From contig CAJMLL010000004.1 of NCBI GenBank assembly GCA_905214225.1, positions 1 through 64,000 of the forward strand: a DNA stretch of 64,000 nucleotides, in the 5' to 3' direction. Source of the DNA: an uncultured bacterium (GTDB taxonomy: Bacteria > Bacillota > Clostridia > Peptostreptococcales > Anaerovoracaceae). Each line of letters begins with the position of its first letter. Position 1 is the first letter of the stretch. The notes beneath the pieces were generated by a model, which saw only the letters and a program-made list of their open reading frames with translations, did no database searches and had not been told where the DNA came from. Shown piece after piece: positions 1 to 64,000 of this stretch. Position numbers and translations under genes: made by a program.

Positions 1-193
1 GTATTTTCTCAAACTGTAACAGTGAATGGTAGGTGCATTAGCTTTGACGCTTACGGTTTTTTTATACATTGAAGCGGGTGCGTTCTATAAAATGGAAGAA
101 ATGTAAAATCATGTAAGCGTCTTGATGTCAGAATTTACGGCTATATTCGAGCGTGAAATGATCAGCTGTGTCAGGACAGTTCGGGCTGACTGA

Positions 194-330
194 AAAGGAG
201 AGGAAAGATATGAAAACATATGTCATACATGAAGCGGGTGGACCGGATTTTTTCTTTTGAGGAGCTTCCGGAAGCGCACAGATGGCTGGAATCCCGGCAG
301 GGATATGGAAAGGCAGTTGTTCTGCTGTAA
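194..330 (+). pseudogene. Internally deleted remnant of a zinc-type (MDR) quinone oxidoreductase
   Basis: A good ribosome site (AAAGGAG near 195) precedes an ATG at 210. The reading frame begins MKTYVIHEAGGPD, the usual N-terminus of medium-chain dehydrogenase/quinone reductases, but stops at 260. In another frame from about 229 to 330 the residues RIFSFEELPEAHRWLES and GYGKAVVLL follow, which resemble the C-terminus of the same family. Both ends of one gene therefore appear joined by a large internal deletion with a frame change, leaving about 45 codons of an original of about 320. No function is expected. The family assignment comes from the two short motifs only. Confidence 0.6.
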
Positions 331-343
331 ATATATATGTAAG

Positions 344-404
344 AATAAAAAGGCACCTGAGCGCCTCGGAGTCGGTTTAAGGCTCTGGGCGGAAGCTCAG
401 GTGC
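344..404 (-). terminator. Intrinsic terminator of thrC
   Basis: Ten-base inverted repeat GCACCTGAGC (353-362) with GCTCAGGTGC (395-404). On the minus strand it is followed by a T-rich tract (complement of 344-350). It lies just downstream of the thrC stop. Confidence 0.75.
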
Positions 405-441
405 TTTCTCTCCTGCTGGCTGTATTTTGTCCGGGCTGACG

Positions 442-1920
442 CTATTTCAGTGCGTCTGCAACGGCGTCTTTCATCTCATTAACCCTGATGACCTGATCGT
501 GGAGGATCGGGCGGGATTCCAGGCCTTTAAAGGATGCCGGAACCGGGACGCCGGTTTCTTCTGCGACTTCATCGATGCAGCGGAAGCTGTTTTCAGCCTT
601 TGGAAGGCCGATGGATGCGGCAACACTGTCGGCGAATTTATACGGGCTTGCAGTGGAGGCGATGAGTGTCGGAGTATGATCACCGGTTTCACTGCGGTAC
701 TGCTCATATACGTAGTAAGCAACGGCGGTATGCGTGTCCATCAGATAATGGTTCTTTTTATACATTTCTCCGATGGCAGCGTCGGTCTGCTTCATATCGG
801 CAGAGCCTGCGGAGAAGAGAGAAAGCTTGTCCTTCATGGCAGAAGGAATCTCGTACTTTCTGTCCTTGTCCAGGCTTTCCATCAGTGAGGCGATTTCGCT
901 GCTGTCATCGCCGCTGAGGTGGTAGAGCAGGCGCTCCAGGTTGCTGGATACCAGAATGTCCATGGACGGGGAGTTGGTCTGGTAGAAATCGCGGTTGGCA
1001 TCGTAGACGCCGGTGGTCAGGAAGTCGGTCAGAACGCGGTTCCGATTGGATGCGCAGATCAGCTTCTTAATTGGAATCCCCATCCGTTTCGCATAATAAG
1101 CGGCAAGGATGTTTCCGAAGTTTCCGGTCGGAACGGTGATGTTGACCGAATCGCCGTCTTCGATGGCGCCCTGTTTTACGAGCTGTGCGTAGCCATAGAC
1201 GTAGTAGGCGATCTGCGGAACCAGACGGCCGATGTTAATCGAGTTTGCCGAAGACAGGCGGATTCCCTGAGCATCAAGCTTTTTTGCGAAGTCGGAATCC
1301 TGGAAAATGGTCTTGACGCCGGTCTGGGCATCGTCGAAGTTGCCTTCGATGGAGAAGACGTGAACGTTCTTTCCTTCCTGCGTGCGCATCTGCTGTTCCT
1401 GAACCTGGCTGACACCGTTGTTCGGGTAAAAGACGATGATTTCGGTGCCAGGAACGTCAGCAAATCCCGCCATGGCGGCTTTTCCGGTATCGCCGGAGGT
1501 TGCGGTCAGGATGCAGATTTTATGGTCGTCATGCTGCTTTTTTACGGCTGTGGTCAGCAGATAAGGCAGGATGGACAGGGCCATGTCTTTAAATGCGGCT
1601 GTGCGTCCATGATAAAGTTCCAGGAACCATGCATCGCCGGCATGCTTTACCGGCACGATTTCTTCTGCTTCGAATGTATTCGTGTATGCGTTCTGGACGC
1701 AGGAGTGAATTTCTTCTTCCGTATAGTCATCGAAGAATGCGCCGATCACTTTTTCAGCGAAAGCGGTGTATGGCTGGTCCAGCATATCCTTTATCGCAAA
1801 AGGCAGTGCGGGAATTTCCTCAGGCACATACAGGCCGCGGTCAGATGCCAGACCGCGGATGACAGCGTCTGCAGAAGTCAGTTCCTGCTGCTCACCGCGA
1901 GTGCTTCTGTATTTCATCAT
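442..1920 (-). CDS. thrC: Threonine synthase
   Basis: PLP-dependent cytosolic enzyme that converts O-phosphohomoserine to threonine, the last step of threonine synthesis. The 492-residue length matches the long class of bacterial and yeast ThrC. It has the N-terminal threonine-synthase region (YRSTRGE, LYVPEEIPALP), the PLP lysine in HGRTAAFKDMAL (K111), a SGDTGKA phosphate-binding loop and a late FKGLESRP segment. The start has an AAGGAG ribosome site. It stands alone: the neighbours are a degraded gene remnant and a tRNA, so no threonine operon is visible here. A dyad lies in its leader (see 1976-2000). Confidence 0.95.
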   Translation of the reverse strand: MMKYRSTRGEQQELTSADAVIRGLASDRGLYVPEEIPALPFAIKDMLDQPYTAFAEKVIGAFFDDYTEEEIHSCVQNAYTNTFEAEEIVPVKHAGDAWFLELYHGRTAAFKDMALSILPYLLTTAVKKQHDDHKICILTATSGDTGKAAMAGFADVPGTEIIVFYPNNGVSQVQEQQMRTQEGKNVHVFSIEGNFDDAQTGVKTIFQDSDFAKKLDAQGIRLSSANSINIGRLVPQIAYYVYGYAQLVKQGAIEDGDSVNITVPTGNFGNILAAYYAKRMGIPIKKLICASNRNRVLTDFLTTGVYDANRDFYQTNSPSMDILVSSNLERLLYHLSGDDSSEIASLMESLDKDRKYEIPSAMKDKLSLFSAGSADMKQTDAAIGEMYKKNHYLMDTHTAVAYYVYEQYRSETGDHTPTLIASTASPYKFADSVAASIGLPKAENSFRCIDEVAEETGVPVPASFKGLESRPILHDQVIRVNEMKDAVADALK

Positions 1921-1975
1921 TGGTCAATCTCCTTTTCCAATTCATAAAAGCAAAGTCATATAGGTAAATTTTGTG

Positions 1976-2009
1976 TTCATATCACAATATGCGATATGAA
2001 TTTATTGTA
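1976..2009 (-). promoter_or_regulatory. Candidate operator and -10 of thrC
   Basis: Perfect eight-base dyad TTCATATC (1976-1983) with GATATGAA (1993-2000), immediately downstream of a minus-strand TACAAT (-10, complement of 2004-2009). The position suits a repressor site over the thrC start of transcription. The -35 is poor and the regulator is unknown. Confidence 0.4.
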
Positions 2010-2066
2010 CTCTTATATGCATAAAGAATCCAGATTAATTTTTTTAAAATATTTTCAAGGAAGCTG

Positions 2067-2095
2067 TTGACAGGGGCACTGATTCCGTGTATTAT
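2067..2095 (+). promoter_or_regulatory. Promoter of tRNA-Glu
   Basis: TTGACA (2067-2072), a 17-base spacer, then TATTAT (2090-2095), about 70 bases ahead of the tRNA. This is a standard sigma-A arrangement. Confidence 0.65.
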
Positions 2096-2164
2096 AATAT
2101 TCGTCAGTTTTCAAGAGCGCCTGATTGAAAAGTTCTTTTGAAGATTGCGTAAAACTTAAGATAT

Positions 2165-2239
2165 GTCGGATTGGTCAAGTGGTTAAGACGTAGCCCTCTC
2201 ACGGCTGAGTCCAGGGTTCGATCCCCTGATCCGATACCA
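2165..2239 (+). tRNA. tRNA-Glu (anticodon CTC)
   Basis: A 75-nt cloverleaf can be drawn. The acceptor stem is GTCGGAT with ATCCGAT (one G-T pair at the end). The anticodon stem TAGCC/GGCTG closes the loop CTCTCAC, with anticodon CTC at 2198-2200. The T arm is CAGGG-TTCGATC-CCCTG. CCA is encoded at 2237-2239. It is transcribed alone, with its own promoter upstream and a terminator at 2246-2280. Confidence 0.93.
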
Positions 2240-2245
2240 ACGAAT

Positions 2246-2280
2246 AACTCTGAACTGTGTTTATGGTTCAGAGTTTTTTC
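2246..2280 (+). terminator. Terminator of tRNA-Glu
   Basis: AACTCTGAAC (2246-2255) pairs with GTTCAGAGTT (2266-2275) and is followed by a T run. Confidence 0.8.
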
Positions 2281-2520
2281 ATGTCCTGAATCTGTTCTGC
2301 CTTTTACAGTGCCGCAGAACTTTCAGGCGCAGATTCGTATTTTTAACTGGATGAAAAGTTTCCTGCAGCGGGACGCCGGCAGGGATTTCGGCATAACGGT
2401 GTTTACTTGCACGTGTATATTTTGTCCGGAGCGTTTGAATTCCTTCGATGTTGGCAATAAATGCTTATAGAAATTATCAATTCAGTTACTGAAGGGAATT
2501 TGCCGGGAGGCTTGGAATAG

Positions 2521-2838
2521 ATGAAGCAGAGACAGGTGCTGCTGCCTCTTTCGGAGGTGGCGTATTTAAAGCGGACGCTGATGGAGAAGTTCAATCTCTA
2601 TATGCACATGCATGATACCTGAGGGGGCGGGCAGTCGTTCACCTTCGACGAGCCGGTTTCACAGGATGTGAAGAAGTGGATGGAAGAGTATTTTCAGAAA
2701 GAAGATCAGGTCGCGGATTTTGATGAGGATGACATGGGCCTGGTGGTGCTGACAAAAGGAAAGGGCCAGGGAACTGACCTGGCAGGCGACCGTGAGGCAG
2801 CTGCCGGCAGCGCATGCACGCTGAATTTTGGCAGATAA
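2521..2838 (+). pseudogene. Small conserved-looking ORF interrupted by one in-frame TGA
   Basis: From an ATG at 2521, preceded by GGGAGG, the frame runs 33 codons (MKQRQVLLPLSEVAYLKRTL and onward to MHMHDT). It meets TGA at 2620-2622 and then stays open for about 71 more codons (GGGQSFTFDEP, VKKWMEEYFQKEDQVADFDE). The part after the TGA reads like genuine protein up to about codon 85. It then turns Gly/Ala-rich, which may mean the end has also drifted. The TGA sits where a Cys (TGC/TGT) would suit a HD-x-C-GG-Q motif. Two readings are possible: a point-mutated pseudogene, or selenocysteine insertion. No SECIS is convincing and no Sec machinery is in the window, so the pseudogene reading is preferred. 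Function unknown. Confidence 0.4.
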
Positions 2839-3294
2839 GATGCGCTGCGCATGAAAAGGCAGGGCTGCGGCTGTATGAATATGGAAATAGAGAATTGCAT
2901 CAGAAGGGGCTGTAGCAGCAGGTTATGCGCATTAACCTGAGGCTATGGCTTCTTTTCTCTGGATGTTGGGGTGCCATGTGTGCCTGGCATGTATATATAG
3001 AAGAATATCTGAAGCTGGGCAAGGTGTTGGGTAAGGCCGGGCATGCAAATGCATGTCTGAATACAGATATTCAGTTTTTCTTGGGTCTGCACACGCACTT
3101 CCCGATATTCATCATTTATGCAGACGTTATAAAAGTTATATCTTTCACGGTTATTAACAAATGCAATTTTAGTGATCTCAGCCTGTCAGAACGGGAAGAT
3201 GTTCTGGCTGGATCTGCGGCTGGTAACATGGGATAAATTTTGGACAAGCAAAAACGCAGCTTGGGTCTAAACGCAGGTATTGCCTAAAAATTGC
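2839..3294. other. Intergenic stretch with no supported gene
   Basis: About 450 bases between the interrupted ORF and the nitroreductase promoter. A 103-codon open frame at 2925-3236 has no ribosome site and no recognisable motif. A short hairpin CTGAAT/ATTCAG followed by TTTTT near 3057-3080 could be a weak terminator. Together with its neighbours this looks like decaying accessory DNA. Confidence 0.4.
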
Positions 3295-3340
3295 TTGACA
3301 CAGAATCGTCCCTGCTTTATGATACCTGTATCAGATACAG
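3295..3340 (+). promoter_or_regulatory. Nitroreductase-rrf2 promoter with palindromic operator
   Basis: TTGACA (3295-3300), a 17-base spacer, TATGAT (3318-3323), then the perfect palindrome CTGTATC-A-GATACAG (3326-3340) at the expected transcription start. The Rrf2 regulator encoded in the same operon is the obvious candidate to bind it (autorepression); this link is inference. Confidence 0.7.
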
Positions 3341-3367
3341 ATACTAATAACGAAAGGCGGATAGATC

Positions 3368-4185
3368 ATGACATTATCTATAGAGACAATTAAAAACAGA
3401 GTGAGCGTGCGGACATTCGACGGAAATTCTGTTCCGGAGTCTGTGCTTGACGAGATCAGGAAATATATCGGAGATGTTGAAAATCCATTTCAGGTACCCC
3501 TTGAATTCCAGATACTGGATGCAAAAAAATATGGTCTCAGCAGTCCTGTTATTATTGGAGCGGATACCTATATCGCCGGCAAGTATAAAAAAGGAATTCA
3601 TGCAGAACTCGCTTATGGATATGCGTTTGAGAAAGTGATTTTGTATGCAGTTTCATTAGGACTGGGAACGGTATGGCTGGCCGCGACGATGGACAGAAAA
3701 GCCTTTGAGAAAGCAATTGAGCTGAATGAAGATGAGGTAATGCCGGCGGTATCTCCTGTCGGATATGCCGCAGAAAAGCGTTCGGTAAGAGAAGTCCTTA
3801 TGAGAAAAGGACTGAAGTCAGATGACAGAGCAGCCTTTGAAACACTTTTCTTTAACGGTGACTTCCAGCATCCTTTGAAAGAGGAAAAGCGGGACATTGG
3901 CTGACTCCTCTGAAGATGTTGCGGATATCGCCATCTGCAACTAATAAACAGCCATGGAGAGTCGTTACAGAAGAAAACAAGGTCCATTTTTACGAACAGA
4001 AAACAAAAGGGTATGCGAAAGAGAGTACAGGAGACATTCAGAAAGTGGATCTTGGAATTGCCATCTGCCATTTTGAAATTGCTGCCAAAGAAGCTGGCTT
4101 GAAGGGACGGATTACACAAAATGATACGGGCCTTGCGGTTCCGGACAGCACGGAATATATTGCAACGTATGAACTGGAGGATTAA
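3368..4185 (+). pseudogene. TM1586-type nitroreductase, frameshifted
   Basis: The first part (3368-3904, 178 codons) begins with a nitroreductase N-terminus (IKNRVSVRTFDG) and continues to GDFQHPLKEEKRDIG before a stop. The second part (3916-4185) resumes in another frame with LRISPSATNKQPWRVV, the conserved late flavin-binding segment of this family, and ends YIATYELED. Added together the length (about 270) is normal. One indel around the G run near 3888-3894 would restore the frame. The family reduces nitro groups or quinones using FMN and NAD(P)H. As written the gene is broken, unless this is a sequencing error or programmed shift. The downstream rrf2 gene starts directly at its stop codon, so the two were once translationally coupled. 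Confidence 0.75.
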
Positions 4186-4617
4186 ATGGATACGAAATTT
4201 TCATCAGCGGTTCATGCTCTGATTCTTATCTCAGAGGCAGAAACACCTATGAACTCGGAACAGATTGCAAACAGTGTCGGTACAAATGCGAGTTACATCA
4301 GAAAACTTACGACCAGATTGAGAAAAGCAGGAATCATAGAAAGTCACAGAGGTGTCAGTGGCTTTACGCTGAACAAGGAAGCGGATGAAATTTCTATGCT
4401 CGATATTTACAAGGCGGTTATGGAAACCGACGAAATACACCTTTTTGACATTCATCAGAATCCGAATGACCAGTGTATCGTAGGCCATAATATTAAACCG
4501 GTGCTTTCGAGTATGTTTCAGGACCTGGAAGGACAGATGGAAAGGCAGCTGTCAAGGCTGACACTTGCTGACTGTATCAATGATATGAAAACATATATTA
4601 GCGAGAACAGTAAATAA
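4186..4617 (+). CDS. Rrf2-family transcriptional regulator
   Basis: 143 residues with an N-terminal winged helix-turn-helix typical of Rrf2 (FSSAVHALILISEAE, SEQIANSVGTNASYIRKLTT, LRKAGIIESHRGVSGF at about residues 4-66). The C-terminal half has a single cysteine (NDQCIVGHNIKPVL), not the three-cysteine cluster of IscR/NsrR. Iron-sulfur binding is therefore unlikely and a YwnA-like redox or ligand sensor is more probable. The start codon follows the nitroreductase stop without a gap. The palindrome at 3326-3340 is the likely target. Confidence 0.85.
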   Translation: MDTKFSSAVHALILISEAETPMNSEQIANSVGTNASYIRKLTTRLRKAGIIESHRGVSGFTLNKEADEISMLDIYKAVMETDEIHLFDIHQNPNDQCIVGHNIKPVLSSMFQDLEGQMERQLSRLTLADCINDMKTYISENSK

Positions 4618-4618
4618 C

Positions 4619-4677
4619 AAGGAGTAAAAATGAAAGCAGCGATACTGAACAAATACGACAAGTATGAAAGTAAATGA
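4619..4677 (+). pseudogene. 5' stub of an MDR quinone oxidoreductase
   Basis: AAGGAG (4619-4624) and ATG at 4630 open a frame MKAAILNKYDKYESK that ends at 4677. The first residues match the common start of zinc-type alcohol dehydrogenase/quinone oxidoreductases, but the rest of the gene is absent. It sits immediately after rrf2, so the original operon was probably nitroreductase-rrf2-oxidoreductase. Confidence 0.5.
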
Positions 4678-4719
4678 TGAGAAGTGAAGGGTCAGGCTCT
4701 TCGTCGTTCTCAATAGTTA

Positions 4720-4760
4720 CAGCGGGCCCGGGAGTGGAGGATTCCCGGACCCGCTGTTTT
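4720..4760 (+). terminator. Terminator after the nitroreductase operon
   Basis: CAGCGGG-C-CCGGGA pairs with TCCCGG-A-CCCGCTG across a short loop and is followed by TTTT. Confidence 0.75.
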
Positions 4761-4871
4761 AGGTTTTAAATCTCATTTATAGTTAATTGCATTGATGATA
4801 TCAATCGAGCTGTCGGGTATTTACAGTAAGGTGATTATTTCAGGCAGCTATAGGGAATGCGTTCTCTGATA

Positions 4872-5441
4872 TTACCCTCCAATCACGACTCCTGCTGCGC
4901 CTGCGGCCAGGATATACACGATCGGATGGAATTTAAACTTCTTATAAACAATCAGGACAACAGCGGCAAGAATGATCATTTTCCAGTTGAACAGGTTCAT
5001 CAGGATGCCGGTTTTCTGGAAAACTTTGAGGTTCAGCAGGGAAATTTTTGCGACCTGCAGGCCTGCGGCACTGATCAGGGCAACGGAGGCCGGCCGGATG
5101 CCGTAGAAGATCTGCTGGACTGCTGCGGCGTTCTTAAATCTGTCCAGAACCCGCGCAATGATCAGGATGCAGATGACAGACGGCAGGACCAGGCTGCAAG
5201 TGGTGACGACGCTGCCCAGAACGCCCATGGCGGTAAAACCGACATAGGAGGACATGTTGACGCCGAGAGGCCCCGGTGTGGACTCGGACACGGCGACCAT
5301 GTTGGCAATGTCATTGGTGGAGAACCAGCCCATGCGGGCGGACATATCGTAAAGGAAAGGGAGGGTGGCCAAGCCGCCTCCGACGGCGAAGAGGCCGGTT
5401 TTAAAGAATTCCCAGGACATCTGTAAAAGTGTAAACATCAT
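4872..5441 (-). CDS. chrA: Chromate transporter, half-size subunit (second of pair)
   Basis: 189 residues, strongly hydrophobic, one CHR domain (half of a classical ChrA). The N-terminus FFKTGLFAVGGGLATLPFL carries the conserved GGG-LP motif, followed by VSESTPGPLGVNMSSYVG. An AAGGAGG ribosome site precedes the start (ATG 5441, or the ATG one codon later). It is transcribed just behind the other half (10-base gap), as usual for paired short-chain CHR proteins that work together. The family exports chromate, but the real substrate in an anaerobe is unproven. Confidence 0.88.
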   Translation of the reverse strand: MMFTLLQMSWEFFKTGLFAVGGGLATLPFLYDMSARMGWFSTNDIANMVAVSESTPGPLGVNMSSYVGFTAMGVLGSVVTTCSLVLPSVICILIIARVLDRFKNAAAVQQIFYGIRPASVALISAAGLQVAKISLLNLKVFQKTGILMNLFNWKMIILAAVVLIVYKKFKFHPIVYILAAGAAGVVIGG

Positions 5442-5450
5442 TTTTCCTCC

Positions 5451-6134
5451 TTACGCATTGCGTTTTGTCACACGGCTGATCAGAACGCCCAGGGCGCCTG
5501 CGAGAACGACGTACAGAATCGGCGACAGGTGCAGGAAAAGGGAGCCTGCGAGGATGGCCAGGAAGATGGCGATGCAGAAGCGGTCAACCAGGGATTTCTT
5601 TCCCATTCTTACGACAGCATCGAGGATCAGGACGCAGACGGCGGCGCGGATTCCGCTGAATGCGTGGATGGCCCAGGCGCTGTGTGCAAAGTTCTTCAGG
5701 AATGCGGAAATGATGCAGATGATGACGATGGACGGGAAGATTACGCCCAGGGTTGCGAAAATTCCTCCGAGCGTTCCTGCGATCCGGCAGCCGACGAATG
5801 TGGCGGTGTTCACGGCGATGACACCCGGTGTGCACTGTCCTATGGCGTAGTAATCCATCAGCTCTTCCTCGGTGGTCCAGCCGCGCTTGTCGCAGACTTC
5901 CCGCTGCAGAATCGGCAGCATGGCGTAGCCGCCCCCGAATGTGGAAACGCCGATCCCTGCAAAGGTCAGGAAGAGGTCCAGGTAAAGTGCGGGTCTGCTC
6001 TTATGGGCTGGCCGGATTTCTCCGGAATTGATCTCTCCGCTCTTTACAGGAGATGATCCGGCATTTTTCAATGCCTTGTTTCCGGCGGTATTTAATGAAG
6101 TTGTGTGAAGTTCTGGATTGCTGCGTGCATTCAT
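5451..6134 (-). CDS. chrA: Chromate transporter, half-size subunit (first of pair)
   Basis: 227 residues from the ATG at 6134, chosen because it has a perfect AAAGGAG ribosome site. A longer frame to 6245 has none. About 45 hydrophilic residues precede the CHR domain, which has FLTFAGIGVSTFGGGYAMLP and YAIGQCTPGVIAVNTATFVG. Several membrane helices follow, and it ends in a basic tail. It forms a two-gene unit with the next half and is divergent from a LysR gene that probably controls it. The N-terminal extension is unusual for this family. Confidence 0.85.
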   Translation of the reverse strand: MNARSNPELHTTSLNTAGNKALKNAGSSPVKSGEINSGEIRPAHKSRPALYLDLFLTFAGIGVSTFGGGYAMLPILQREVCDKRGWTTEEELMDYYAIGQCTPGVIAVNTATFVGCRIAGTLGGIFATLGVIFPSIVIICIISAFLKNFAHSAWAIHAFSGIRAAVCVLILDAVVRMGKKSLVDRFCIAIFLAILAGSLFLHLSPILYVVLAGALGVLISRVTKRNA

Positions 6135-6267
6135 GACAGGTGATTCTCCTTTCCGCAGGGTATCTTGCGATGCATTCAGAAGTCCGTCGGGCTTATCGGG
6201 GAGACCGTGGAGCGGATGTCCGAGGCCTCCCGGTCCGTGGTTCATTCTTACTTGCTTTTGTAAGTTT

Positions 6268-6277
6268 ATGCTAGCAT
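6268..6277. promoter_or_regulatory. Candidate LysR site between chr pair and lysR
   Basis: The ten-base palindrome ATGCTAGCAT lies in the divergent intergenic region, which is AT-rich on its lysR side. It is the only clear dyad there. Binding by the adjacent LysR is inferred from position. Confidence 0.3.
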
Positions 6278-6359
6278 GCTTTTTGGTATATAGTATATAT
6301 ATAGTTGAGATGAATCAATATAATAAAGGTATGGGTATATGCGGAAAGGGGTGCAGATC

Positions 6360-7241
6360 ATGGAACTTCGGCAGTTAAGGTATTTTCTGGTGATTGCGGA
6401 GGAAGGGAGTATTTCAGCGGCGGCAAGGCGTCTGCACCTGTCTCAGCCTCCTCTGAGCCGTCAGATGTCACTTCTGGAGGCGGAGTGCGGGCTGACTCTG
6501 TTTCACCGCGGAAGCAGGGAAATCACCCTGACAGAGGCGGGGCGCGTGCTTCAGCGTTATGCTTCGCAGATGCTGGAAACAGAAGATTCGATTCTTGATG
6601 AAATGAATGATTTGAAGAAGGGCCGCCGGGGCGTGGTAAGGATCGGCTTGATTTCATCGGCTGCAGGGGATGCAGTCTGCCGGATGCTCAGCCATGCAAG
6701 AAAGGAAATTCCCGATCTTCAGCTGCGACTGTATGAGGGAAATTCCTATGAAGTTCTGGACATGCTGGAGAGCGAGAAAATCGATCTTGGCGTGGTCCGT
6801 ACGCCGTTTGCTGAGCCGCATCTTCAGAAAACTCTGCTCCGCCGGGACTGTCTGGCCGCGGTGGGACTGCCGGGGATGTTTCCGGAGGCGGAAGGGACAA
6901 AAACTATCCGGGTCAAGGCGGCTGACCTGGCGGCGCGGCCGCTGATCCTCTACCGCAGATGGGAGAAGATTTTCCGCATGCAGTGTGAGCAGGAGGGAGT
7001 CGTCCCGCAGATTTTCTGCATAAACGACGATGCCCGGACTGCGCTTCAGATGGCGAAGTCCGGGCTGGGAGCCGCACTGGTGCCGCAGTCCGCGCTTTCT
7101 GACGAGGACGGGCTTCTGTGCGGGATATTGGAAGAAGATGTATTTCAAAGTGATGTGTATCTGGTCAGCAGGGAAAACCGGGATCTCAGTGAAACAGCAG
7201 CTGCTGTCCGGGATCTCATGGCCTCCTCTGCCGGCCGTTAA
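6360..7241 (+). CDS. LysR-family transcriptional regulator
   Basis: 293 residues from the ATG at 6360 (AAAGGGG upstream); the upstream in-frame ATG at 6339 lacks a good ribosome site. Residues 1-60 form the LysR helix-turn-helix (LRQLRYFLVIAEEGSISAAARRLHLSQPPLSRQM). The rest is the periplasmic-binding-like effector domain. It is divergent from the chromate pair, the normal arrangement for an activator of its neighbour, and convergent with an amino-acid permease. The effector is unknown. Confidence 0.9.
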   Translation: MELRQLRYFLVIAEEGSISAAARRLHLSQPPLSRQMSLLEAECGLTLFHRGSREITLTEAGRVLQRYASQMLETEDSILDEMNDLKKGRRGVVRIGLISSAAGDAVCRMLSHARKEIPDLQLRLYEGNSYEVLDMLESEKIDLGVVRTPFAEPHLQKTLLRRDCLAAVGLPGMFPEAEGTKTIRVKAADLAARPLILYRRWEKIFRMQCEQEGVVPQIFCINDDARTALQMAKSGLGAALVPQSALSDEDGLLCGILEEDVFQSDVYLVSRENRDLSETAAAVRDLMASSAGR

Positions 7242-7268
7242 AAGAAATATAAGGTGAAAACGTGACGT

Positions 7269-8801
7269 TTACGCAGTCTGACGCTCGTTCTCATTTTCAT
7301 CCGCATAAACTTTTCCGGAATGATCGAAGGCGTAGACTTTCTCCTGGCAGCGGCGTCCGTGCTCGGCGACGCAGCTGATGCCTTCAATGTATCCGAAGCG
7401 CTCCTTATACTTTCTTTTGTTGTGGATGTAGAATCCGGCTCCGATCAGGGCCCAGGCACCTGCCATCATCCATTCCTGAACGGTCAGTGTGCTTCCGGAA
7501 CCCGGAATGATGTACATGGCAACCATGAATCCGGATGTGATAATGGCTCCGTATCCGACGAATCTGCCATGTCTGACCTTGAATGGGCGCTTCATGTCCG
7601 GCGCCCTCTTACGCAGGATGACGAAGGAAACTGCGACCATGCAGTATGCGATGCAGCAGCCCAGGTTTCCGGCGTCGCAGATCCATACCAGCATTTTCTG
7701 GCCGGCAAACGGTGCGAGCATGGAAAGGAATCCGATCAGCAGGATTGCGCGGACCGGCATCTTATTCTTTCCACTCAGCTTTCCGAAGGACTTCGGAATC
7801 ATGCAGGATTCTGCCATGGAGTACAGTGCTCTGGATCCACCGATCAGGAAGGAATTCCAGCTTGTGATAATTCCGCACATTCCGCCGATGATCAGAACTT
7901 TTGCCATTACTGCGCTATTGAAGGCCTTTGCGATGGCATCTGCAGTGACCAGTCCACCTGCGGAATTCATGGAGGCCTTCAGTTCTGCCGGGTTCAGCAG
8001 ATTGCCTACGGCCAGAATGACGAATCCGTAAAAGACGACGGCCAGGATAATGGAGAGAATCAGGATTCTTCCGATTTTCTTCAGCGGAACATTGATTTCC
8101 GATGCTGCCTGCGGGATGACGTTGAAGCCGATCATGAAGAATGGTGTGACGACGGCAACGTTCAGTACGTGACTGAAGGCAGAACCAGCAGTATTTCCGA
8201 CAAAAAGCTGCGGCATCAGATTGGAAGAATCGCCTCTGATGGCCGAGGATACGATCAGGAGAATGCCGACACCTCCGATGATCAGTGTCAGGACGGTCTG
8301 AAGGACAGCGGCTGCCTTGACTCCCATCAGGTTGACCAGTGTGGTTCCTGCGGCGATAAGCAGTGCTACGGCAAGCCAGGATGCGTAAACGCGGAATCCT
8401 GCGATTGTATATAAGTACCCCTTTAAGAATCCCGGGAAAATATAGGTAATAATCGATGGGAATGCGCAGGCTTCATAGCAGACAACGGCAATGTAGCAGA
8501 AAATCATCGACCAGGTGCAGACGTAGGAACCGGTCGGTCCGAGCGCCTTATAGCTGAAAATGTGCTCGCCGCCGGTCATCGGCATTGCTGTGGTCAGCTC
8601 TGCGTAGGTCATGCCGACAAAGTAGATGACGATGCCGCCGATCACGAATCCGAGCGCGGCTCCGAGAACGCCTCCTCTGCTGATCCAGTCACCGGATGAG
8701 ATCACCCATCCCCAGCCGATCATGGCTCCGAATGCCATGACGAGGATGTCGCCGGAACCCAGAACCTTCTCGAACTGGGCATCGTTATTAGAACTAGACA
8801 T
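7269..8801 (-). CDS. APC-family amino-acid permease
   Basis: 510 residues with about 12 membrane helices. The first helix carries the APC motif (GSGDILVMAFGAMIGWGW), and PMTGGEHIFSYKALGPTGSY follows. The C-terminal 50 residues are hydrophilic and charged (HNKRKYKERFGYIEG, ending ENERQTA). The family imports or exchanges amino acids with protons or other amino acids; the specific substrate cannot be read. The ribosome site is GGGAGG. It has a strong upstream promoter with a dyad operator (8887-8924), so expression is probably conditional. Confidence 0.88.
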   Translation of the reverse strand: MSSSNNDAQFEKVLGSGDILVMAFGAMIGWGWVISSGDWISRGGVLGAALGFVIGGIVIYFVGMTYAELTTAMPMTGGEHIFSYKALGPTGSYVCTWSMIFCYIAVVCYEACAFPSIITYIFPGFLKGYLYTIAGFRVYASWLAVALLIAAGTTLVNLMGVKAAAVLQTVLTLIIGGVGILLIVSSAIRGDSSNLMPQLFVGNTAGSAFSHVLNVAVVTPFFMIGFNVIPQAASEINVPLKKIGRILILSIILAVVFYGFVILAVGNLLNPAELKASMNSAGGLVTADAIAKAFNSAVMAKVLIIGGMCGIITSWNSFLIGGSRALYSMAESCMIPKSFGKLSGKNKMPVRAILLIGFLSMLAPFAGQKMLVWICDAGNLGCCIAYCMVAVSFVILRKRAPDMKRPFKVRHGRFVGYGAIITSGFMVAMYIIPGSGSTLTVQEWMMAGAWALIGAGFYIHNKRKYKERFGYIEGISCVAEHGRRCQEKVYAFDHSGKVYADENENERQTA

Positions 8802-8886
8802 AAAATATAACCTCCCTTGGTTATTGAATCGTGAAAATATTAATTTTGAATTTTATATAAGATATTCAGAATATCACCGCTCGATT

Positions 8887-8924
8887 GACAATACTATTCT
8901 ATGTAAGTATTGTCACGATGTCAA
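8887..8924 (-). promoter_or_regulatory. Promoter and dyad operator of the APC permease
   Basis: On the minus strand: TTGACA (complement of 8919-8924), a 17-base spacer, TAGAAT (complement of 8896-8901). A perfect nine-base dyad GACAATACT (8887-8895) / AGTATTGTC (8906-8914) brackets the -10 and reaches into the spacer, a classic repressor position. Confidence 0.7.
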
Positions 8925-9201
8925 AGGAGATTGGAGAAAATTTAACAAGAGAAGAGAAAAAAGTATTGAATTTGTGTATGAACGACAATACAACCGGCTT
9001 CAGTTCTGGTGTTTTTGTAAATACATACCAATTTGCTAGGGGTTAAAAGGCGCGGAACGAGCTTCTGCCGGAGGCATAGTGACAAGGGAATGCGTCAGAT
9101 AAGGTGGTCACTTGCCAGGCTGGCTTTTGTCCAGAAAACGGAATCGGGCAGATGGGGATGGGACAGACTGAAGATGAACAGGCAGCTGGAAAGGAAAGAA
9201 G
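8925..9201. other. Intergenic stretch between the two transporters
   Basis: No coding frame with a ribosome site and no recognisable RNA is visible. It holds only sequence upstream of the APC promoter and downstream of the symporter terminator. Confidence 0.4.
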
Positions 9202-9234
9202 AAAAAATGCGGCCGGGCAGAGTGCCCGGGCCGC
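9202..9234 (-). terminator. Terminator of the sodium-dependent symporter
   Basis: GC-rich hairpin TGCGGCCGGGCA / TGCCCGGGCCGC with the complementary A run at 9202-9207 giving a U tract on the minus strand. Confidence 0.8.
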
Positions 9235-9277
9235 AGGATATTGGAAGGAAGTTTAACAGGCATAGATGCCTGAATCA

Positions 9278-10705
9278 CTAACCAAACAGTGCCATGTACC
9301 AGCCAGTCTTGCTGAAGAAGAAGCTGCTGATCTGAACGAATACGATGAATGCCATGACGATCGGGCAGATCCAGCGGAAACAGAAGTTGACGAACTTGCG
9401 GCTTCCGTAGTTGGATCCGATCTGAACTTCATCATCCAGATATCCGTAATGCACCCATCCGAAGAGGATGGCCATGATCAGTCCGCCGAGCGGCATCAGG
9501 ATGCCCTCTGCGCCCAGATCGAATACGTCGAGCCAGCTGCCCATTCCGAAAGGCTTCCAGAAATGTGTATTTCCGCCGAGCTGGTCATAGGCAACCAGGA
9601 ATGCGCCGATGCAGGTTGTGCAGATGGCGAGGAGAACCATGCCGATTCTTCCGGAGGACTTGCCTTTCTTCAGACGGCTGTCGATCAGTGCGGCAACGCC
9701 GCCTTCCATCATGCCGATGGAGGAACTGAGTGCTGCGATGAATACCAGAAGGTAGAATATGAAGCCGAAGACCGGTCCGCCGGCTCCCATTTTCTGGAAT
9801 ACATACTGAAGGGAGACGAAGAGAAGTCCAGGGCCTCCTGCAGGCTGCAGTCCTTCCGCAAATACGGCAGGCATTACGCAGAGACCTGCTGCAAGTGCTG
9901 CGACAGTGTCCAGAAGAGGGATCATGAATGCACTCTTCTGAATGTCGTCTTCTTTCTGCATGTAGGATCCGAAGGCGATCAGGCATCCGGATGCGAGAGA
10001 CAGAGAGAAGAAGAGCTGGCTTCCTGCTGCTGCCATGACTTTCAGCCATCCTGTTCCGGCGAGAATGGAGAAATCAGGCTTGAACATGAACTTCAGTCCG
10101 CCGACGGCGCCTTTCAGTGTGCAGCAGCGGATTGCTGTAATGAGAAGCAGAAGGTAAAGTGCCGGCATGGCGACCTTGGAGAATTTTTCAATTCCCTTGG
10201 ATACGCCGCCCATAATGATGACAGCAGTGATAAACAGGAATCCGAACATCCAGGCGAGGTCGACACCGACATGACCGATGGAATTACCGAAGTATTTGGA
10301 CGGGTCTGTTCCGTTAACGCCCCAGCCTGCATGGAAAATGTCGCCGAAGTTGACCACCATGTATTTCATGACCAGCCCGCCGAGAACACAGTAGAAGCAG
10401 AGCAGGAAGAACGGAACAATGGTTTCGAACACACCATTAAAGGTAAAGCGCGGATCGCAGTCGTGATAAGCGTCGACTGCGGATTTTCCGGTCTTGCGTC
10501 CCAGGGCGATTTCGCCGACCATCAGTGGGTAGCCGAGGAATACGGCCATGGCTATGTAGATAATAATGAAGGCGAAACCTCCGTTCATTCCCATTTTGTA
10601 CGGGAATCCCCAGATGTTGCCAAGGCCGACTGCGGAGCCGACTGCAGCCATCAGGAAGCCGAAGTTGGAATTAAAGCTTCCACGCTGCGAAGATTTCTGT
10701 GACAT
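9278..10705 (-). CDS. Sodium-dependent symporter, NSS/SNF family
   Basis: 475 residues, about 11-12 membrane helices. The diagnostic first helix AAVGSAVGLGNIWGFPY (residues 20-36) holds the Na+ and substrate site of LeuT-like transporters, and GYPLMVGEIALGRKTG follows. The family couples Na+ entry to uptake of amino acids such as tryptophan, tyrosine or leucine; the substrate is not determinable. It lies between the APC permease and a LysR gene. A GGTTCATA dyad sits near its promoter. Confidence 0.93.
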   Translation of the reverse strand: MSQKSSQRGSFNSNFGFLMAAVGSAVGLGNIWGFPYKMGMNGGFAFIIIYIAMAVFLGYPLMVGEIALGRKTGKSAVDAYHDCDPRFTFNGVFETIVPFFLLCFYCVLGGLVMKYMVVNFGDIFHAGWGVNGTDPSKYFGNSIGHVGVDLAWMFGFLFITAVIIMGGVSKGIEKFSKVAMPALYLLLLITAIRCCTLKGAVGGLKFMFKPDFSILAGTGWLKVMAAAGSQLFFSLSLASGCLIAFGSYMQKEDDIQKSAFMIPLLDTVAALAAGLCVMPAVFAEGLQPAGGPGLLFVSLQYVFQKMGAGGPVFGFIFYLLVFIAALSSSIGMMEGGVAALIDSRLKKGKSSGRIGMVLLAICTTCIGAFLVAYDQLGGNTHFWKPFGMGSWLDVFDLGAEGILMPLGGLIMAILFGWVHYGYLDDEVQIGSNYGSRKFVNFCFRWICPIVMAFIVFVQISSFFFSKTGWYMALFG

Positions 10706-10778
10706 AAAAATCCCTCTCTTTCATGAATAATAATGAATAAAGTAAGTTATGTTTATTGTACAAGAACAATATTCGATC

Positions 10779-10816
10779 GGTTCATATATTATGAACCAAA
10801 ATTTAGGGATTTACAA
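10779..10816 (-). promoter_or_regulatory. Promoter and dyad upstream of the symporter
   Basis: The perfect dyad GGTTCATA-TAT-TATGAACC (10779-10797) overlaps a possible minus-strand -10 (CATAAT, complement of 10788-10793), with TTGTAA (complement of 10811-10816) at 17 bases. An operator for the nearby LysR is plausible but unproven. Confidence 0.45.
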
Positions 10817-10951
10817 TAATTTATTGGAAAATTTTTTAGGCTATTTCGAAAGAATACGGAAAAATTAATTGTAGTCTGAATATCAGAATTAATTTTATAT
10901 GAGCAGAAAAGATATCGGTGTATATTTATAGCAGATTCAGTCCGGCAGAAA

Positions 10952-11124
10952 CAAAAAAAGAAAATATCCGCCGGATAGCGGATATTTTCCTGGATTGGAT
11001 TGATTTGTTTTACTTCACTTTATGCGAATATCCCGGAGAAAGGATGTCCGCATGGATCTGCTGATCCATAAAAGCTCAGGAGAGGCCGTGCATTTCATTT
11101 ATACACGCCTTCTCTATACATAAT
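10952..11124 (-). ncRNA. Candidate small RNA between symporter and LysR
   Basis: A 12-base perfect hairpin (GAAAATATCCGC 10960-10971 with GCGGATATTTTC 10978-10989), followed on the minus strand by seven T, is a strong terminator. It serves no annotated gene. About 140 bases upstream on the same strand is TATAAT (complement of 11126-11131) with a weak -35. The unit between holds a hairpin TGGATC-AGCA-GATCCA and a 27-codon ORF (MKCTASPELLWISRS...) with a modest AGAAGG site. It may be a small RNA or a small protein gene. Nothing matches a family I recognise. Confidence 0.4.
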
Positions 11125-11171
11125 GATTATACCACATTTTTTGCGTTAAAGTATACAAAAATCATGCGTTT

Positions 11172-11194
11172 TATGATACTATTTTTGTATCATA
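11172..11194 (+). promoter_or_regulatory. Dyad upstream of the second LysR gene
   Basis: TATGATAC (11172-11179) and GTATCATA (11187-11194) flank a seven-base AT spacer. This fits the T-N11-A layout of LysR sites and lies about 80 bases ahead of the lysR start. Autoregulation is the likely role. Confidence 0.5.
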
Positions 11195-11270
11195 TGGGAA
11201 AAAGGGGAAGAAGGCCTGAACGGGATGAAGAATCTTTTCTTATCCAGACAGGAAAACGGGAGGTTGGATT

Positions 11271-12224
11271 ATGGATTTTCGCAATTTACAATATTTCCTG
11301 ACGGTGGCGCAGTGCCTTAATTTTACCAAGGCTGCAGAAAGGCTTCATATGAGTCAGCCGCCTCTGAGCAAGCAGATTCAGAATCTGGAGCAGGATCTCG
11401 GTGTCAAACTGTTTGACAGGAGCAGGAGGCAGCTTCAGCTGACGGAGGCGGGACAGACACTGGTGCACAGAGCCGAGCAAATGCTGACGCTGGCGGACAA
11501 GACACGTCTGGATCTGCAGGAAATGACGGACAAGCTTGCCGGCTCCATCAATATTTCAGTGGTAGACGGCCGTGCGCCGTACTATTTAGCACGCTGGATT
11601 GCTGCTTTCCGTGAGAAGAATCCGATGGTCCGCTTTGAATTTGCAAACGGATCCAGCGATGACGCATTGGAGAGAGTGGATCAGGGACTTTCCGATCTGG
11701 CCGTCGCCGCGGCGCCGTACGATGAAGAGGAATTCAGCGGATTCAGCGTCGGAAAAACACCATGGATTGCAGTCATTCCGAAGGCCCATCCGCTTGCACA
11801 GCGAGAGGGGGAGGAACTTCCGCTTTCCCTTCTGAAAGGGGAACCGCTGATCGGTCCGCAGAGACCGTCCCGGGCGAGAGCGCTCAGAAGATGGTTCCGG
11901 GAAGTGGGAGAAGAGGCGAATGTTGTCTGCAGCACATCCAGCTACAGCGATACCATCGCGCTCTGTGAGCAGCATGTGGGAATCGGAATTTTCCCGCAGA
12001 CCACCTATACACCGAACCCGTATATCGTCCGCAAGGTCATTACCGAGCCGTCCAAGTACATAGAATATGTACTCCTCTGGCAGAAGAATGCGCACGTCAG
12101 TGTCCTGGTAAAGGAATTTACCGATTTTGTACGCGAATACGTGGAAGAGTCCGCGAAAAACGTTCCGCTTCTGATGAACGGACAGAATGAATTCAAGATT
12201 CCGGACGATGCAGAGATGCTTTAA
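11271..12224 (+). CDS. LysR-family transcriptional regulator
   Basis: 317 residues. The N-terminal winged HTH is typical (FRNLQYFLTVAQCLNFTKAAERLHMSQPPLSKQIQNLE, residues 3-40) and is followed by an effector-binding domain. Start ATG 11271 has a GGGAGG-like site. It is divergent from the sodium symporter and separated from it by two dyads and a possible small RNA, so the transporter is the best guess as target. It ends in a strong terminator. Confidence 0.9.
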   Translation: MDFRNLQYFLTVAQCLNFTKAAERLHMSQPPLSKQIQNLEQDLGVKLFDRSRRQLQLTEAGQTLVHRAEQMLTLADKTRLDLQEMTDKLAGSINISVVDGRAPYYLARWIAAFREKNPMVRFEFANGSSDDALERVDQGLSDLAVAAAPYDEEEFSGFSVGKTPWIAVIPKAHPLAQREGEELPLSLLKGEPLIGPQRPSRARALRRWFREVGEEANVVCSTSSYSDTIALCEQHVGIGIFPQTTYTPNPYIVRKVITEPSKYIEYVLLWQKNAHVSVLVKEFTDFVREYVEESAKNVPLLMNGQNEFKIPDDAEML

Positions 12225-12258
12225 TTCTCCGGACAAAAAGCAGACGAGCAAGGAAACA

Positions 12259-12312
12259 GAAGGGCAGATCCCGCAGCTTCAGGCAGAGCCGCGGGTATTC
12301 TGCCCTTTTTTT
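12259..12312 (+). terminator. Terminator of the second LysR gene
   Basis: AGGGCAG and CCCGC segments pair with GCGGG and CTGCCCT across the loop, followed by seven T. Confidence 0.8.
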
Positions 12313-12660
12313 GTGCTTTCCGCAAGCGGCAGCAGGCTGCCCGCTGTCTGGCCGGCCGACCCGGAACATGAAAAGTACAGGTTTCAATACTTTTGTGACT
12401 CTATATCAAAAAGCTATTATAAAAACTAGTAAAAAAATATCATAGTTTAGCAGACTGAAGTAAAGAGTGCTTAAAATCACAGCAGTCTTCTTGCAGATGA
12501 GTTTTGTCTTGAAATGGAATCCGGTGTAAATGTTGAAATAATGGGAACTACAGGACATTGACATCTGTATTGGCGTCTTAAGGTATACAGTATAATTTGT
12601 GTTTGAAATATAAAATTGAAAGAAATATTTAGATAAAACTTGATCATATTTGATAATCTA
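12313..12660. other. AT-rich intergenic region ahead of the oxidoreductase operon
   Basis: About 350 bases without a coding frame. A second possible promoter (TTGACA near 12556 with TATAAT-like bases further on, spacing poor) may be present. No structured RNA is evident. Confidence 0.35.
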
Positions 12661-12689
12661 TTGACATACGTGTTGGATTGGAATATTCT
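12661..12689 (+). promoter_or_regulatory. Promoter of the ATPase-korDABC operon
   Basis: TTGACA (12661-12666), a 17-base spacer, TATTCT (12684-12689), 31 bases before the ATG of the first gene. Confidence 0.6.
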
Positions 12690-12719
12690 AAAAATATCAA
12701 AAATAGGGGAGATGAAGAG

Positions 12720-13418
12720 ATGCCGGACATGACAGATAAATTGAAGCAATATTGCGATGCTAACAAGGTGCTGATTATCACCGGGCATTATGGCAGCGGA
12801 AAAACAGAGATTGCTATGAATTTGGCGGTTGACCAGGCCCAGAGAGAAAAAAGCAGACGCGTCGCGATTGCAGATCTGGATATCGTCAATCCGTATTTCC
12901 GTTCAAGAGATTATTCTTCATTATATGAAAAGTACGGAATCCGGATGATGGCAAGCTCGCGCTCGGCCTCAGATGCAGATCTGCCGACACTGCCGGCGGA
13001 CATCAGAGCAGCGTTTGATCAGGAGGATCTTTTCACGATATTCGATGTGGGAGGAGATCCGACCGGCGCGCATGTCCTCCGCGGATATACGAGGTGGCTG
13101 GCAAATGTTCCGCACGCGATGCTGGTTGTGGTAAATGCGAACCGGCCGCAGACGGACACGGCAGAAAAAGCCGCCGCATATATTGCGGAAATCGAAAAGG
13201 CCAGCGGGCTGAAGGCGGATGGAATCATTGACAACACGCATCTCTGCAGAGAAACGACGGCAGGAGAACTGGAAAAAGGCCGCCGGATCTGCGCGGAAAT
13301 TTCTGAACATACTGGTCTGGACACGGTCTGCCACACCGAAGAGAAAGCGAAATTTGCTTCCGGTGAAAGTGACGTGTATCCGATCAATATATATTTGAAA
13401 AAACCCTGGGAAGTTTAA
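12720..13418 (+). CDS. P-loop ATPase (CobQ/MinD-like) leading the 2-oxoacid oxidoreductase operon
   Basis: 232 residues from ATG 12720 (AGGGGAGA upstream); a TTG 14 codons earlier overlaps the promoter and is rejected. Walker A is GHYGSGKT (residues 22-29), a DLDIVNPYFRSRD switch-like segment follows, and DVGGDPTGAHVL resembles Walker B. SIMIBI/MinD-type ATPases often load metals or iron-sulfur cofactors or position complexes. Here the gene sits 30 bases before the ferredoxin subunit of a 2-oxoacid oxidoreductase, so a maturation or assembly role is plausible. That role is inference. Confidence 0.7.
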   Translation: MPDMTDKLKQYCDANKVLIITGHYGSGKTEIAMNLAVDQAQREKSRRVAIADLDIVNPYFRSRDYSSLYEKYGIRMMASSRSASDADLPTLPADIRAAFDQEDLFTIFDVGGDPTGAHVLRGYTRWLANVPHAMLVVVNANRPQTDTAEKAAAYIAEIEKASGLKADGIIDNTHLCRETTAGELEKGRRICAEISEHTGLDTVCHTEEKAKFASGESDVYPINIYLKKPWEV

Positions 13419-13448
13419 TTCAGCTGTTGAACAGGAGGTGTACAGCAT

Positions 13449-13661
13449 ATGGAGACCAAGGTTACATTTAACACCGACAGATGTAAAGGGTGTGAATTGT
13501 GTGTAACGGTATGTCCAAAGCATATTCTGGCTCTGGATATGGAACACACAAATATTAAGGGTTATCATCCTGCGGGCATTACGGATCAGAGCCAGTGCAT
13601 CGCATGTGCAAGCTGCGCAAAGATCTGTCCGGATTCAATCATTACGGTAGAGAAGTTTTAG
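13449..13661 (+). CDS. korD: 2-oxoacid:ferredoxin oxidoreductase, delta (4Fe-4S) subunit
   Basis: 70 residues with two 4Fe-4S motifs: Cys 12, 15, 18, 22 (CKGCELCVTVCP) and Cys 50, 53, 56, 60 (CIACASCAKICP). It passes electrons from the catalytic subunits to free ferredoxin. It is first of four contiguous subunit genes in the order delta-alpha-beta-gamma, as in the ketoisovalerate/ketoglutarate oxidoreductases of anaerobes. The ribosome site is AGGAGG. Confidence 0.9.
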   Translation: METKVTFNTDRCKGCELCVTVCPKHILALDMEHTNIKGYHPAGITDQSQCIACASCAKICPDSIITVEKF

Positions 13662-13677
13662 AAAGGAGTGAACTGCT

Positions 13678-14736
13678 GTGGCTAAGGAATTATGGAAAGG
13701 TAACGAAGCGATCGCAGAAGCAGCGATCAGAGCAGGCTGCACGGCATATTTCGGTTATCCGATCACTCCGCAGAGTGAGATTCCGGAGTACATGTCCCTG
13801 CATATGCCTCAGTCCGGCGGAGTATTTCTGCAGACGGAATCTGAGGTTTCAACAATCAACATGCTTTACGGAGCCGGAGGAGCAGGCGCCAGAGTTATGA
13901 CAACCACATCTTCTCCTGGATTTGCTCTGATGCAGGAAGGCATGGGCTATCTGGCAGGAGCGCAGGTACCATGCGTCATCTGCAACTGCATGAGAGGCGG
14001 CCCGGGACTCGGAACTATTCAGCCTGCACAGGGAGATTACTTCCAGGCAACCAGAGGCGGCGGAAACGGTGACTATGAGAACGTAGTACTGGCACCGAGC
14101 AACATGCAGGAAGCCGTAGACATGGTTCAGGAAGCATTCGATATCGCTGATCAGTACAGAAATCCATGTGTTCTGCTGATCGACGGACTGATCGGCCAGA
14201 TGATGGAGCCGATCGAATGGCATGAGATTAAGCACAGAGATCTTCCGCCGAAGGACTGGGCTACAACCGGACGTCACGGAAGAGATCATCATAATATTAT
14301 TAATTCCCTCTACATCGATCCTGTAGAGTGTAATAATTTCAATACAGAGCTTCAGAAGAAGTTCCAGAAGATGAAGGAAAATGAGTGCCGCTGGGAAGAA
14401 AAAGACTGCGACGATGCAGAAGTCGTTCTGGTCGCATACGGAACCCCGGCCAGAATTTCCCTGTCTGCAATGGAACTGATGAGAGAGCACGGCATCAAGG
14501 CCGGACTTTTCCGTCCGAAGACGGTATGGCCGTATCCATATGACGCTCTGAGAAAGATTGCAGAGCAGGATTCCGTAAAGAAATTCCTCGTTGTAGAAAT
14601 GAGTGAAGGACAGATGATTCAGGATGTACAGCTTGCTGTTCAGGATCGCAAGCCGATCGAATTCCTGGGACACGCGGGAGGCGTAATGCCGACTGTAGAA
14701 GAGATCGCCGAGAAAGCGATGAAAGGTTTGAAGTAA
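13678..14736 (+). CDS. korA: 2-oxoacid:ferredoxin oxidoreductase, alpha subunit (VorB/KorA type)
   Basis: 352 residues, GTG start with AAAGGAG upstream. It opens KELWKGNEAIAEAAIRAGC and carries YFGYPITPQSEIPEYM, the pyruvate-ferredoxin-oxidoreductase domain I motif, then ETESEVSTINMLYGA and TTSSPGFALMQEGMGYLAG. Together with beta it forms the thiamine-diphosphate site that decarboxylates a 2-oxoacid to its acyl-CoA. Length and order fit the branched-chain (Vor) type as well as the 2-ketoglutarate (Kor) type; sequence alone does not settle the substrate. Confidence 0.9.
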   Translation: MAKELWKGNEAIAEAAIRAGCTAYFGYPITPQSEIPEYMSLHMPQSGGVFLQTESEVSTINMLYGAGGAGARVMTTTSSPGFALMQEGMGYLAGAQVPCVICNCMRGGPGLGTIQPAQGDYFQATRGGGNGDYENVVLAPSNMQEAVDMVQEAFDIADQYRNPCVLLIDGLIGQMMEPIEWHEIKHRDLPPKDWATTGRHGRDHHNIINSLYIDPVECNNFNTELQKKFQKMKENECRWEEKDCDDAEVVLVAYGTPARISLSAMELMREHGIKAGLFRPKTVWPYPYDALRKIAEQDSVKKFLVVEMSEGQMIQDVQLAVQDRKPIEFLGHAGGVMPTVEEIAEKAMKGLK

Positions 14737-14749
14737 GGGGGATCGTGAT

Positions 14750-15496
14750 ATGGCAATCGTATATCAGAAGTCAAAGGGACTGACCGATACAGAACTTCAT
14801 TACTGCCCGGGATGCAACCACGGAATTATTCACAAGCTGGTTGCAGAGACGATGGAAGAACTGGGAATTATCGACAGTGCAGTCGGTGTATGCCCGGTAG
14901 GATGTTCTGTATTTGCATATAACTATTTTGCCTGCGACATGCAGGAAGCTGCGCACGGAAGAGCTCCTGCGGTAGCTACGGCAATCAAGAGAACACATCC
15001 GGATATGCCGGTATTCACCTATCAGGGTGATGGAGATCTGACATCCATCGGTGCTGCAGAAATCGTTCACGCAGCAGCAAGAGGAGAGAAGATCACGACC
15101 ATTTTTGTCAACAACGCGACATACGGCATGACCGGAGGACAGATGGCTCCGACAACACTGATCGGACAGAAGACAACCACCAGCCCGCTGGGAAGAACCG
15201 TTGAGCAGGCCGGATACCCGATCCGTGAGGCAGAGATGCTGGCTACACTGGACGGAGCAAGCTATGTTGCAAGAGTATGTGTAACCGATATTCCGAACCT
15301 GAATAAGGCAAAGAAAGCAATCAAGACAGCATTCCAGCGTCAGCTGGATGGAGACGGCTTCTCCTTCGTTGAAGTTCTGTCTACATGCCCGACCAACTGG
15401 GGCCTCTCTCCGGTTGACGCGTGCAAGTGGCTGAAAGAGAACATGGTTCCATATTACCCACTGGGTGTAATTAAAGATACGAGAGCGGAGGGATAA
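14750..15496 (+). CDS. korB: 2-oxoacid:ferredoxin oxidoreductase, beta (ThDP) subunit
   Basis: 248 residues. It has the thiamine-diphosphate motif GDGD (93-96), ending in [13 protein letters not shown], with cysteines near the N-terminus (CPGCNHG, residues 19-25, and CPVGC) that would ligate the proximal cluster. Spacing to alpha is 13 bases, with a GGGGG ribosome site. It catalyses the core oxidative decarboxylation together with korA. Confidence 0.92.
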
Positions 15497-15499
15497 AAG

Positions 15500-16036
15500 A
15501 TGAAGAAGCAGATTACAGTATCCGGTTTTGGTGGACAGGGTGTGCTGTCAATCGGTAAATCCCTCGTAGAAGCCGGAATGGATGAAGGACTGGAAGTTAC
15601 CTGGGCACCGTCATACGGCCCGGAGATGAGAGGCGGTACAGCAAACTGCTCCGTCGTAATTTCCGACAAGCCGATCGGTTCTCCAGTATTTACACATCCG
15701 ACAGAGCTGATTGCCATGAATCTGCCGGCACTGGAAAAGTTTGAGCCGAGAGTTGTTGAAGGCGGACTGATTATCGTCAACAGCTCCGTTGTTGAACAGA
15801 AGGTAGAAAGAACAGATGTCAAGTCTTTCTATGTTCCATGTGTCGACATTGCGACAGAACTTGGAAACACCAAGGTAGCGAACATGGTTATGCTGGGTGC
15901 CTATGTCAAGGCAACGGGCGCTCTGAAGGTTGAAACGGTACAGGAAATGATTAAGAACATGTTCACGGGACGTAAGGCAAAACTGGTTCCGATGAACATG
16001 GAAGCACTGCAGAGAGGAATGGAGTGCATTAAATAA
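15500..16036 (+). CDS. korC: 2-oxoacid:ferredoxin oxidoreductase, gamma subunit
   Basis: 178 residues. It begins with [19 protein letters not shown], the hallmark of the gamma (catalytic domain III) subunit, followed by [17 protein letters not shown]. Three bases separate it from korB. It completes the four-subunit complex and is followed by a terminator. Confidence 0.92.
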
Positions 16037-16065
16037 GGCTGACAGCTCTGAGCTGACAGGGTTTA

Positions 16066-16111
16066 CAGGAAGATGTCTTTCAATTTGGAAGGCCTCTTCC
16101 TGTTTTCTTTT
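16066..16111 (+). terminator. Terminator of the kor operon
   Basis: CAGGAAGA (16066-16073) pairs with TCTTCCTG (16095-16102), followed by TTTTCTTTTT. Confidence 0.75.
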
Positions 16112-16257
16112 TGTCTGTATGCAGAAGGACTGACGCGGAGGAATGTCCTGGCTGAAACGGCGGAATGGGGTGCAAAACAGGGGAAATGAGTGTGTGAACA
16201 GGATTTTTCAGCATGAAACTGTAGAAATTAAGAAATATTAATAGCAAATCGCAGCCT

Positions 16258-16286
16258 TGAAGCACAAAAAAGTTTTGTGTATGATA
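16258..16286 (+). promoter_or_regulatory. Thioesterase promoter with a dyad filling the spacer
   Basis: TTGAAG (16258-16263), a 17-base spacer and TATGAT (16281-16286). The spacer is itself the dyad CACAAAA-AAG-TTTTGTG (16264-16280), a natural repressor site. The regulator (possibly a fatty-acid repressor) is not identified. The rest of the 357-base gap shows no gene. Confidence 0.6.
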
Positions 16287-16393
16287 TAATAATTACAACT
16301 GTCTGGGGGACTGCGTGGAATTAAAGGGAAACGGCACTTGTGATCTGCGCGGAGCTGCCCATGAAAAAGAGTATGTTTGGAGAGGGGAAAGAT

Positions 16394-17227
16394 ATGTACT
16401 ACACAGAGCATTATGCTGTCAGCAGTCATGATGTGGATGTGAATAATAATATCCGGCCGTCCATGGTGCTGCGGTTTATGCAGGAGACGGCAAACCATCA
16501 GATGAGGGACAATAAGCCGAGTTATTATGACTTGTTTTTTTCGGGAAAGTCCTTTGTAATCACAAGAATTTCAATTGAAATCTATGAACAGCTGCATCAG
16601 TATGATGAAATCGATGTCCGCTGCTGGGTCTGCGAGGGAAAGGCGGCAACCTATGTCCGCTGCTACCAGATCTACAGAGACGATACCCTGTGTGCGCAGG
16701 CCTATTCGGAATGGGCACTTACGGATATTCACAGCGGCAGGCTGATCCGCACATCGGAGATTGATTTTTCAAAGTACGAGGCGGGAAAGAAGCTGGAACT
16801 TGATCTCCCCCGCAGGTTCCATGTACCGGGAGATCTTGAAATGAAGAGGCTCGGGAATGAGCGTGTGCGTTACAGCGCTGTGGATCTGAACGGGCATATG
16901 AATAATACCTATTATCCGGACATGCTGTGGAACTGTATTCCGGATATTGAGCAGAAGATGGTCACGTCTATGAATATCCGTTTTATTCATGAGGCGCTTC
17001 TGAATTCGGAAATTGAAGTTTTCGGTGCGGAGACCGAACGTTCTTTCGCGAAGGATCCGCGTGCAGAGCAGGTATATGTGATGCGTTCGCAGATCGGGGA
17101 ACGGAAAAACGTAGAGATGATTTTCGGACTGAAAACGCTGGAGCACCCGTTGTGGGATGACGATCAGCTGCAGAGTCTGATGCAGGAAGACACGCGTCAG
17201 AAAAATCTGCGGTTCCCGGCGAAGTAA
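16394..17227 (+). CDS. Acyl-ACP thioesterase
   Basis: 277 residues from ATG 16394 with GGAGAGGGG upstream; an earlier GTG frame start is less likely. It is a double hot-dog protein of the plant FatA/bacterial acyl-ACP thioesterase family: N-terminal YAVSSHDVDVNNNIRPSMV, central ECWV-like RCWVCEGKAATYVRCYQIY and C-terminal AVDLNGHMNNTYYPDMLW with the catalytic Asn/His region. It releases free fatty acids from acyl carrier protein and influences chain length. It is a single-gene unit. Confidence 0.88.
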   Translation: MYYTEHYAVSSHDVDVNNNIRPSMVLRFMQETANHQMRDNKPSYYDLFFSGKSFVITRISIEIYEQLHQYDEIDVRCWVCEGKAATYVRCYQIYRDDTLCAQAYSEWALTDIHSGRLIRTSEIDFSKYEAGKKLELDLPRRFHVPGDLEMKRLGNERVRYSAVDLNGHMNNTYYPDMLWNCIPDIEQKMVTSMNIRFIHEALLNSEIEVFGAETERSFAKDPRAEQVYVMRSQIGERKNVEMIFGLKTLEHPLWDDDQLQSLMQEDTRQKNLRFPAK

Positions 17228-17308
17228 ATCAATCCGGGAATAAACAGAAAGCAGCAGGAATAAGTCTGAGTAAGGAAAAGCTGAAACAGCTATAGAGGAG
17301 AGATAGAT

Positions 17309-19663
17309 ATGAAGTTTTTAAAACGCGCGGGAATCATTGCGGTTGCTGTAATGGCTTCGATGATGATGCTTCTTCCGTCTGCGGAGATTGCGTTTGCGGA
17401 ACCGACAGCCGGAGGGCAGAGTGGAAGTTCGTCTTCCAGCTCACAGCAGAGCCAGGGAACATCGACTTCCGGACAGTCTTCAGGCACATCTGGACAAAGT
17501 CAGAGCGGGACTTCCGGAAGCAGTACGTCAGGAAGTTCATCAACGTCCGGGTCCGGGAACTACGGTTCTAATACATCTGGGAATTCATCGACATCCGACA
17601 CAACTTCAGGAAGCTCATCTTCCTCCTCGACTTCGGGACGTTCAACGATTTCCGGCAGTACGTCCACTTCAGGAAGCACGTCTTCCTCTGCTTCTTCGAC
17701 AAAAGAGAGCAGCAAGGACACATCTTCCGGATCTGCAAAACATCAGGCAAGCAAGGCGGATTACAGCCTGAAGTCACTGTCCAGCTACTACTATGACAGC
17801 AATCACAAGCAGCAGAAACGTCATAAAGATGAAATCGCCATCAGCTTTACCGGCGGAGCGTCTGACAGCGTTTCCAATATGGACCGCATCGGAACGTATT
17901 ATACCAATGAGCAGAAAGCCTATCCGGTTTCCTTCCTGATGGATACGGGAAATGCTTCTTCTGAGGCACCGCTGTCTGCTGTTTTCAGCAGCCAGGCTCC
18001 GGTTTACCGGATCATGGGTTCGGCAGGTTATGATGCTGCCGGAATCGGAAGCGGAGAATTCTCCTTTGGCGCATCTTCTCTTGCATCTGCGCTGAATACT
18101 GCAGTAAAGAGCCAGGACATTGTTCCTTATCTGTCCTGCAGCAATGTATCCGTAAGCGGATCCCTGAAGAAAGCATATAAGAATTTTGGGGTTGAAAATT
18201 ATACGCTAATCACACGCTATGGAAAGAAAATCGCGGTATTCTCCGTTATTTCCAAGTCTGCCTTTGACAAGGCGGGAATCAGCGGCGTGAAATACAGTGA
18301 CTACGTAAAGACGGCAGAACAGACCGTTAAGAAGATCCAGAAGAAAGAGGATCCGGATCTGATCGTCTGCCTGGCCAATACGACGGATTCCGATTCGCTT
18401 TCTGAGAGCAGCAGACTGAGCAGCATCTCCGGACTGGATCTGGTTCTGACCGGCGGCGGAAAGGGAAAGACGCAGGCATCTTCCGGAAAGGCAGCAGTCG
18501 TACAGAGTGCGGCGGCATCTTCTCTGAACACCGTTGTGTTCAAGACGAGCGGAAAATCCTATAAGTACAGCAAGGTCATCAAGGCTGATCTGAACAAGGT
18601 CTCCAAGAAGGCATCTGTAACTTCTGAAATCAAGAAGTTCAACAAACTCAGTGATTCCGCATATTTCTCAAAGTACGGTCTTCCTTTCAGTGAGACTCTT
18701 GCGGACAACGCGACGGATTTCGGAACGGTTTCTGCACTGTCGCAGAGTAAGACGGACCTCGGCTTCACGAATCTGCTGACGGACTCTTACATCTATGCGG
18801 CTCGTCACATGGCAGGCGTTAAACAGAGTAATATTATATCCATCATGTCTCCGAAGACGGTATCCGGTGTGTTTTCTAAGGGAACGCTGACATCCGGAGA
18901 TGTGTATGCCGATCTTGGAAGCGGAAGCAGCAATGGAACCGCCGGACAGGGATTAAAATATTTCTATCTGACCGGAAAGGAACTCCAGAATGTCGCGGAG
19001 CTCACTTCATCGGAATATAAGAGTGATGCATCAAAACGGCTGTACTTTGGCGGAATGTCCTATATCTACAATCCGCACCGTGTTCTGAGCAATAAGGTTT
19101 ACCAGTTCCGTCTGGTCGATCAGAATGGCCGGAAGACAAAGGTGGATGATAATAAGCGCTACCTGGTGGTTGCTGATGAAAATGCAGCGGCAGTACTGAA
19201 GAATATTTCCAAAGGCCATGGACAGTCCCTGAGTGTTTCCATGAAGGACTCCAGCGGCCATGCGCTCAGCACGGTTCCGTATCTGAAAAACGGAAAGAAG
19301 ACGGTTAAAGTCTGGGGGGCGGCTGCAAGATATGTGAAATCGATGGGATCCGTTCCGGCTAAGTACAGTAAGACTGGTGTCCGGATGGTTTATGACGGAA
19401 GCATTCTTCCAAGCCATCTGCTGAAGGAGACAAACGGTGTTGCCGGTATTCTTCTCGCGATTGCGGCCATCGTAATTGCCGTCGTTATTCTGCTGATCAT
19501 CCTTCTGGTTCATATCTTCCGTGGCGGAAGAGGCGGAAGAGGAGGCGGATTCGGTGGAAGACGCAGACGCGACAGAGATATCTTCGGCGGAGGCGGACGC
19601 GGAAGAAGAACCCGCTATCCAAAACGCCGCAGAAAAGAGCGTTCGATTTTCACAAATAAGTAA
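17309..19663 (+). CDS. Secreted, C-terminally anchored protein with a degenerate 5'-nucleotidase fold
   Basis: 784 residues. Residues 1-31 form a signal peptide ending IAFAEP. A roughly 120-residue Ser/Thr/Gly linker follows. Residues about 170-440 resemble the metallophosphatase half of UshA-type 5'-nucleotidases. About 465-640 resemble their C-terminal substrate domain (NLLTDSYIYAARHMAG, TSGDVYADLG, GLKYFYLTGKELQNVAEL). A transmembrane helix spans 711-737, and an RGG/Arg-rich 47-residue tail follows. The metal-binding signatures are lost: the GNHEF position reads GSGEF (247-251), the D-x-H segment reads FTGGA (180-184), the histidine after VCL is absent (A356/N357), and GHxH reads GGGKGK (382-387). 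Probably a non-enzymatic wall or surface protein. It sits directly before the dcw cluster. Confidence 0.7.
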   Translation: MKFLKRAGIIAVAVMASMMMLLPSAEIAFAEPTAGGQSGSSSSSSQQSQGTSTSGQSSGTSGQSQSGTSGSSTSGSSSTSGSGNYGSNTSGNSSTSDTTSGSSSSSSTSGRSTISGSTSTSGSTSSSASSTKESSKDTSSGSAKHQASKADYSLKSLSSYYYDSNHKQQKRHKDEIAISFTGGASDSVSNMDRIGTYYTNEQKAYPVSFLMDTGNASSEAPLSAVFSSQAPVYRIMGSAGYDAAGIGSGEFSFGASSLASALNTAVKSQDIVPYLSCSNVSVSGSLKKAYKNFGVENYTLITRYGKKIAVFSVISKSAFDKAGISGVKYSDYVKTAEQTVKKIQKKEDPDLIVCLANTTDSDSLSESSRLSSISGLDLVLTGGGKGKTQASSGKAAVVQSAAASSLNTVVFKTSGKSYKYSKVIKADLNKVSKKASVTSEIKKFNKLSDSAYFSKYGLPFSETLADNATDFGTVSALSQSKTDLGFTNLLTDSYIYAARHMAGVKQSNIISIMSPKTVSGVFSKGTLTSGDVYADLGSGSSNGTAGQGLKYFYLTGKELQNVAELTSSEYKSDASKRLYFGGMSYIYNPHRVLSNKVYQFRLVDQNGRKTKVDDNKRYLVVADENAAAVLKNISKGHGQSLSVSMKDSSGHALSTVPYLKNGKKTVKVWGAAARYVKSMGSVPAKYSKTGVRMVYDGSILPSHLLKETNGVAGILLAIAAIVIAVVILLIILLVHIFRGGRGGRGGGFGGRRRRDRDIFGGGGRGRRTRYPKRRRKERSIFTNK

Positions 19664-19737
19664 GCGGACGGAAAGCAGAAGTCCGGTTTTCCGGGTCCCG
19701 GACGGATCCGGAAACGATCAATTCAAGGAATACGAGA

Positions 19738-19771
19738 AGACAGCCCGATAGCTTTCAGGCTGCCTTTTTTA
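19738..19771 (+). terminator. Terminator between the pseudo-nucleotidase gene and mraZ
   Basis: AG-A-CAGCC pairs with GGCTG-C-CT across an eleven-base loop and is followed by six T. The stem is short. Confidence 0.55.
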
Positions 19772-19854
19772 TATGCCTGAAAGGGCTGGTCAGAAGGCTG
19801 AGTTTTCAGGCATTTTAGCGGAATTGCCGGAGTGGGGGCTGGCTTGTTCTTTTG

Positions 19855-19888
19855 TTGAAAAGTGGGGGAAAGTGGTGTAAAATGGTGT
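19855..19888 (+). promoter_or_regulatory. mraZ promoter overlaid by an MraZ box
   Basis: TTGAAA (19855-19860), a 17-base spacer and TAAAAT (19878-19883). Three repeats at exact ten-base spacing lie over it: AAAGTGG (19859), AAAGTGG (19869) and AAAATGG (19879). This matches the known AAAGTG-type direct repeats bound by MraZ in other bacteria, so autorepression of the dcw operon is expected. Confidence 0.85.
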
Positions 19889-19996
19889 CAGATTTAACAG
19901 TGGGGAAGTGAATTCTCGAGCGATGTACAGATTAAGGTGCGTGTAAGCAGGCATCTGCCTGCAGAAGCGCGGGTTGGAAAAGGAGTGAGCCGCTGC

Positions 19997-20428
19997 GTGT
20001 TCATGGGCACCTATCACAATTCTATAGATGCGAAGAACCGTATGATCGTTCCGTCCCGTTTTCGCGACAAGCTTGACGGTGTCTGTATTCTTACAAAGGG
20101 AATCGATCCCTGCCTGGAAATCTATTCCATGGATGATTGGGAGAAGCTGGAAGAGAAAATCAGTGAACTTCCGGAATCTGATCCGGCAGTACGCTCCTTC
20201 ATCCGTCATTTTTTTGCCAATGCAGCAGAATGTTCCTTTGATAAACAGGGAAGAATCGTTATCCCGTCCGAACTGATCCAGTATGCCGGAATCCAGAAAG
20301 ACCTGGTTACCATGGGCGCAATGCGCAAGATCGAGGTCTGGAGCAGAGAAATCTGGGAAACTCCGGATAATGAAGGCCGGATGGATTCGGATGAGTTTGC
20401 GGAGGCATTGAAAAAATACAACTTTTAG
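19997..20428 (+). CDS. mraZ: Transcriptional regulator MraZ
   Basis: 143 residues from the GTG at 19997 (AGGAG 11 bases upstream). This start gives the conserved opening fMet-Phe-Met-Gly-Thr-Tyr. Two AbrB-like swapped-hairpin domains contain the paired motifs [13 protein letters not shown] and [13 protein letters not shown]. MraZ forms a ring and binds direct repeats ahead of its own gene to control the dcw operon; such repeats are present at 19859-19888. It is first gene of the cluster. Confidence 0.95.
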
Positions 20429-20436
20429 GAGGAAGC

Positions 20437-21384
20437 ATGGAGTTTCATCACGTTCCGGTCATGCTCCGGGAATGCATGGAAAATTTAAATATTGATCCTT
20501 CCGGGGTATATGCTGACGGAACGCTGGGCGGTGCCGGTCATTCCAGTGAGATCTGCAGACGGCTGAATCAGGACGGCATGCTGATCGGAATAGACCGTGA
20601 CCGGGATGCTCTGCAGGCGGCCGAAGGCCGTTTACAGGAATTCTCTTGCCAGAAGATTTTTGTCCAGAGCAACTACTCTGACATCAAGGATATCCTTAAG
20701 GACAGAAATCTTCCGCCTCTGAACGGAGCGCTCCTGGATCTGGGGGTATCTTCCTTCCAGCTCGATGAGCCGGAACGGGGGTTTTCCTATATGCACGATG
20801 CGCCGCTGGATATGAGAATGAACCAGCAGGATAACTTCTCCGCCTGGGATGTTGTAAATACTTATAGTGAAAAAGAATTGAAGCAGGTTATTTCTAAATA
20901 CGGGGAGGAACGCTGGGCGGCCAGGATCGCGCAGTTCATCGTCCGGGCCAGAGCGGAGCATCCGGTTGAGTCTACCGGGGAGCTGGTGGACATCATCAAG
21001 CGCGCCATACCGGCGGCGAGCAGAAGAGAGGGCCCTCACCCGGCAAAAAGAACCTTTCAGGCGATCCGCATAGAGGTCAATGATGAACTCGGACAGCTGA
21101 AGCGGGCGGTGGATGCCTTTTGCGATGTACTCGCACCGGGAGGACGGCTTGCCATCATTACCTTTCATTCGCTGGAGGATCGGATTGTCAAACAGGCCTT
21201 TCAGAAGCGTGCCAATCCGGATCAGGGCATTCTTGCGGGGCTGCCGCCGGAGCTTGCCGGTGATGCGGTGAAGCAGGCGGATATCCGCAGGATTACGAAG
21301 AAGCCGATTACTCCTTCCGATGAGGAGCTGGAACAGAATCCGCGATCCCGTTCCGCCAAACTGCGTGTAATCGAGAAACTTTAA
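20437..21384 (+). CDS. rsmH: 16S rRNA (cytosine-1402-N4)-methyltransferase
   Basis: 315 residues, the normal length for RsmH (MraW). SAM-binding DGTLGGAGH at 27-35, then [29 protein letters not shown] and the C-terminal [12 protein letters not shown]. It methylates N4 of C1402 in the ribosomal P site. It starts eight bases after mraZ with a GGAGG site. Second position in the dcw cluster is canonical. Confidence 0.97.
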
Positions 21385-21482
21385 CGCTGATCAGATTTAG
21401 AAGTATACTCCTGCCGCGGGGCAGGTTTAATGCTGTAAAACGGTCGTCACATGTAAACTGGATGAATTTGGAGAGATGATTG

Positions 21483-21809
21483 ATGAAAAGCCGGGAGAAG
21501 AAAAGAGTTATTATCGCGATGGTCATTATCGGACTTATGCTTATCGTTCTGGTTGTGCTCACAGCGTTTGCATCTGAAATCAGAAGCGAGAACAACACGC
21601 TGATCACGAAAAACGAGGCACTTCAGGGAGAAGTGGACACGCTGAGCGTGAAGATCAAAACCAGCAACAGCGTGGATCACATCGAGAGCGTTGCAAAGCA
21701 GAAGTTCGGAATGGTCTATCCGACTTCCGACCAGCGGATTTACATCACATCGAAAGATAAACCAGCACAGAATTTTGCGGCGGTCATCCGCGAGCAGGCA
21801 TATCAGTAA
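21483..21809 (+). CDS. ftsL: FtsL-like septum formation protein
   Basis: 108 residues from ATG 21483 (GGAG nine bases upstream). There is a short basic cytoplasmic start, one membrane helix (about residues 9-31), then a coiled-coil (IRSENNTLITKNEALQGEVDTLSVKI) and a KFGMVYPTSDQRIYI segment typical of FtsL/DivIC. It is expected to bridge DivIB and the septal PBP in the divisome. Sequence is poorly conserved in this family; position between rsmH and the PBP gene is the strongest support. Confidence 0.82.
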   Translation: MKSREKKRVIIAMVIIGLMLIVLVVLTAFASEIRSENNTLITKNEALQGEVDTLSVKIKTSNSVDHIESVAKQKFGMVYPTSDQRIYITSKDKPAQNFAAVIREQAYQ

Positions 21810-21832
21810 ATCATGATTCGATGAAGCAAGCG

Positions 21833-21872
21833 TGCCGGACAACTGACTATCATCCAGGCTGTCCGGCAGTTT
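21833..21872 (+). terminator. Possible attenuating terminator inside the dcw operon
   Basis: TGCCGGACA (21833-21841) pairs perfectly with TGTCCGGCA (21860-21868), followed by GTTTTC, between ftsL and the PBP gene. The short T run suggests partial termination or an RNA end-point. Confidence 0.5.
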
Positions 21873-21912
21873 TCATTCATACGGAAGTGCAGATAGGGGT
21901 AATACATATCGA

Positions 21913-23889
21913 ATGAGGAATATCTCAGCAGAAAATAAAAGAAGACTGGTCTGGGTTTTTGTGTTTCTGGCAGTGATGATGCTGATCATGCTGTTTCGGA
22001 CAGCATGGATTCAGATCGTGCACGCTGATGAATACCGTGAAAAGGCAATCAGTCAGCAGACCAGCGACCTTCCTGTTCAGTCTAAGCGCGGATCGATTTA
22101 CGATACCAACGGCAAGGTTCTGGCAAGCAGCGCAAACTGCTATGCGGTATGGGCACGTCCTGCTCAGCTGAAGAGCACCTATTCATCAGAGAAGATCACG
22201 GAACTCAGCAGAAGACTTGCGGTGATTTTAAACATGAAGGCATCTGCCGTAAAGAGCAGACTGACCTCGAATAAAAGCCTATGCCTGGTATCCCCGTACG
22301 TGACCCGGAAAACCAGTACACGGATCCAGAAACTGAAGATTACCGGACTGGAAACGGCCAGAACAACGAAGAGATACTACCCTCTCGGAAGTTCGGCGGC
22401 GAAACTGATTGGAAGTGTAAGCTCCAGCAATACCGGAAGAAGCGGGATCGAGCTGGAATTTAATAACGAGCTTGCCGGAATCAACGGCCGCTCCATTAAG
22501 GAAACCGATATCAACGGAAATACGCTTGCCTTCGGAAAGAACAGAATTTACGGCGCGAGAAACGGCTACAACCTGACGCTGACCATCGATGAGGTTCTTC
22601 AGCATTATGCCACAAATGCCGTTGCGGCAGGAATGAAGAAGACACAGGCCAAGAAAATCATGTGCATCGTCATGAATCCGAAAACCGGAGATATTCTGGC
22701 CATGGTGACAACGCCGTCCTTCAATCCGAACGATGCCATGGAGCCGTCTTCCGCTTCTGCCCAGAAGAAGTTCAACAAGATGTCTTCCAAGCAGCAGTCA
22801 AAGTATTTAAGCGCCATGTGGAAAAATCCGATCGTCAGTGATCTGTATGAGCCGGGTTCCACCTTCAAGCTGATCAATACAACGGCGGCCCTGGAAGAGG
22901 GAAATGCGACTCCGAACACGAAATTCTACTGCAGTGGCTATACAAGGGTTGCGGGCACGACCCTGTACTGCTGGCAGAAAGCCGGACACGGTTCAGAGAC
23001 ACTGACCTCCGCGGTTGGAAACTCCTGCAATCCGGTTCAGGTCCAGCTTGCGCTGAAGCTCGGAAAAGACAAGTACTATAACTATCTCCACCTGTTCGGC
23101 ATCACCGATAAGACCCATGTGGATCTTCCGGCAGAGACATCCGCGATGATCAAGGACAAAAATAAAATCAGCAAGGTGGATCTGGCAACCATGGCATACG
23201 GCCAGGGAATTGCCGTCACCCCGCTTCAGCTGATCACCGCGATTTCCTCCATCGGAAATAACGGCGTGCTGATGAAGCCGAGAATTGTAAAGAAAATGAC
23301 AAATTCCAGCGGAAAGACGGTAAAAACCTTCCCGGTAAAGAAAGTCCGCCAGGTCATGTCAAAGAAAACAGCTTCGGAAATGTGTAAAATCATGGAGTAC
23401 GAAGTGAATAAAGGAAGCGGAACGACTGTCAAGATTGCCGGATACAGCATCGGCGGAAAAACGGGAACCGCAAACAAGGCGGAGAACGGCGGATATTCAA
23501 GCGATACCTATTCTTCCTTTATCGGAATGGCGCCGATGAATAATCCGAAGCTTGCCGTTCTGGTTGTTGTGGACAGCCCGAAGGGGGTCCATTACGGCGC
23601 GCAGACAGCAGGACCGATTGCAAAGGCCTTTTTAAAGAAGGCCCTGCAGTATAAGGAGATTGCGCCGCATTATACATCTTCGGAAAAGAAGAGCCTGAGT
23701 TCGTCGATTTCCACGATTCCGGACGTCACAGGCATGTCTTCCGTGAAGGCAGAGGCAAAGCTGGAGAAGCTCGGCCTGAAGGTCAAGGAATCTCCGTCCG
23801 GAAGCGGAAAGTTCACGGTTAAGGCGCAGTACCCGAAGGCCGGAAAAGTCGTCAAGCGCGGCACGACCGTATATATCTACCGTGAATAG
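21913..23889 (+). CDS. ftsI: Class B penicillin-binding protein with one PASTA domain (FtsI/SpoVD type)
   Basis: 658 residues. Basic start and membrane anchor (about 11-30), a dimerisation domain beginning SKRGSIYDTNGKVLASS, and a transpeptidase with active-site S316-x-x-K319 (PGSTFK), S371-C-N373 and K516-T-G518. A single PASTA domain lies at about 595-658 (IPDVTGMSSVKAEAKLEKLG). It cross-links septal peptidoglycan and partners with the SEDS protein encoded at 27877. One PASTA domain recalls SpoVD as well as FtsI/PbpB. As the only class B PBP in this cluster it is probably the division PBP. Confidence 0.92.
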   Translation: MRNISAENKRRLVWVFVFLAVMMLIMLFRTAWIQIVHADEYREKAISQQTSDLPVQSKRGSIYDTNGKVLASSANCYAVWARPAQLKSTYSSEKITELSRRLAVILNMKASAVKSRLTSNKSLCLVSPYVTRKTSTRIQKLKITGLETARTTKRYYPLGSSAAKLIGSVSSSNTGRSGIELEFNNELAGINGRSIKETDINGNTLAFGKNRIYGARNGYNLTLTIDEVLQHYATNAVAAGMKKTQAKKIMCIVMNPKTGDILAMVTTPSFNPNDAMEPSSASAQKKFNKMSSKQQSKYLSAMWKNPIVSDLYEPGSTFKLINTTAALEEGNATPNTKFYCSGYTRVAGTTLYCWQKAGHGSETLTSAVGNSCNPVQVQLALKLGKDKYYNYLHLFGITDKTHVDLPAETSAMIKDKNKISKVDLATMAYGQGIAVTPLQLITAISSIGNNGVLMKPRIVKKMTNSSGKTVKTFPVKKVRQVMSKKTASEMCKIMEYEVNKGSGTTVKIAGYSIGGKTGTANKAENGGYSSDTYSSFIGMAPMNNPKLAVLVVVDSPKGVHYGAQTAGPIAKAFLKKALQYKEIAPHYTSSEKKSLSSSISTIPDVTGMSSVKAEAKLEKLGLKVKESPSGSGKFTVKAQYPKAGKVVKRGTTVYIYRE

Positions 23890-23969
23890 CCGGTAATACC
23901 CGGGCAGGATCAGTCTGCCGGGAACAGATATACAGGAAAAAGGCGCAGAAGCGCAGGAAAGGCAGGAGA

Positions 23970-25349
23970 ATGGATAATATTTCCATAAAAGAAATTATAG
24001 ACGCGACACACGGAGAACTGATCGCAGGACCTTCTGAGGGTTTCATCACGGGAGTCAGTGCGGATTCCAGAGAGCTGAAGAGGGGCGATCTGTTCATTCC
24101 GATCATCGGAGAACGGACAGACGGACATAAGTACATTCCACAGGTTGCGGAAAAAGGAGCCGCCGCTGTTTTCACCATGAAAAAAGAAGCTGCGGAAGGA
24201 GTCAGCGGACCGTCGGTCATTCTGGTGGAAGACTCTGTGCAGGCATCGCAGGACCTTGCCGCATATTACCTCGACCGTATTCAGGTAAAGCGGATCGGAA
24301 TCACAGGCAGTGTGGGAAAAACTTCAACCCGGGACATGACGGCGGCCATCTGCTCCGAACGGTTTAAGACCGGCAGGGCGCAGAAAAACCTGAACAGCAC
24401 CATTGGAACGCCGCTTGCCATTTTTGGCCTGGATTCCAGTATGGATGTTGCTGTTCTGGAGGAAGGAATGGTCGCAAGAGGTGAGATCCACGACATCTCC
24501 AAAATCGTGCGTCCGGATACCGCAGTGATCACCAATATCGGCATTCAGCATATTGAGTATCTGAAAACCAGAGAAAACATCCGCAGGGCCAAGATGGAAA
24601 TTACGGATTTCTTCGGCCCGGAAAATACGCTGGTCATCAATGAGGACTGCGATATGCTGGACAGAACGGGAATCCACGGAGACTATAAAGTGATTACCGT
24701 CGGAAAGACAGACCGCCAGGATTTCTATGTTGACCAGATCGAGGAAAAGGGCGGAGAAGGAATCAGCTTATGCCTGCATCACGGAGATGATTCCGTAGAA
24801 ATTCATCTCGCTGTCAACGGAACACATAATGCCATCAACGCGGCACTTGCCTGCGCGGCGGCCTCAACCTTCGGCTGCACACTGGAAGACGCAAAGAAAG
24901 GCCTTGAGAAACTGCAGGACCTCACTGGAAAACGTCTGAAGTTTGAAAAGAACGGCCGGTTTACCGTCATTGACGATACTTACAATGCCGCGCCGGTTTC
25001 TATGAAATCCGCGATTGACACGCTGATGAACACAGAGGCGGACCGTCATGCAGCTATACTGGGCGAGATGTATGAACTTGGTGATGAAGCCGTTAAAGGC
25101 CACCGGGAGGTCGGCCTGCATGCAGCAGAGAAGAAGGTCGATCTTCTTCTCACCGCAGGTGATCTTGCGAAGAACATCGCGGAGGCGGCAGAAGAAAATG
25201 GATTGAAAAACGTGAAGTGGTTCCCGGATAAGGAGAAGCTGGAAGCGGCTCTTCCGGATCTGCTGAAGGACGGTGATGCCATTCTGCTGAAGGCATCCAA
25301 TTCCATGCATCTTTCTGAAACTGCAGATAAGATTCTGGAGATGAAATAA
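23970..25349 (+). CDS. murF: UDP-MurNAc-tripeptide--D-Ala-D-Ala ligase
   Basis: 459 residues, cytosolic. N-terminal MurF domain (SADSRELKRGDLFIPIIGE), ATP loop GSVGKTST (113-120), central TNIGIQHIEYL and late TYNAAPVSMKSAID. It adds D-Ala-D-Ala to the UDP-MurNAc-tripeptide. It follows the PBP directly; murE, which commonly precedes murF, is absent here. GCAGGAG serves as ribosome site. Confidence 0.95.
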   Translation: MDNISIKEIIDATHGELIAGPSEGFITGVSADSRELKRGDLFIPIIGERTDGHKYIPQVAEKGAAAVFTMKKEAAEGVSGPSVILVEDSVQASQDLAAYYLDRIQVKRIGITGSVGKTSTRDMTAAICSERFKTGRAQKNLNSTIGTPLAIFGLDSSMDVAVLEEGMVARGEIHDISKIVRPDTAVITNIGIQHIEYLKTRENIRRAKMEITDFFGPENTLVINEDCDMLDRTGIHGDYKVITVGKTDRQDFYVDQIEEKGGEGISLCLHHGDDSVEIHLAVNGTHNAINAALACAAASTFGCTLEDAKKGLEKLQDLTGKRLKFEKNGRFTVIDDTYNAAPVSMKSAIDTLMNTEADRHAAILGEMYELGDEAVKGHREVGLHAAEKKVDLLLTAGDLAKNIAEAAEENGLKNVKWFPDKEKLEAALPDLLKDGDAILLKASNSMHLSETADKILEMK

Positions 25350-25473
25350 TCCGGAAAACGGAGCTGCGGGAAAGTCAGTCTCCGTGATTCTGAAAACAGG
25401 CGGCCGGACGGAATTTAAGAATTCTGAAGGCCGGACATTATCCAATGAAGTCGTGACACAGAGGGGGAACATT

Positions 25474-26460
25474 ATGCATTTACTGCGTCCAATCATATAT
25501 CTATGCGTATTCGCAGCGGGATTCCTGCTGTCCGTACTGTTTACGGGGCTGGAAATTCCGTTCCTGAAAAAGAGACAGCTGAGACAGTACATCCGTGAAG
25601 AGGGGCCGAAGTCCCATCAGAAAAAGGCCGGAACACCGACCATGGGAGGTGTGGCCATTTATGCGTCCATCATTGTCACTTCCCTGGTTTTCGGCGCACT
25701 TGAGCTGGACAGCCTGAAAAGCATGCTGGCCGTTGTTGCCTTCGGCTTCTTCTTCGGGCTGATCGGATTTCTGGATGACTTTATCAAGGTTGCGGAGAAA
25801 CACAATCTGGGACTTCGTGCCTGGCAGAAACTCGCACTGCAGATTCTCTTTTCCATTCTGCTCTGTGTGTACATTATGAAATTTACCAATCAGGGAACCA
25901 ATGTCTGGATTCCGTTCATCAACAGAGATGTCGCCTTCGGCATCTGGTACATCCCATTCGTCATTTTTGTTATGGTCGCCATGACCAACAGCGTCAACCT
26001 GACCGACGGACTGGACGGACTGTGCGGCGGAGTCACAGCCATTGTCTCCTTGTTCTTTGTCATTGTCGGACATCACTTTTTGTCGCCGACGACAGAGATC
26101 TACTGCCTGGCAATGGCGGGCGCATGCGGCGGATTCCTGGTCTTCAACCACCATCCTGCGAAGATCTTCATGGGTGATACGGGTTCACTGGCACTGGGCG
26201 CCGGACTTACAGGCGCGGTTCTGCTGACCAAGGCGGAACTGCTGATTCCATTCGCCGGATTCGTATTCGTTATGGAATCTGCATCCGTAATTATTCAGGT
26301 TGTATCTTTTAAAACCAGAGGAAAGCGTGTGTTCCGCATGTCGCCGATCCATCATCACTTCGAGCTCGGCGGAATGAAGGAAACAAGCGTTGTGCACATG
26401 TTCTGGGCAATTGCGCTGATCTGCTGTGTCATTGCCTATGGAATTATGAGAATCGGCTAG
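25474..26460 (+). CDS. mraY: Phospho-MurNAc-pentapeptide transferase
   Basis: 328 residues from ATG 25474 with GAGGGGG upstream. An upstream extension to 25384 lacks a ribosome site and would exceed the family length. About ten membrane helices. Signatures: EEGPKSHQKKAGTPTMGG, the catalytic aspartates in GFLDDFIK and SVNLTDGLDGL, HHPAKIFMGDTGS and MSPIHHHFE. It makes lipid I on the inner membrane face. Confidence 0.96.
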   Translation: MHLLRPIIYLCVFAAGFLLSVLFTGLEIPFLKKRQLRQYIREEGPKSHQKKAGTPTMGGVAIYASIIVTSLVFGALELDSLKSMLAVVAFGFFFGLIGFLDDFIKVAEKHNLGLRAWQKLALQILFSILLCVYIMKFTNQGTNVWIPFINRDVAFGIWYIPFVIFVMVAMTNSVNLTDGLDGLCGGVTAIVSLFFVIVGHHFLSPTTEIYCLAMAGACGGFLVFNHHPAKIFMGDTGSLALGAGLTGAVLLTKAELLIPFAGFVFVMESASVIIQVVSFKTRGKRVFRMSPIHHHFELGGMKETSVVHMFWAIALICCVIAYGIMRIG

Positions 26461-26488
26461 GCTTCCGTATCTCAAGGGGGAGAAATCA

Positions 26489-27877
26489 ATGTTGAACGAG
26501 GAATTATCGAACAAAGCAAATATAGCAAGAAAAAACGTTCTGATTGTCGGCCTTGGTAAATCCGGCATCGCCGCAGCACAGGCGATGCTCCATCTCAAGG
26601 CAAAAGTAAGCATTCAGGATTCCAAGAAGAGAGATGAAATCGACACGGGCCTTCTCAGCATGTTTGAGGATCAGGGCGTAAAGTTCTATCTCGGGGAAAC
26701 ACCGGAGGACATGACTCAGTTCGATATGCTGATTTTAAGTCCAGGCGTAAGCCCGGAGCTTCCGTTCATTCAGGCGGCAAAGGATGCCGGCGTAGAGGTG
26801 ACCGGTGAGCTGGAGATCGCCTACAGAGTCGCGAAGGGCCGCTTTGTCGCCATCACAGGCACGAACGGAAAGACAACCACAACGACGCTGACGGGAGAAA
26901 TTTTCAAGAGAGCCGGAAGAACCACCTACGTCGTAGGAAATATCGGAAATGCAGTCATCGCGGCTTCGGAGAAGTCAAAGGAAGACGACTGGATGGTTAC
27001 CGAGGCCAGCAGCTTCCAGCTGGAGACCACCCGCTACTTCAAGCCGGTTGTTTCCGCAATTCTGAACGTCTCCCCGGACCATATGAACCGCCATCATACC
27101 ATGGGCGCCTACATTGCCGCGAAATCCAATATTTTCGCCAACCAGACCGAGAATGATTATTTCGTCACCAATATGGATGACCCGATCTGCAGAAAGCTCA
27201 TGGAGCAGAGCAGGGCAAAGGTTGTTCCGTTCAGTTCCACACAGCAGCTGGATTACGGTGCCTTCGTTCAGAACGGCCGACTGGTTCTGAAGAAAGAGGA
27301 CGGAACGATTGTCGACTTCCTCGGCGCAGATGAAATGAAAATCATCGGCGACCACAACATTCAGAACGCCCTCGCCGCAGCAGCCGTTTCTTACTGTGCG
27401 GGAATCGATGAGAAGACCATCGGAGATGCGATCCGCGCATTCGGCGGCGTCGAGCACCGTCTGGAGTACTGCGGAAAGATTCAGGGTGTCGACTATTATA
27501 ACGATTCGAAGGGAACCAATACGGACGCTTCGGAAATCGCGATCAAGGCAGTCGGAAAGAACATTATTCTGATTGCCGGAGGAGACGCAAAAGGACAGAA
27601 TTTCGATGAGTTCGTAAAGTATTTCAAGGGCAGAGTCAAGCATGTCATGCTCCTGGGAAGAGACGCGCACTTCATCAGAGAGTCCGCAGAAAAGACCGGA
27701 TTCAGCGCATTTACAGAGTGTAAAGACATGGATGACTGCGTAAAGAAGGCCTTTGAGATGGCAGAGCCTGGCGATACCGTTCTTCTTTCCCCTGCCTGCG
27801 CAAGCTGGGATATGTATGACAACTATGAGCAGAGAGGCGATCATTTCAAGGACTGTGTAAGGAGACTTGAGAGTTAA
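26489..27877 (+). CDS. murD: UDP-MurNAc-L-Ala--D-Glu ligase
   Basis: 462 residues. N-terminal Rossmann domain (VLIVGLGKSGIAAAQAML), ATP loop GTNGKTT (124-130), NVSPDHMNRHHTMGAY and a late SKGTNTDASEIAIKAV, then LSPACASWDMYDNYEQRG close to the C-terminus. It adds D-glutamate to UDP-MurNAc-L-Ala. The stop overlaps the ftsW start by one base, indicating coupled translation. Confidence 0.96.
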   Translation: MLNEELSNKANIARKNVLIVGLGKSGIAAAQAMLHLKAKVSIQDSKKRDEIDTGLLSMFEDQGVKFYLGETPEDMTQFDMLILSPGVSPELPFIQAAKDAGVEVTGELEIAYRVAKGRFVAITGTNGKTTTTTLTGEIFKRAGRTTYVVGNIGNAVIAASEKSKEDDWMVTEASSFQLETTRYFKPVVSAILNVSPDHMNRHHTMGAYIAAKSNIFANQTENDYFVTNMDDPICRKLMEQSRAKVVPFSSTQQLDYGAFVQNGRLVLKKEDGTIVDFLGADEMKIIGDHNIQNALAAAAVSYCAGIDEKTIGDAIRAFGGVEHRLEYCGKIQGVDYYNDSKGTNTDASEIAIKAVGKNIILIAGGDAKGQNFDEFVKYFKGRVKHVMLLGRDAHFIRESAEKTGFSAFTECKDMDDCVKKAFEMAEPGDTVLLSPACASWDMYDNYEQRGDHFKDCVRRLES

Positions 27878-29139
27878 TGGTGAAGAAACTGCTGAAAAGA
27901 TGGAGAATACGTCCCTTTCTGAAGCGTAAGCTGGGAGACAGCGATTTCGGCATCATTTTCCTTACAATCGCACTGGTCATTTTCGGCGTGGTTATGGTGT
28001 TCAGCGCAAGTTACTATTATTCCCTGAATAATACCGGTTCGCCGTACGGATATCTGAAAAAGCAGACCGTCTGGGCACTGATCGGATTCGGTCTGATGTA
28101 TGCCTTTTCCAAACTGGATTACCATTTCTGGCGCCGGGCATCCATCTGGATCCTTCTGGGCAGTCTGGTGCTGCTGCTGCTGGTTCTGACGCCTCTGGGA
28201 ACGAATGTAAACGGCGCGACGAGATGGATTTACATCGGCCCGCTTAGTATTATGCCGGGAGAACTTGCCAAGGGAGCGATTATCGTCTATGTCGCGGCCT
28301 ACTATTCCGCGAACACAAAGAGGATCAAATCCTTTACACAGGGTGTGCTTCCGATGGCAGCGGTTGTGGCGGTGTTCTGCGGCCTGATTGTAAAACAGCC
28401 GAACCTGTCTACAGCGATTACCCTGGCAGGCATTGTGTTTCTGATGATGGTGGTAGCCGGACTGAACCGCTTCTGGATCGTTTTAGCAGCGGTCGTTTCT
28501 GTCGGCGGTGCAGCGTTCGTCGTATCCGCGAGGGAGTTCCTGAGCGGAAGCAGCGCCTACTGGGCCAGACGTATCACCAGTTTCATGAACCCGTTCGCAG
28601 ACGCGAAGGGAGACGGCTATCAGGTCGTTCAGTCTCTTCTGGCACTGGGAACCGGCGGTCTGAAGGGCCTGGGCCTGGGACGCAGCATCCAGAAAAACCT
28701 CTATCTGCCGGAACCGCAGAACGATTTCATCCTTTCCATTATCGGAGAGGAACTTGGATTCATCGGTGTCCTGTTTCTGCTCTGCGTCTTCCTGCTTCTG
28801 GTCTGGCGCTGCCTGGTCATTTCCATGAGGGCACCTGACCGGATGGGAATGCTCCTTGCGGCAGGATTCGGAATCATGATCGGTGTGCAGGTTATCCTGA
28901 ATGTGGCGGTCGTCACATCCTCGATGCCGCCGACCGGAGTTGCGCTTCCCTTTATCAGCTACGGAGGAAATTCACTCTGGATTTTCATGGGCGGAATGGG
29001 AATTACGCTGAATATTTCCAGGCAGATATCCGGCGGAGGCGAAATCGTCCGGGAAGATACAGAAGAAGTCCGCAGGACAAAAAGAAAAAGCAAGAGAAAT
29101 AAACGATCTGTGCGCCGCCGCAGAGCTGCACAGTCATAA
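27877..29139 (+). CDS. ftsW: SEDS glycosyltransferase FtsW
   Basis: 420 residues, about ten membrane helices. It has the SEDS features: DFGIIFLTIALVIFGVVMVFSAS early, GATRWIYIGPLSIMPGELAK, EPQNDFILSIIGEELGFIG and GVALPFISYGGNSL. An Arg/Lys-rich tail of about 25 residues closes it. It polymerises lipid II at the septum with the class B PBP. The first base is shared with the murD stop. Confidence 0.95.
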   Translation: MVKKLLKRWRIRPFLKRKLGDSDFGIIFLTIALVIFGVVMVFSASYYYSLNNTGSPYGYLKKQTVWALIGFGLMYAFSKLDYHFWRRASIWILLGSLVLLLLVLTPLGTNVNGATRWIYIGPLSIMPGELAKGAIIVYVAAYYSANTKRIKSFTQGVLPMAAVVAVFCGLIVKQPNLSTAITLAGIVFLMMVVAGLNRFWIVLAAVVSVGGAAFVVSAREFLSGSSAYWARRITSFMNPFADAKGDGYQVVQSLLALGTGGLKGLGLGRSIQKNLYLPEPQNDFILSIIGEELGFIGVLFLLCVFLLLVWRCLVISMRAPDRMGMLLAAGFGIMIGVQVILNVAVVTSSMPPTGVALPFISYGGNSLWIFMGGMGITLNISRQISGGGEIVREDTEEVRRTKRKSKRNKRSVRRRRAAQS

Positions 29140-29169
29140 CGTCGTAATGTTGAAGGAGAAATAATTTAA

Positions 29170-30276
29170 ATGAGATTAATCATCACTGGTGGAGGCAGCG
29201 GAGGGCACATTTATCCGGCCCTTGCGATTGCAGATGAAATCTGTAAACAGGAACCGGGATCGAAGGTCCTCTACATCGGAAATCATGTCGGACTGGAAAC
29301 GGAAATTGTGCCGAAAACCGGATATGACATGGAACTGGTTGCCGCGCGCTGGTTTGAGAAGACGCCGCTGGGAGTCATAAAAACGTCAGCGGTGACCCTT
29401 CACGGATCAAATCAGTCGCTCAGGATCATGAAAAAATTCAGACCGGACGCGGTGGTCGGAACCGGCGGATTCGTCTGTGTGCCGGTTATCCACGCGGCAC
29501 ACCGCTATGGATGTAAAGTGTATATCCACGAGCAGAACGCTTTCCCGGGAGTTGCGAACCGTTTTCTGGAACGCTACGTCACCCGCGTATTTCTGGGATT
29601 CGGCGATGCCTCACAGTATTTCAAACAGCCGCAGAAACACACGGTTGTCGGAAATCCTGTACGCGACAGGTTCTTTAATGTTGACCGTGCCGTCTGCAGA
29701 AAGAACCTGGGACTGAGCCCGGATGACTTTGTCATTTTCTCCTTCGCGGGGAGCCAGGGAGCCAACCAGATGACCCGGGTTATGTACGAAGTCATGAAGC
29801 AGCTGAACGGAAAGAAAAATATCGTTCTTCTGTTCGGAACCGGCACCCTGCATTACGGCTGGGTGCAGGACCAGATTAAAGAAGATGGAGTTCAGCTGCA
29901 GGATAACATCCGCATCATGGATTACATCAATGATATGGAAAATTACCTCGGAGCAAGCGACCTGGTCATCAGCCGCGCGGGAGCACTTTCCGTGGCAGAG
30001 ACCTGCGTAACCGGACGCGCGTCCATTCTGGTGCCGTCTCCGAATGTTCCGGGCAATCACCAGTATTTCAATGCCAGATCGGTTTCCGACAAGGGCGGTG
30101 CGATCCTGATTGAAGAAAAAGATTTTACAATGAATAAAGTCATGCAGGAGATTTATCATCTGCAGGAACATCCGGAAGAACTCCGGGCAATGGAGCAGGC
30201 AGCAGAGAAATGTGCGCCGAAGAATGCCACAGAGAGAATCTATCAGGTGATCAGAAGTGATCTGGATGCCAGATAG
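29170..30276 (+). CDS. murG: UDP-GlcNAc transferase MurG
   Basis: 368 residues. The GGGSGGHIYPALA loop (7-19), VGTGGFVCVP, IHEQNAFPGVANR and a C-terminal SRAGALSVAE nucleotide-sugar site are all present. It attaches GlcNAc to lipid I to make lipid II at the inner face of the membrane. AAGGAGA serves as ribosome site. murC, often next in this cluster, is missing. Confidence 0.96.
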   Translation: MRLIITGGGSGGHIYPALAIADEICKQEPGSKVLYIGNHVGLETEIVPKTGYDMELVAARWFEKTPLGVIKTSAVTLHGSNQSLRIMKKFRPDAVVGTGGFVCVPVIHAAHRYGCKVYIHEQNAFPGVANRFLERYVTRVFLGFGDASQYFKQPQKHTVVGNPVRDRFFNVDRAVCRKNLGLSPDDFVIFSFAGSQGANQMTRVMYEVMKQLNGKKNIVLLFGTGTLHYGWVQDQIKEDGVQLQDNIRIMDYINDMENYLGASDLVISRAGALSVAETCVTGRASILVPSPNVPGNHQYFNARSVSDKGGAILIEEKDFTMNKVMQEIYHLQEHPEELRAMEQAAEKCAPKNATERIYQVIRSDLDAR

Positions 30277-30368
30277 CGCAGGGTTAGGGATCTGACCCGG
30301 GATTCCATTCTGCTTCTGCCGGAAAGCTTCTGTGATTGCGATAAAGATATTCAAGGAGGGGGCAGAAT

Positions 30369-31400
30369 ATGGACGATCGTGAACAGAAAAAAATAGACGA
30401 TACGCAGCAGCGTTATCCGACGAGCCGGAATTCTGTTCACGTTGACTTTGACTGGGGAACAGGAGAGGAAAAGAAGGATTCTCCTTCTCCGGATGAAGCC
30501 TTGAATTTCTTCAGAAATCGCGGGGCCGGCGCGGAGGAAAACAGCGCTTCGGATTACTCCGGAAGGAGTGGTCAGGACATGGTGGAGCCCTCTGCGGAAG
30601 AAAACAACAGGGATGCAGATCTAGAGGCGCGGAGTCCGGAGGATCTGGGATTTCACAAAGTGCCGAGAAAAAAGAAAAAGCACAGGAAAAAGCATATCCT
30701 GCTGGACATCCTGATCGTCATCGCTCTTGCGCTGGGCCTTGCCGCCTTCCTTTTGTCGCCTGTCTTCAACGTCAAAAACATCGACGTTCAGGGAAATCAC
30801 TATTACTCAGACAGTGAAGTGATCAATATCGCGGATGCGCAGAAGGGTGAGAGCCTGTTCGCGCTGAGCGGATACAGGCAGATGAAGGACAGGCTGCTGC
30901 AGAATCCGTACTTTACGGAGGTGAAATTCCGCTTCCATCTGCCGTCGACCCTGGTTATCCGGGTGAAGGAAAGAAAACAGGTGGCGGCCATCAAGTACGG
31001 CGATCAGTATATCGTAATTGACGGAAAGGGACGGGTGCTGAGAATCACCAGTGTCAACCCGGACATCACGATTCTGAAGGGCCTGAAGCTCAGCCGGATC
31101 ACACTGGGAAAGCGAGTGAGGGCGGAGCAGAGCGGAACCCTGCAGTATATGCTGGATATGATTGCGGAGACGCAGAAAGGCGATTTTTATTTCCGGGAGA
31201 TCGATATGTCTGGCGTTATCGTGAAAGCGTACATCACCAGAACGCTTCTGGTAAAATGCAGCGCCTCGCAGCTGAAAAAGGCGGTTGCGGACGGAAATCT
31301 GCAGAAGGTCGTGAATAAACTCTTCAAGAGTAAAATTTACAGAGGCACGATCAGTATAGGAAAAGCGAATTACATGTATTTCTCGCCGTCAGTATCATAA
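30369..31400 (+). CDS. divIB: Cell division protein DivIB/FtsQ
   Basis: 343 residues. A charged cytoplasmic region of about 110 residues ends in KKKKHRKKH. One membrane helix follows (about 112-135), then an extracellular POTRA segment (FNVKNIDVQGNHYYSDSEVI) and an FtsQ-like beta domain (LPSTLVIRVKERKQVAAIKY). It stabilises the FtsL/DivIC-PBP complex at the septum. Position between murG and ftsZ agrees. The cytoplasmic part is longer than in many homologues. Confidence 0.9.
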   Translation: MDDREQKKIDDTQQRYPTSRNSVHVDFDWGTGEEKKDSPSPDEALNFFRNRGAGAEENSASDYSGRSGQDMVEPSAEENNRDADLEARSPEDLGFHKVPRKKKKHRKKHILLDILIVIALALGLAAFLLSPVFNVKNIDVQGNHYYSDSEVINIADAQKGESLFALSGYRQMKDRLLQNPYFTEVKFRFHLPSTLVIRVKERKQVAAIKYGDQYIVIDGKGRVLRITSVNPDITILKGLKLSRITLGKRVRAEQSGTLQYMLDMIAETQKGDFYFREIDMSGVIVKAYITRTLLVKCSASQLKKAVADGNLQKVVNKLFKSKIYRGTISIGKANYMYFSPSVS

Positions 31401-31503
31401 TGTAAACGGGCAGAAACGTGTGTATTCAATAGATAATGATAATGCAAAACACTAAATTATATGGTAGAATAAAACATACTATGTATCCAAGGAGGCAGTG
31501 GGG

Positions 31504-32643
31504 ATGTTGCAATTTGAAAATGAACAGGATACGTCAGCTGTTCTGAAAGTAATCGGAGTCGGCGGCGGCGGATGTAACGCGGTGAACCGCATGATTGAAA
31601 CCGGGCTCGGCGGAGTTGACTATATAGCCGTTAATACAGACCAGCAGGCACTGAAGAAGAGCAATGCGGAAACGAAGGTGCAGATTGGTGAAAAACTGAC
31701 CAAGGGACTGGGCGCCGGCGGAAACCCGGAGATCGGCCAGCATTCTGCGGAAGAGACGCTCGATGATATCGTGCAGCTGATCAAGGGAAGCGACATGGTC
31801 TTTATCACAGCCGGAATGGGCGGCGGAACAGGAACCGGTGCGGCTCCGATCATCGCCAAGGCTGCGAAGGACATGGGAATCCTGACGGTCGGCGTGGTCA
31901 CCAAGCCATTTACTTTTGAGGGACGCAAGAGAATGCAGCAGGCAGAGAAAGGTCTGCAGTTCCTGAAGAAGTACGTCGATTCTCTGGTTGTCGTTCCGAA
32001 TGACAAGCTGATTGAGAACAGTGAGAAAGATACCTCCCTGCTTCAGGCATTTGCGATGGCAGACGATGTCCTGCGTCAGGGTGTTCAGGGAATCTCCGAT
32101 CTGATTTCCGAGGATGCGCTGATCAATGTGGATTTCGCGGATGTAAGATCTGTCATGACCGACCGCGGAATCGCACACATGGGAGTCGGCAAGGGCAAGG
32201 GCGAGAACCGCGCCAAGGATGCGGTTCAGGCAGCCATCGAGAGTCCGCTGCTGGAGACCAGAATCGACGGTGCCAAGGCAATCCTGCTCTACGTTGCAGG
32301 CGGCTACGATCTGGGCATGATGGAGGTCAACGAAATCGCAAGCCAGGTCGAGGAGCAGGCGGCAGACGATGCAATCCTGATCTTCGGTGCATCCGTAACC
32401 GAGGAAATGAAGGACGAGGTTTCCATTACGGTGATTGCAACCGGATTCGGAAGCTCCGGACTGGAAGACGGACCGGACAGCTTTACTGCGCCTAAGGGAA
32501 TGAACAACCGCAGAACCGTAATGACAGACAACGGTCTGCGCGGCAAGGAAGTCACTCTGGATGACATTTTCCAGAGCACCCGCAGTGAGAACCCGGCGGA
32601 TTCCAAGTTCGACATTCCGACCTTCCTGAATAATAACAAGTAA
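31504..32643 (+). CDS. ftsZ: Cell division GTPase FtsZ
   Basis: 379 residues from ATG 31504; AAGGAGG (31489-31495) is correctly spaced for it and too close to the upstream GTG. Tubulin signature GGGTGTG (107-113), [12 protein letters not shown] and the T7 region [12 protein letters not shown] variable linker leads to the conserved C-terminal peptide [11 protein letters not shown], which binds ring partners. It forms the Z ring. ftsA is absent upstream, so SepF or another anchor elsewhere would be needed. A TAGAAT with an extended TG lies about 35 bases ahead, suggesting its own promoter. Confidence 0.98.
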
Positions 32644-32694
32644 ACCGGCGGAAATCAGCCATCCGGCAGGAGTCCGCAGGCAGAAGAGAATGAG

Positions 32695-32724
32695 TGAAGC
32701 CGGTTTCTGCCGGCTTCATTGTTT
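32695..32724 (+). terminator. Terminator after ftsZ
   Basis: TGAAGCCGG (32695-32703) pairs with CCGGCTTCA (32710-32718), followed by TTGTTT. The T tract is imperfect, so read-through into the next gene is possible. Confidence 0.6.
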
Positions 32725-32753
32725 ACTGAATCAGTGTGCAGAAGGAGGAATCC

Positions 32754-33536
32754 ATGGTCACTTATATCACATCGAAGGATAATCCGGTTTTCTGGGACTG
32801 CCGGAAACTTCTGCATAAGAAACACCGCCAGAAGGAGAAGCGCTTTCTGACGGAGGGCGACAATCTCTGCGCAGAGGCTGTCCGCTCGGATATGGCGCAG
32901 GATCTGATTTTCTGCGAGGGGACCCGTTACGCGAAACACGCGGAGGACTGGAATTTCAAGGCTTCCTATATTTTCAGCCGGGAGCTCTTCCAGCAGATTT
33001 CCGACACCGAGACCAGCATGGGCGTTCTGGCCGTCGTCCGTCAAAAAGAAATCAGCCAGGAGGAAATGGAGCGTCTGGAAAGTTCTGACGGGAACATCGT
33101 AATCCTCGACCAGCTCCAGGATCCCGGAAACATCGGAACGATTATCCGTACCGCGGAGGGCGCCGGATATGAGGCCGTGGTCTGCGTAAAGGGGACCGCG
33201 GATATCTACGCGCCGAAAACGGTCCGCGCGGCGGCAGGATCGATTCTGCGGCTTCCGCTTCTGTTTGAGGACAGCGCGGACAGCGCCGCGGAACTGGCCC
33301 ACCGCCTGGGAAAGAAAATCGCTGTGACAGATGTCCACGGTGAATTTCCCTATTATGAGGCCGGACTTTCTGAGAAAACAGCCCTTGTTATAGGAAATGA
33401 AGGAAACGGCGTGGAACAGAAATTCCTCGACGCGGCGGACGTGCGTGTGACGATCCCGATGCGGGGCGGGCTGGAATCCCTGAATGCCAGCATTGCCGCG
33501 GCCATTCTGATGTATGAGGCCGTGCGCGGGAAATAA
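32754..33536 (+). CDS. SpoU/TrmH-family RNA 2'-O-methyltransferase
   Basis: 260 residues from ATG 32754 with AAGGAGG upstream. N-terminal RNA-binding domain (ITSKDNPVFWDCRKLLHKKHR, KRFLTEGDNLCAEAV). SPOUT domain with the three motifs: ILDQLQDPGNIGTIIRTAEGAG, LVIGNEGNGVEQKFLDAADVRVTIPM and LESLNASIAAAILMYEA. It methylates a ribose in rRNA or tRNA; the exact target is unknown. Confidence 0.93.
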   Translation: MVTYITSKDNPVFWDCRKLLHKKHRQKEKRFLTEGDNLCAEAVRSDMAQDLIFCEGTRYAKHAEDWNFKASYIFSRELFQQISDTETSMGVLAVVRQKEISQEEMERLESSDGNIVILDQLQDPGNIGTIIRTAEGAGYEAVVCVKGTADIYAPKTVRAAAGSILRLPLLFEDSADSAAELAHRLGKKIAVTDVHGEFPYYEAGLSEKTALVIGNEGNGVEQKFLDAADVRVTIPMRGGLESLNASIAAAILMYEAVRGK

Positions 33537-33602
33537 GAAGTATTGAAATGATGAGTTTACAGGGCAGGGCCCTGAGAACATAGTAATGAAGGTGGATGCA
33601 GT

Positions 33603-34109
33603 ATGGCAGACAGTGTAAAAGTGAGGATCTTCGGACAGGAGTACAGCATAACCGGGGACAAGACGCCGGAGGAAATCGAAAAGATCGCATCTTACGTGGA
33701 TGAGAAGATGAAGCTGATTTCCAAGGTCGCGGGCGGAGGAACTGTCAGCGGTGTGCCGGCTCTGACCTGTCTGAATATTGCAGAAGAATATTTTGACCTG
33801 CTGTCCAGAATGGACCGTCTGCGTACGGAAAAGGAAAAGGCCGTCAATGACAGCAAGCAGTATCTGCGGGCCATGGACGAGGCAAAGGATTCCTATGTCA
33901 AGGCGAAGGACCAGATGGAGAAGATGAAGTCGGAGCGCCAGAACGAGCAGACGGTGCGCCGCGATCTGGAAAAGAAGTGCGCAGAGTACGAGAATTCGAT
34001 TTTTGATCTTCAGATGGAAAACATCCAGCTGAAGAGTGAGCTGGAGAAGATGAACCAGAGCGGCCTGACCGGAAAGTCCTCTTCCGACAGCGATGAAAGC
34101 AAGAAATAA
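33603..34109 (+). CDS. zapA: Cell division protein ZapA
   Basis: 168 residues. The first 90 match ZapA (VKVRIFGQEYSITGDKTPEEIEKIASYVDEKM, then LTCLNIAEEYFDL). A long coiled-coil tail (about 80-155) extends beyond the usual length of roughly 90-100. It cross-links FtsZ filaments and promotes ring formation. It is preceded by GAAGGTGG. The extended coiled coil is common in clostridial forms, as far as I recall. Confidence 0.85.
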   Translation: MADSVKVRIFGQEYSITGDKTPEEIEKIASYVDEKMKLISKVAGGGTVSGVPALTCLNIAEEYFDLLSRMDRLRTEKEKAVNDSKQYLRAMDEAKDSYVKAKDQMEKMKSERQNEQTVRRDLEKKCAEYENSIFDLQMENIQLKSELEKMNQSGLTGKSSSDSDESKK

Positions 34110-34141
34110 AAGTAATTCAGATACACAGAAAGACACTGCCT

Positions 34142-36532
34142 ATGAATAAACGAGTACTTGAAATTCTGGAATATCATAAAATCATCGGCATGCTGATGGA
34201 AGAAACCGGATCGGAGCTTTCGCGCGCCATGGCGGAACATCTGACACCGGGCAGCGACAGACGGAACATAGAAGAAGGACTGAGGTCAACCACAGAAGCG
34301 GTTGACCTTATTGTGCGTAAAGGAGCCCTGCCGACGGAAAGTCTGTACAACATCTCCGATGCCGTCAGCCTGGCCAGAAAGGGCGGCGTGCTGACGACCC
34401 GCCAGCTTCTGCAGGTCCAGTCGGACCTTCGAATCGCCCAGCAGGTGGTTACCTTCATGAAGGGCGATCTTCCGGAGCTTCCGCATATCCAGGAACTGGT
34501 CGATCTGATCCGGCTTCATCCCCAGCTGGAATCCGACATTTCCCGCTGTATTCTGTCGGAAGATGAAATTGCCGACCGGGCATCCAGAGAACTCTATCAG
34601 ATCCGCAAGAACATTCAGCTGGTGAATGAACAGATCAGAAGGCGGCTTGAGAAAATCGCCGGAAGCGCTTCCAACCAGCCTTATCTGCGGGATTCTATCG
34701 TCACTATGCGTGACGGAAGATACGTCATCCCGGTAAAGAGCGAGCATAAGTCGAGATTCCCGGGAATCGTCCACGACCAGTCCAAGGCCGGATCCACCCT
34801 CTTCATCGAGCCGCAGGTCATCATCGACATGAATAATGAGCTGAAAGAACTGGAGCTTTCCGAGCAGGAAGAAATCCAGAAAATCCTCAGAGATCTCTCT
34901 GAACACGTGGGAGAGGTCGGCATCGACCTGCAGCATAATCAGGAGCTGATCGCGGAACTGGACTTCATGATGGCCAAGGGAAAACTCAGCTGCAGAATGC
35001 AGGCGGCAGAGCCCCAGATCCAGCCGGGCGGACCTCTGATTCTGAAAGAAGCCCGTCATCCCCTGCTGGACCAGGAGAAGGCCGTTCCGGTTTCCGTGGA
35101 ACTGGGCGGTTCCTACCACACCCTGGTGATCACCGGACCAAATACCGGAGGAAAAACCCTGACCCTGAAGACCATCGGCCTGCTTCAGCTGATGGCTCAG
35201 AGCGGCCTGCACATCCCGGCATCTTCCGAGAGCCGGCTGCCGATTTACCAGTATATTTTTGCCGACATCGGAGACGAGCAGAGCATCGAACAGAGCCTGT
35301 CCACCTTCTCCTCCCACATGAAGAACATCGTCTTCATCACCAAGAAAGCAGACCAGAGAACTCTGGTCCTGCTGGACGAGCTGGGCGGAGGAACCGACCC
35401 GACGGAAGGCGCGGCCCTTGCCGTTTCCGTTCTGGAAGAGCTGCGGCAGAGAAAGGCCACGACCGCCGCGACGACCCATTACAACGAGGTGAAGAAATAC
35501 GCCCTGTCCAGTGAAGACGTGGAGAATGCCTCCATGGAGTTCAACGTAGAGACCCTGAACCCGACCTACCGCCTGATGATCGGCGTGCCGGGGCGGTCCA
35601 ACGCCTTTGAAATTTCCAAGAAGCTGGGCCTTTCGAAGAAAATCATCGACCGGGCTTCCCGGATGATCGAGACCGGAGATCTGGAGTTTGAGGACGTCAT
35701 TTCCGCCATCGATGAAGACCGCCGCAAGGCTGAGGATGAACGCCGGGAAGCGGATAAGATTTACGCCTCCATGAAGGAAGAGAAAGAGCGCTTTGAAGAG
35801 GAAAAGAAGCGTCTGGAGAAAGAGAAGGACGAGATTCTGGTGGAAGCCAGAAGACAGGCCAGACGGATTCTGAAAGACGCCCGAGACACTGCCCACGATG
35901 TCCAGAAGGACCTGAATAAGATCTCCAGAATGGAAAGCCTGGGCGAGCGGAATAAGGCGCTGGCAAAGAGCAAGCACAAGCTGAAAAAGAAAGAAGACCG
36001 CTACGCGGAACACATCGTCCAGAGAGTCAACAGCAATCCGGTGGATGCGTCCCAGCTGGCCGTGGGTGACCGGGTGGAAGTCCTGTCCCTGCACCAGAAA
36101 GGCGATCTTCTGACCCTGCCGGATGAAAAAGATCAGGTTGTTGTTCAGCTGGGCATTGCCAGAATGACCGTTCCGCTGAACAATCTGGTGCTGCTGAACG
36201 ACGGCTCCGCCAAAGCGAATAAGAAAAAGACGATTTCTCACAGGAGCTCCTCCAACATAAGAAGAAGAAAGACGATGTCTGTCTCCACGTCCATCGATGT
36301 GAGAGGAAAGAATGCGGACGACGCCAGAATGGACGTGGAGAAGTACATGGATGACGTCTACATCAGCGGCCTGAAGGAAGTCACCATCATTCACGGCAGA
36401 GGCGAGGGCATCCTGAAACAGGAAATCAGAAGGATGCTGAAACGCAATCCACATATTGCGTCCATCCGCCCCGGAACCTATAATGAAGGCGGCGAAGGCG
36501 TCACAATTGTTAAGATGAAGGATGAATCATAA
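34142..36532 (+). CDS. mutS2: Endonuclease/ribosome-splitting ATPase MutS2 (RqcU)
   Basis: 796 residues. MutS-like core and clamp with the ATPase loop GPNTGGKT (332-339) and VLLDELGGGTDPTEG. A long charged coiled coil (about 520-640) follows, then a KOW-like stretch. A C-terminal Smr nuclease domain runs about 715-796 (SIDVRGKNADDARMDVE, TIIHGRGEGILKQEIRRML). In Bacillus it splits collided ribosomes and feeds quality control; a role in limiting recombination is also described for the family. Its stop overlaps the next start by one base. Confidence 0.95.
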   Translation: MNKRVLEILEYHKIIGMLMEETGSELSRAMAEHLTPGSDRRNIEEGLRSTTEAVDLIVRKGALPTESLYNISDAVSLARKGGVLTTRQLLQVQSDLRIAQQVVTFMKGDLPELPHIQELVDLIRLHPQLESDISRCILSEDEIADRASRELYQIRKNIQLVNEQIRRRLEKIAGSASNQPYLRDSIVTMRDGRYVIPVKSEHKSRFPGIVHDQSKAGSTLFIEPQVIIDMNNELKELELSEQEEIQKILRDLSEHVGEVGIDLQHNQELIAELDFMMAKGKLSCRMQAAEPQIQPGGPLILKEARHPLLDQEKAVPVSVELGGSYHTLVITGPNTGGKTLTLKTIGLLQLMAQSGLHIPASSESRLPIYQYIFADIGDEQSIEQSLSTFSSHMKNIVFITKKADQRTLVLLDELGGGTDPTEGAALAVSVLEELRQRKATTAATTHYNEVKKYALSSEDVENASMEFNVETLNPTYRLMIGVPGRSNAFEISKKLGLSKKIIDRASRMIETGDLEFEDVISAIDEDRRKAEDERREADKIYASMKEEKERFEEEKKRLEKEKDEILVEARRQARRILKDARDTAHDVQKDLNKISRMESLGERNKALAKSKHKLKKKEDRYAEHIVQRVNSNPVDASQLAVGDRVEVLSLHQKGDLLTLPDEKDQVVVQLGIARMTVPLNNLVLLNDGSAKANKKKTISHRSSSNIRRRKTMSVSTSIDVRGKNADDARMDVEKYMDDVYISGLKEVTIIHGRGEGILKQEIRRMLKRNPHIASIRPGTYNEGGEGVTIVKMKDES

Positions 36533-36963
36533 TGTATATCATCAGTGCCTGCCTGCTTGGACATAACTGCAAGTACAACGGCGGAAACAACAGAAATGAA
36601 GACGTTATCAAGTTCGCGCAGGAGCACGGCTGCATCGCCGTCTGCCCGGAGACAGAAGGCGGACTGAAGGCCCCGCGGGAACCTGCAGAGAGGCAGAGAA
36701 GCCGCGTCATGAGCAAGTCCGGAGAAGACTGGACGGAGTATTTCCGGCAGGGGGCCAGGCGTTCCCTGAAACGGGCAGAAGATGCCGCGAAAGAAGCAGG
36801 AGAAAGGATGGAAGGCGCCATTCTGAAGGCCAGAAGCCCGTCCTGCGGATATGGAAATGTATACGACGGAAGCTTTACCGGAAAAACCAGAGAAGGAGAC
36901 GGCTGCTTTGCGCAGCTTCTCCGGGAAAAAGGAATCCCGGTCAAGACGGAAGAAGATCTTTAA
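36532..36963 (+). CDS. DUF523 family protein
   Basis: 143 residues. The family hallmarks are the opening YIISACLLGHNCKYNGGNN, then VCPETEGGLKAPREPAERQ and LKARSPSCGYGNVYDGSFTG. Three conserved cysteines suggest metal or cluster binding. Biochemical function is not established. It is translationally coupled to mutS2 (TAATG overlap) and 21 bases ahead of argS. Confidence 0.88.
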   Translation: MYIISACLLGHNCKYNGGNNRNEDVIKFAQEHGCIAVCPETEGGLKAPREPAERQRSRVMSKSGEDWTEYFRQGARRSLKRAEDAAKEAGERMEGAILKARSPSCGYGNVYDGSFTGKTREGDGCFAQLLREKGIPVKTEEDL

Positions 36964-36984
36964 GAGATAAAGGAGAAACAGAAC

Positions 36985-38703
36985 ATGGTCAACATTAAAG
37001 AAGAAATTGCAAAGCGCATTGCCGCGCAGGCGAGTGATCTGACACTGGAACAGATTATGCAGATCCTTGAAATTCCACAGGATCAGAAAATGGGAGACTA
37101 CGCCTTCCCGTGCTTCCGTCTGGCAAAAATTTACCACAAGGCACCGCCGCTGATCGCAAAAGACATCGCGGAGAAACTGCAGGACGACCCGATGTTCGAG
37201 AAAGTCGAGCAGGTAAACGCCTACATGAATATGTTCCTGGATAAGGAAAAAGTCGCAGAGATCGCCCTTCAGGCTGCCCTCGATAAGGAACACTACGGAA
37301 AGAGCGAGGAAGGAAAGGGAAAGACCATCGTCATCGACTTCTCCTCCCCGAACATCGCCAAGCCGTTCCACATCGGCCACATCAGAACTACCGTGATCGG
37401 AAATTCCATTTACAAAATTTACGATGCTCTGGGCTATAACGTGGTAAGAACCAACCATCTGGGCGACTACGGAACCCAGTTCGGAAAGATGATCTGCGCC
37501 TATCGTCACTGGGGAAATGACGAGGACATCGAGCGCGATCCGATCAAGACCCTGCTGAGCTACTACACCAAGTTCCATGTAGAAGCAGAGAAAGATCCGG
37601 AACTGAATGAAGAGGCCCGCAAGACCTTCTATAAGCTGGAGCACGGCGGAGAAGACGAGATCCGCATCTGGAAGTGGTTCTCCGACCTCTCTCTCCGCGA
37701 GTTCAACAAGGTTTACGACATGATGGGCATCGAATTCGACGCCTACGACGGCGAGAGCATGTATTCCGACATGATGCCGGGCGTCATCCAGGAACTGAAA
37801 GATAAGGGCCTGCTGCAGGAGTCCCAGGGCGCCAACGTCGTCGACCTGTCCGACTACGACCTGCCGCCGGCACTGATCACCAAGTCCGACGGAACCTCTC
37901 TCTACTGCACCAGAGACCTGGCCACCGCAGAATATCGTAAAGACCATTACGATTTCTATAAGAACATTTACGTCGTTGCCTCCCAGCAGACCCTCTACTT
38001 CAAGCAGCTCTTCAAGGTTCTGGAGCTCATGGGCTATGACTGGGCCAAGGACTGCGTACACGTACCATTCGGCATGGTTGCCCTGGAAGAAGGAACCCTG
38101 TCCACCAGAAAAGGCCGCGTTGTCTTCCTGGAAGACGTGCTGAATAAGGCCGTAGAGAAGACAAAAGAAATCATCAAGGAGAAAAACCCGAATGCGGATC
38201 CGGACTCCATCGCTGAGGTCGCAAAAGAAGTCGGTATCGGAGCCGTCATGTTCAACGAGCTGTCCAACAGCAGAATCAAGGACTACGTCTTCAAATGGGA
38301 TCAGGTCCTGAACTTTGACGGAGAGACCGGTCCCTATGTCCAGTACACCCACGCCCGCTGCGCCAGCGTACTGCGCAAGGCCGGAGAGGACACGGTAAAG
38401 AAGGCCCTTTCCGAGCCGGTAAAGAGCAAGTATCTGACCGGAGACGCCGCATATGAGCTGATCAAGCTCCTCTATCAGTATCCGTCCGTCGTGCAGGATG
38501 CCGCAGATAAATATGAGCCGTCCATCGTCACCCGTCACATTATTGACATCGCCCAGGCCTATAATAAGTTCTACCACGATGAACACATCCTGGTTGAGGA
38601 TGAAGACGAGAAGACCGCAAAGCTGGCGCTGACTGCAGCCGCAAAGAATGTGATTGCAAACGGTCTGGCGCTTCTGGGCGTCAAGGCACCGGAGAGAATG
38701 TAG
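36985..38703 (+). CDS. argS: Arginyl-tRNA synthetase
   Basis: 572 residues, class I synthetase that charges tRNA-Arg. ArgRS N-terminal domain, HIGH motif at H129-I-G-H132 (SSPNIAKPFHIGHIRTT), SLYCTRDLATAEYR, a KMSKS-equivalent STRKG (373-377) and a C-terminal DALR anticodon-binding domain starting near 455. AAAGGAG serves as ribosome site. The gene is in line with DUF523 and mutS2. Confidence 0.97.
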   Translation: MVNIKEEIAKRIAAQASDLTLEQIMQILEIPQDQKMGDYAFPCFRLAKIYHKAPPLIAKDIAEKLQDDPMFEKVEQVNAYMNMFLDKEKVAEIALQAALDKEHYGKSEEGKGKTIVIDFSSPNIAKPFHIGHIRTTVIGNSIYKIYDALGYNVVRTNHLGDYGTQFGKMICAYRHWGNDEDIERDPIKTLLSYYTKFHVEAEKDPELNEEARKTFYKLEHGGEDEIRIWKWFSDLSLREFNKVYDMMGIEFDAYDGESMYSDMMPGVIQELKDKGLLQESQGANVVDLSDYDLPPALITKSDGTSLYCTRDLATAEYRKDHYDFYKNIYVVASQQTLYFKQLFKVLELMGYDWAKDCVHVPFGMVALEEGTLSTRKGRVVFLEDVLNKAVEKTKEIIKEKNPNADPDSIAEVAKEVGIGAVMFNELSNSRIKDYVFKWDQVLNFDGETGPYVQYTHARCASVLRKAGEDTVKKALSEPVKSKYLTGDAAYELIKLLYQYPSVVQDAADKYEPSIVTRHIIDIAQAYNKFYHDEHILVEDEDEKTAKLALTAAAKNVIANGLALLGVKAPERM

Positions 38704-38877
38704 TTCCGCCTGCTTCATATGTTTTAACCGGCTTCCGGTTGTGTATACAGGCATAAAAGGCCGGGAAGCTGCCGGAGAAGCAGAGAGCCTGCAAAGAAAG
38801 AAACAGGGCTGCCCGGCAGGGGGGAGTCTTCCTGCCGGCTGGTTTTTGTCCGGGGAAATAAGGAAAGGAAGTAAGCA

Positions 38878-39750
38878 ATGCGTTACGTTGGAGATATTTA
38901 CAGACCGCCGAGTGAGGCATGGAGCCTGCTCTGCCAGGTCACCATCGGCTGTTCCCACAATACCTGTACATTCTGCTGCATGTATAAAGATAAGCAGTTC
39001 CGTGTGCGCAATGTGGACGAGGTCATCGAAGACCTGGAAGACGCCCGCAGAAGATACCGCAGGATCAGGAGGATCTTCCTCTGCGACGGCGATGCCCTCT
39101 GCCTTTCCAACCGGAAACTCCTGGTGATCCTGAAGAAGATCGAAGAGCTCTTCCCGGAATGCGAGCAGGTCAACGTCTATGGAAACGCCATCGATGTCCG
39201 TCACAAGACCCTGGAAGAATTGAAAGAACTGCATGAGCACGGCGTAAAGATCATCTACATCGGCGCAGAATCCGGAAGTGATAAGGTTCTGAAAGCCATT
39301 AATAAAGGGTCTACCCGCGCAGAACTCATCGACGCCGTCCACATGATCGAAGCCAGCGGAATCAAAGCCTCCGTGACCTTCATTTCCGGCCTTGCCGGGC
39401 AGGATGGCTGGAGAGAGCACGCCGTTGAGACCGGAACCATGATCAGCGAGATGAACGCATCCTATGTCGCTCTCCTGACCCTTATGCTGGACCCGCGCGC
39501 CCCGCTGACCCAGCAGGTAGAACGCGGCGAGATGAAACTGCTGGAGCCGGAACAGGTCATCGCAGAAACCCGCCTCATGCTGGAGAACATGAACCCGACA
39601 AAAACATGCGTATTCCGCAGCAACCACGCGTCCAACTACTTCTCCCTCGCCGGAAACCTGCCAGAAGATAAAGACCGCCTCCTGGCCGAACTCGACCAGG
39701 CCGCCCACAACGCCGGTCTGCTGAAGAGCGAGAATATGAGAATGCTGTAG
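38878..39750 (+). CDS. Radical SAM protein (Elp3/YgiQ-like fold)
   Basis: 290 residues. Cluster-binding C25-x4-C30-x2-C33 (TIGCSHNTCTFCCMYK), then LCDGDALCLSNRKL, VNVYGNAIDVRHKT and IYIGAESGSDKVLKAINKGST. All are typical of the Elp3/MiaB-like radical SAM barrel found widely in clostridia without a cobalamin domain. Substrate unknown. Start ATG 38878 follows AAGGAAG. A 170-base GC-rich gap separates it from argS. Confidence 0.85.
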   Translation: MRYVGDIYRPPSEAWSLLCQVTIGCSHNTCTFCCMYKDKQFRVRNVDEVIEDLEDARRRYRRIRRIFLCDGDALCLSNRKLLVILKKIEELFPECEQVNVYGNAIDVRHKTLEELKELHEHGVKIIYIGAESGSDKVLKAINKGSTRAELIDAVHMIEASGIKASVTFISGLAGQDGWREHAVETGTMISEMNASYVALLTLMLDPRAPLTQQVERGEMKLLEPEQVIAETRLMLENMNPTKTCVFRSNHASNYFSLAGNLPEDKDRLLAELDQAAHNAGLLKSENMRML

Positions 39751-39971
39751 AGAGACCTGTCCCTGCGATTGGCAAGCGCATATTTATTATTAACTGCGCG
39801 CAGACAGAGCAGAGGAGGGTCCCACGTCAGGCCTGCCGCAGAGCCCAAGCCGTCAGGCGCAGGGCGATGCGCAGCAAGGAAACCGGGCAGGCTGCGGCGC
39901 TTGTCAGAGGCTCTCACGATTCACGAGCTGTCAGGCGAAGTGAGAAAAGATTACAGAAGGAGTATTACATA

Positions 39972-41012
39972 TTGTCACAGAACGATAACAACAACGAACA
40001 TAAAGACCCGATAAAAGATTATCTGGTCGGCAAGCTGAAGAATTACTTTTTTGATGAGCTGTCCAACGACTACCTGCGGAAGGCAGAGATCGCCGACTTC
40101 ATGCGCGGCGTGCCGATTCCGCTGAACCGGGACGATCTCACCAAGATGACCGAATTCAGCACTGTAAGGATCGCCGATGCCATGGCATTTGTCATTGGCT
40201 GCGACCCGGAATTCAAGTACCGGGATGCCTACGTTAAGTACATTAATAAGTTCTTCCCGGACCAGTTCCCCAAGCTGCTGGTGCAGCAGGGCGCAGACAA
40301 GGCCAAGGAAGAGGATTATGAGACCGCCTGCGTCTACTTCCGCGCGGCCCTGATCCTGGACCCGGAATTCAAGGATGCCCAGTACTGCTATGCCAGAGCC
40401 CTGCACGATGCCTATGAGAAGGGAACCGGCGAGGAGTACGTCGGGACCTTTAAGGCCGAGTCCCTTCACGCCTTCGAGACCCTGGTACAGAAATGGCCGG
40501 ACTTTGATGAAGGCTACTACTATCTGGGCTACGCCTACCTGAACTTAGGCCTCTACCAGAAAGCCGCGCTGACCTTCCAGCGCTTCCTCTCCCTGACAAA
40601 AAATGAAGAGGCAAGGAAAGAGGTGCAGGGACTCTCCGAGAAACTGGTGGAGCCTTGTAAAATTGAGGAAGGCTGCAACGCCATCATCAGCGGCAGACTG
40701 GAATCCGGCATTGAGATTCTGTCCGGTTATAAAGAGGATCCGCGCTACAACCAGTGGTGGCCACTCTGGTACTATCTGGGCGCAGCCTACCGGGCCCTGG
40801 GCCTGACTCCAGACGCTCTGGATGCCTTCCAGAAGGTTTTGAAGCTCTCCCCGAGCAATATCGAGACCATGGAGCAGCTGGTGGAACTCTACGAGGCCGA
40901 CGGCTGCGACGACAAGGCCGAGAAATACCGCAAGAAGATCGAAGTCGTAAAGCAGAACCGCGAACTCGATCGGGAGCAGAAGCGCCAGAATGAGGGGATT
41001 AAGGTAAATTAA
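39972..41012 (+). CDS. Tetratricopeptide-repeat protein
   Basis: 346 residues from a TTG start at 39972, chosen for the AGAAGGAG site nine bases upstream; a longer frame to 39867 has none. No signal peptide, so cytosolic. An N-terminal region (KDYLVGKLKNYFFDELSNDYLRKAEIADFMRGVP) is followed by at least five TPR-like helical pairs (for example YYYLGYAYLNLGLYQKAALTFQRFL and WYYLGAAYRALGLTPDALDAFQKVL). Probably a scaffold; partner unknown. Confidence 0.75.
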   Translation: MSQNDNNNEHKDPIKDYLVGKLKNYFFDELSNDYLRKAEIADFMRGVPIPLNRDDLTKMTEFSTVRIADAMAFVIGCDPEFKYRDAYVKYINKFFPDQFPKLLVQQGADKAKEEDYETACVYFRAALILDPEFKDAQYCYARALHDAYEKGTGEEYVGTFKAESLHAFETLVQKWPDFDEGYYYLGYAYLNLGLYQKAALTFQRFLSLTKNEEARKEVQGLSEKLVEPCKIEEGCNAIISGRLESGIEILSGYKEDPRYNQWWPLWYYLGAAYRALGLTPDALDAFQKVLKLSPSNIETMEQLVELYEADGCDDKAEKYRKKIEVVKQNRELDREQKRQNEGIKVN

Positions 41013-41127
41013 GGACGTGGCTTGCCGATAACTGCCTGCCAGGCAGATGTCAGGCGAATCATTTCCATAATAAAGAAACAGACAGTAGATCAGATTGCGA
41101 TTAATCGGTTATGCTGGACAATACAGA

Positions 41128-41175
41128 CCGCAGAGGGATGTGTTAATAAATAAACACTTCTGTCTGCGGCTTTTT
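41128..41175 (+). terminator. Terminator after the TPR gene
   Basis: CCGCAGA (41128-41134) pairs with TCTGCGG (41163-41169), with further pairing (GTGTT/AACAC) inside, then TTTTT. Confidence 0.8.
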
Positions 41176-41819
41176 ATAGGATAATCGAGTCAGCTATTGT
41201 GTGAAAATTATTGTGATGGATGGAACTTACAGTACGTGTATTCAGTATATCTATTCATGCAATATTCCTTTTATTTTCATGCAAAACAGCCGAAATCGGT
41301 CGGGAAAATCACTTGGAAGACGGGTTTACCGACTTGGCTCAAATGGAAGTCGGAAAAAAGACCTTTGAAGCGATTTCTCCGACTGCAATCAGAAAAATAT
41401 ATTTTGTTTAACACATTGCTGAGGTATCGTGTTTCAATAAATCAGTTGTTCAATTCACACCACGTTCTGGACTTGACATTATGTATTAATTACTGTAAAC
41501 GCTGTAGTACAAAACATCTGTAATCACATGGAGAAATCACGTAAAGACCTGATTCTTCGAACTCATACATTGAGGCTGCGAAAATCATAATTTGTTTAGT
41601 ACATCAAATAAGGTGTAAAATTAATATTCTCTTGCAAATAAAATCGACAAAAATTCAGAATAAATCTGGATTATTATTAACAATTAATTGAATACAAATT
41701 AATTTATCTGTAGAATCAGATTCAGCAAAATATCCCGAGTATGTCCAATAGTAAAAAGAATAGATAAGTGTGATAGATATGCAATGTTATGAAATGTAAA
41801 ATGATTGGAGAGAACGAAT
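41176..41819. other. AT-rich noncoding island
   Basis: About 640 bases much richer in A+T than the flanking genes. A 63-codon frame at 41220 has no credible ribosome site. A hairpin CCGACTT/AAGTCGG and several poly-A/T stretches occur. No integrase, repeat ends or tRNA target were found. It probably belongs with the LytTR gene as one acquired segment. Confidence 0.4.
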
Positions 41820-42443
41820 ATGGCAAGAGTCGAAAGGGAGCAGAATTTTATCAAGTATGAGAAGCAGATGGCAATTAACGTAAATCAAGACGAGACAGAA
41901 GATCACATCGAGGTCCTGCTGTCATCGGTAAAGAATCTTGGAGATAAGGTTAGTCAGAAACAAAGAAAAAGAGCAGAAAGCTGGACCGTTTACGGGATCA
42001 GCCAGGAAGAGGCGTATAGCTTATGTAAGGAAGCACCTGGTAAATTCAAATCGGATGGAGAGAAAATCAAATTTTTGTTTGTCGATAAACATGGGAGAAT
42101 ACGACGCAATTCGCTAAAAAATTATGTCCCTTTTATTACACGATCAGAAACAAAGAAACTACTATTGAATGATATTAATACCATCGAGTATGAAGAGGGA
42201 CATCTATATTTCAACACTGTTGACAAACAAAAGAGTAAAATGATAGGAGATCAGTCCTATGTCTATCAATATTTAAACAGGGATTTTTGCCATTCATCAA
42301 AAAAGCGGATAGTCAACATGAGTAATGTCGTACATCTGACAAGCTGCAATATAATTTTTGAAAATGGAGAAACTTGTGAAACATGTGCATCGAATTTTCA
42401 TGAATTCCGCCATGCCTATAACGACTATCTGACCGAGCACTAG
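41820..42443 (+). CDS. LytTR-like DNA-binding protein
   Basis: 207 residues from ATG 41820 with GGAGAG upstream. The last 90 residues look like a LytTR domain: LLLNDINTIEYEEGHLYFNT, FCHSSKKRIVNMSNVVHL, then a strand-rich IIFENGETCETCASNFHEF. The first 110 residues are charged and match nothing I know; there is no receiver domain, so it is not a standard response regulator. It is AT-richer than its neighbours, which with the surrounding island suggests transfer. It is likely a stand-alone regulator; targets are unknown. Confidence 0.6.
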   Translation: MARVEREQNFIKYEKQMAINVNQDETEDHIEVLLSSVKNLGDKVSQKQRKRAESWTVYGISQEEAYSLCKEAPGKFKSDGEKIKFLFVDKHGRIRRNSLKNYVPFITRSETKKLLLNDINTIEYEEGHLYFNTVDKQKSKMIGDQSYVYQYLNRDFCHSSKKRIVNMSNVVHLTSCNIIFENGETCETCASNFHEFRHAYNDYLTEH

Positions 42444-42452
42444 AAAAACTCC

Positions 42453-42481
42453 TTGCATTCTTGATAGCAGTAAAGTATAAT
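42453..42481 (+). promoter_or_regulatory. Promoter of rpsB-tsf
   Basis: TTGCAT (42453-42458), a 17-base spacer and TATAAT (42476-42481). Confidence 0.8.
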
Positions 42482-42487
42482 AACTAT

Positions 42488-42643
42488 GTTTGTGCGGACT
42501 GCGCATATGCTTTTTTAGTGGAGCAGGCGGAGCGCACATCCGTTAATTTTACACATCCGGCTTAAGCGCAGATGGTGCCGTCCATGAGGATGGTTTAATG
42601 CGGCAGTCGGCTGGATGGAAGTCATAACCAGGAGGATATTATT
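42488..42643 (+). promoter_or_regulatory. Long 5' leader of rpsB
   Basis: About 155 untranslated bases between the promoter and rpsB. It contains short dyads (GCATATGC followed by TTTTTT; CCAT-GAGG-ATGG). Ribosomal protein operons are often controlled by S2 binding such leaders. I do not recognise a specific family motif, so the regulatory role is inference. Confidence 0.4.
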
Positions 42644-43411
42644 ATGTCAGTAGTTTCTATGAAACAGTTACTTGAAGCAGGTGTTCATTTTGGACATCAG
42701 ACCAGAAGATGGAACCCTAAGATGGCTCCGTACATCTTCACAGAGAGAAATGGAATTTACATCATCGACCTGCAGAAGACCGTTAAGCTGATCGACGAAG
42801 CTTACGATTTCCTGAAGGACGTTGCAGCATCCGGAAAGCCGATCCTGTTCGTAGGTACCAAGAAGCAGGCTCAGCACGCAATTGCTGATGAAGCTCAGAG
42901 ATGCGGAGAATATTACGTATGCGAGAGATGGCTCGGCGGAATGCTCACCAACCACAGAACCATCGCTACCAGAATTGCAAGACTGAACGAGATCGAGAAG
43001 ATGGAAGAGGACGGAATCTTCGAGAAGCTGTCCAAGAAGGAAGTCAGCAAGCTGATGCAGGAGCATGACAAGCTGGTTAAGAACCTCGGCGGAATCCGTG
43101 AGATGAAGGGTATGCCGGGAGCTATGTTCATCGTAGATCCTAAGAAGGAGAAGATCGCTGTTCACGAGGCAAGAATCCTGAACATTCCTATCGTTGGAAT
43201 GGTTGATACCAACTGCGATCCGGATGATGTCGACTACGTTATTCCGGCTAACGATGACGCGATCAGAGCCGTCAAGCTGATCTCCACCAAGATGGCAGAT
43301 GCCGTTATGGAAGGAAAGCAGGGCGAGAGCATGGATGATGCAGAGGCTGCCAATGCAGAAGGCGCTGAGGAAGGCGAGAAGAGCATCGAGGAGATCGCTG
43401 ACGCTGAATAA
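42644..43411 (+). CDS. rpsB: 30S ribosomal protein S2
   Basis: 255 residues. Canonical S2: [52 protein letters not shown] and [15 protein letters not shown]. The acidic C-terminal tail (about 225-255) is a common extension. It binds the small subunit near the mRNA exit. AGGAGG precedes the start. It is first of the two-gene unit with tsf. Confidence 0.98.
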
Positions 43412-43455
43412 TTGCATATCCGTTGATTCTGAATGTACATCTGGAGGTAAGATAG

Positions 43456-44379
43456 ATGAAGATTACAGCAGCATTAGTAAAGGAGCTCAGAGATAAGACG
43501 CAGGCAGGCATGATGGACTGCAAGAAGGCTCTGACAGAGACAGACGGCGACATCGATAAGGCTATGGACGTACTCCGTGAGAAGGGACTGTCCAAGGCCA
43601 CCAAGAAGGCTGACAGAATCGCAGCTGAAGGTCTGGTTGCTGCCAAGTTCTCCGAGGACCACAAGCAGGCAGCTGTCGTAGAGATCAACTCTGAGACAGA
43701 CTTTGTCGCTAAGAATCCGGAGTTCGTTGAGTTCGTAGACAAGATCGCTGAGATCGTTCTGAACAACGACGTTAAGGACGTAGAGGCTCTGAAGGCTCTG
43801 CCTTACGGAGAAGAGGGAACCGTTGATGAGGCACTCATCCAGAAGATCAGCAAGATCGGAGAGAAGCTGTCCATCAGACGTTTCATCAAGCTGCAGACAC
43901 CGGGAAATGTTTACGTAGGATACGTTCACGGCGGCGGAAAGATCGTTGCAGTTACAGGAATCAAGACCGACGCATTCAATGAGACAGTTGAGAAGGTTGG
44001 TAAGGACGTAGCAATGCAGATCGCTTCCATGTCCCCGAAGTTCGTTATGGATTCCGAGGCTGACCAGGAGTATCTGGAGCATGAGAAGGAAATCGCCAGA
44101 AAGCAGCTCGAGGAAGAGGGCAAGCCGGCTCAGATGATCGAGAAGATCATCCCGGGAAAGATCAAGAAGGTCCTGAAGGAAGTCTGCCTCCTCGACCAGA
44201 AGTTCGTAAAGAACGGAGACCTGACAGTAGAGCAGTATGTTGCTGAAGAGGCTAAGAAGGCTGGTCAGGACATGGCTGTTACAGAGATGGTACGTTATGA
44301 GGTCGGAGAAGGAATCGAGAAGAGAAACGAGGACTTCGCTGAAGAAGTTGCCAAGCAGCAGGCTGAAGCAGCTAAATAA
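43456..44379 (+). CDS. tsf: Elongation factor Ts
   Basis: 307 residues. UBA-like N-terminus with the signature LRDKTQAGMMDCKKALTETDGD, then NSETDFVAKN and the C-terminal coiled-coil and core (QYVAEEAKKAGQDMAV). It exchanges GDP for GTP on EF-Tu. It lies 44 bases after rpsB with TGGAGG upstream. This is the universal rpsB-tsf pair. Confidence 0.98.
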   Translation: MKITAALVKELRDKTQAGMMDCKKALTETDGDIDKAMDVLREKGLSKATKKADRIAAEGLVAAKFSEDHKQAAVVEINSETDFVAKNPEFVEFVDKIAEIVLNNDVKDVEALKALPYGEEGTVDEALIQKISKIGEKLSIRRFIKLQTPGNVYVGYVHGGGKIVAVTGIKTDAFNETVEKVGKDVAMQIASMSPKFVMDSEADQEYLEHEKEIARKQLEEEGKPAQMIEKIIPGKIKKVLKEVCLLDQKFVKNGDLTVEQYVAEEAKKAGQDMAVTEMVRYEVGEGIEKRNEDFAEEVAKQQAEAAK

Positions 44380-44399
44380 GTAAATATCAAGCGATAACC

Positions 44400-44452
44400 A
44401 TACCGCCGAGTCCGCCATTTAGTGCGGGCTTAGCGGTATTTTTCTTTTTTTG
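44400..44452 (+). terminator. Terminator of rpsB-tsf
   Basis: TACCGC (44401-44406) pairs with GCGGTA (44433-44438), with a GC-rich inner hairpin, then TTTTTCTTTTTTT. The remaining 260 bases to fluC hold an extended -10 (TGCTATACT near 44647-44655) and no gene or fluoride-riboswitch signature. Confidence 0.85.
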
Positions 44453-44711
44453 TAAGGACAAAAGAGATACGGGCAAGGAAGAGATTTGTCTGTTTGACTA
44501 ACCTTAGCTTTATTTGTTTGATGTTTGCTTTTTGTTTGTTTAAATGTTATGAGGAAAACTGGCCATGACCCATCCGGAAACACTGAAGAGCCGTTACCAG
44601 AAATATTACAGAACGGAGAAATAATCGTATAAATACCCACTGATCGTGCTATACTATAAAGCCGTGAGTGAAATAATCAAGTGATGCAGCAGATCGTATG
44701 AGGTGAATAGA

Positions 44712-45074
44712 ATGTTTATGCAATTGGCAGCAGTTGGAATGGGCGGCTTTGTCGGAGCCTGCGCCAGATTTCTGCTCTCTCTTATCCCGATGCAGAGCAG
44801 GGGAAATTATCCGATCAATACCTTTATCACCAATATCATCGGTGCCGTATTGATCGGATTTATTATCGCTTATGCGAAGGATACCGACATGGATCCCAAT
44901 AAGCTGCTGTTTCTGAAAACAGGATTGTGCGGCGGCCTGACGACATTTTCGACGTTTTCTGTGGAAGCCTGGGGCCTTCTGGAATCCGGGAGCTGGATTC
45001 AGGGAGGACTGTACATTATTCTTTCTGTTGTCTGCTGCATAGCCGGCGTATATGTCGGGCTCAGACTCGGTTAG
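44712..45074 (+). CDS. crcB: Fluoride channel Fluc/CrcB
   Basis: 120 residues from ATG 44712 (GAGGTG upstream). Four membrane helices with the family signatures GMGGFVGACARFLLS, PINTFITNIIGAVLIGF and TGLCGGLTTFSTFSVE (Asn and Phe-box residues of the pore). A dual-topology dimer exports F- and protects enzymes such as enolase. It is a single gene here, so a homodimer is expected. Confidence 0.92.
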   Translation: MFMQLAAVGMGGFVGACARFLLSLIPMQSRGNYPINTFITNIIGAVLIGFIIAYAKDTDMDPNKLLFLKTGLCGGLTTFSTFSVEAWGLLESGSWIQGGLYIILSVVCCIAGVYVGLRLG

Positions 45075-45154
45075 AAGAATCTGGCAGTGCAAGTAAGTAT
45101 ATGCAGGCCGGGACAGAGCCGCCGGCATCTGTTTTCGCTGATGCAGACGGGTAA

Positions 45155-46051
45155 TCATACGGCCTCATGAAAACGCAGAGTCTGGAGCCGGACGTGTTCA
45201 ATCAGCTGTTCAAGCTGATCCGCTTTCTGATGCGCCGTCCGATATACAGCATTGATGGTCCAGGGAATGGAATCCTCGATTTCGATATAGCGGAGATCTT
45301 CCGGCATCGTAAATCTGCGGTGGATGTCGACATCGATGCCGATTCCCTGTCTGTCTGCGCACAGAGCGTAAATCACTGCGCTTTCCATAGTTGTGGAGCG
45401 TATATCTGGCAGAAATCCGCTCTCGCGGCAGCGCTGGATCAGAAGGTGATAAGACGAGAATTTTTCGTTCAGGGTGATCAGCGGCTGGGACTTGAGATCC
45501 TTAATCTGAAGGACAGACCGGCTGCTGAGGGGGTGGCCGTCATAGACGATGGCTTTCATTTTCCGGCTGAAGATTTTCCTCTGGGTAATCAGAGGAGAGT
45601 TCATATCGCCGATGATCAGGGCCAGGTCCAGCTGGCCGGCAAGAAGAAGGGCTTTAATTTCATCATTAAAATCTTCAGAAAATTCTGCTGCGCTGCCTGC
45701 GCCAAGGGCCTTGTTTTCCGGCCAGAGTAATCTGGTGGGAAGAACATTCGTCACCCCGCAGGAAAGGCCGATATGAAAGATGTTTTCATTATCGTGTATC
45801 CGTTTCATTTCGACTTCTATGGACTGGAGCATGGAAATCAGGTCCTTGCTGCGCTCGTAGAAATATCTTCCGCAGGCGGTTGGCTGAAGGCCGGAGCGGT
45901 TTTTTATAAACAGGGTGTTCTGGACCTCAGCTTCCAGTTTATCCAGGGCTTTTCCCATCCCCTGAGGGGAAATATATAAGGCGTGCGCGGCTTTGTTTAT
46001 GCTGCCCAGTTCATAGCAGGCGATAAAGTAATCCAGCAGTTTGGTATCCAT
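45155..46051 (-). CDS. LysR-family transcriptional regulator
   Basis: 298 residues. HTH at 1-60 (LLDYFIACYELGSINKAAHALYISPQGMGKALDKLE), effector domain after about 90. It is divergent from the membrane protein-enoate reductase genes (240-base gap), so it probably controls them. The HTH is somewhat atypical (SPQGMGKAL in place of SQPPLS). Confidence 0.88.
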   Translation of the reverse strand: MDTKLLDYFIACYELGSINKAAHALYISPQGMGKALDKLEAEVQNTLFIKNRSGLQPTACGRYFYERSKDLISMLQSIEVEMKRIHDNENIFHIGLSCGVTNVLPTRLLWPENKALGAGSAAEFSEDFNDEIKALLLAGQLDLALIIGDMNSPLITQRKIFSRKMKAIVYDGHPLSSRSVLQIKDLKSQPLITLNEKFSSYHLLIQRCRESGFLPDIRSTTMESAVIYALCADRQGIGIDVDIHRRFTMPEDLRYIEIEDSIPWTINAVYRTAHQKADQLEQLIEHVRLQTLRFHEAV

Positions 46052-46292
46052 AAAGCTTCTCCGATTCTTTCTATATGTTTATGTTCCTTTATGTCCACTG
46101 TTTCTTCAGCGGATTCAGATTTTTTATCCTGATTGATTCCATTATACCGTTCTGAATTTGTTCGTTTCAAGATTATCAGCTCTATCAACTATCTATTTAT
46201 ACCTGTGCCTGTACAGATGATAGAACATGCTTCTCAGTTTTGATAAAGTATAGACAATTCAAAGAGAGAAAAAACCTGAGGAGGAAAAGATT

Positions 46293-46805
46293 ATGTTTAA
46301 AGATCATTTTGGCTGTGTGCTGACCACCGTATTGTCCATTGTCATGGGCTTCATTATGGCGATTGCTGTCGTCATTGTCGATTCACTGGAGTTTAATTTT
46401 TCCGTCGTGTTTAAGATCATGGCGATGATTACATTTGTTGTCCTTGTCACGAGTATTTTTGTTCCATATGTAAAGTGGGGAAACAAGTCTGCGGAACTGA
46501 TCGGCCTGAAGCCGGGATCGATCGGATATAAGCTGGTGGCGGGAATTATTCCATCCCTGATTTTAAATACTGCAAATACGCTCATCGTTTCCGGAGCCAA
46601 CATTTTCTTCAACGAAGTAATTCCGGCTGAGGCGCAGTTCTCCGCATGGGTTCATGGAATCCGGAAAGACTGGCTGATCTGTTTCATTGTTTCCTATTTC
46701 GCAGCCTTCGTCGCAGAAGCGGTCGGAAAATGGGCAGCAAAGAGAAGTGTGCCGCAGAATTCCGGCAGGGATGCCGTAAGAGAGATGGAATCTCTTGCTG
46801 TTTAA
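46293..46805 (+). CDS. Membrane protein of unknown function
   Basis: 170 residues with four predicted helices (about 8-30, 38-60, 80-103, 127-150) and a polar C-terminus. Start ATG 46293 has GAGGAGG upstream. I do not recognise the family; a DUF2798-like small membrane protein is one possibility. It lies 66 bases ahead of the enoate reductase gene and is likely co-transcribed, under the divergent LysR. Confidence 0.6.
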   Translation: MFKDHFGCVLTTVLSIVMGFIMAIAVVIVDSLEFNFSVVFKIMAMITFVVLVTSIFVPYVKWGNKSAELIGLKPGSIGYKLVAGIIPSLILNTANTLIVSGANIFFNEVIPAEAQFSAWVHGIRKDWLICFIVSYFAAFVAEAVGKWAAKRSVPQNSGRDAVREMESLAV

Positions 46806-46871
46806 AAATTGTAAGAAGGAAAAGACAAAAATCATCAGTATTCAAGCTATAGAAATTAAAAGGAGATACCA

Positions 46872-48827
46872 ATGACAAATAAATATCCAAATCTGCTTTC
46901 CCCGATCACACTGGCGGGAGTAACCTTCAGAAACCGCATCTTTTCTGCTCCGATGGGCGGAACAGATATTACGCCGGACTGCTGCATCGGTCCGAAGACA
47001 ACAAAGTTTTACGAGCTCCGTGCCAAGGGCGGTGCTGCTGCGGTAACGGTTTCCGAGTGTGTGGTCCATGAAACGGATGGAAGCCATATGTTCCGCCTGA
47101 ATCTGTCCACCCCGGGCAGCCTTCCGAGCTTCACGTATACGGCTGATGCCATCCGCCGTCACGGATGTATGCCGTCGGTAGAACTTTCCCATTCCGGCCA
47201 GTTCGGCGGAACTTATCTCGCAGATAAGAATAAGCAGCACAGCCTGGTGCAGTGGGGACCGTCTGCGAGAGTGAGAGAAGACGACGTGGAAGTGAAAGAG
47301 CTCACAAAAGATCTGATTGATGATATCGTCAGATCCTATGGAGAGACGGCTGCCCTTGCAAAACGCGCGGGCTTTGAGATGGTCATGATTCACGGCGGCC
47401 ACGGTTGGCTGATCAACCAGTTCCTGTCGCCTCTCTTCAACCATCGCAGCGATGAATACGGTGGATCCTTTGAAAACCGTGTCCGCTTTGCGGTAGAAGT
47501 TGTCAAGTCTGTCCGTGAAGCAGTCGGACCGAAATTCCCGATTGAGTTCCGTATGAGCGGAGATGAATTCGTAGACGGCGGTTATCATCTGGACGAGGGA
47601 ATTAAAATCGCTCAGGCAGTAGAAGACTATGTGGATTTGATCCATGTATCTGCGGGAACTTATCAGAAGACATTTGGAATCACCCATCCATCCTGGTTCG
47701 AGCCTCATGGAAGAAACGTGTATCTGGCTGCAGAGATCAAGAAGCATGTGAATAAGCCGGTTGCAACGATCGGCGGACTGAATGATCCGGAGATGCTGGA
47801 AGAGATCATTGCCTCTGGAAAGGCCGATGTAGTAGAAATGGCCAGAGCCCTTCTGGCGGATCCGCAGCTGCCAAATAAGATTACGGAGGGAAGAGAAGAG
47901 GAAATCGTCCGCTGCCTGCGCTGCTATACCTGCATGGCAGAGCGTGCTGCAACCTTTACCCGCCGCTGCACGGTCAACCCACTGATCGGAAGAGAAGACG
48001 AGGGCCTTGGAGAAATCATGCCGGCTCCGGTTAAGCGCAAGGTTTTGGTTGTCGGAGGCGGTCCGGGAGGACTTTACGCCGCATATACCGCTGCCAGAAG
48101 AGGACACCAGGTCATTCTGTGTGAAGCATCCGCTGAAATCGGAGGCCTCCTGAAGGGAGAAGAAGCTCTGCCGCCGAAGTTTGAGATGTTCCAGCTTGGC
48201 GGAACTTATGCGACTCTGGCGCGGAAAGCCGGTGTGGAAATCCGCCTGAATACCCGTGTGGATGCGGATTATGTAAAGAAGGAAGCGTCGGACGCTCTGA
48301 TCGTCGCTGCCGGATCTTCCCCGATGGTTCCGCCGATTCCAGGCCTCAGAGAAAGCAGCCGCATGATTGTAGCAGAAGATTATTACCTGAAGAAAGATCA
48401 GGTTGGAGAGAACGTCGTTGTTCTCGGAGGCGGCCTTGTCGGATGCGAACTGGCTGCTGTCCTGGGTGATCAGGGAAAGAAGGTTCATGTCGTGGAAATG
48501 CGCGATGAGCTCTGCCCGGATGCCAATGTCCGCTACCGTCCTCTGCTGATGAATAAGATGAAGGAAGTCGGCATTCAGGTACATACGGGATGCACATGTA
48601 AGAACATCACAGACGATAAGGTCATCGGAGAAACAAAAGACGGTGAGCAGGTAGAGATTCAGGCAGATTCCATTCTCTGCGCCCTCGGCCTGAAGCCGAA
48701 CACCGATATCGTAGAAGAACTCAGAGGCCTTGCTCCTCAGTTCGCATCCATCGGAAACTGTGTTCGTCCGAACACCATCACCTACGCAGTATATCAGGGC
48801 TATCACGCTGCTCTGGATATTCATTAA
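46872..48827 (+). CDS. NADH:flavin oxidoreductase, 2-enoate/2,4-dienoyl-CoA reductase type
   Basis: 651 residues, three modules. FMN TIM barrel (about 1-340; PITLAGVTFRNRIFSAPMGG, HGGHGWLINQFLSPLFNHR). 4Fe-4S ligands C348, C351, C354 and C366. FAD domain starting KVLVVGGGPGGLYAAYTAAR (390) with an inserted NAD(H) domain (VVVLGGGLVGCELAAVLG). Electrons run NADH-FAD-FeS-FMN to an activated C=C bond. Candidates include enoates, dienoyl-CoA or bile-acid intermediates (BaiCD/BaiH are homologues); the substrate cannot be assigned. GGAG precedes the start. Confidence 0.92.
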   Translation: MTNKYPNLLSPITLAGVTFRNRIFSAPMGGTDITPDCCIGPKTTKFYELRAKGGAAAVTVSECVVHETDGSHMFRLNLSTPGSLPSFTYTADAIRRHGCMPSVELSHSGQFGGTYLADKNKQHSLVQWGPSARVREDDVEVKELTKDLIDDIVRSYGETAALAKRAGFEMVMIHGGHGWLINQFLSPLFNHRSDEYGGSFENRVRFAVEVVKSVREAVGPKFPIEFRMSGDEFVDGGYHLDEGIKIAQAVEDYVDLIHVSAGTYQKTFGITHPSWFEPHGRNVYLAAEIKKHVNKPVATIGGLNDPEMLEEIIASGKADVVEMARALLADPQLPNKITEGREEEIVRCLRCYTCMAERAATFTRRCTVNPLIGREDEGLGEIMPAPVKRKVLVVGGGPGGLYAAYTAARRGHQVILCEASAEIGGLLKGEEALPPKFEMFQLGGTYATLARKAGVEIRLNTRVDADYVKKEASDALIVAAGSSPMVPPIPGLRESSRMIVAEDYYLKKDQVGENVVVLGGGLVGCELAAVLGDQGKKVHVVEMRDELCPDANVRYRPLLMNKMKEVGIQVHTGCTCKNITDDKVIGETKDGEQVEIQADSILCALGLKPNTDIVEELRGLAPQFASIGNCVRPNTITYAVYQGYHAALDIH

Positions 48828-48855
48828 TAATACGCTGCTCCTCTTAACTTCAACG

Positions 48856-48890
48856 AAAAAGACAGGGCGCTGCCTTGTCTTTTTTCTTTT
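48856..48890 (+). terminator. Terminator after the enoate reductase
   Basis: AGACAGGGC (48860-48868) pairs, with one G-T pair, to GCCTTGTCT (48872-48880), flanked by A run and T run. Confidence 0.8.
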
Positions 48891-48979
48891 GTCCGATCGG
48901 ACAGCTGAAGAGGATTGACATCCTGCTCAGGAAAAGTATAGTGAAAACAGAAGGAATAAGCTATATTCAGGAGGCTGCC

Positions 48980-49804
48980 ATGAAAAGGATTACGGTTCTG
49001 ACATTCAGTCCGACGGGAACGACCAGAAAGGCCGCGGAGTTCATCGCGGAGAGAATCAGCGGAAAGCTGGAAATTCCGGCTCTGTATGATGATTTTACGC
49101 TGCCGGAGAATAGGAGAGATAAACGAGTATTTGGAAGGGAAGAGCTTCTGCTTATCGGTCTTCCGGTTTACGCGGGAAGGCTTCCGAATAAGATTGTGCC
49201 GAAAATCGGGAGTCTGATCAGGTCGTCCGGGGATACGCCAGCGATTGCTCTTGTAACTTTTGGAAACCGGAGCCCGGGGAGCGCCCTGAGGGAGCTGAAA
49301 CATATATTGCAGGAAAACGGTTTCTGCACCATTTCTGCGGGAGCCTTTGCCGCGCCCCATGCCTTCGCGGAGATCGGAAGTGAACACCCGACGGAAGAAG
49401 ACCGCAGAAAGGCGGAATCCTTAGTCGATGCGGCAGCGGAGTACCTGGCATCCGGAAAGATGCTGAAGCCGGTCGTGATCGACGGAGATCAGCCGCCGGA
49501 ACCCTATTATATCCCGAAGGGAGAGGACGGAAGGCCGGTGAATTTTCTGAAGGCAAAGCCGAAAACAGATCTTCAGCGCTGTGACCGTTGCGGAATCTGC
49601 GCCCGGGTCTGCCCCATGGGGTCCATTTCAGCAGAACAGCCGGAAGAGGTCACGGGAATCTGCATCAAGTGCCAGGCCTGCATCAGGACATGCCCGAAGC
49701 AGGCGAAATATCTGGATGATCCGGGATTTTTATCTCATAAGAAGATGCTGGAAAAGAATTTCCGCGATCCTGCGGAATCGATCCTTTATCTGCCGGAGAG
49801 ATAA
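48980..49804 (+). CDS. EFR1-type flavodoxin-ferredoxin fusion protein
   Basis: 274 residues from ATG 48980 (AGGAGG 48969-48974). The flavodoxin-like N-terminal domain has the FMN loop FSPTGTTRKAAEFIA (9-23). Residues 201-238 hold two 4Fe-4S sites (Cys 201, 204, 207, 211 and 228, 231, 234, 238). Such proteins shuttle electrons in anaerobes. Its own short leader follows the reductase terminator. It may donate to or accept from the neighbouring oxidoreductase, which is inference. Confidence 0.88.
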   Translation: MKRITVLTFSPTGTTRKAAEFIAERISGKLEIPALYDDFTLPENRRDKRVFGREELLLIGLPVYAGRLPNKIVPKIGSLIRSSGDTPAIALVTFGNRSPGSALRELKHILQENGFCTISAGAFAAPHAFAEIGSEHPTEEDRRKAESLVDAAAEYLASGKMLKPVVIDGDQPPEPYYIPKGEDGRPVNFLKAKPKTDLQRCDRCGICARVCPMGSISAEQPEEVTGICIKCQACIRTCPKQAKYLDDPGFLSHKKMLEKNFRDPAESILYLPER

Positions 49805-49873
49805 GCGTCGGGCGGACAGCCGGGAAGCCTGCTGCCGTCTGCCTGATAAGACCATAAGACAATAAAAGAAGAG

Positions 49874-49922
49874 GAAGAGGCCGGCGCCCGGGGAACTCGT
49901 ATTCCCCAGAGTACCGGCCTCT
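49874..49922. terminator. Bidirectional terminator between EFR1 gene and nadA
   Basis: AGAGGCCGG and CCGGCCTCT arms with an inner GGGGAA/TTCCCC hairpin. On the minus strand it is followed by a U-rich tract, ending nadA; it can also stop the plus-strand transcript. Confidence 0.75.
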
Positions 49923-49978
49923 TGAAATTCTGTTACCAGAAAAATTGAAACCCTTATTTTATGTAACAATCCGGTATT

Positions 49979-50893
49979 TTAGCCCATCTCTACCATTTTC
50001 TCGATCGGCTTCAGCGCTTCTTTGCGAACCTGCTCGGACAGCTGGATTTCCTCCCCGCCGGCTCCGGTCACGGCGCGGTAGATGTCCATCAGTGTGGTTG
50101 CCGCCATGTTATGGCAGACACATTCCTTGGACAGCGGATAGAAGACCTTGTCCGGGCACTTGAACTGCAGGTGCTGGACGATGCTGTGCTCCGTGCCGAT
50201 GATAAACTCCTTATTGCTGCTTTCCTCCGCGTGCTTCATGATGCCTGTGGTGCTTCCGATGTAATCGGCATGCTTTCTGACTTCCTCCAGAACTTCCGGA
50301 TGAACCAGAATCTCAGCATTCGGGTGAGCGGCTTTTGCCAGCTTCACGTCGCGCTCGATCATGCGCATATGGGTCGGGCAGCCGCCGTTGACGAAGATAA
50401 ATTCCTTATCCGGGAGCTGTTCCTCACACCAGGATCCCAGGTTGCAGTCCGGGATAAACACGATCTGCTTATTCAGGATCTGCTTCAGAATCTTTACGGC
50501 TGAAGAGGACGTGACGACCACATCGACAGCGCGCTTCAGGTCAGAAGTCGTATTGATGTAGGCGACGATTGCCGCATCCGGATATTCTTCTCTCAGCTTC
50601 AGCACATCGTCACGGTCCATCTGCGCGGCCATCGGACATCCCGCCAGAGAATTGGCCAGCAGAACCTTCTTATCCGGGGAAAGCAGTTTTACCGTCTCCG
50701 CCATAAACCGTACACCGGACATGATGATGGTCTTCTGCGGAGCCTTGGACGCCTGGACACTCAGACCGTAAGAATCGCCGATATAGTCGGCAACGTCCCA
50801 GATGTCCTGGCTCTGATAAGCGTGTGCCAGAATGCAGACATCATTTTCCTTCTTCTTCTCCATGATGGCATCCTGAAGTTCTCTAGTGTTCAT
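49979..50893 (-). CDS. nadA: Quinolinate synthase
   Basis: 304 residues, cytosolic 4Fe-4S enzyme that condenses iminoaspartate with dihydroxyacetone phosphate to quinolinate. Cluster cysteines lie in NSLAGCPMAAQM, VNGGCPTHMRMIE and KECVCHNMAATTL. LAHAYQSQDIWDVADYIGDS near the start binds substrate. It is divergent from nadB with paired palindromic sites between. A 200-base leader precedes it. Confidence 0.96.
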   Translation of the reverse strand: MNTRELQDAIMEKKKENDVCILAHAYQSQDIWDVADYIGDSYGLSVQASKAPQKTIIMSGVRFMAETVKLLSPDKKVLLANSLAGCPMAAQMDRDDVLKLREEYPDAAIVAYINTTSDLKRAVDVVVTSSSAVKILKQILNKQIVFIPDCNLGSWCEEQLPDKEFIFVNGGCPTHMRMIERDVKLAKAAHPNAEILVHPEVLEEVRKHADYIGSTTGIMKHAEESSNKEFIIGTEHSIVQHLQFKCPDKVFYPLSKECVCHNMAATTLMDIYRAVTGAGGEEIQLSEQVRKEALKPIEKMVEMG

Positions 50894-51106
50894 TGTTTAA
50901 CCTCCGAAAGCTGCTTTTTCCAATTCTTTCTCTTCCATCCATTCTGTGCGGACAAAATCTGACTGGCAAGGGGACAGGAAAGCCTGCGGCCGTTTCCTTT
51001 ATCACCCCATGGCCTGTGAGATTGTTAAGTGAAAATATGAATTATTCCGTTTTTATGGACATATAAATAAAATAATAATCCGCACATCTCTTGTTCATTG
51101 ATTTTC

Positions 51107-51147
51107 AGTATAGAACCACTGTCTTTACATGTCAAGATAAATGTAAA
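51107..51147 (-). promoter_or_regulatory. nadA promoter and candidate NiaR site A
   Basis: Minus-strand TTGACA (complement of 51130-51135), a 17-base spacer and TATACT (complement of 51107-51112). The dyad TTTACAT...ATGTAAA (51124-51147) covers the -35. NiaR is encoded downstream at 53767, making it the probable repressor when nicotinate is plentiful. Confidence 0.7.
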
Positions 51148-51157
51148 CCTTAATGTT

Positions 51158-51196
51158 GATAGGTGTCTTGTCACATGTAAAATCTAGTGCTATAAT
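51158..51196 (+). promoter_or_regulatory. nadBC promoter and candidate NiaR site B
   Basis: TTGTCA (51168-51173), a 17-base spacer and TATAAT (51191-51196). The segment GATAGGTGTCTTGTCACATG overlaps the -35 and shares TTTACATGT-n-CAAGA, in the opposite sense, with site A. Confidence 0.7.
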
Positions 51197-51203
51197 GACG
51201 ATA

Positions 51204-51342
51204 AATTGATACAGATGCAGGAATGGGGCCCCTGCATCGGGTAAACCACGTCAGGAAAACGTGACAGACGGATATGTGGTGAAGGACACTGCATCCGCAC
51301 GTTCCATAAACGCAGGGAGTAAATCAGGAAAGGGATATTATC
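51204..51342 (+). promoter_or_regulatory. Structured leader of nadB with alternative pairings
   Basis: About 140 untranslated bases. Stem 1: GATGCAGG (51214-51221) with CCTGCATC (51231-51238). Stem 2: CACGT (51247-51251) with ACGTG (51259-51263). Stem 3: CGGAT (51269-51273) with ATCCG (51293-51297), inner GTG/CAC. CTGCATC recurs at 51289-51295, so the 5' strand of stem 1 can pair with either copy, and the second choice breaks stem 3. This resembles a switching RNA. I do not recognise a known riboswitch class. Confidence 0.45.
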
Positions 51343-52734
51343 ATGTTAAAGACGGATATTTTAATTGTTGGATCGGGATGCTCCGGTCTGTACACAGCAC
51401 TTAAACTTCCGAGCGATAAGAAGATTTTAATCATCACAAAATCAGACGCGGAATCCTGTGACAGTTTTCTGGCTCAGGGCGGCATCTGCGTACTGAAAGA
51501 TATTTCCGACTATGACAGCTACTTTGAAGATACCATGCGTGCCGGTCACTATGAGAATGACCGGAAATCCGTGGATATCATGATCCGCTCTTCGCAGAAA
51601 GTCATTCAGAATCTGATTGACTGCGGCGTACAGTTCCATCATGATGCGTCCGGTCATCTGGATTTCACCAGAGAGGGTGCACATTCTCATAAGAGAATTC
51701 TTTTCCATGAGGACGAGACCGGCAAGGAAATCACCAAACACCTTCTGGCTGCGGCGCGCGCGCTGCCGAACGTCACGCTTCTGGAGCATACAACGATGAT
51801 GGATATGGTGGAAGAGGACAATACCTGCTACGGAGCTGTCATTAAAAAGGAAAACGGCGAACTGGACATGGTCCAGGCAGATTATACGATCCTGGCTACA
51901 GGCGGAATCGGCGGGCTGTATGAACATTCCACGAACTACCGCCATCTGACCGGCGACGGCGTTGCCATGGCCATCCGTCACGGACTCCGCCTGAAGAACA
52001 TCAATTACGTACAGATTCACCCGACGACCTTCTACACGACCAATCCGGAGGACCGTTCCTTCCTGATTTCCGAGTCTGTAAGAGGCGAGGGCGCCAAACT
52101 CTATGATAAGAACATGCAGCGTTTCACCAATGAACTGCTTCCGAGGGACCTTCTGACCATCGAAATCAAGAAGCAGATGAAGAAGGACGGAACCAGACAT
52201 GTCTGGGAAGACCTGCGCACGATTCCTTATGAAGAGCGCCACACGCATTTCCCGAACATCATCGAGCACTGCCTGGAAATGGGCTATGACCCGGATAAGG
52301 AGCCGATTCCGGTTGTACCGGCTCAGCACTATTACATGGGCGGCGTCTGGGTCAACCATGAGAGCAAGACTTCGATGAATCAGCTGTACGCGGTCGGAGA
52401 AACCGCATGCAACGGCGTACACGGGAAGAACCGTCTCGCCAGCAATTCACTTCTTGAAAGTATGGTTTTTGCCGGAAGAGCGGCAGACGACCTGATGAAC
52501 AGTTATGCGCAGGTAAAGCATGATCCTGAAGCCTTCCGCCGTGTCGATCTGTCCCAGTATGAGGATGAATCCGCACTGAAGGAGCTCTATGCAGATCTCG
52601 TCAAAAAAGAAATTGACAAGGCGGACAGGGAAATGAGAATCCGCGAGGCTGATGCGGAGGAAACGGCTGCAGAGGGAATTCATCCCCAGGCACAGGCCGG
52701 GAAGCAGGATGCTCATCACGGCGCCAGAGCCTAG
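51343..52734 (+). CDS. nadB: L-aspartate oxidase
   Basis: 463 residues, FAD flavoprotein that oxidises aspartate to iminoaspartate for NadA. FAD loop ILIVGSGCSGLYTALKLP at the start, LAQGGICVL, the HSHKRILFHEDETG substrate-loop region, and GGVWVNHESKTSMNQLYAVGETACNGVHG near the C-terminal flavin site. It is shorter than the E. coli enzyme, lacking most of the C-terminal helical domain, as seen in clostridia. The last 35 residues are Ala/His-rich and poorly conserved. AGGAAAGGG precedes the start. Confidence 0.94.
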   Translation: MLKTDILIVGSGCSGLYTALKLPSDKKILIITKSDAESCDSFLAQGGICVLKDISDYDSYFEDTMRAGHYENDRKSVDIMIRSSQKVIQNLIDCGVQFHHDASGHLDFTREGAHSHKRILFHEDETGKEITKHLLAAARALPNVTLLEHTTMMDMVEEDNTCYGAVIKKENGELDMVQADYTILATGGIGGLYEHSTNYRHLTGDGVAMAIRHGLRLKNINYVQIHPTTFYTTNPEDRSFLISESVRGEGAKLYDKNMQRFTNELLPRDLLTIEIKKQMKKDGTRHVWEDLRTIPYEERHTHFPNIIEHCLEMGYDPDKEPIPVVPAQHYYMGGVWVNHESKTSMNQLYAVGETACNGVHGKNRLASNSLLESMVFAGRAADDLMNSYAQVKHDPEAFRRVDLSQYEDESALKELYADLVKKEIDKADREMRIREADAEETAAEGIHPQAQAGKQDAHHGARA

Positions 52735-52802
52735 GCCTCTTGAACAGGTAAATTTTGTCAGAAAAAAGAAAGGAGCGCGGCGAAGCCGCTGAAAACGAAG
52801 AG

Positions 52803-53663
52803 ATGATGCTAGATCCGATAACGATGAAGTTAAATGCTGATCCGCTGATCCGCTCAGCGCTGAAGGAAGATATTACCAGTGATGATGTGTCGACGAACAG
52901 TGTCATGCCGGAAGCGAAGGCGGGAACGGTAGATCTGATGGCCAAGGGGGATGGAATTCTCTGTGGTGCGCAGGTATTTCAGAGGACCTTCCAGCTGCTG
53001 GATCCCCAGACGGAAGTAATCTGGGAGAAGAAGGATGGCGACGCGGTGAAAAGAGGTGAGCGTCTGGCTGTCGTAAACGGAGATATCCGGGTGCTTCTCT
53101 CGGGAGAGCGGACGGCCCTGAATTATCTTCAGCGGATGAGCGGAATTGCGACCTATACGCATCAGATGGCGGAAAAACTGAAGGGAAGTGGGATTAAGCT
53201 CCTGGATACCAGAAAGACGACGCCGAACAACAGGATTTTCGAGAAGTACGCGGTTACGGTGGGCGGCGGATGCAACCATCGCTATAATCTGTCTGACGGG
53301 GTTATGCTGAAGGATAATCACATCGGCGCGGCGGGCGGAATCCGTCAGGCTGTGGAGGCGGCGAGAAATTACGCGCCATTCGTCCGGAAGATCGAGGTCG
53401 AGACGGAGAATCTGGACATGGTGAAGGAAGCGCTGGATGCCGGCGCAGACATTATTATGCTGGATAACATGGATCACGAGCAGATGAAAGAGGCGGTAAA
53501 GCTGATTGACGGAAGGGCGGAGATTGAAGCGTCCGGAAATGTGTCCATGGAAAATCTGGAGAGTTTCAGAGATCTGGGTATCGATTATGTGTCCAGCGGG
53601 GCACTGACGCATTCCGCGCCGATTCTGGACCTGTCGCTGAAACACCTGCATCCAGTGGAATAG
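52803..53663 (+). CDS. nadC: Nicotinate-nucleotide pyrophosphorylase (carboxylating)
   Basis: 286 residues if started at ATG 52803; a TTG at 52755 would add 16 charged residues and neither has a strong ribosome site. Signatures: LIRSALKEDITSDDVSTNSV, ERTALNYLQRMSGIATYTHQ, LLDTRKTTPNNRIFEKYAV and GADIIMLDNMDHEQM. It converts quinolinate and PRPP to nicotinate mononucleotide, completing the de novo branch with NadA and NadB. Confidence 0.94.
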   Translation: MMLDPITMKLNADPLIRSALKEDITSDDVSTNSVMPEAKAGTVDLMAKGDGILCGAQVFQRTFQLLDPQTEVIWEKKDGDAVKRGERLAVVNGDIRVLLSGERTALNYLQRMSGIATYTHQMAEKLKGSGIKLLDTRKTTPNNRIFEKYAVTVGGGCNHRYNLSDGVMLKDNHIGAAGGIRQAVEAARNYAPFVRKIEVETENLDMVKEALDAGADIIMLDNMDHEQMKEAVKLIDGRAEIEASGNVSMENLESFRDLGIDYVSSGALTHSAPILDLSLKHLHPVE

Positions 53664-53766
53664 GGTGGAAATTCATCGTCAAAACGGGTATTGGAATCGG
53701 AAATATTGTATAATAGGAAGATAGAAAAAAGTGTGTGATGAATCTGGAAAGTGAGGTTGGTGTTTC

Positions 53767-54369
53767 TTGAACAATAAAGTACGCAGGGAAGAAATTAAGA
53801 AACTCCTGCTTGCCAGTGAACGGCCGGTTTCAGGCGGCAGAATCGCGAAGAAGTTTAAGGTCAGCCGCCAGGTGGTGGTCCAGGACATTGCGCTGCTGAG
53901 GGCAAACGGGCTGGACATTCTTTCTACGAACAGGGGATATGTTCTGCAGAAACAGAAGTCTGTCTGCACGCGGGTGTTTAAGGTCTGCCACACGGAGGAA
54001 CAGACAGAAGAAGAGCTGAATATGGTTGTCGATCTGGGCGGCCGGTTTCTGGATGTATTCGTCTATCACCGTGCTTACGGGCTGATCCGCACGGAACTGC
54101 ACATCCGCTCCAGACTGGATGTTGCTGCGTATATCCATGAAATTTCAACGGGAAAATCACGTGAACTGCTGAATATCACTTCGGGGTACCATTATCATAC
54201 GATTGAGGCAGACAGTGAGGAAATCCTGGACCTGATTCAGGAGAAACTGCAGGAAAAAGGTTTCTTGGCAAAACTCAGTGCCTATGAACCGGTGGATTTT
54301 CAGAAACAGGCAGCGGGGCGCCAGGCGGCAGGAATGAAGGCGAGTGCGGCCGGTGCTGCAAGATCGTAA
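53767..54369 (+). CDS. niaR: NiaR-type nicotinate-responsive repressor
   Basis: 200 residues from a TTG start with GAGGT upstream. HTH_11 domain at about 3-60 (REEIKKLLLASERPVSGGRIAKKFKVSRQVVVQDI), then a 3H domain whose three histidine-bearing segments are visible (FVYHRAYGLIRTELHIRS, YIHEISTG, GYHYHTIEAD). The family binds nicotinate and represses NAD synthesis and niacin uptake. A TATAAT at 53709-53714 suggests it also has its own promoter. The Ala/Gly-rich last 20 residues are not conserved. Confidence 0.92.
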   Translation: MNNKVRREEIKKLLLASERPVSGGRIAKKFKVSRQVVVQDIALLRANGLDILSTNRGYVLQKQKSVCTRVFKVCHTEEQTEEELNMVVDLGGRFLDVFVYHRAYGLIRTELHIRSRLDVAAYIHEISTGKSRELLNITSGYHYHTIEADSEEILDLIQEKLQEKGFLAKLSAYEPVDFQKQAAGRQAAGMKASAAGAARS

Positions 54370-54396
54370 GGAAAAGGCAGTTTCAGAAAGACAGCA

Positions 54397-54452
54397 GATT
54401 CGGAACTCATTTCTGCACTTGTCGGCAGAGTGAGAATTCCGGATCTTTTTTT
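54397..54452 (+). terminator. Terminator of the nad-niaR unit
   Basis: Long imperfect stem (GAT-TCGGAA / TTCCGG-ATC with inner CTCA/TGAG and CTGC/GCAG) followed by seven T. Confidence 0.8.
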
Positions 54453-54622
54453 ATGGGAAAAGAAAAAAATTCCTGAAAAATGGCAGGGAAATACTGTGAT
54501 TTCTGTCTGCTGTGCAAAACAGGCATTCTTTCCGTTTTGAAATATGTTATACTTAAAATTAGTCGGAAAGCGGCAGGATCCTGCCGTTTTGAATAACTTG
54601 GAAAATGAGGAGGAATGACGTC

Positions 54623-55000
54623 ATGTTTAAGGTAACAGCTACAGACAAGGCTCCGGCAGCAATCGGACCGTATTCTCAGGCAATCGCAGCCAACGGAATT
54701 CTGTTTGCATCCGGACAGATTGGAATTGATCCGGCAGCAGGAAAGATCACAGCAGACACCATCGAGGGTCAGGCAGAGCAGGCATGCAAGAATGTCGCAG
54801 AGGTTCTGAAGGCAAATGGACTGACATTCGATCAGGTTATCCGTACCACATGCTATCTGAGTGATATGGGCAATTTCAAGGCATTTAATGACGTTTACGC
54901 AAAGTATTTCACGAGCAAGCCGGCACGTTCCTGCGTAGCCGTAAAGGAAATTCCGGCAGGCGCACTGTGCGAGATTGAAATTACAGCGATCATGGATTAG
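54623..55000 (+). CDS. ridA: RidA-family enamine/imine deaminase
   Basis: 125 residues from ATG 54623 (AGGAGG nine bases upstream). Full YjgF/RidA motif set: APAAIGPYSQAIAANGILFASGQIG, the catalytic arginine in KYFTSKPARSCVAV, and EIPAGALCEIEITAIM. A trimer hydrolyses reactive enamines from PLP enzymes. Monocistronic, with an extended -10 (TGTTATACT near 54545) and terminator at 55033. Confidence 0.95.
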   Translation: MFKVTATDKAPAAIGPYSQAIAANGILFASGQIGIDPAAGKITADTIEGQAEQACKNVAEVLKANGLTFDQVIRTTCYLSDMGNFKAFNDVYAKYFTSKPARSCVAVKEIPAGALCEIEITAIMD

Positions 55001-55032
55001 TCATTTTGACCGGAAATACGATTTTATTATAG

Positions 55033-55089
55033 CAGAACAGAACGGAAGCGGGAGTTTTGGGACATTTTCGCCCTTCTGTTCTGTTTTTT
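55033..55089 (+). terminator. Terminator of ridA
   Basis: CAGAACAGAA (55033-55042) pairs with TTCTGTTCTG (55074-55083), followed by TTTTTT. Confidence 0.85.
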
Positions 55090-55168
55090 GTTTGGATATC
55101 AGAAAAACTGTGTTATTATAGGGATGGTATGATGTGATTGACAACATATAACGAGAGAAGGGGTGTCA

Positions 55169-55822
55169 ATGAGCAATTCAAAGAAAAAATATGTCTATGA
55201 ATCGCGTTATCAGCAGATTTCTGTCGAGATTGCCAAGCGAATTGCGGAAGGATGGTACGCCGTCGGAGAAAGATTGAATGCGCGTACGACACTTGCCAGC
55301 AATTACGGTGTTTCTCCGGAAACGGCCAGAAAAGCTGTTCACATTCTCTGTGATCTGGGCATCATGGAAGTCCGTCAGGGAAGCGGCACTTACGTGCTTT
55401 CCCGTCAGAAGGCACAGCAGTTCCTGGAGCGCTATCAGAATACCGTTTCTGTTGAACAGGTCAGAGCGGAAATCAACGCCTGCGTAAAGAACCAGCAGAA
55501 GGAGATCGAACATCTGTCCAAGCTCCTGAACAAGCTGATCGGACAGACCACCAGAGACCGTGCGGGATATACCCTGGAACCCTATGAGCTCCACATTGAC
55601 GAGCACTGCTATTATCTGGGAAAAACGATCGGTGAAGTGAACATCTGGCAGGAAACCGGCGCGACCATTGTCGAGGTTATGCGTGATGACACATTCATCG
55701 TTTCGCCGGGACCGTATGAAAAGATCCAGGCCGGCGATACCCTGCTGTTCGTCGGAAACGAGGAGTCCAGACAGAGGATGCTGAATCTCTTCTGTGCACC
55801 TCCGGAGAACGAGAAGAATTAA
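55169..55822 (+). CDS. GntR-type regulator with C-terminal RCK_C domain (BusR-like)
   Basis: 217 residues from ATG 55169 (AGAAGGGG upstream). Winged HTH of the GntR/YtrA kind at about 8-75 (GVSPETARKAVHILCDLGIMEVRQGSGTYVLS), a coiled-coil linker, and a TrkA_C/RCK_C domain at about 130-210 (IGEVNIWQETGATIVEVMRDDTFIVSPGP, AGDTLLFVGNEES). This is the BusR arrangement, which senses c-di-AMP and represses osmolyte or potassium transport. No such transporter is adjacent, so the target lies elsewhere. Confidence 0.85.
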   Translation: MSNSKKKYVYESRYQQISVEIAKRIAEGWYAVGERLNARTTLASNYGVSPETARKAVHILCDLGIMEVRQGSGTYVLSRQKAQQFLERYQNTVSVEQVRAEINACVKNQQKEIEHLSKLLNKLIGQTTRDRAGYTLEPYELHIDEHCYYLGKTIGEVNIWQETGATIVEVMRDDTFIVSPGPYEKIQAGDTLLFVGNEESRQRMLNLFCAPPENEKN

Positions 55823-55832
55823 TCGTTCAGAG

Positions 55833-55926
55833 TCGTCTCGTCATAGAGGAAACAGACATATTCATGATCGAAGGGATGTGGAATGCATGCCTTCTTTTTT
55901 ATATAGATAGTCTGTTCATCAGACGA
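55833..55926 (+). terminator. Terminator of the BusR-like gene inside a larger stem
   Basis: GAAGG-G-ATG / CAT-G-CCTTC followed by TTTTTT (about 55869-55902) is a regular terminator. It is enclosed by two more paired segments (GTCGTCT/AGACGAC and AACAGAC/GTCTGTT), giving an unusually large nested fold. Confidence 0.65.
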
Positions 55927-56015
55927 CAACAGGGTCCCCGGGCAGCCGCCAGACGCTTCAGCGTCGTGGAGGGGCATTATGCCGGAAGCAGGGGAGCTGG
56001 GGATCCGGACATACG

Positions 56016-56056
56016 AAAAGCCGGCTGCTGAATCGTCATTCCGCAGCCGGCTTTAA
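56016..56056. terminator. Strong bidirectional terminator
   Basis: AAAGCCGGCTGC (56017-56028) pairs with GCAGCCGGCTTT (56043-56054). It ends the leftward RNA unit and can block rightward read-through. Confidence 0.85.
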
Positions 56057-56534
56057 TAAACTGTCCTGATCGTATTCAATTTTACCTCTCAATCGTAATC
56101 TATCCGATAAAGAACATCCACATGTTCTAAAGGAATCATTCACAATTTTCCCAGCATAACTCATCTGCAGAAAATTTCATCGTCTTACGATTATTCCGGG
56201 CTTCAGCTCTCACCCTGAGGTTTGAAAACGCTCCATGCATCTTATTCTGTCATATTCATCCGGCAGGCCTTATTGCCTTACACCGTTCCACTCGATTGTG
56301 TTAAAAAGTTGATCTCCAGATGCCGTTTTCAACCGATGAGGCCTCGCCCATCTCTGTCACCCGGACCATTCATATAAAGAAGATTTCTCATCTTAATACT
56401 CATCTCCTTTCTGTTTGGGGATCATGATTTCCGGTTTCTGAAAACCGGTTTCCAGCCACTCCCGGCTGACTTCATAAAGCATTTCGGGTTAACCTCTATC
56501 TTGCTTTATCTTTTTTCCTTGATCCTTATCTTTG
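56016..56534 (-). ncRNA. Candidate large noncoding RNA (about 520 nt)
   Basis: A leftward unit with an ideal promoter (56540-56568) and a strong terminator holds no long ORF on its sense strand. Local hairpins are frequent: CCGGTTT-TCAG-AAACCGG, AGAACAT-GTGG-ATGTTCT, ATCGT-AAG-ACGAT, plus longer-range GATGAG/CTCATC and GTTGA/TCAAC. The 5' third carries two tandem micro-ORFs of 29 codons (MLYEVSREWLETGFQKPEIM...) and 20 codons (MRNLLYMNGPGDRDGRGLIG), the second behind AAAGGAG. It lacks the motifs I know for tmRNA, RNase P RNA, SRP RNA or 6S RNA. It could be one of the large ornate RNA classes, a regulatory RNA, or a small-protein operon with a long tail. Confidence 0.45.
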
Positions 56535-56539
56535 TCTAA

Positions 56540-56568
56540 AGTATAGCGCAGGATTGCATGTTTGTCAA
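56540..56568 (-). promoter_or_regulatory. Promoter of the large RNA unit
   Basis: On the minus strand TTGACA (complement of 56563-56568), exactly 17 bases, TATACT (complement of 56540-56545). Confidence 0.85.
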
Positions 56569-56867
56569 TGCAATTATTAAAAAACAACAAAAATACATTT
56601 GAAAGTTTGTGTATACATAATATATCTTATGCAGTCAGCGCTGCTGAAAGGCTGTCGGAAGGGCGTGTATGAGAAGAAAATCAGCTAACCCAGCGGGCCG
56701 CTGTGATTCACTGCAGTCTTGCTGGGTATGTATTTGTCGGAACTTGTGCTATAATCGTACAGTCTAATTGACAAGCGGTCCGGAAGGGCCGGAAAATGAC
56801 TAATAATTAGGGGAAATGGAAGAATGCCGGAAAGGCACTTCTGTTCCTGTGTAAAGGAGAATAATTT

Positions 56868-57686
56868 ATGGCAGGTTGTAATCATGACTGCAGTTCCTGT
56901 GGGGAAAACTGCGGTGAAAGAACGGAAATTCAGAAGCTGAAAGTGAATAAGCATTCCAAGGTCCGCAAGGTAATCGGTGTTGTCAGCGGCAAGGGCGGAG
57001 TCGGAAAGTCTTCCGTAACTTCTATGCTGGCATCTGCAGCGCGCCGTCAGGGCCTGAAGGTTGCGATCCTGGATGCGGATATCACAGGTCCATCTATTCC
57101 GAAGGCATTCGGCGCAGAGGAAACACCTAAGGGAAATGCGGAAAACGAGATCTATCCGGTTGTGACGAAGACGGGAATCGAGATCATGTCCACCAACCTT
57201 CTGCTTCAGAATGATACCGACCCGGTTCTCTGGAGAGGACCGATTCTGGGCGGTGCGATCCAGCAGTTCTGGACAGACGTTGTATGGGGAGACATCGATG
57301 TGATGTTCGTCGATATGCCTCCGGGGACAGGCGACGTTGCCCTGACCGTATATCAGCAGCTTCCGGTTGACGGAATCGTCATCGTCACATCCCCGCAGCA
57401 GCTGGTTGAGATGATCGTCGAGAAGGCGGTAAACATGGCGGATATGATGAACATTCCGGTTCTGGGACTGGTTGAGAACATGTCTTACTTTAAATGTCCG
57501 GACTGCGGTTCCATTCACCACATCTTCGGCGAGAGCCACGTAGATGAAGTTGCGAAGAAGCATTCCATTCCTCGCACATGCTCTCTTCCGATCGACAGCA
57601 GCCTGGCAGAGGCCTGCGACAAGGGAGAGGTCGAGTCCTATCAGTCCGAAGAGATGGACAAGCTTGCAGCTGAGCTGACAAAGTAG
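56868..57686 (+). CDS. mrp: Mrp/ApbC-family P-loop ATPase (iron-sulfur carrier)
   Basis: 272 residues. N-terminal cysteines (CNHDCSSCGENCG, 4-16), deviant Walker A GKGGVGKS (41-48), ILDADITGPSIPKAFG, MFVDMPPGTGDVALT and the dimer-bridging CPDC (210-213). A homodimer carries and transfers 4Fe-4S clusters. An extended -10 (TGCTATAAT 56747-56755) lies about 110 bases upstream. AAAGGAG precedes the start. Single gene. Confidence 0.92.
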   Translation: MAGCNHDCSSCGENCGERTEIQKLKVNKHSKVRKVIGVVSGKGGVGKSSVTSMLASAARRQGLKVAILDADITGPSIPKAFGAEETPKGNAENEIYPVVTKTGIEIMSTNLLLQNDTDPVLWRGPILGGAIQQFWTDVVWGDIDVMFVDMPPGTGDVALTVYQQLPVDGIVIVTSPQQLVEMIVEKAVNMADMMNIPVLGLVENMSYFKCPDCGSIHHIFGESHVDEVAKKHSIPRTCSLPIDSSLAEACDKGEVESYQSEEMDKLAAELTK

Positions 57687-57816
57687 AAATTCGCAAGAGG
57701 CCGGGCTGCTGAAAGAACACTCAGGCAGAGAGCGCGATACGGCTCCGCATAATAATAAGCTGCGGGCGTTGCCATTTGGAATTTTTTCTGTAATTTCAAA
57801 ACGTCGGAGAGGAGTT

Positions 57817-57957
57817 TTGAAAAATCTGTTCCGGAATCATAGTATAATCGTGATTCCTCAATGGATTGGAATGTGCGCACTTTAATTGTGGGATCATCTG
57901 CATACAAGGAATATAAAAACAGCGGGGATTGGCAGCATTCCCCGCTGTTTTTAATAG
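57817..57957 (+). ncRNA. Possible short RNA upstream of glpK
   Basis: TTGAAA (57817-57822) and TATAAT (57843-57848; spacing 20, too long) precede about 100 bases ending in a strong hairpin AAAACAGCGGGGA / TCCCCGCTGTTTT with a T run (to 57955). An ORF across it runs into the hairpin and is not credible. It may be a small RNA or just the mrp terminator region. The rest of this 440-base gap holds the glpK extended -10 (TGCTATAAT near 58079-58087). Confidence 0.3.
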
Positions 57958-58124
57958 GAACGGAATTGAATGTTCGGAAAATTAAAGTGTATGACTTATT
58001 GAAGCTGACTTCCCGCAGTGTCTTTTTTCCCGAAAGAAGCTCATTCCGCCGGATAAGAATGCAAAGATAGAAATAATTTGCTATAATAAGGAGATAAAAT
58101 TTCGGTAGTTGTTTTCTGAGGTGA

Positions 58125-59624
<1,500 letters not shown>

Positions 59625-59646
59625 TCTGCATTGAGAAAAGAGAGTT

Positions 59647-60207
59647 ATGCACTATATTGAAATATTATTAATCGGAATTGGACTGTCGATGGATGCGCTG
59701 GCAGTTTCTGTAAGCAAAGGGCTGTCACTGAAGAAGGTCCGGCCTTCCCATATGCTGAAGGCGGGGCTGTGGTTCGGCGGATTTCAGTTTCTGATGCCGG
59801 TGTTCGGCTGGCTGCTGGGAAGCGCCGCGGCGAAACTGGTAGACCGCTATGATCACTGGATTGCGTTCATTCTTCTGGCGCTGATCGGAGGAAATATGAT
59901 CCGTGAAGCCATCTGCGGCGATGACGAAGACCAGAATGATGCGATGAACGCAAAAATAATGTTTCTGCTGGCCGTGGCAACGAGTATCGACGCTCTGGCC
60001 GTGGGAGTGACCTTTGCCTTCATGGATGTGAAGGTGATTCCGGCGTCGCTTCTGATCGGTTGCACGACCTTTGTCATCAGCGCGGCCGGAATCCGGCTTG
60101 GCGGGATACTTGGAAATAAGTTCGAGCAGCATGCGCAGATCGTCGGCGGCATTGTTCTGATCGTCATCGGCGCCAGAATACTGCTGACCGGAATCGGCTG
60201 GCTGTAG
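59647..60207 (+). CDS. mntP: Manganese efflux pump MntP
   Basis: 186 residues, six membrane helices. Two-fold repeated motif with acidic residues: LIGIGLSMDALAVSVSKGL (helix 1) and LLAVATSIDALAVGVTFAFMD (helix 4), whose aspartates bind Mn2+. It exports excess Mn2+. No manganese riboswitch is visible in the 22-base gap after glpK, so control would come from the upstream promoter. Confidence 0.95.
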   Translation: MHYIEILLIGIGLSMDALAVSVSKGLSLKKVRPSHMLKAGLWFGGFQFLMPVFGWLLGSAAAKLVDRYDHWIAFILLALIGGNMIREAICGDDEDQNDAMNAKIMFLLAVATSIDALAVGVTFAFMDVKVIPASLLIGCTTFVISAAGIRLGGILGNKFEQHAQIVGGIVLIVIGARILLTGIGWL

Positions 60208-60249
60208 CCTGCAGAAACAGAATGAAGCGAGAGGGAAAGAGAGACTGTC

Positions 60250-60861
60250 ATGCAGAAAGAAAAGTTAATGATCGCTGCTTCCAAGAACCAGCATAAAATT
60301 CAGGAAATGGAGAAAATCATGGCTGCCATGGGCATGCATGTAATTTCCAGAGAGGATGCGGGAATTCCAGATTCATTTGAGATCGTGGAGGACGGAACAA
60401 CGTTTGAGGAGAATTCGTTTAAAAAAGCAGAGGCGATCATGAAGTTTTCCTCGCAGACGGCTGTCGCGGATGATTCCGGACTGATGGTGGATGCGCTGGA
60501 CGGCGCACCGGGTGTGTATTCCGCGAGATTTGCCGGTGAGCCCTGCGATGATCAGAAGAATAACGAAAAGCTTCTGCGTCTGCTGGAAAATGTGCCGGAT
60601 GAGAAGCGGACCGCAAAATTCGTGTCGGTGATTACGGTTGTTTTCCCGGATGGGAAGACTCTGACGGCCAGAGGAGAATGCCCGGGCAGACTCCTGAGAG
60701 AGGGACACGGATGCAATGGATTCGGCTACGATCCGCTGTTTGTCCCGGACGGGTATGAGCAGACCTTTGCCCAGCTTCCGGCAGAGGTAAAGAACCATAT
60801 CAGCCACAGGGCAAAAGCACTCCAGCATCTTGAAAAACTGTTGAAAGAGAAGGATCTTTAA
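60250..60861 (+). CDS. rdgB: XTP/dITP pyrophosphatase (RdgB/HAM1)
   Basis: 203 residues. MIAASKNQHKIQEMEKI near the start, FEENSFKKAEA, VADDSGLMVDALDGAPGVYSARFAG (catalytic Asp), GFGYDPLFVP and the C-terminal ISHRAKALQHLEKLL. It removes non-canonical purine triphosphates to monophosphates, cleaning the nucleotide pool. GAGGG-like ribosome site. Confidence 0.96.
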   Translation: MQKEKLMIAASKNQHKIQEMEKIMAAMGMHVISREDAGIPDSFEIVEDGTTFEENSFKKAEAIMKFSSQTAVADDSGLMVDALDGAPGVYSARFAGEPCDDQKNNEKLLRLLENVPDEKRTAKFVSVITVVFPDGKTLTARGECPGRLLREGHGCNGFGYDPLFVPDGYEQTFAQLPAEVKNHISHRAKALQHLEKLLKEKDL

Positions 60862-60865
60862 AGTT

Positions 60866-61780
60866 ATGACGAGAAAACGGTTTAGAGCCATGGTTCTGCT
60901 GGGCGTCCGTCAGCTGTGGGATCCGTATTATCAGGGCTTTGCCGCGCAGATTGCGTTTTTTCTGATCTTGTCCATCGTACCGACTGTGACAATCGTGACG
61001 CAGATTCTGGGACTTTTCCATATATCTGCGACCTTTATGAACCAGTGGATTCACAGCTATGTCATGCCGTCGATGGTGGCAAAGCTGCGCGGGATGTTCG
61101 TGAATACGTATTCCACCGGAAATAACATTTTCCTGGTCGTTACAGCGCTGTGGGCGGCTTCGAGAGCCCAGTTCTCTCTGATGAGAATTGCCAATTACAC
61201 ATATTCCGGCGGGCGGACAACAGGAAATTACTGGAAAGAGCGCGTGCGTTCACTGCGCGTCATGCTGGTGTTTATTCTGACCATTGTATTTGTCATTGCC
61301 ATTCTGGTCTATGGAAAGCTCCTCCTTCTGCTGATCTTCGGCAGGGTAGTTGAGCATTCCATCCTGACGAGTCTCTGGTCCTGGCTGAGATGGCCGCTGG
61401 CGCTGGTCCTGTATTTTCTGGTTGTCATGTACGACTACTATGTTCTGCCGATCGCAAGACTGGAAATCCGGGATATCCTGCCGGGAAGCGTATTCGCATC
61501 ACTTGGCATGCTGATTATGACACTGTTTTATTCTATCTATGTCAATCTGATTGCGAATTACGATATCATCTACGGATCCCTGTCGGCGATTGTCGCGCTG
61601 CTGTTCTGGTTCTGGCTGCTGTCCTGGGTCATGGTGCTGGGCATTCTGTTTAATAAGGTCTGGTCTGATACCCTGGATCTGGCCCCGCATAAGCCTAAAC
61701 GCAGAGGCGGAATTTCCAGGAAAGAGAAGGATTTTGTCGGCAAAGGGCAGTTCCATGCAAGGAGAAGAAAACGGAAATAG
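60866..61780 (+). CDS. YihY/BrkB-family membrane protein
   Basis: 304 residues, six membrane helices. Family pattern AQIAFFLILSIVPTVTIVTQ in the first helix, ALWAASRAQFSLMRIAN, PLALVLYFLVVMYDYYVLP and the final YGSLSAIVALLFWFWLLSWVMVLGILFN, with a basic tail. It was once mislabelled ribonuclease BN; the actual function is unknown, possibly envelope-related. It starts four bases after rdgB, indicating coupling. Confidence 0.9.
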   Translation: MTRKRFRAMVLLGVRQLWDPYYQGFAAQIAFFLILSIVPTVTIVTQILGLFHISATFMNQWIHSYVMPSMVAKLRGMFVNTYSTGNNIFLVVTALWAASRAQFSLMRIANYTYSGGRTTGNYWKERVRSLRVMLVFILTIVFVIAILVYGKLLLLLIFGRVVEHSILTSLWSWLRWPLALVLYFLVVMYDYYVLPIARLEIRDILPGSVFASLGMLIMTLFYSIYVNLIANYDIIYGSLSAIVALLFWFWLLSWVMVLGILFNKVWSDTLDLAPHKPKRRGGISRKEKDFVGKGQFHARRRKRK

Positions 61781-61834
61781 CAGAACTGCTGCTGTTTATA
61801 GGGAACATAAAATATGGTCCCGGGAGATAGTATT

Positions 61835-62752
61835 ATGAAACGGATATTAGTGATTATCAATCCGAAGGCGGGAACCCTTCAGGCTGCAAAATATCTTGCG
61901 GACATCTGTGAGGTATTCTGCCGGGTGGGATATGAAACAATCATTGCGACGACATTTGGCCGCGGCGACGGCACGACGATCGCGAGAGAGCGTGCAAAGG
62001 ATGCGGATATCATTGTGGCAGTCGGCGGAGACGGAACCTTTAATGAAGTCATTGCCGGCGTCATGGAGTCTGGCGTCCGCAGACCAATTGGATATATTCC
62101 TGCCGGTACGACCAATGACTTTGCCAGCAGTCTGGGGCTTTCTTCGGACCTGATTCAGGCCGCAGAAGACATTGTGTCCGGAACGCCGCATTCCATCGAC
62201 ATCGGACGCTTTAATGGAAGATATTTTTCCTATGTTGCATCCTTTGGAGCATTTACCAATACGTCTTATGATGTCCCGCAGAATCTGAAGAATCTGCTGG
62301 GACACACGGCCTACATCCTGGAAGGTGCGAAGGACCTGCTTTCAATCAAGCCGTCTGAACTGAAGCTGAAGGATGAAGTCGGCGTGTACGGAGGAAAATA
62401 TATTTTCGGTGCAATCTGCAATTCCACGTCCATGGGAGGGATCCTGACCTTAAGCAGCGATGTGGTAGATATGAGCGATGGAAAGTTTGAAGTTATGCTG
62501 GTGAGAATGCCTTCCAACCTGATCGAGCTGAGTCAGGAACTTCTGGCTATTTCCAAGCAGCAGTACGATGATTGTAAACTGATCTCTTTCTTCAGCTCCG
62601 GAAATATGGAAATCATCGCTGATCCGATGATGCCATGGACCCTGGACGGAGAATTCCAGGAAGGCGCGCATCATATCAAGATTGAAAACGTCCACAATGC
62701 GGTGGATATCCTGGTCAATGAAGAAGGAAGTGCAGCGCGGCGGAAGAAATAG
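61835..62752 (+). CDS. Diacylglycerol/lipid kinase (DagK/YegS family)
   Basis: 305 residues from ATG 61835 with CGGGAGA upstream; an ATG at 61814 is less well placed. The kinase catalytic domain has IINPKAG (8-13), GGDGTFNE (64-71) and PAGTTNDFA (89-97). A beta-rich C-terminal domain ends with MPWTLDGEFQEGAH. It phosphorylates diacylglycerol or a related lipid, recycling it to phosphatidate. Confidence 0.93.
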   Translation: MKRILVIINPKAGTLQAAKYLADICEVFCRVGYETIIATTFGRGDGTTIARERAKDADIIVAVGGDGTFNEVIAGVMESGVRRPIGYIPAGTTNDFASSLGLSSDLIQAAEDIVSGTPHSIDIGRFNGRYFSYVASFGAFTNTSYDVPQNLKNLLGHTAYILEGAKDLLSIKPSELKLKDEVGVYGGKYIFGAICNSTSMGGILTLSSDVVDMSDGKFEVMLVRMPSNLIELSQELLAISKQQYDDCKLISFFSSGNMEIIADPMMPWTLDGEFQEGAHHIKIENVHNAVDILVNEEGSAARRKK

Positions 62753-62836
62753 AAGGAAAGACTTAAATGGCGTAAATCATTGCCCCGGGCGATGTGTATA
62801 AAATATCGAACAGAATCTGATCTGTATCTGATCATA

Positions 62837-63143
62837 TTCTTAAGAAATTGTGAAGCAGGCCCCTGCCGTATTCCGTTTCGGATGCGGCAGGGGCTTATGT
62901 TTTTCTTAAGAAATCCTCTGAGAACGATAATTCCGGCTGAAAACAGGCTGAAAAAGAGATAAATATCACAGAAATTCCGCCGTCTGGCAGCCTGAAATGC
63001 ATAAATACACGTTAATAACGATATAAATTAATTATCTCGAATTAATTCTTAAGAACTATTAATCGTCATAAAGAAATATAAATGGCTGAATTTCAACGAA
63101 TTAACGGTGTCTAATTGTGTTGGTTCGGTGAAAAACTTAAGAA
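62837..63143 (+). promoter_or_regulatory. Cluster of TTCTTAAGAA palindromes
   Basis: TTCTTAAGAA occurs at 62837-62846, 62903-62912 and 63046-63055, and AACTTAAGAA at 63134-63143, just ahead of the NlpC/P60 promoter. No gene lies in this 490-base gap. Four copies of one 8-base palindrome (CTTAAGAA) in about 310 bases suggest operator sites for an unknown regulator. Confidence 0.5.
62859..62908 (+). terminator. Terminator of the lipid kinase gene
   Basis: GCCCCTGCCG (62859-62868) pairs with CGGCAGGGGC (62885-62894), followed by TTATGTTTTTC. Confidence 0.8.
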
Positions 63144-63148
63144 AACTG

Positions 63149-63177
63149 TTGACTTCTTAATGTATATTAGTTACAAT
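63149..63177 (+). promoter_or_regulatory. Promoter of the NlpC/P60 gene
   Basis: TTGACT (63149-63154), a 17-base spacer, TACAAT (63172-63177). Transcription would begin near 63184, so the ATG at 63244 is preferred to that at 63184. Confidence 0.75.
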
Positions 63178-63243
63178 TAAGCCATGTTTTGTAAAAGAAC
63201 CGTTAAACATTCTAAAGAAAACAAAGAAAGCAGGGTTTCATTC

Positions 63244-64000
63244 ATGTACCATATTAATAGCACTGAGACAGCGAATATTGATAACAGAAGACACCATGCG
63301 TTCCTGGCAGCGGTGATCACTGTACTGGCCATGACGATGGTAATGGTGTTCAGTTTTTCATCCGTAAGTGCATTCGCCGCATCGGATTCTGACTCAGTCA
63401 GCAAGGTGGTCACAAATAACGGAAACAAGACAACTACTTATTATGTAAAGACAAGCCGCAGCGCTTCTGAGATTAAGGACGGCATCAGTGATTACCTGGA
63501 GGATAAGAATGACAGCATTCAGTCTGTAAGCTTTGATGACCAGGATGAGATCACCGTCACACCGCTCAGCGATAACCAGCGTGCAGCAAATGAAAATACT
63601 TCCTCTCAGAGCACTCTGAGCTTCAAGTCCTTCTGCAAGAAGGTTGTAAATGACAATGCACTGGATATTACAACCGTATCCAATGACAAGGAAGTCGTTT
63701 CCACAATTCCGTATGACACAATCCAGAAGACTTCTTCCGAGATGAGAAAAACAACAAAGAAGGTTACCGGAGGGGTCAAAGGTAAGGTTTATAAGAATTA
63801 CAAGGTTACCAGAAAAAATGGAGAAGTAACAGATAAGACATACGTCTCCACAACAACCAAGGATCCTGTAGATAAGGTCGTAACAACAGGAACCGGTTCT
63901 GTAAACGCAGTCGGAAGAACATTCTCCGGCACAACAGGCAAGAAAATCGTTGATTATGCCAAGCAGTTCGTCGGAAATCCGTATGTATACGGCGGAACAA
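63244..64000 (+). CDS. Secreted NlpC/P60 peptidoglycan hydrolase (partial)
   Basis: 252 codons are visible before the window ends. A long signal peptide (residues 1 to about 46, ending SVSAFAAS) has a basic stretch RRHH before the hydrophobic core. A polar region follows. A G5-like segment (YKNYKVTRKNGEVTDKTYVS, then DPVDKVVTTGTG) leads into the start of an NlpC/P60 domain (IVDYAKQFVGNPYVYGGT), where the catalytic cysteine should follow just beyond the end. It is probably a D,L-endopeptidase trimming wall peptides. The upstream palindrome cluster suggests tight control. Confidence 0.8.
   Translation, partial: MYHINSTETANIDNRRHHAFLAAVITVLAMTMVMVFSFSSVSAFAASDSDSVSKVVTNNGNKTTTYYVKTSRSASEIKDGISDYLEDKNDSIQSVSFDDQDEITVTPLSDNQRAANENTSSQSTLSFKSFCKKVVNDNALDITTVSNDKEVVSTIPYDTIQKTSSEMRKTTKKVTGGVKGKVYKNYKVTRKNGEVTDKTYVSTTTKDPVDKVVTTGTGSVNAVGRTFSGTTGKKIVDYAKQFVGNPYVYGGT

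Follow-up and report, generated by a model that had tools for sequence, protein, structure and literature searches.

The transcription unit at positions 56016–56568 (minus strand) of the window, as we call the whole 64,000-nt stretch of DNA analysed here, probably represents a new, genus-level family of dual-function RNAs that are structured and code for a peptide. Coding and structure do not appear to be alternatives in this unit, since signs of each are present in one transcript. From comparison with its counterparts in other genomes, we consider it, with a confidence slightly above even, to be the window copy of an RNA gene of the genus whose product is a message and a folded RNA at once.

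The unit starts with a sigma-70-type promoter, TTGACA-N17-TATACT (56540..56568, minus strand; TTGACA at 56568–56563, TATACT at 56545–56540). The initial annotation called this promoter perfect, which is slightly too strong for a site that has 11 of the 12 consensus letters in the promoter scan. The region 53000–60000 contains 13 promoter-like sites versus 7.4 (sd 3.0) in shuffled sequences, and two of the 13 reach 11/12. An AT-rich stretch 5' of the promoter (56570..56600, minus strand), mostly kept in the alignment to the closest relative described below, is possibly an UP element. The transcript would be about 520 nt long (56016..56535, minus strand), its ends being placed according to the promoter and the terminator. 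The latter is an intrinsic terminator with a 12-bp stem and a T-run, AAAGCCGGCTGC ... GCAGCCGGCTTTT, found in the sequence at about 56054–56017 (minus strand); this hairpin (56017–56054) is absent from the list produced by the terminator scanner, which permits loops of 3–8 only. No sense-strand frame of at least 80 aa lies within the unit in the list of open reading frames. The orphan unit described in the annotation, comprising a promoter, ~520 nt devoid of a long sense ORF and a 12-bp terminator, is thus confirmed. A degraded protein gene was rejected as an explanation, since no long frame has been kept and structure has been kept instead.

In the window, the gene for a GntR-type regulator (55163–55822, plus strand) is convergent with the unit and an mrp-type gene (56868–57686, plus strand) is divergent from it. 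The best NCBIfam model for the latter is MrpORP, at 320.8 bits and thus under the cut-off of 450. With the GntR protein as a query against genome contigs, one close locus was retrieved, in a metagenome-assembled genome of the uncultured Eubacteriaceae bacterium UMB00019 (G001). The GntR proteins of the window and G001 are 96% identical and their genes 82% identical at the DNA level, indicating many silent-site changes between the two genomes. The identity of the regulator (96%) is above that of most neighbours (79–89%), suggesting that the regulator is strongly constrained. Along its whole length the unit shares 71% identity with its G001 counterpart, compared to about 81–82% for the DNA of the surrounding protein genes. 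In the alignment, G001 retains the unit from the AT-rich stretch and the promoter (TTGACA-17-TATAAT) to the terminator, with fully identical blocks; the unit is therefore conserved in a close relative, the opposite of what the annotation had named as a reason to abandon it. The terminator at 56017–56054 is nearly letter-identical in G001, including its loop, whereas terminator loops usually drift. A 5' hairpin with a near-invariant loop, ATAAAGCA ... TGCTTTAT (56474..56509, minus strand), was seen in the window and G001 only. About 1.2 kb without a BLAST match to the window separates the terminator from the GntR gene in G001 (L001 10670–11836), and terminator-like sites number eight in 10500–12900 of this region versus 2.7 expected. 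Elsewhere in the window, at 49979–54369, there is a run of genes that by eye resemble nadA, nadB, nadC and an HTH regulator gene; their order is the same in G001.

In order to find further members, three covariance models were built from the window and G001 sequences, R1 for the 5' part, R2 for the central part and R3 for the 3' module; genus and family groupings are those of the genome set searched. R1 matched G001 alone among 349 genomes of the family. In the order, 68 of 393 genomes had R1 matches at E 1 or better, G001 included, none further being convincing: the best 19 places after G001 were rejected as 5 to 10 letters off the 21-nt loop motif, and the one with five letters off (L045) resembles by eye a transposase gene. 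Searches with R2 against the 349 genomes recovered, besides G001, a locus in G013 at E 1.1e-6 and a third match (G464), which was rejected as the end of a pnp-like gene; nothing beyond G001 and G013 was found with R2 in 297 genomes of the order and 40 relatives. R3 matched G001 only among the 349 family genomes; run on the 11 units described below, it recognised just those of the window and G001. The G013 locus has a promoter (TTGACA-17-TATTAT), a Shine-Dalgarno sequence and codons for the peptide string GPGD; the last two fall outside the R2 model and match independently of it.

The G013 unit, used as a BLAST query, matched six of the 17 genomes of the genus, G001 being among the 17 (matches in G013, G005, G008, G010, G012 and G015), and a part of the G015 unit yielded ten matches in 64 relatives, of which G002, G003 and G009 were new. 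Matches of the latter query in G024 and G064, where the Shine-Dalgarno stretch precedes longer frames, had been removed prior to the count of carriers. By covariance model and BLAST together, 10/17 genus genomes carry the unit and the other seven gave no match; including the window, there are 11 units of 383–591 nt. Eight of them (all but those of the window, G001 and G013) were recovered through BLAST matches centred on the short reading frame, so that conservation of the frame partly reflects how the units were found. Two BLAST matches of 41 and 35 bases (G091 and G077) were rejected as chance, and two viral ones (L066 and L073) because both lie within longer phage reading frames. Searches of phages and plasmids, and of viral contigs with two conserved blocks, gave no match. 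TTGACA or TTGACT with a 17-nt spacer is present in all 11 units; the promoter score is beyond that of nearly all shuffles in five (0.006 or less) and at 0.11–0.19 in the other six. A clear T-run is missing at the terminator hairpins of the G008 and G010 units.

The initial annotation had considered a structured RNA, and the folding analyses agree with this. The minimum free energy of 56016–56534 has a z-score of -3.97 (0/100 shuffles as low), and the consensus fold of the window and G001, computed without the terminator, one of -5.75 (0/60 column shuffles as low). The reverse-strand control of the consensus fold gave z -3.01 (0/60). In the same test the single-sequence energies were more extreme for the reverse strand (-6.52) than for the sense strand (-3.51), and energy alone therefore does not give the strand. 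Nine 160-nt control segments of two neighbouring genes ranged from -3.15 to +1.38, eight of them being at -0.67 or above. The predicted fold contains a central structured domain (56198..56349, minus strand) closed by helix P1, which pairs GGGC (56349–56346) with GCCC (56201–56198); within it lies an inner hairpin, CGGTGTAAGGC ... GCCTGCCG (56261..56285, minus strand; helices 7 and 8). A 3' module (56092..56191, minus strand) comprises ATCGTAA at 56191–56185 and the AUAGAUUACGAU region (TTACGAT, 56098–56092).

With GGGC and the GCCC that follows it taken as its ends, the central domain measures 136–157 nt in the 11 units. Compared with 300 shuffles each, all 11 domains have a folding energy lower than average (mean z -3.24, range -2.19 to -4.92). 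P1 is paired in 10/11 of the domains folded alone (not in G005), partly by construction because the cut picked complementary ends. In full-length folds, the GGGC-GCCC pairing has a probability of 0.47 or more in nine of the 11 units, P1 not being predicted in G005 and G012. Across the window, G001 and G013, both partners differ in 17 of 39 pairs, and pairing is kept in 99.1% of 116 cells versus 28–47% with slid partners; with G010 added (four units), the numbers are 20/39 and 97.4% of 151 cells versus 29–47%. These alignments were fitted to the R2 model and hence lean toward its structure. Compensatory changes of the kind expected of a structured RNA are thus present in the shared fold, on an alignment fitted to the model, and helices that covary while the sequence drifts, which the annotation itself had named as a test, agree with the new class it had considered. 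At E 1, R2 misses seven of the 11 units; for these the likeness consists of single-sequence predictions, in which by eye the long stem and inner hairpins recur. Abstract shapes of single folds were set aside as evidence, the same shape being found in 0.7–12% of shuffles. Taken together, the comparisons make the RNA fold of the central domain well supported. Seven units contain both the AUCGUAA and UUACGAU strings, which are predicted to pair above 0.5 in G001 alone. In seven units (G002, G003, G008, G009, G010, G012 and G013; loci L081, L076, L070, L077, L071, L068 and L061) a tandem AUAGAU-type motif, its two copies roughly 20 nt apart, sits by eye 5' of or inside a UUACGAUAUG element near the 3' end; the window and G001 have one copy. 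This tandem motif could be a binding site.

Two micro-ORFs of 29 and 20 codons had been reported, and both are present (56482–56393 and 56391–56329). The first, micro-ORF1 (56393..56482 with stop, minus strand; 49 codons in G001), overlaps the Shine-Dalgarno sequence of the second. Among the 11 units a counterpart of micro-ORF1 was not seen outside the window/G001 pair, and the G001 version matched one identical 49-aa entry only in a protein collection. Micro-ORF2, MRNLLYMNGPGDRDGRGLIG (56329..56391 with stop, minus strand), has a counterpart with the GPGD(ISGH) frame in 11/11 units. The small-protein operon suggested in the annotation therefore fits in part, its second frame being shared by all 11 units and its first seen only in the window and G001. 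The good ribosome site noted there is the AAAGGAG of micro-ORF2 (56404..56410, minus strand), which ends 12 nt 5' of the ATG and is predicted to pair with ATCTTCTT at 56384–56377. All 11 units have AAGGAG ending 8–12 nt before a start codon, TTG in G003 and G009, followed by 20–25 codons. Over the compared stretch the coding frame is open in 11/11 units, the other two frames in 6/11 and 5/11. In every unit the distance from the first base of the GPGD codons to the start of the P1 GGGC is 18 nt. The core of the frame reads GPGDISGH in G008, G010 and G012. Six other units carry a single change: R at the final position (G002, G015), F (G003, G009) or A (G013) in place of S, or S in place of P (G005). 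GPGD alone is retained in the window and G001. A literature search for the strings GPGDISGH and GPGDIS found no paper.

Whether this frame is translated was approached through its substitutions. Among the nine units other than those of the window and G001, the mean pairwise differences at the three positions of the eight core codons are 0.056, 0.097 and 0.323, and the third-position excess has a permutation value of 0.006 (0.0036 without the near-duplicate G009). Differences in the core codons are 60 synonymous to 32 nonsynonymous; read in the two alternative frames, the ratios are 2:64 and 27:55. An excess at third positions is absent from the codons on either side of the core, and the window and G001 differ in the frame by three synonymous and seven nonsynonymous codon changes. 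The synonymous bias that the annotation expected of small proteins is thus seen in the core codons, but neither in the flanking ones nor between the window and G001. With moderate support from these patterns, translation of the GPGD frame in the 11-unit family is likely.

It is possible, though unlikely, that the unit is instead a purely noncoding large structured RNA in which the Shine-Dalgarno/GPGD block is an RNA motif resembling a frame. The strong covariation of the central domain would be expected in that case, and the last part of the frame, with part of the core, is also a strand of P1, so that the constancy of the frame end has an RNA reason as well. The lack of third-position excess in flanking codons and the 3:7 ratio between the window and G001 agree with such a motif, as does the predicted burial of the micro-ORF2 Shine-Dalgarno sequence in the window, where its mean unpaired probability is 0.03 (0.20 in G001 and 0.26–0.97 in the other nine units, all predicted). 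Evidence against a motif of this kind comes from the start codon, Shine-Dalgarno spacing and open frame in 11/11 units and from the codon bias of the core with its permutation values.

The converse reading, in which the unit is an mRNA for a small peptide and its long structured 3' part only stabilises the message or tunes its translation, appears unlikely. What BLAST recovers across the genus is the short frame, and in most other units the 5' part before the frame is short, both of which fit a message; yet the structured part is several times as long as the frame and covaries, and in the window and G001 the fold is kept although the core is down to GPGD.

An mrp gene lies at most 2.2 kb from the unit in 10/11 cases, being divergent in nine and codirectional in G008; no mrp was found within the 14 kb examined in G013. 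The nearest gene differs: it is mrp in the window, G001 and G012, a gene for an AEC-type permease in G002 and G005, and other genes in the rest. In some genomes, genes for the AEC-type permease (called under its curated cut-off), 5-formyltetrahydrofolate cyclo-ligase and a ferredoxin-like protein (labelled by eye, with no NCBIfam match) lie between the unit and mrp. The shared place near mrp is more in keeping with a single inherited gene than with a mobile element. A leader or riboswitch of a downstream gene was rejected for the window, where the next gene is convergent; G008 is an exception, as a codirectional reading frame begins there 45 nt past the assigned end of the unit, at which no clear T-run is present. 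A cis-acting element of the mrp neighbourhood, working on divergent genes through shared DNA or transcription, would suit the closeness to mrp and the arrangement in G008, but is improbable given the codirectional mrp in G008, the different location in G013 and the varying nearest gene, and a divergent promoter needs no long covarying transcript.

For an RNA that is both message and fold, the geometry suggests how the two could be connected. With the stop counted, the frame reaches 21–42 nt past the first base of the GGGC strand, and hence lies with its end in the 5' strand of the domain, so that translation and folding should compete. A ribosome translating the short frame would have to open P1 and the lower stem, and the RNA would alternate between a translated form, with the peptide made and the domain open, and a folded form, with the domain closed, which would present the 3' AU-rich module. 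As in dual-function RNAs, the folded form would most likely have a partner, RNA or protein, on which it acts in trans; a role in trans is considered because no gene follows the unit in the window and neighbours differ among genomes. In the window and G001 an additional control may exist, the Shine-Dalgarno sequence of micro-ORF2 being locked in a predicted hairpin that translation of the overlapping micro-ORF1 would open. Micro-ORF1 runs across this Shine-Dalgarno sequence in the same frame in both genomes, despite a 57-nt difference in the stretch between; by shuffling, this stretch would remain open with probabilities of 0.41 and 0.11. The arrangement in these two genomes suggests a translational coupling special to the pair. 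Tentatively, and as a proposal we regard as doubtful in its full extent, the unit could be a translation-gated RNA, in which the GPGD(ISGH) frame is the sensor, a passing or pausing ribosome decides whether the ~150-nt domain can fold and act in trans, the importance of the peptide may lie mainly in its synthesis, and the upstream frame has been layered on in the window lineage in order to control access to that sensor.

The unit would thus belong to a new RNA family that shows both coding and structural conservation to some degree, seen here in one genus and without a match in Rfam. Because frame and fold overlap at a fixed spacing, mutual exclusion of translation and folding is testable by a few point mutations. 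A 2017 paper describes peptide coding by bacterial small RNAs as common (PMC5521070), and according to a paper of 2021, dual-function RNAs had until then not been screened for genome-wide (PMC8672173).

With respect to known families, Rfam at gathering level gave one tRNA in the whole window and nothing in the unit, and E-value searches of the window region gave no Rfam match under 0.5. None of the Rfam 15 families, including OLE, ROOL, GOLLD, HEARO, raiA, 6S, RNase P and SRP, reached its gathering score on any of the 11 units. Across these, a single match had an E-value under 0.3: CsrC (E 8e-4), which hit the terminator hairpin of the G013 unit at 19.5 bits versus a gathering score of 61. The Rfam check proposed in the initial annotation has thus been run on the unit; its suggestion of an OLE, ROOL, GOLLD or HEARO type receives no support as regards membership, and its remark that housekeeping RNAs fit poorly holds for 6S, RNase P, SRP and, by ARAGORN, tmRNA. 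Like the unit, tmRNA is a structured RNA with a short internal frame, and its length range is similar. It was rejected, as ARAGORN found none in the window or in the ten loci with the other units; moreover, the unit ends 3' in a terminator hairpin, and its frame has a Shine-Dalgarno sequence and a start codon of its own. OLE, ROOL, GOLLD, HEARO and raiA share with the unit that they are large structured bacterial RNAs, but they are not known to share its position by mrp or its peptide frame. OLE of Clostridium acetobutylicum is given as 577 nt and HEARO of Limnospira as 343 nt (PMC12286853). A survey of structured RNAs in the human microbiome mentions candidates of 27–219 bp, some overlapping small genes (PMC8040213), and part of the unit may be among them without a name.

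The closest parallels are RNAs such as RNAIII, SR1 and VcdRP, which like the unit combine a short peptide frame with a structured, possibly regulatory part, translation and base pairing being putative in the case of the unit. RNAIII of Staphylococcus aureus is, at about 514 nt, of similar length. In a dual-function RNA one transcript acts both as a base-pairing regulator and as an mRNA (PMC8672173); VcdRP of Vibrio cholerae, which carries a 29-aa peptide (PMC8672173), and SR1 of Bacillus subtilis (PMC8501984) are examples. No sequence relation of the unit to these three RNAs is claimed, the comparison having been made through Rfam only. What sets the unit apart from RNAIII, SR1 and VcdRP is that its frame enters the closing helix of a conserved fold at a fixed spacing.
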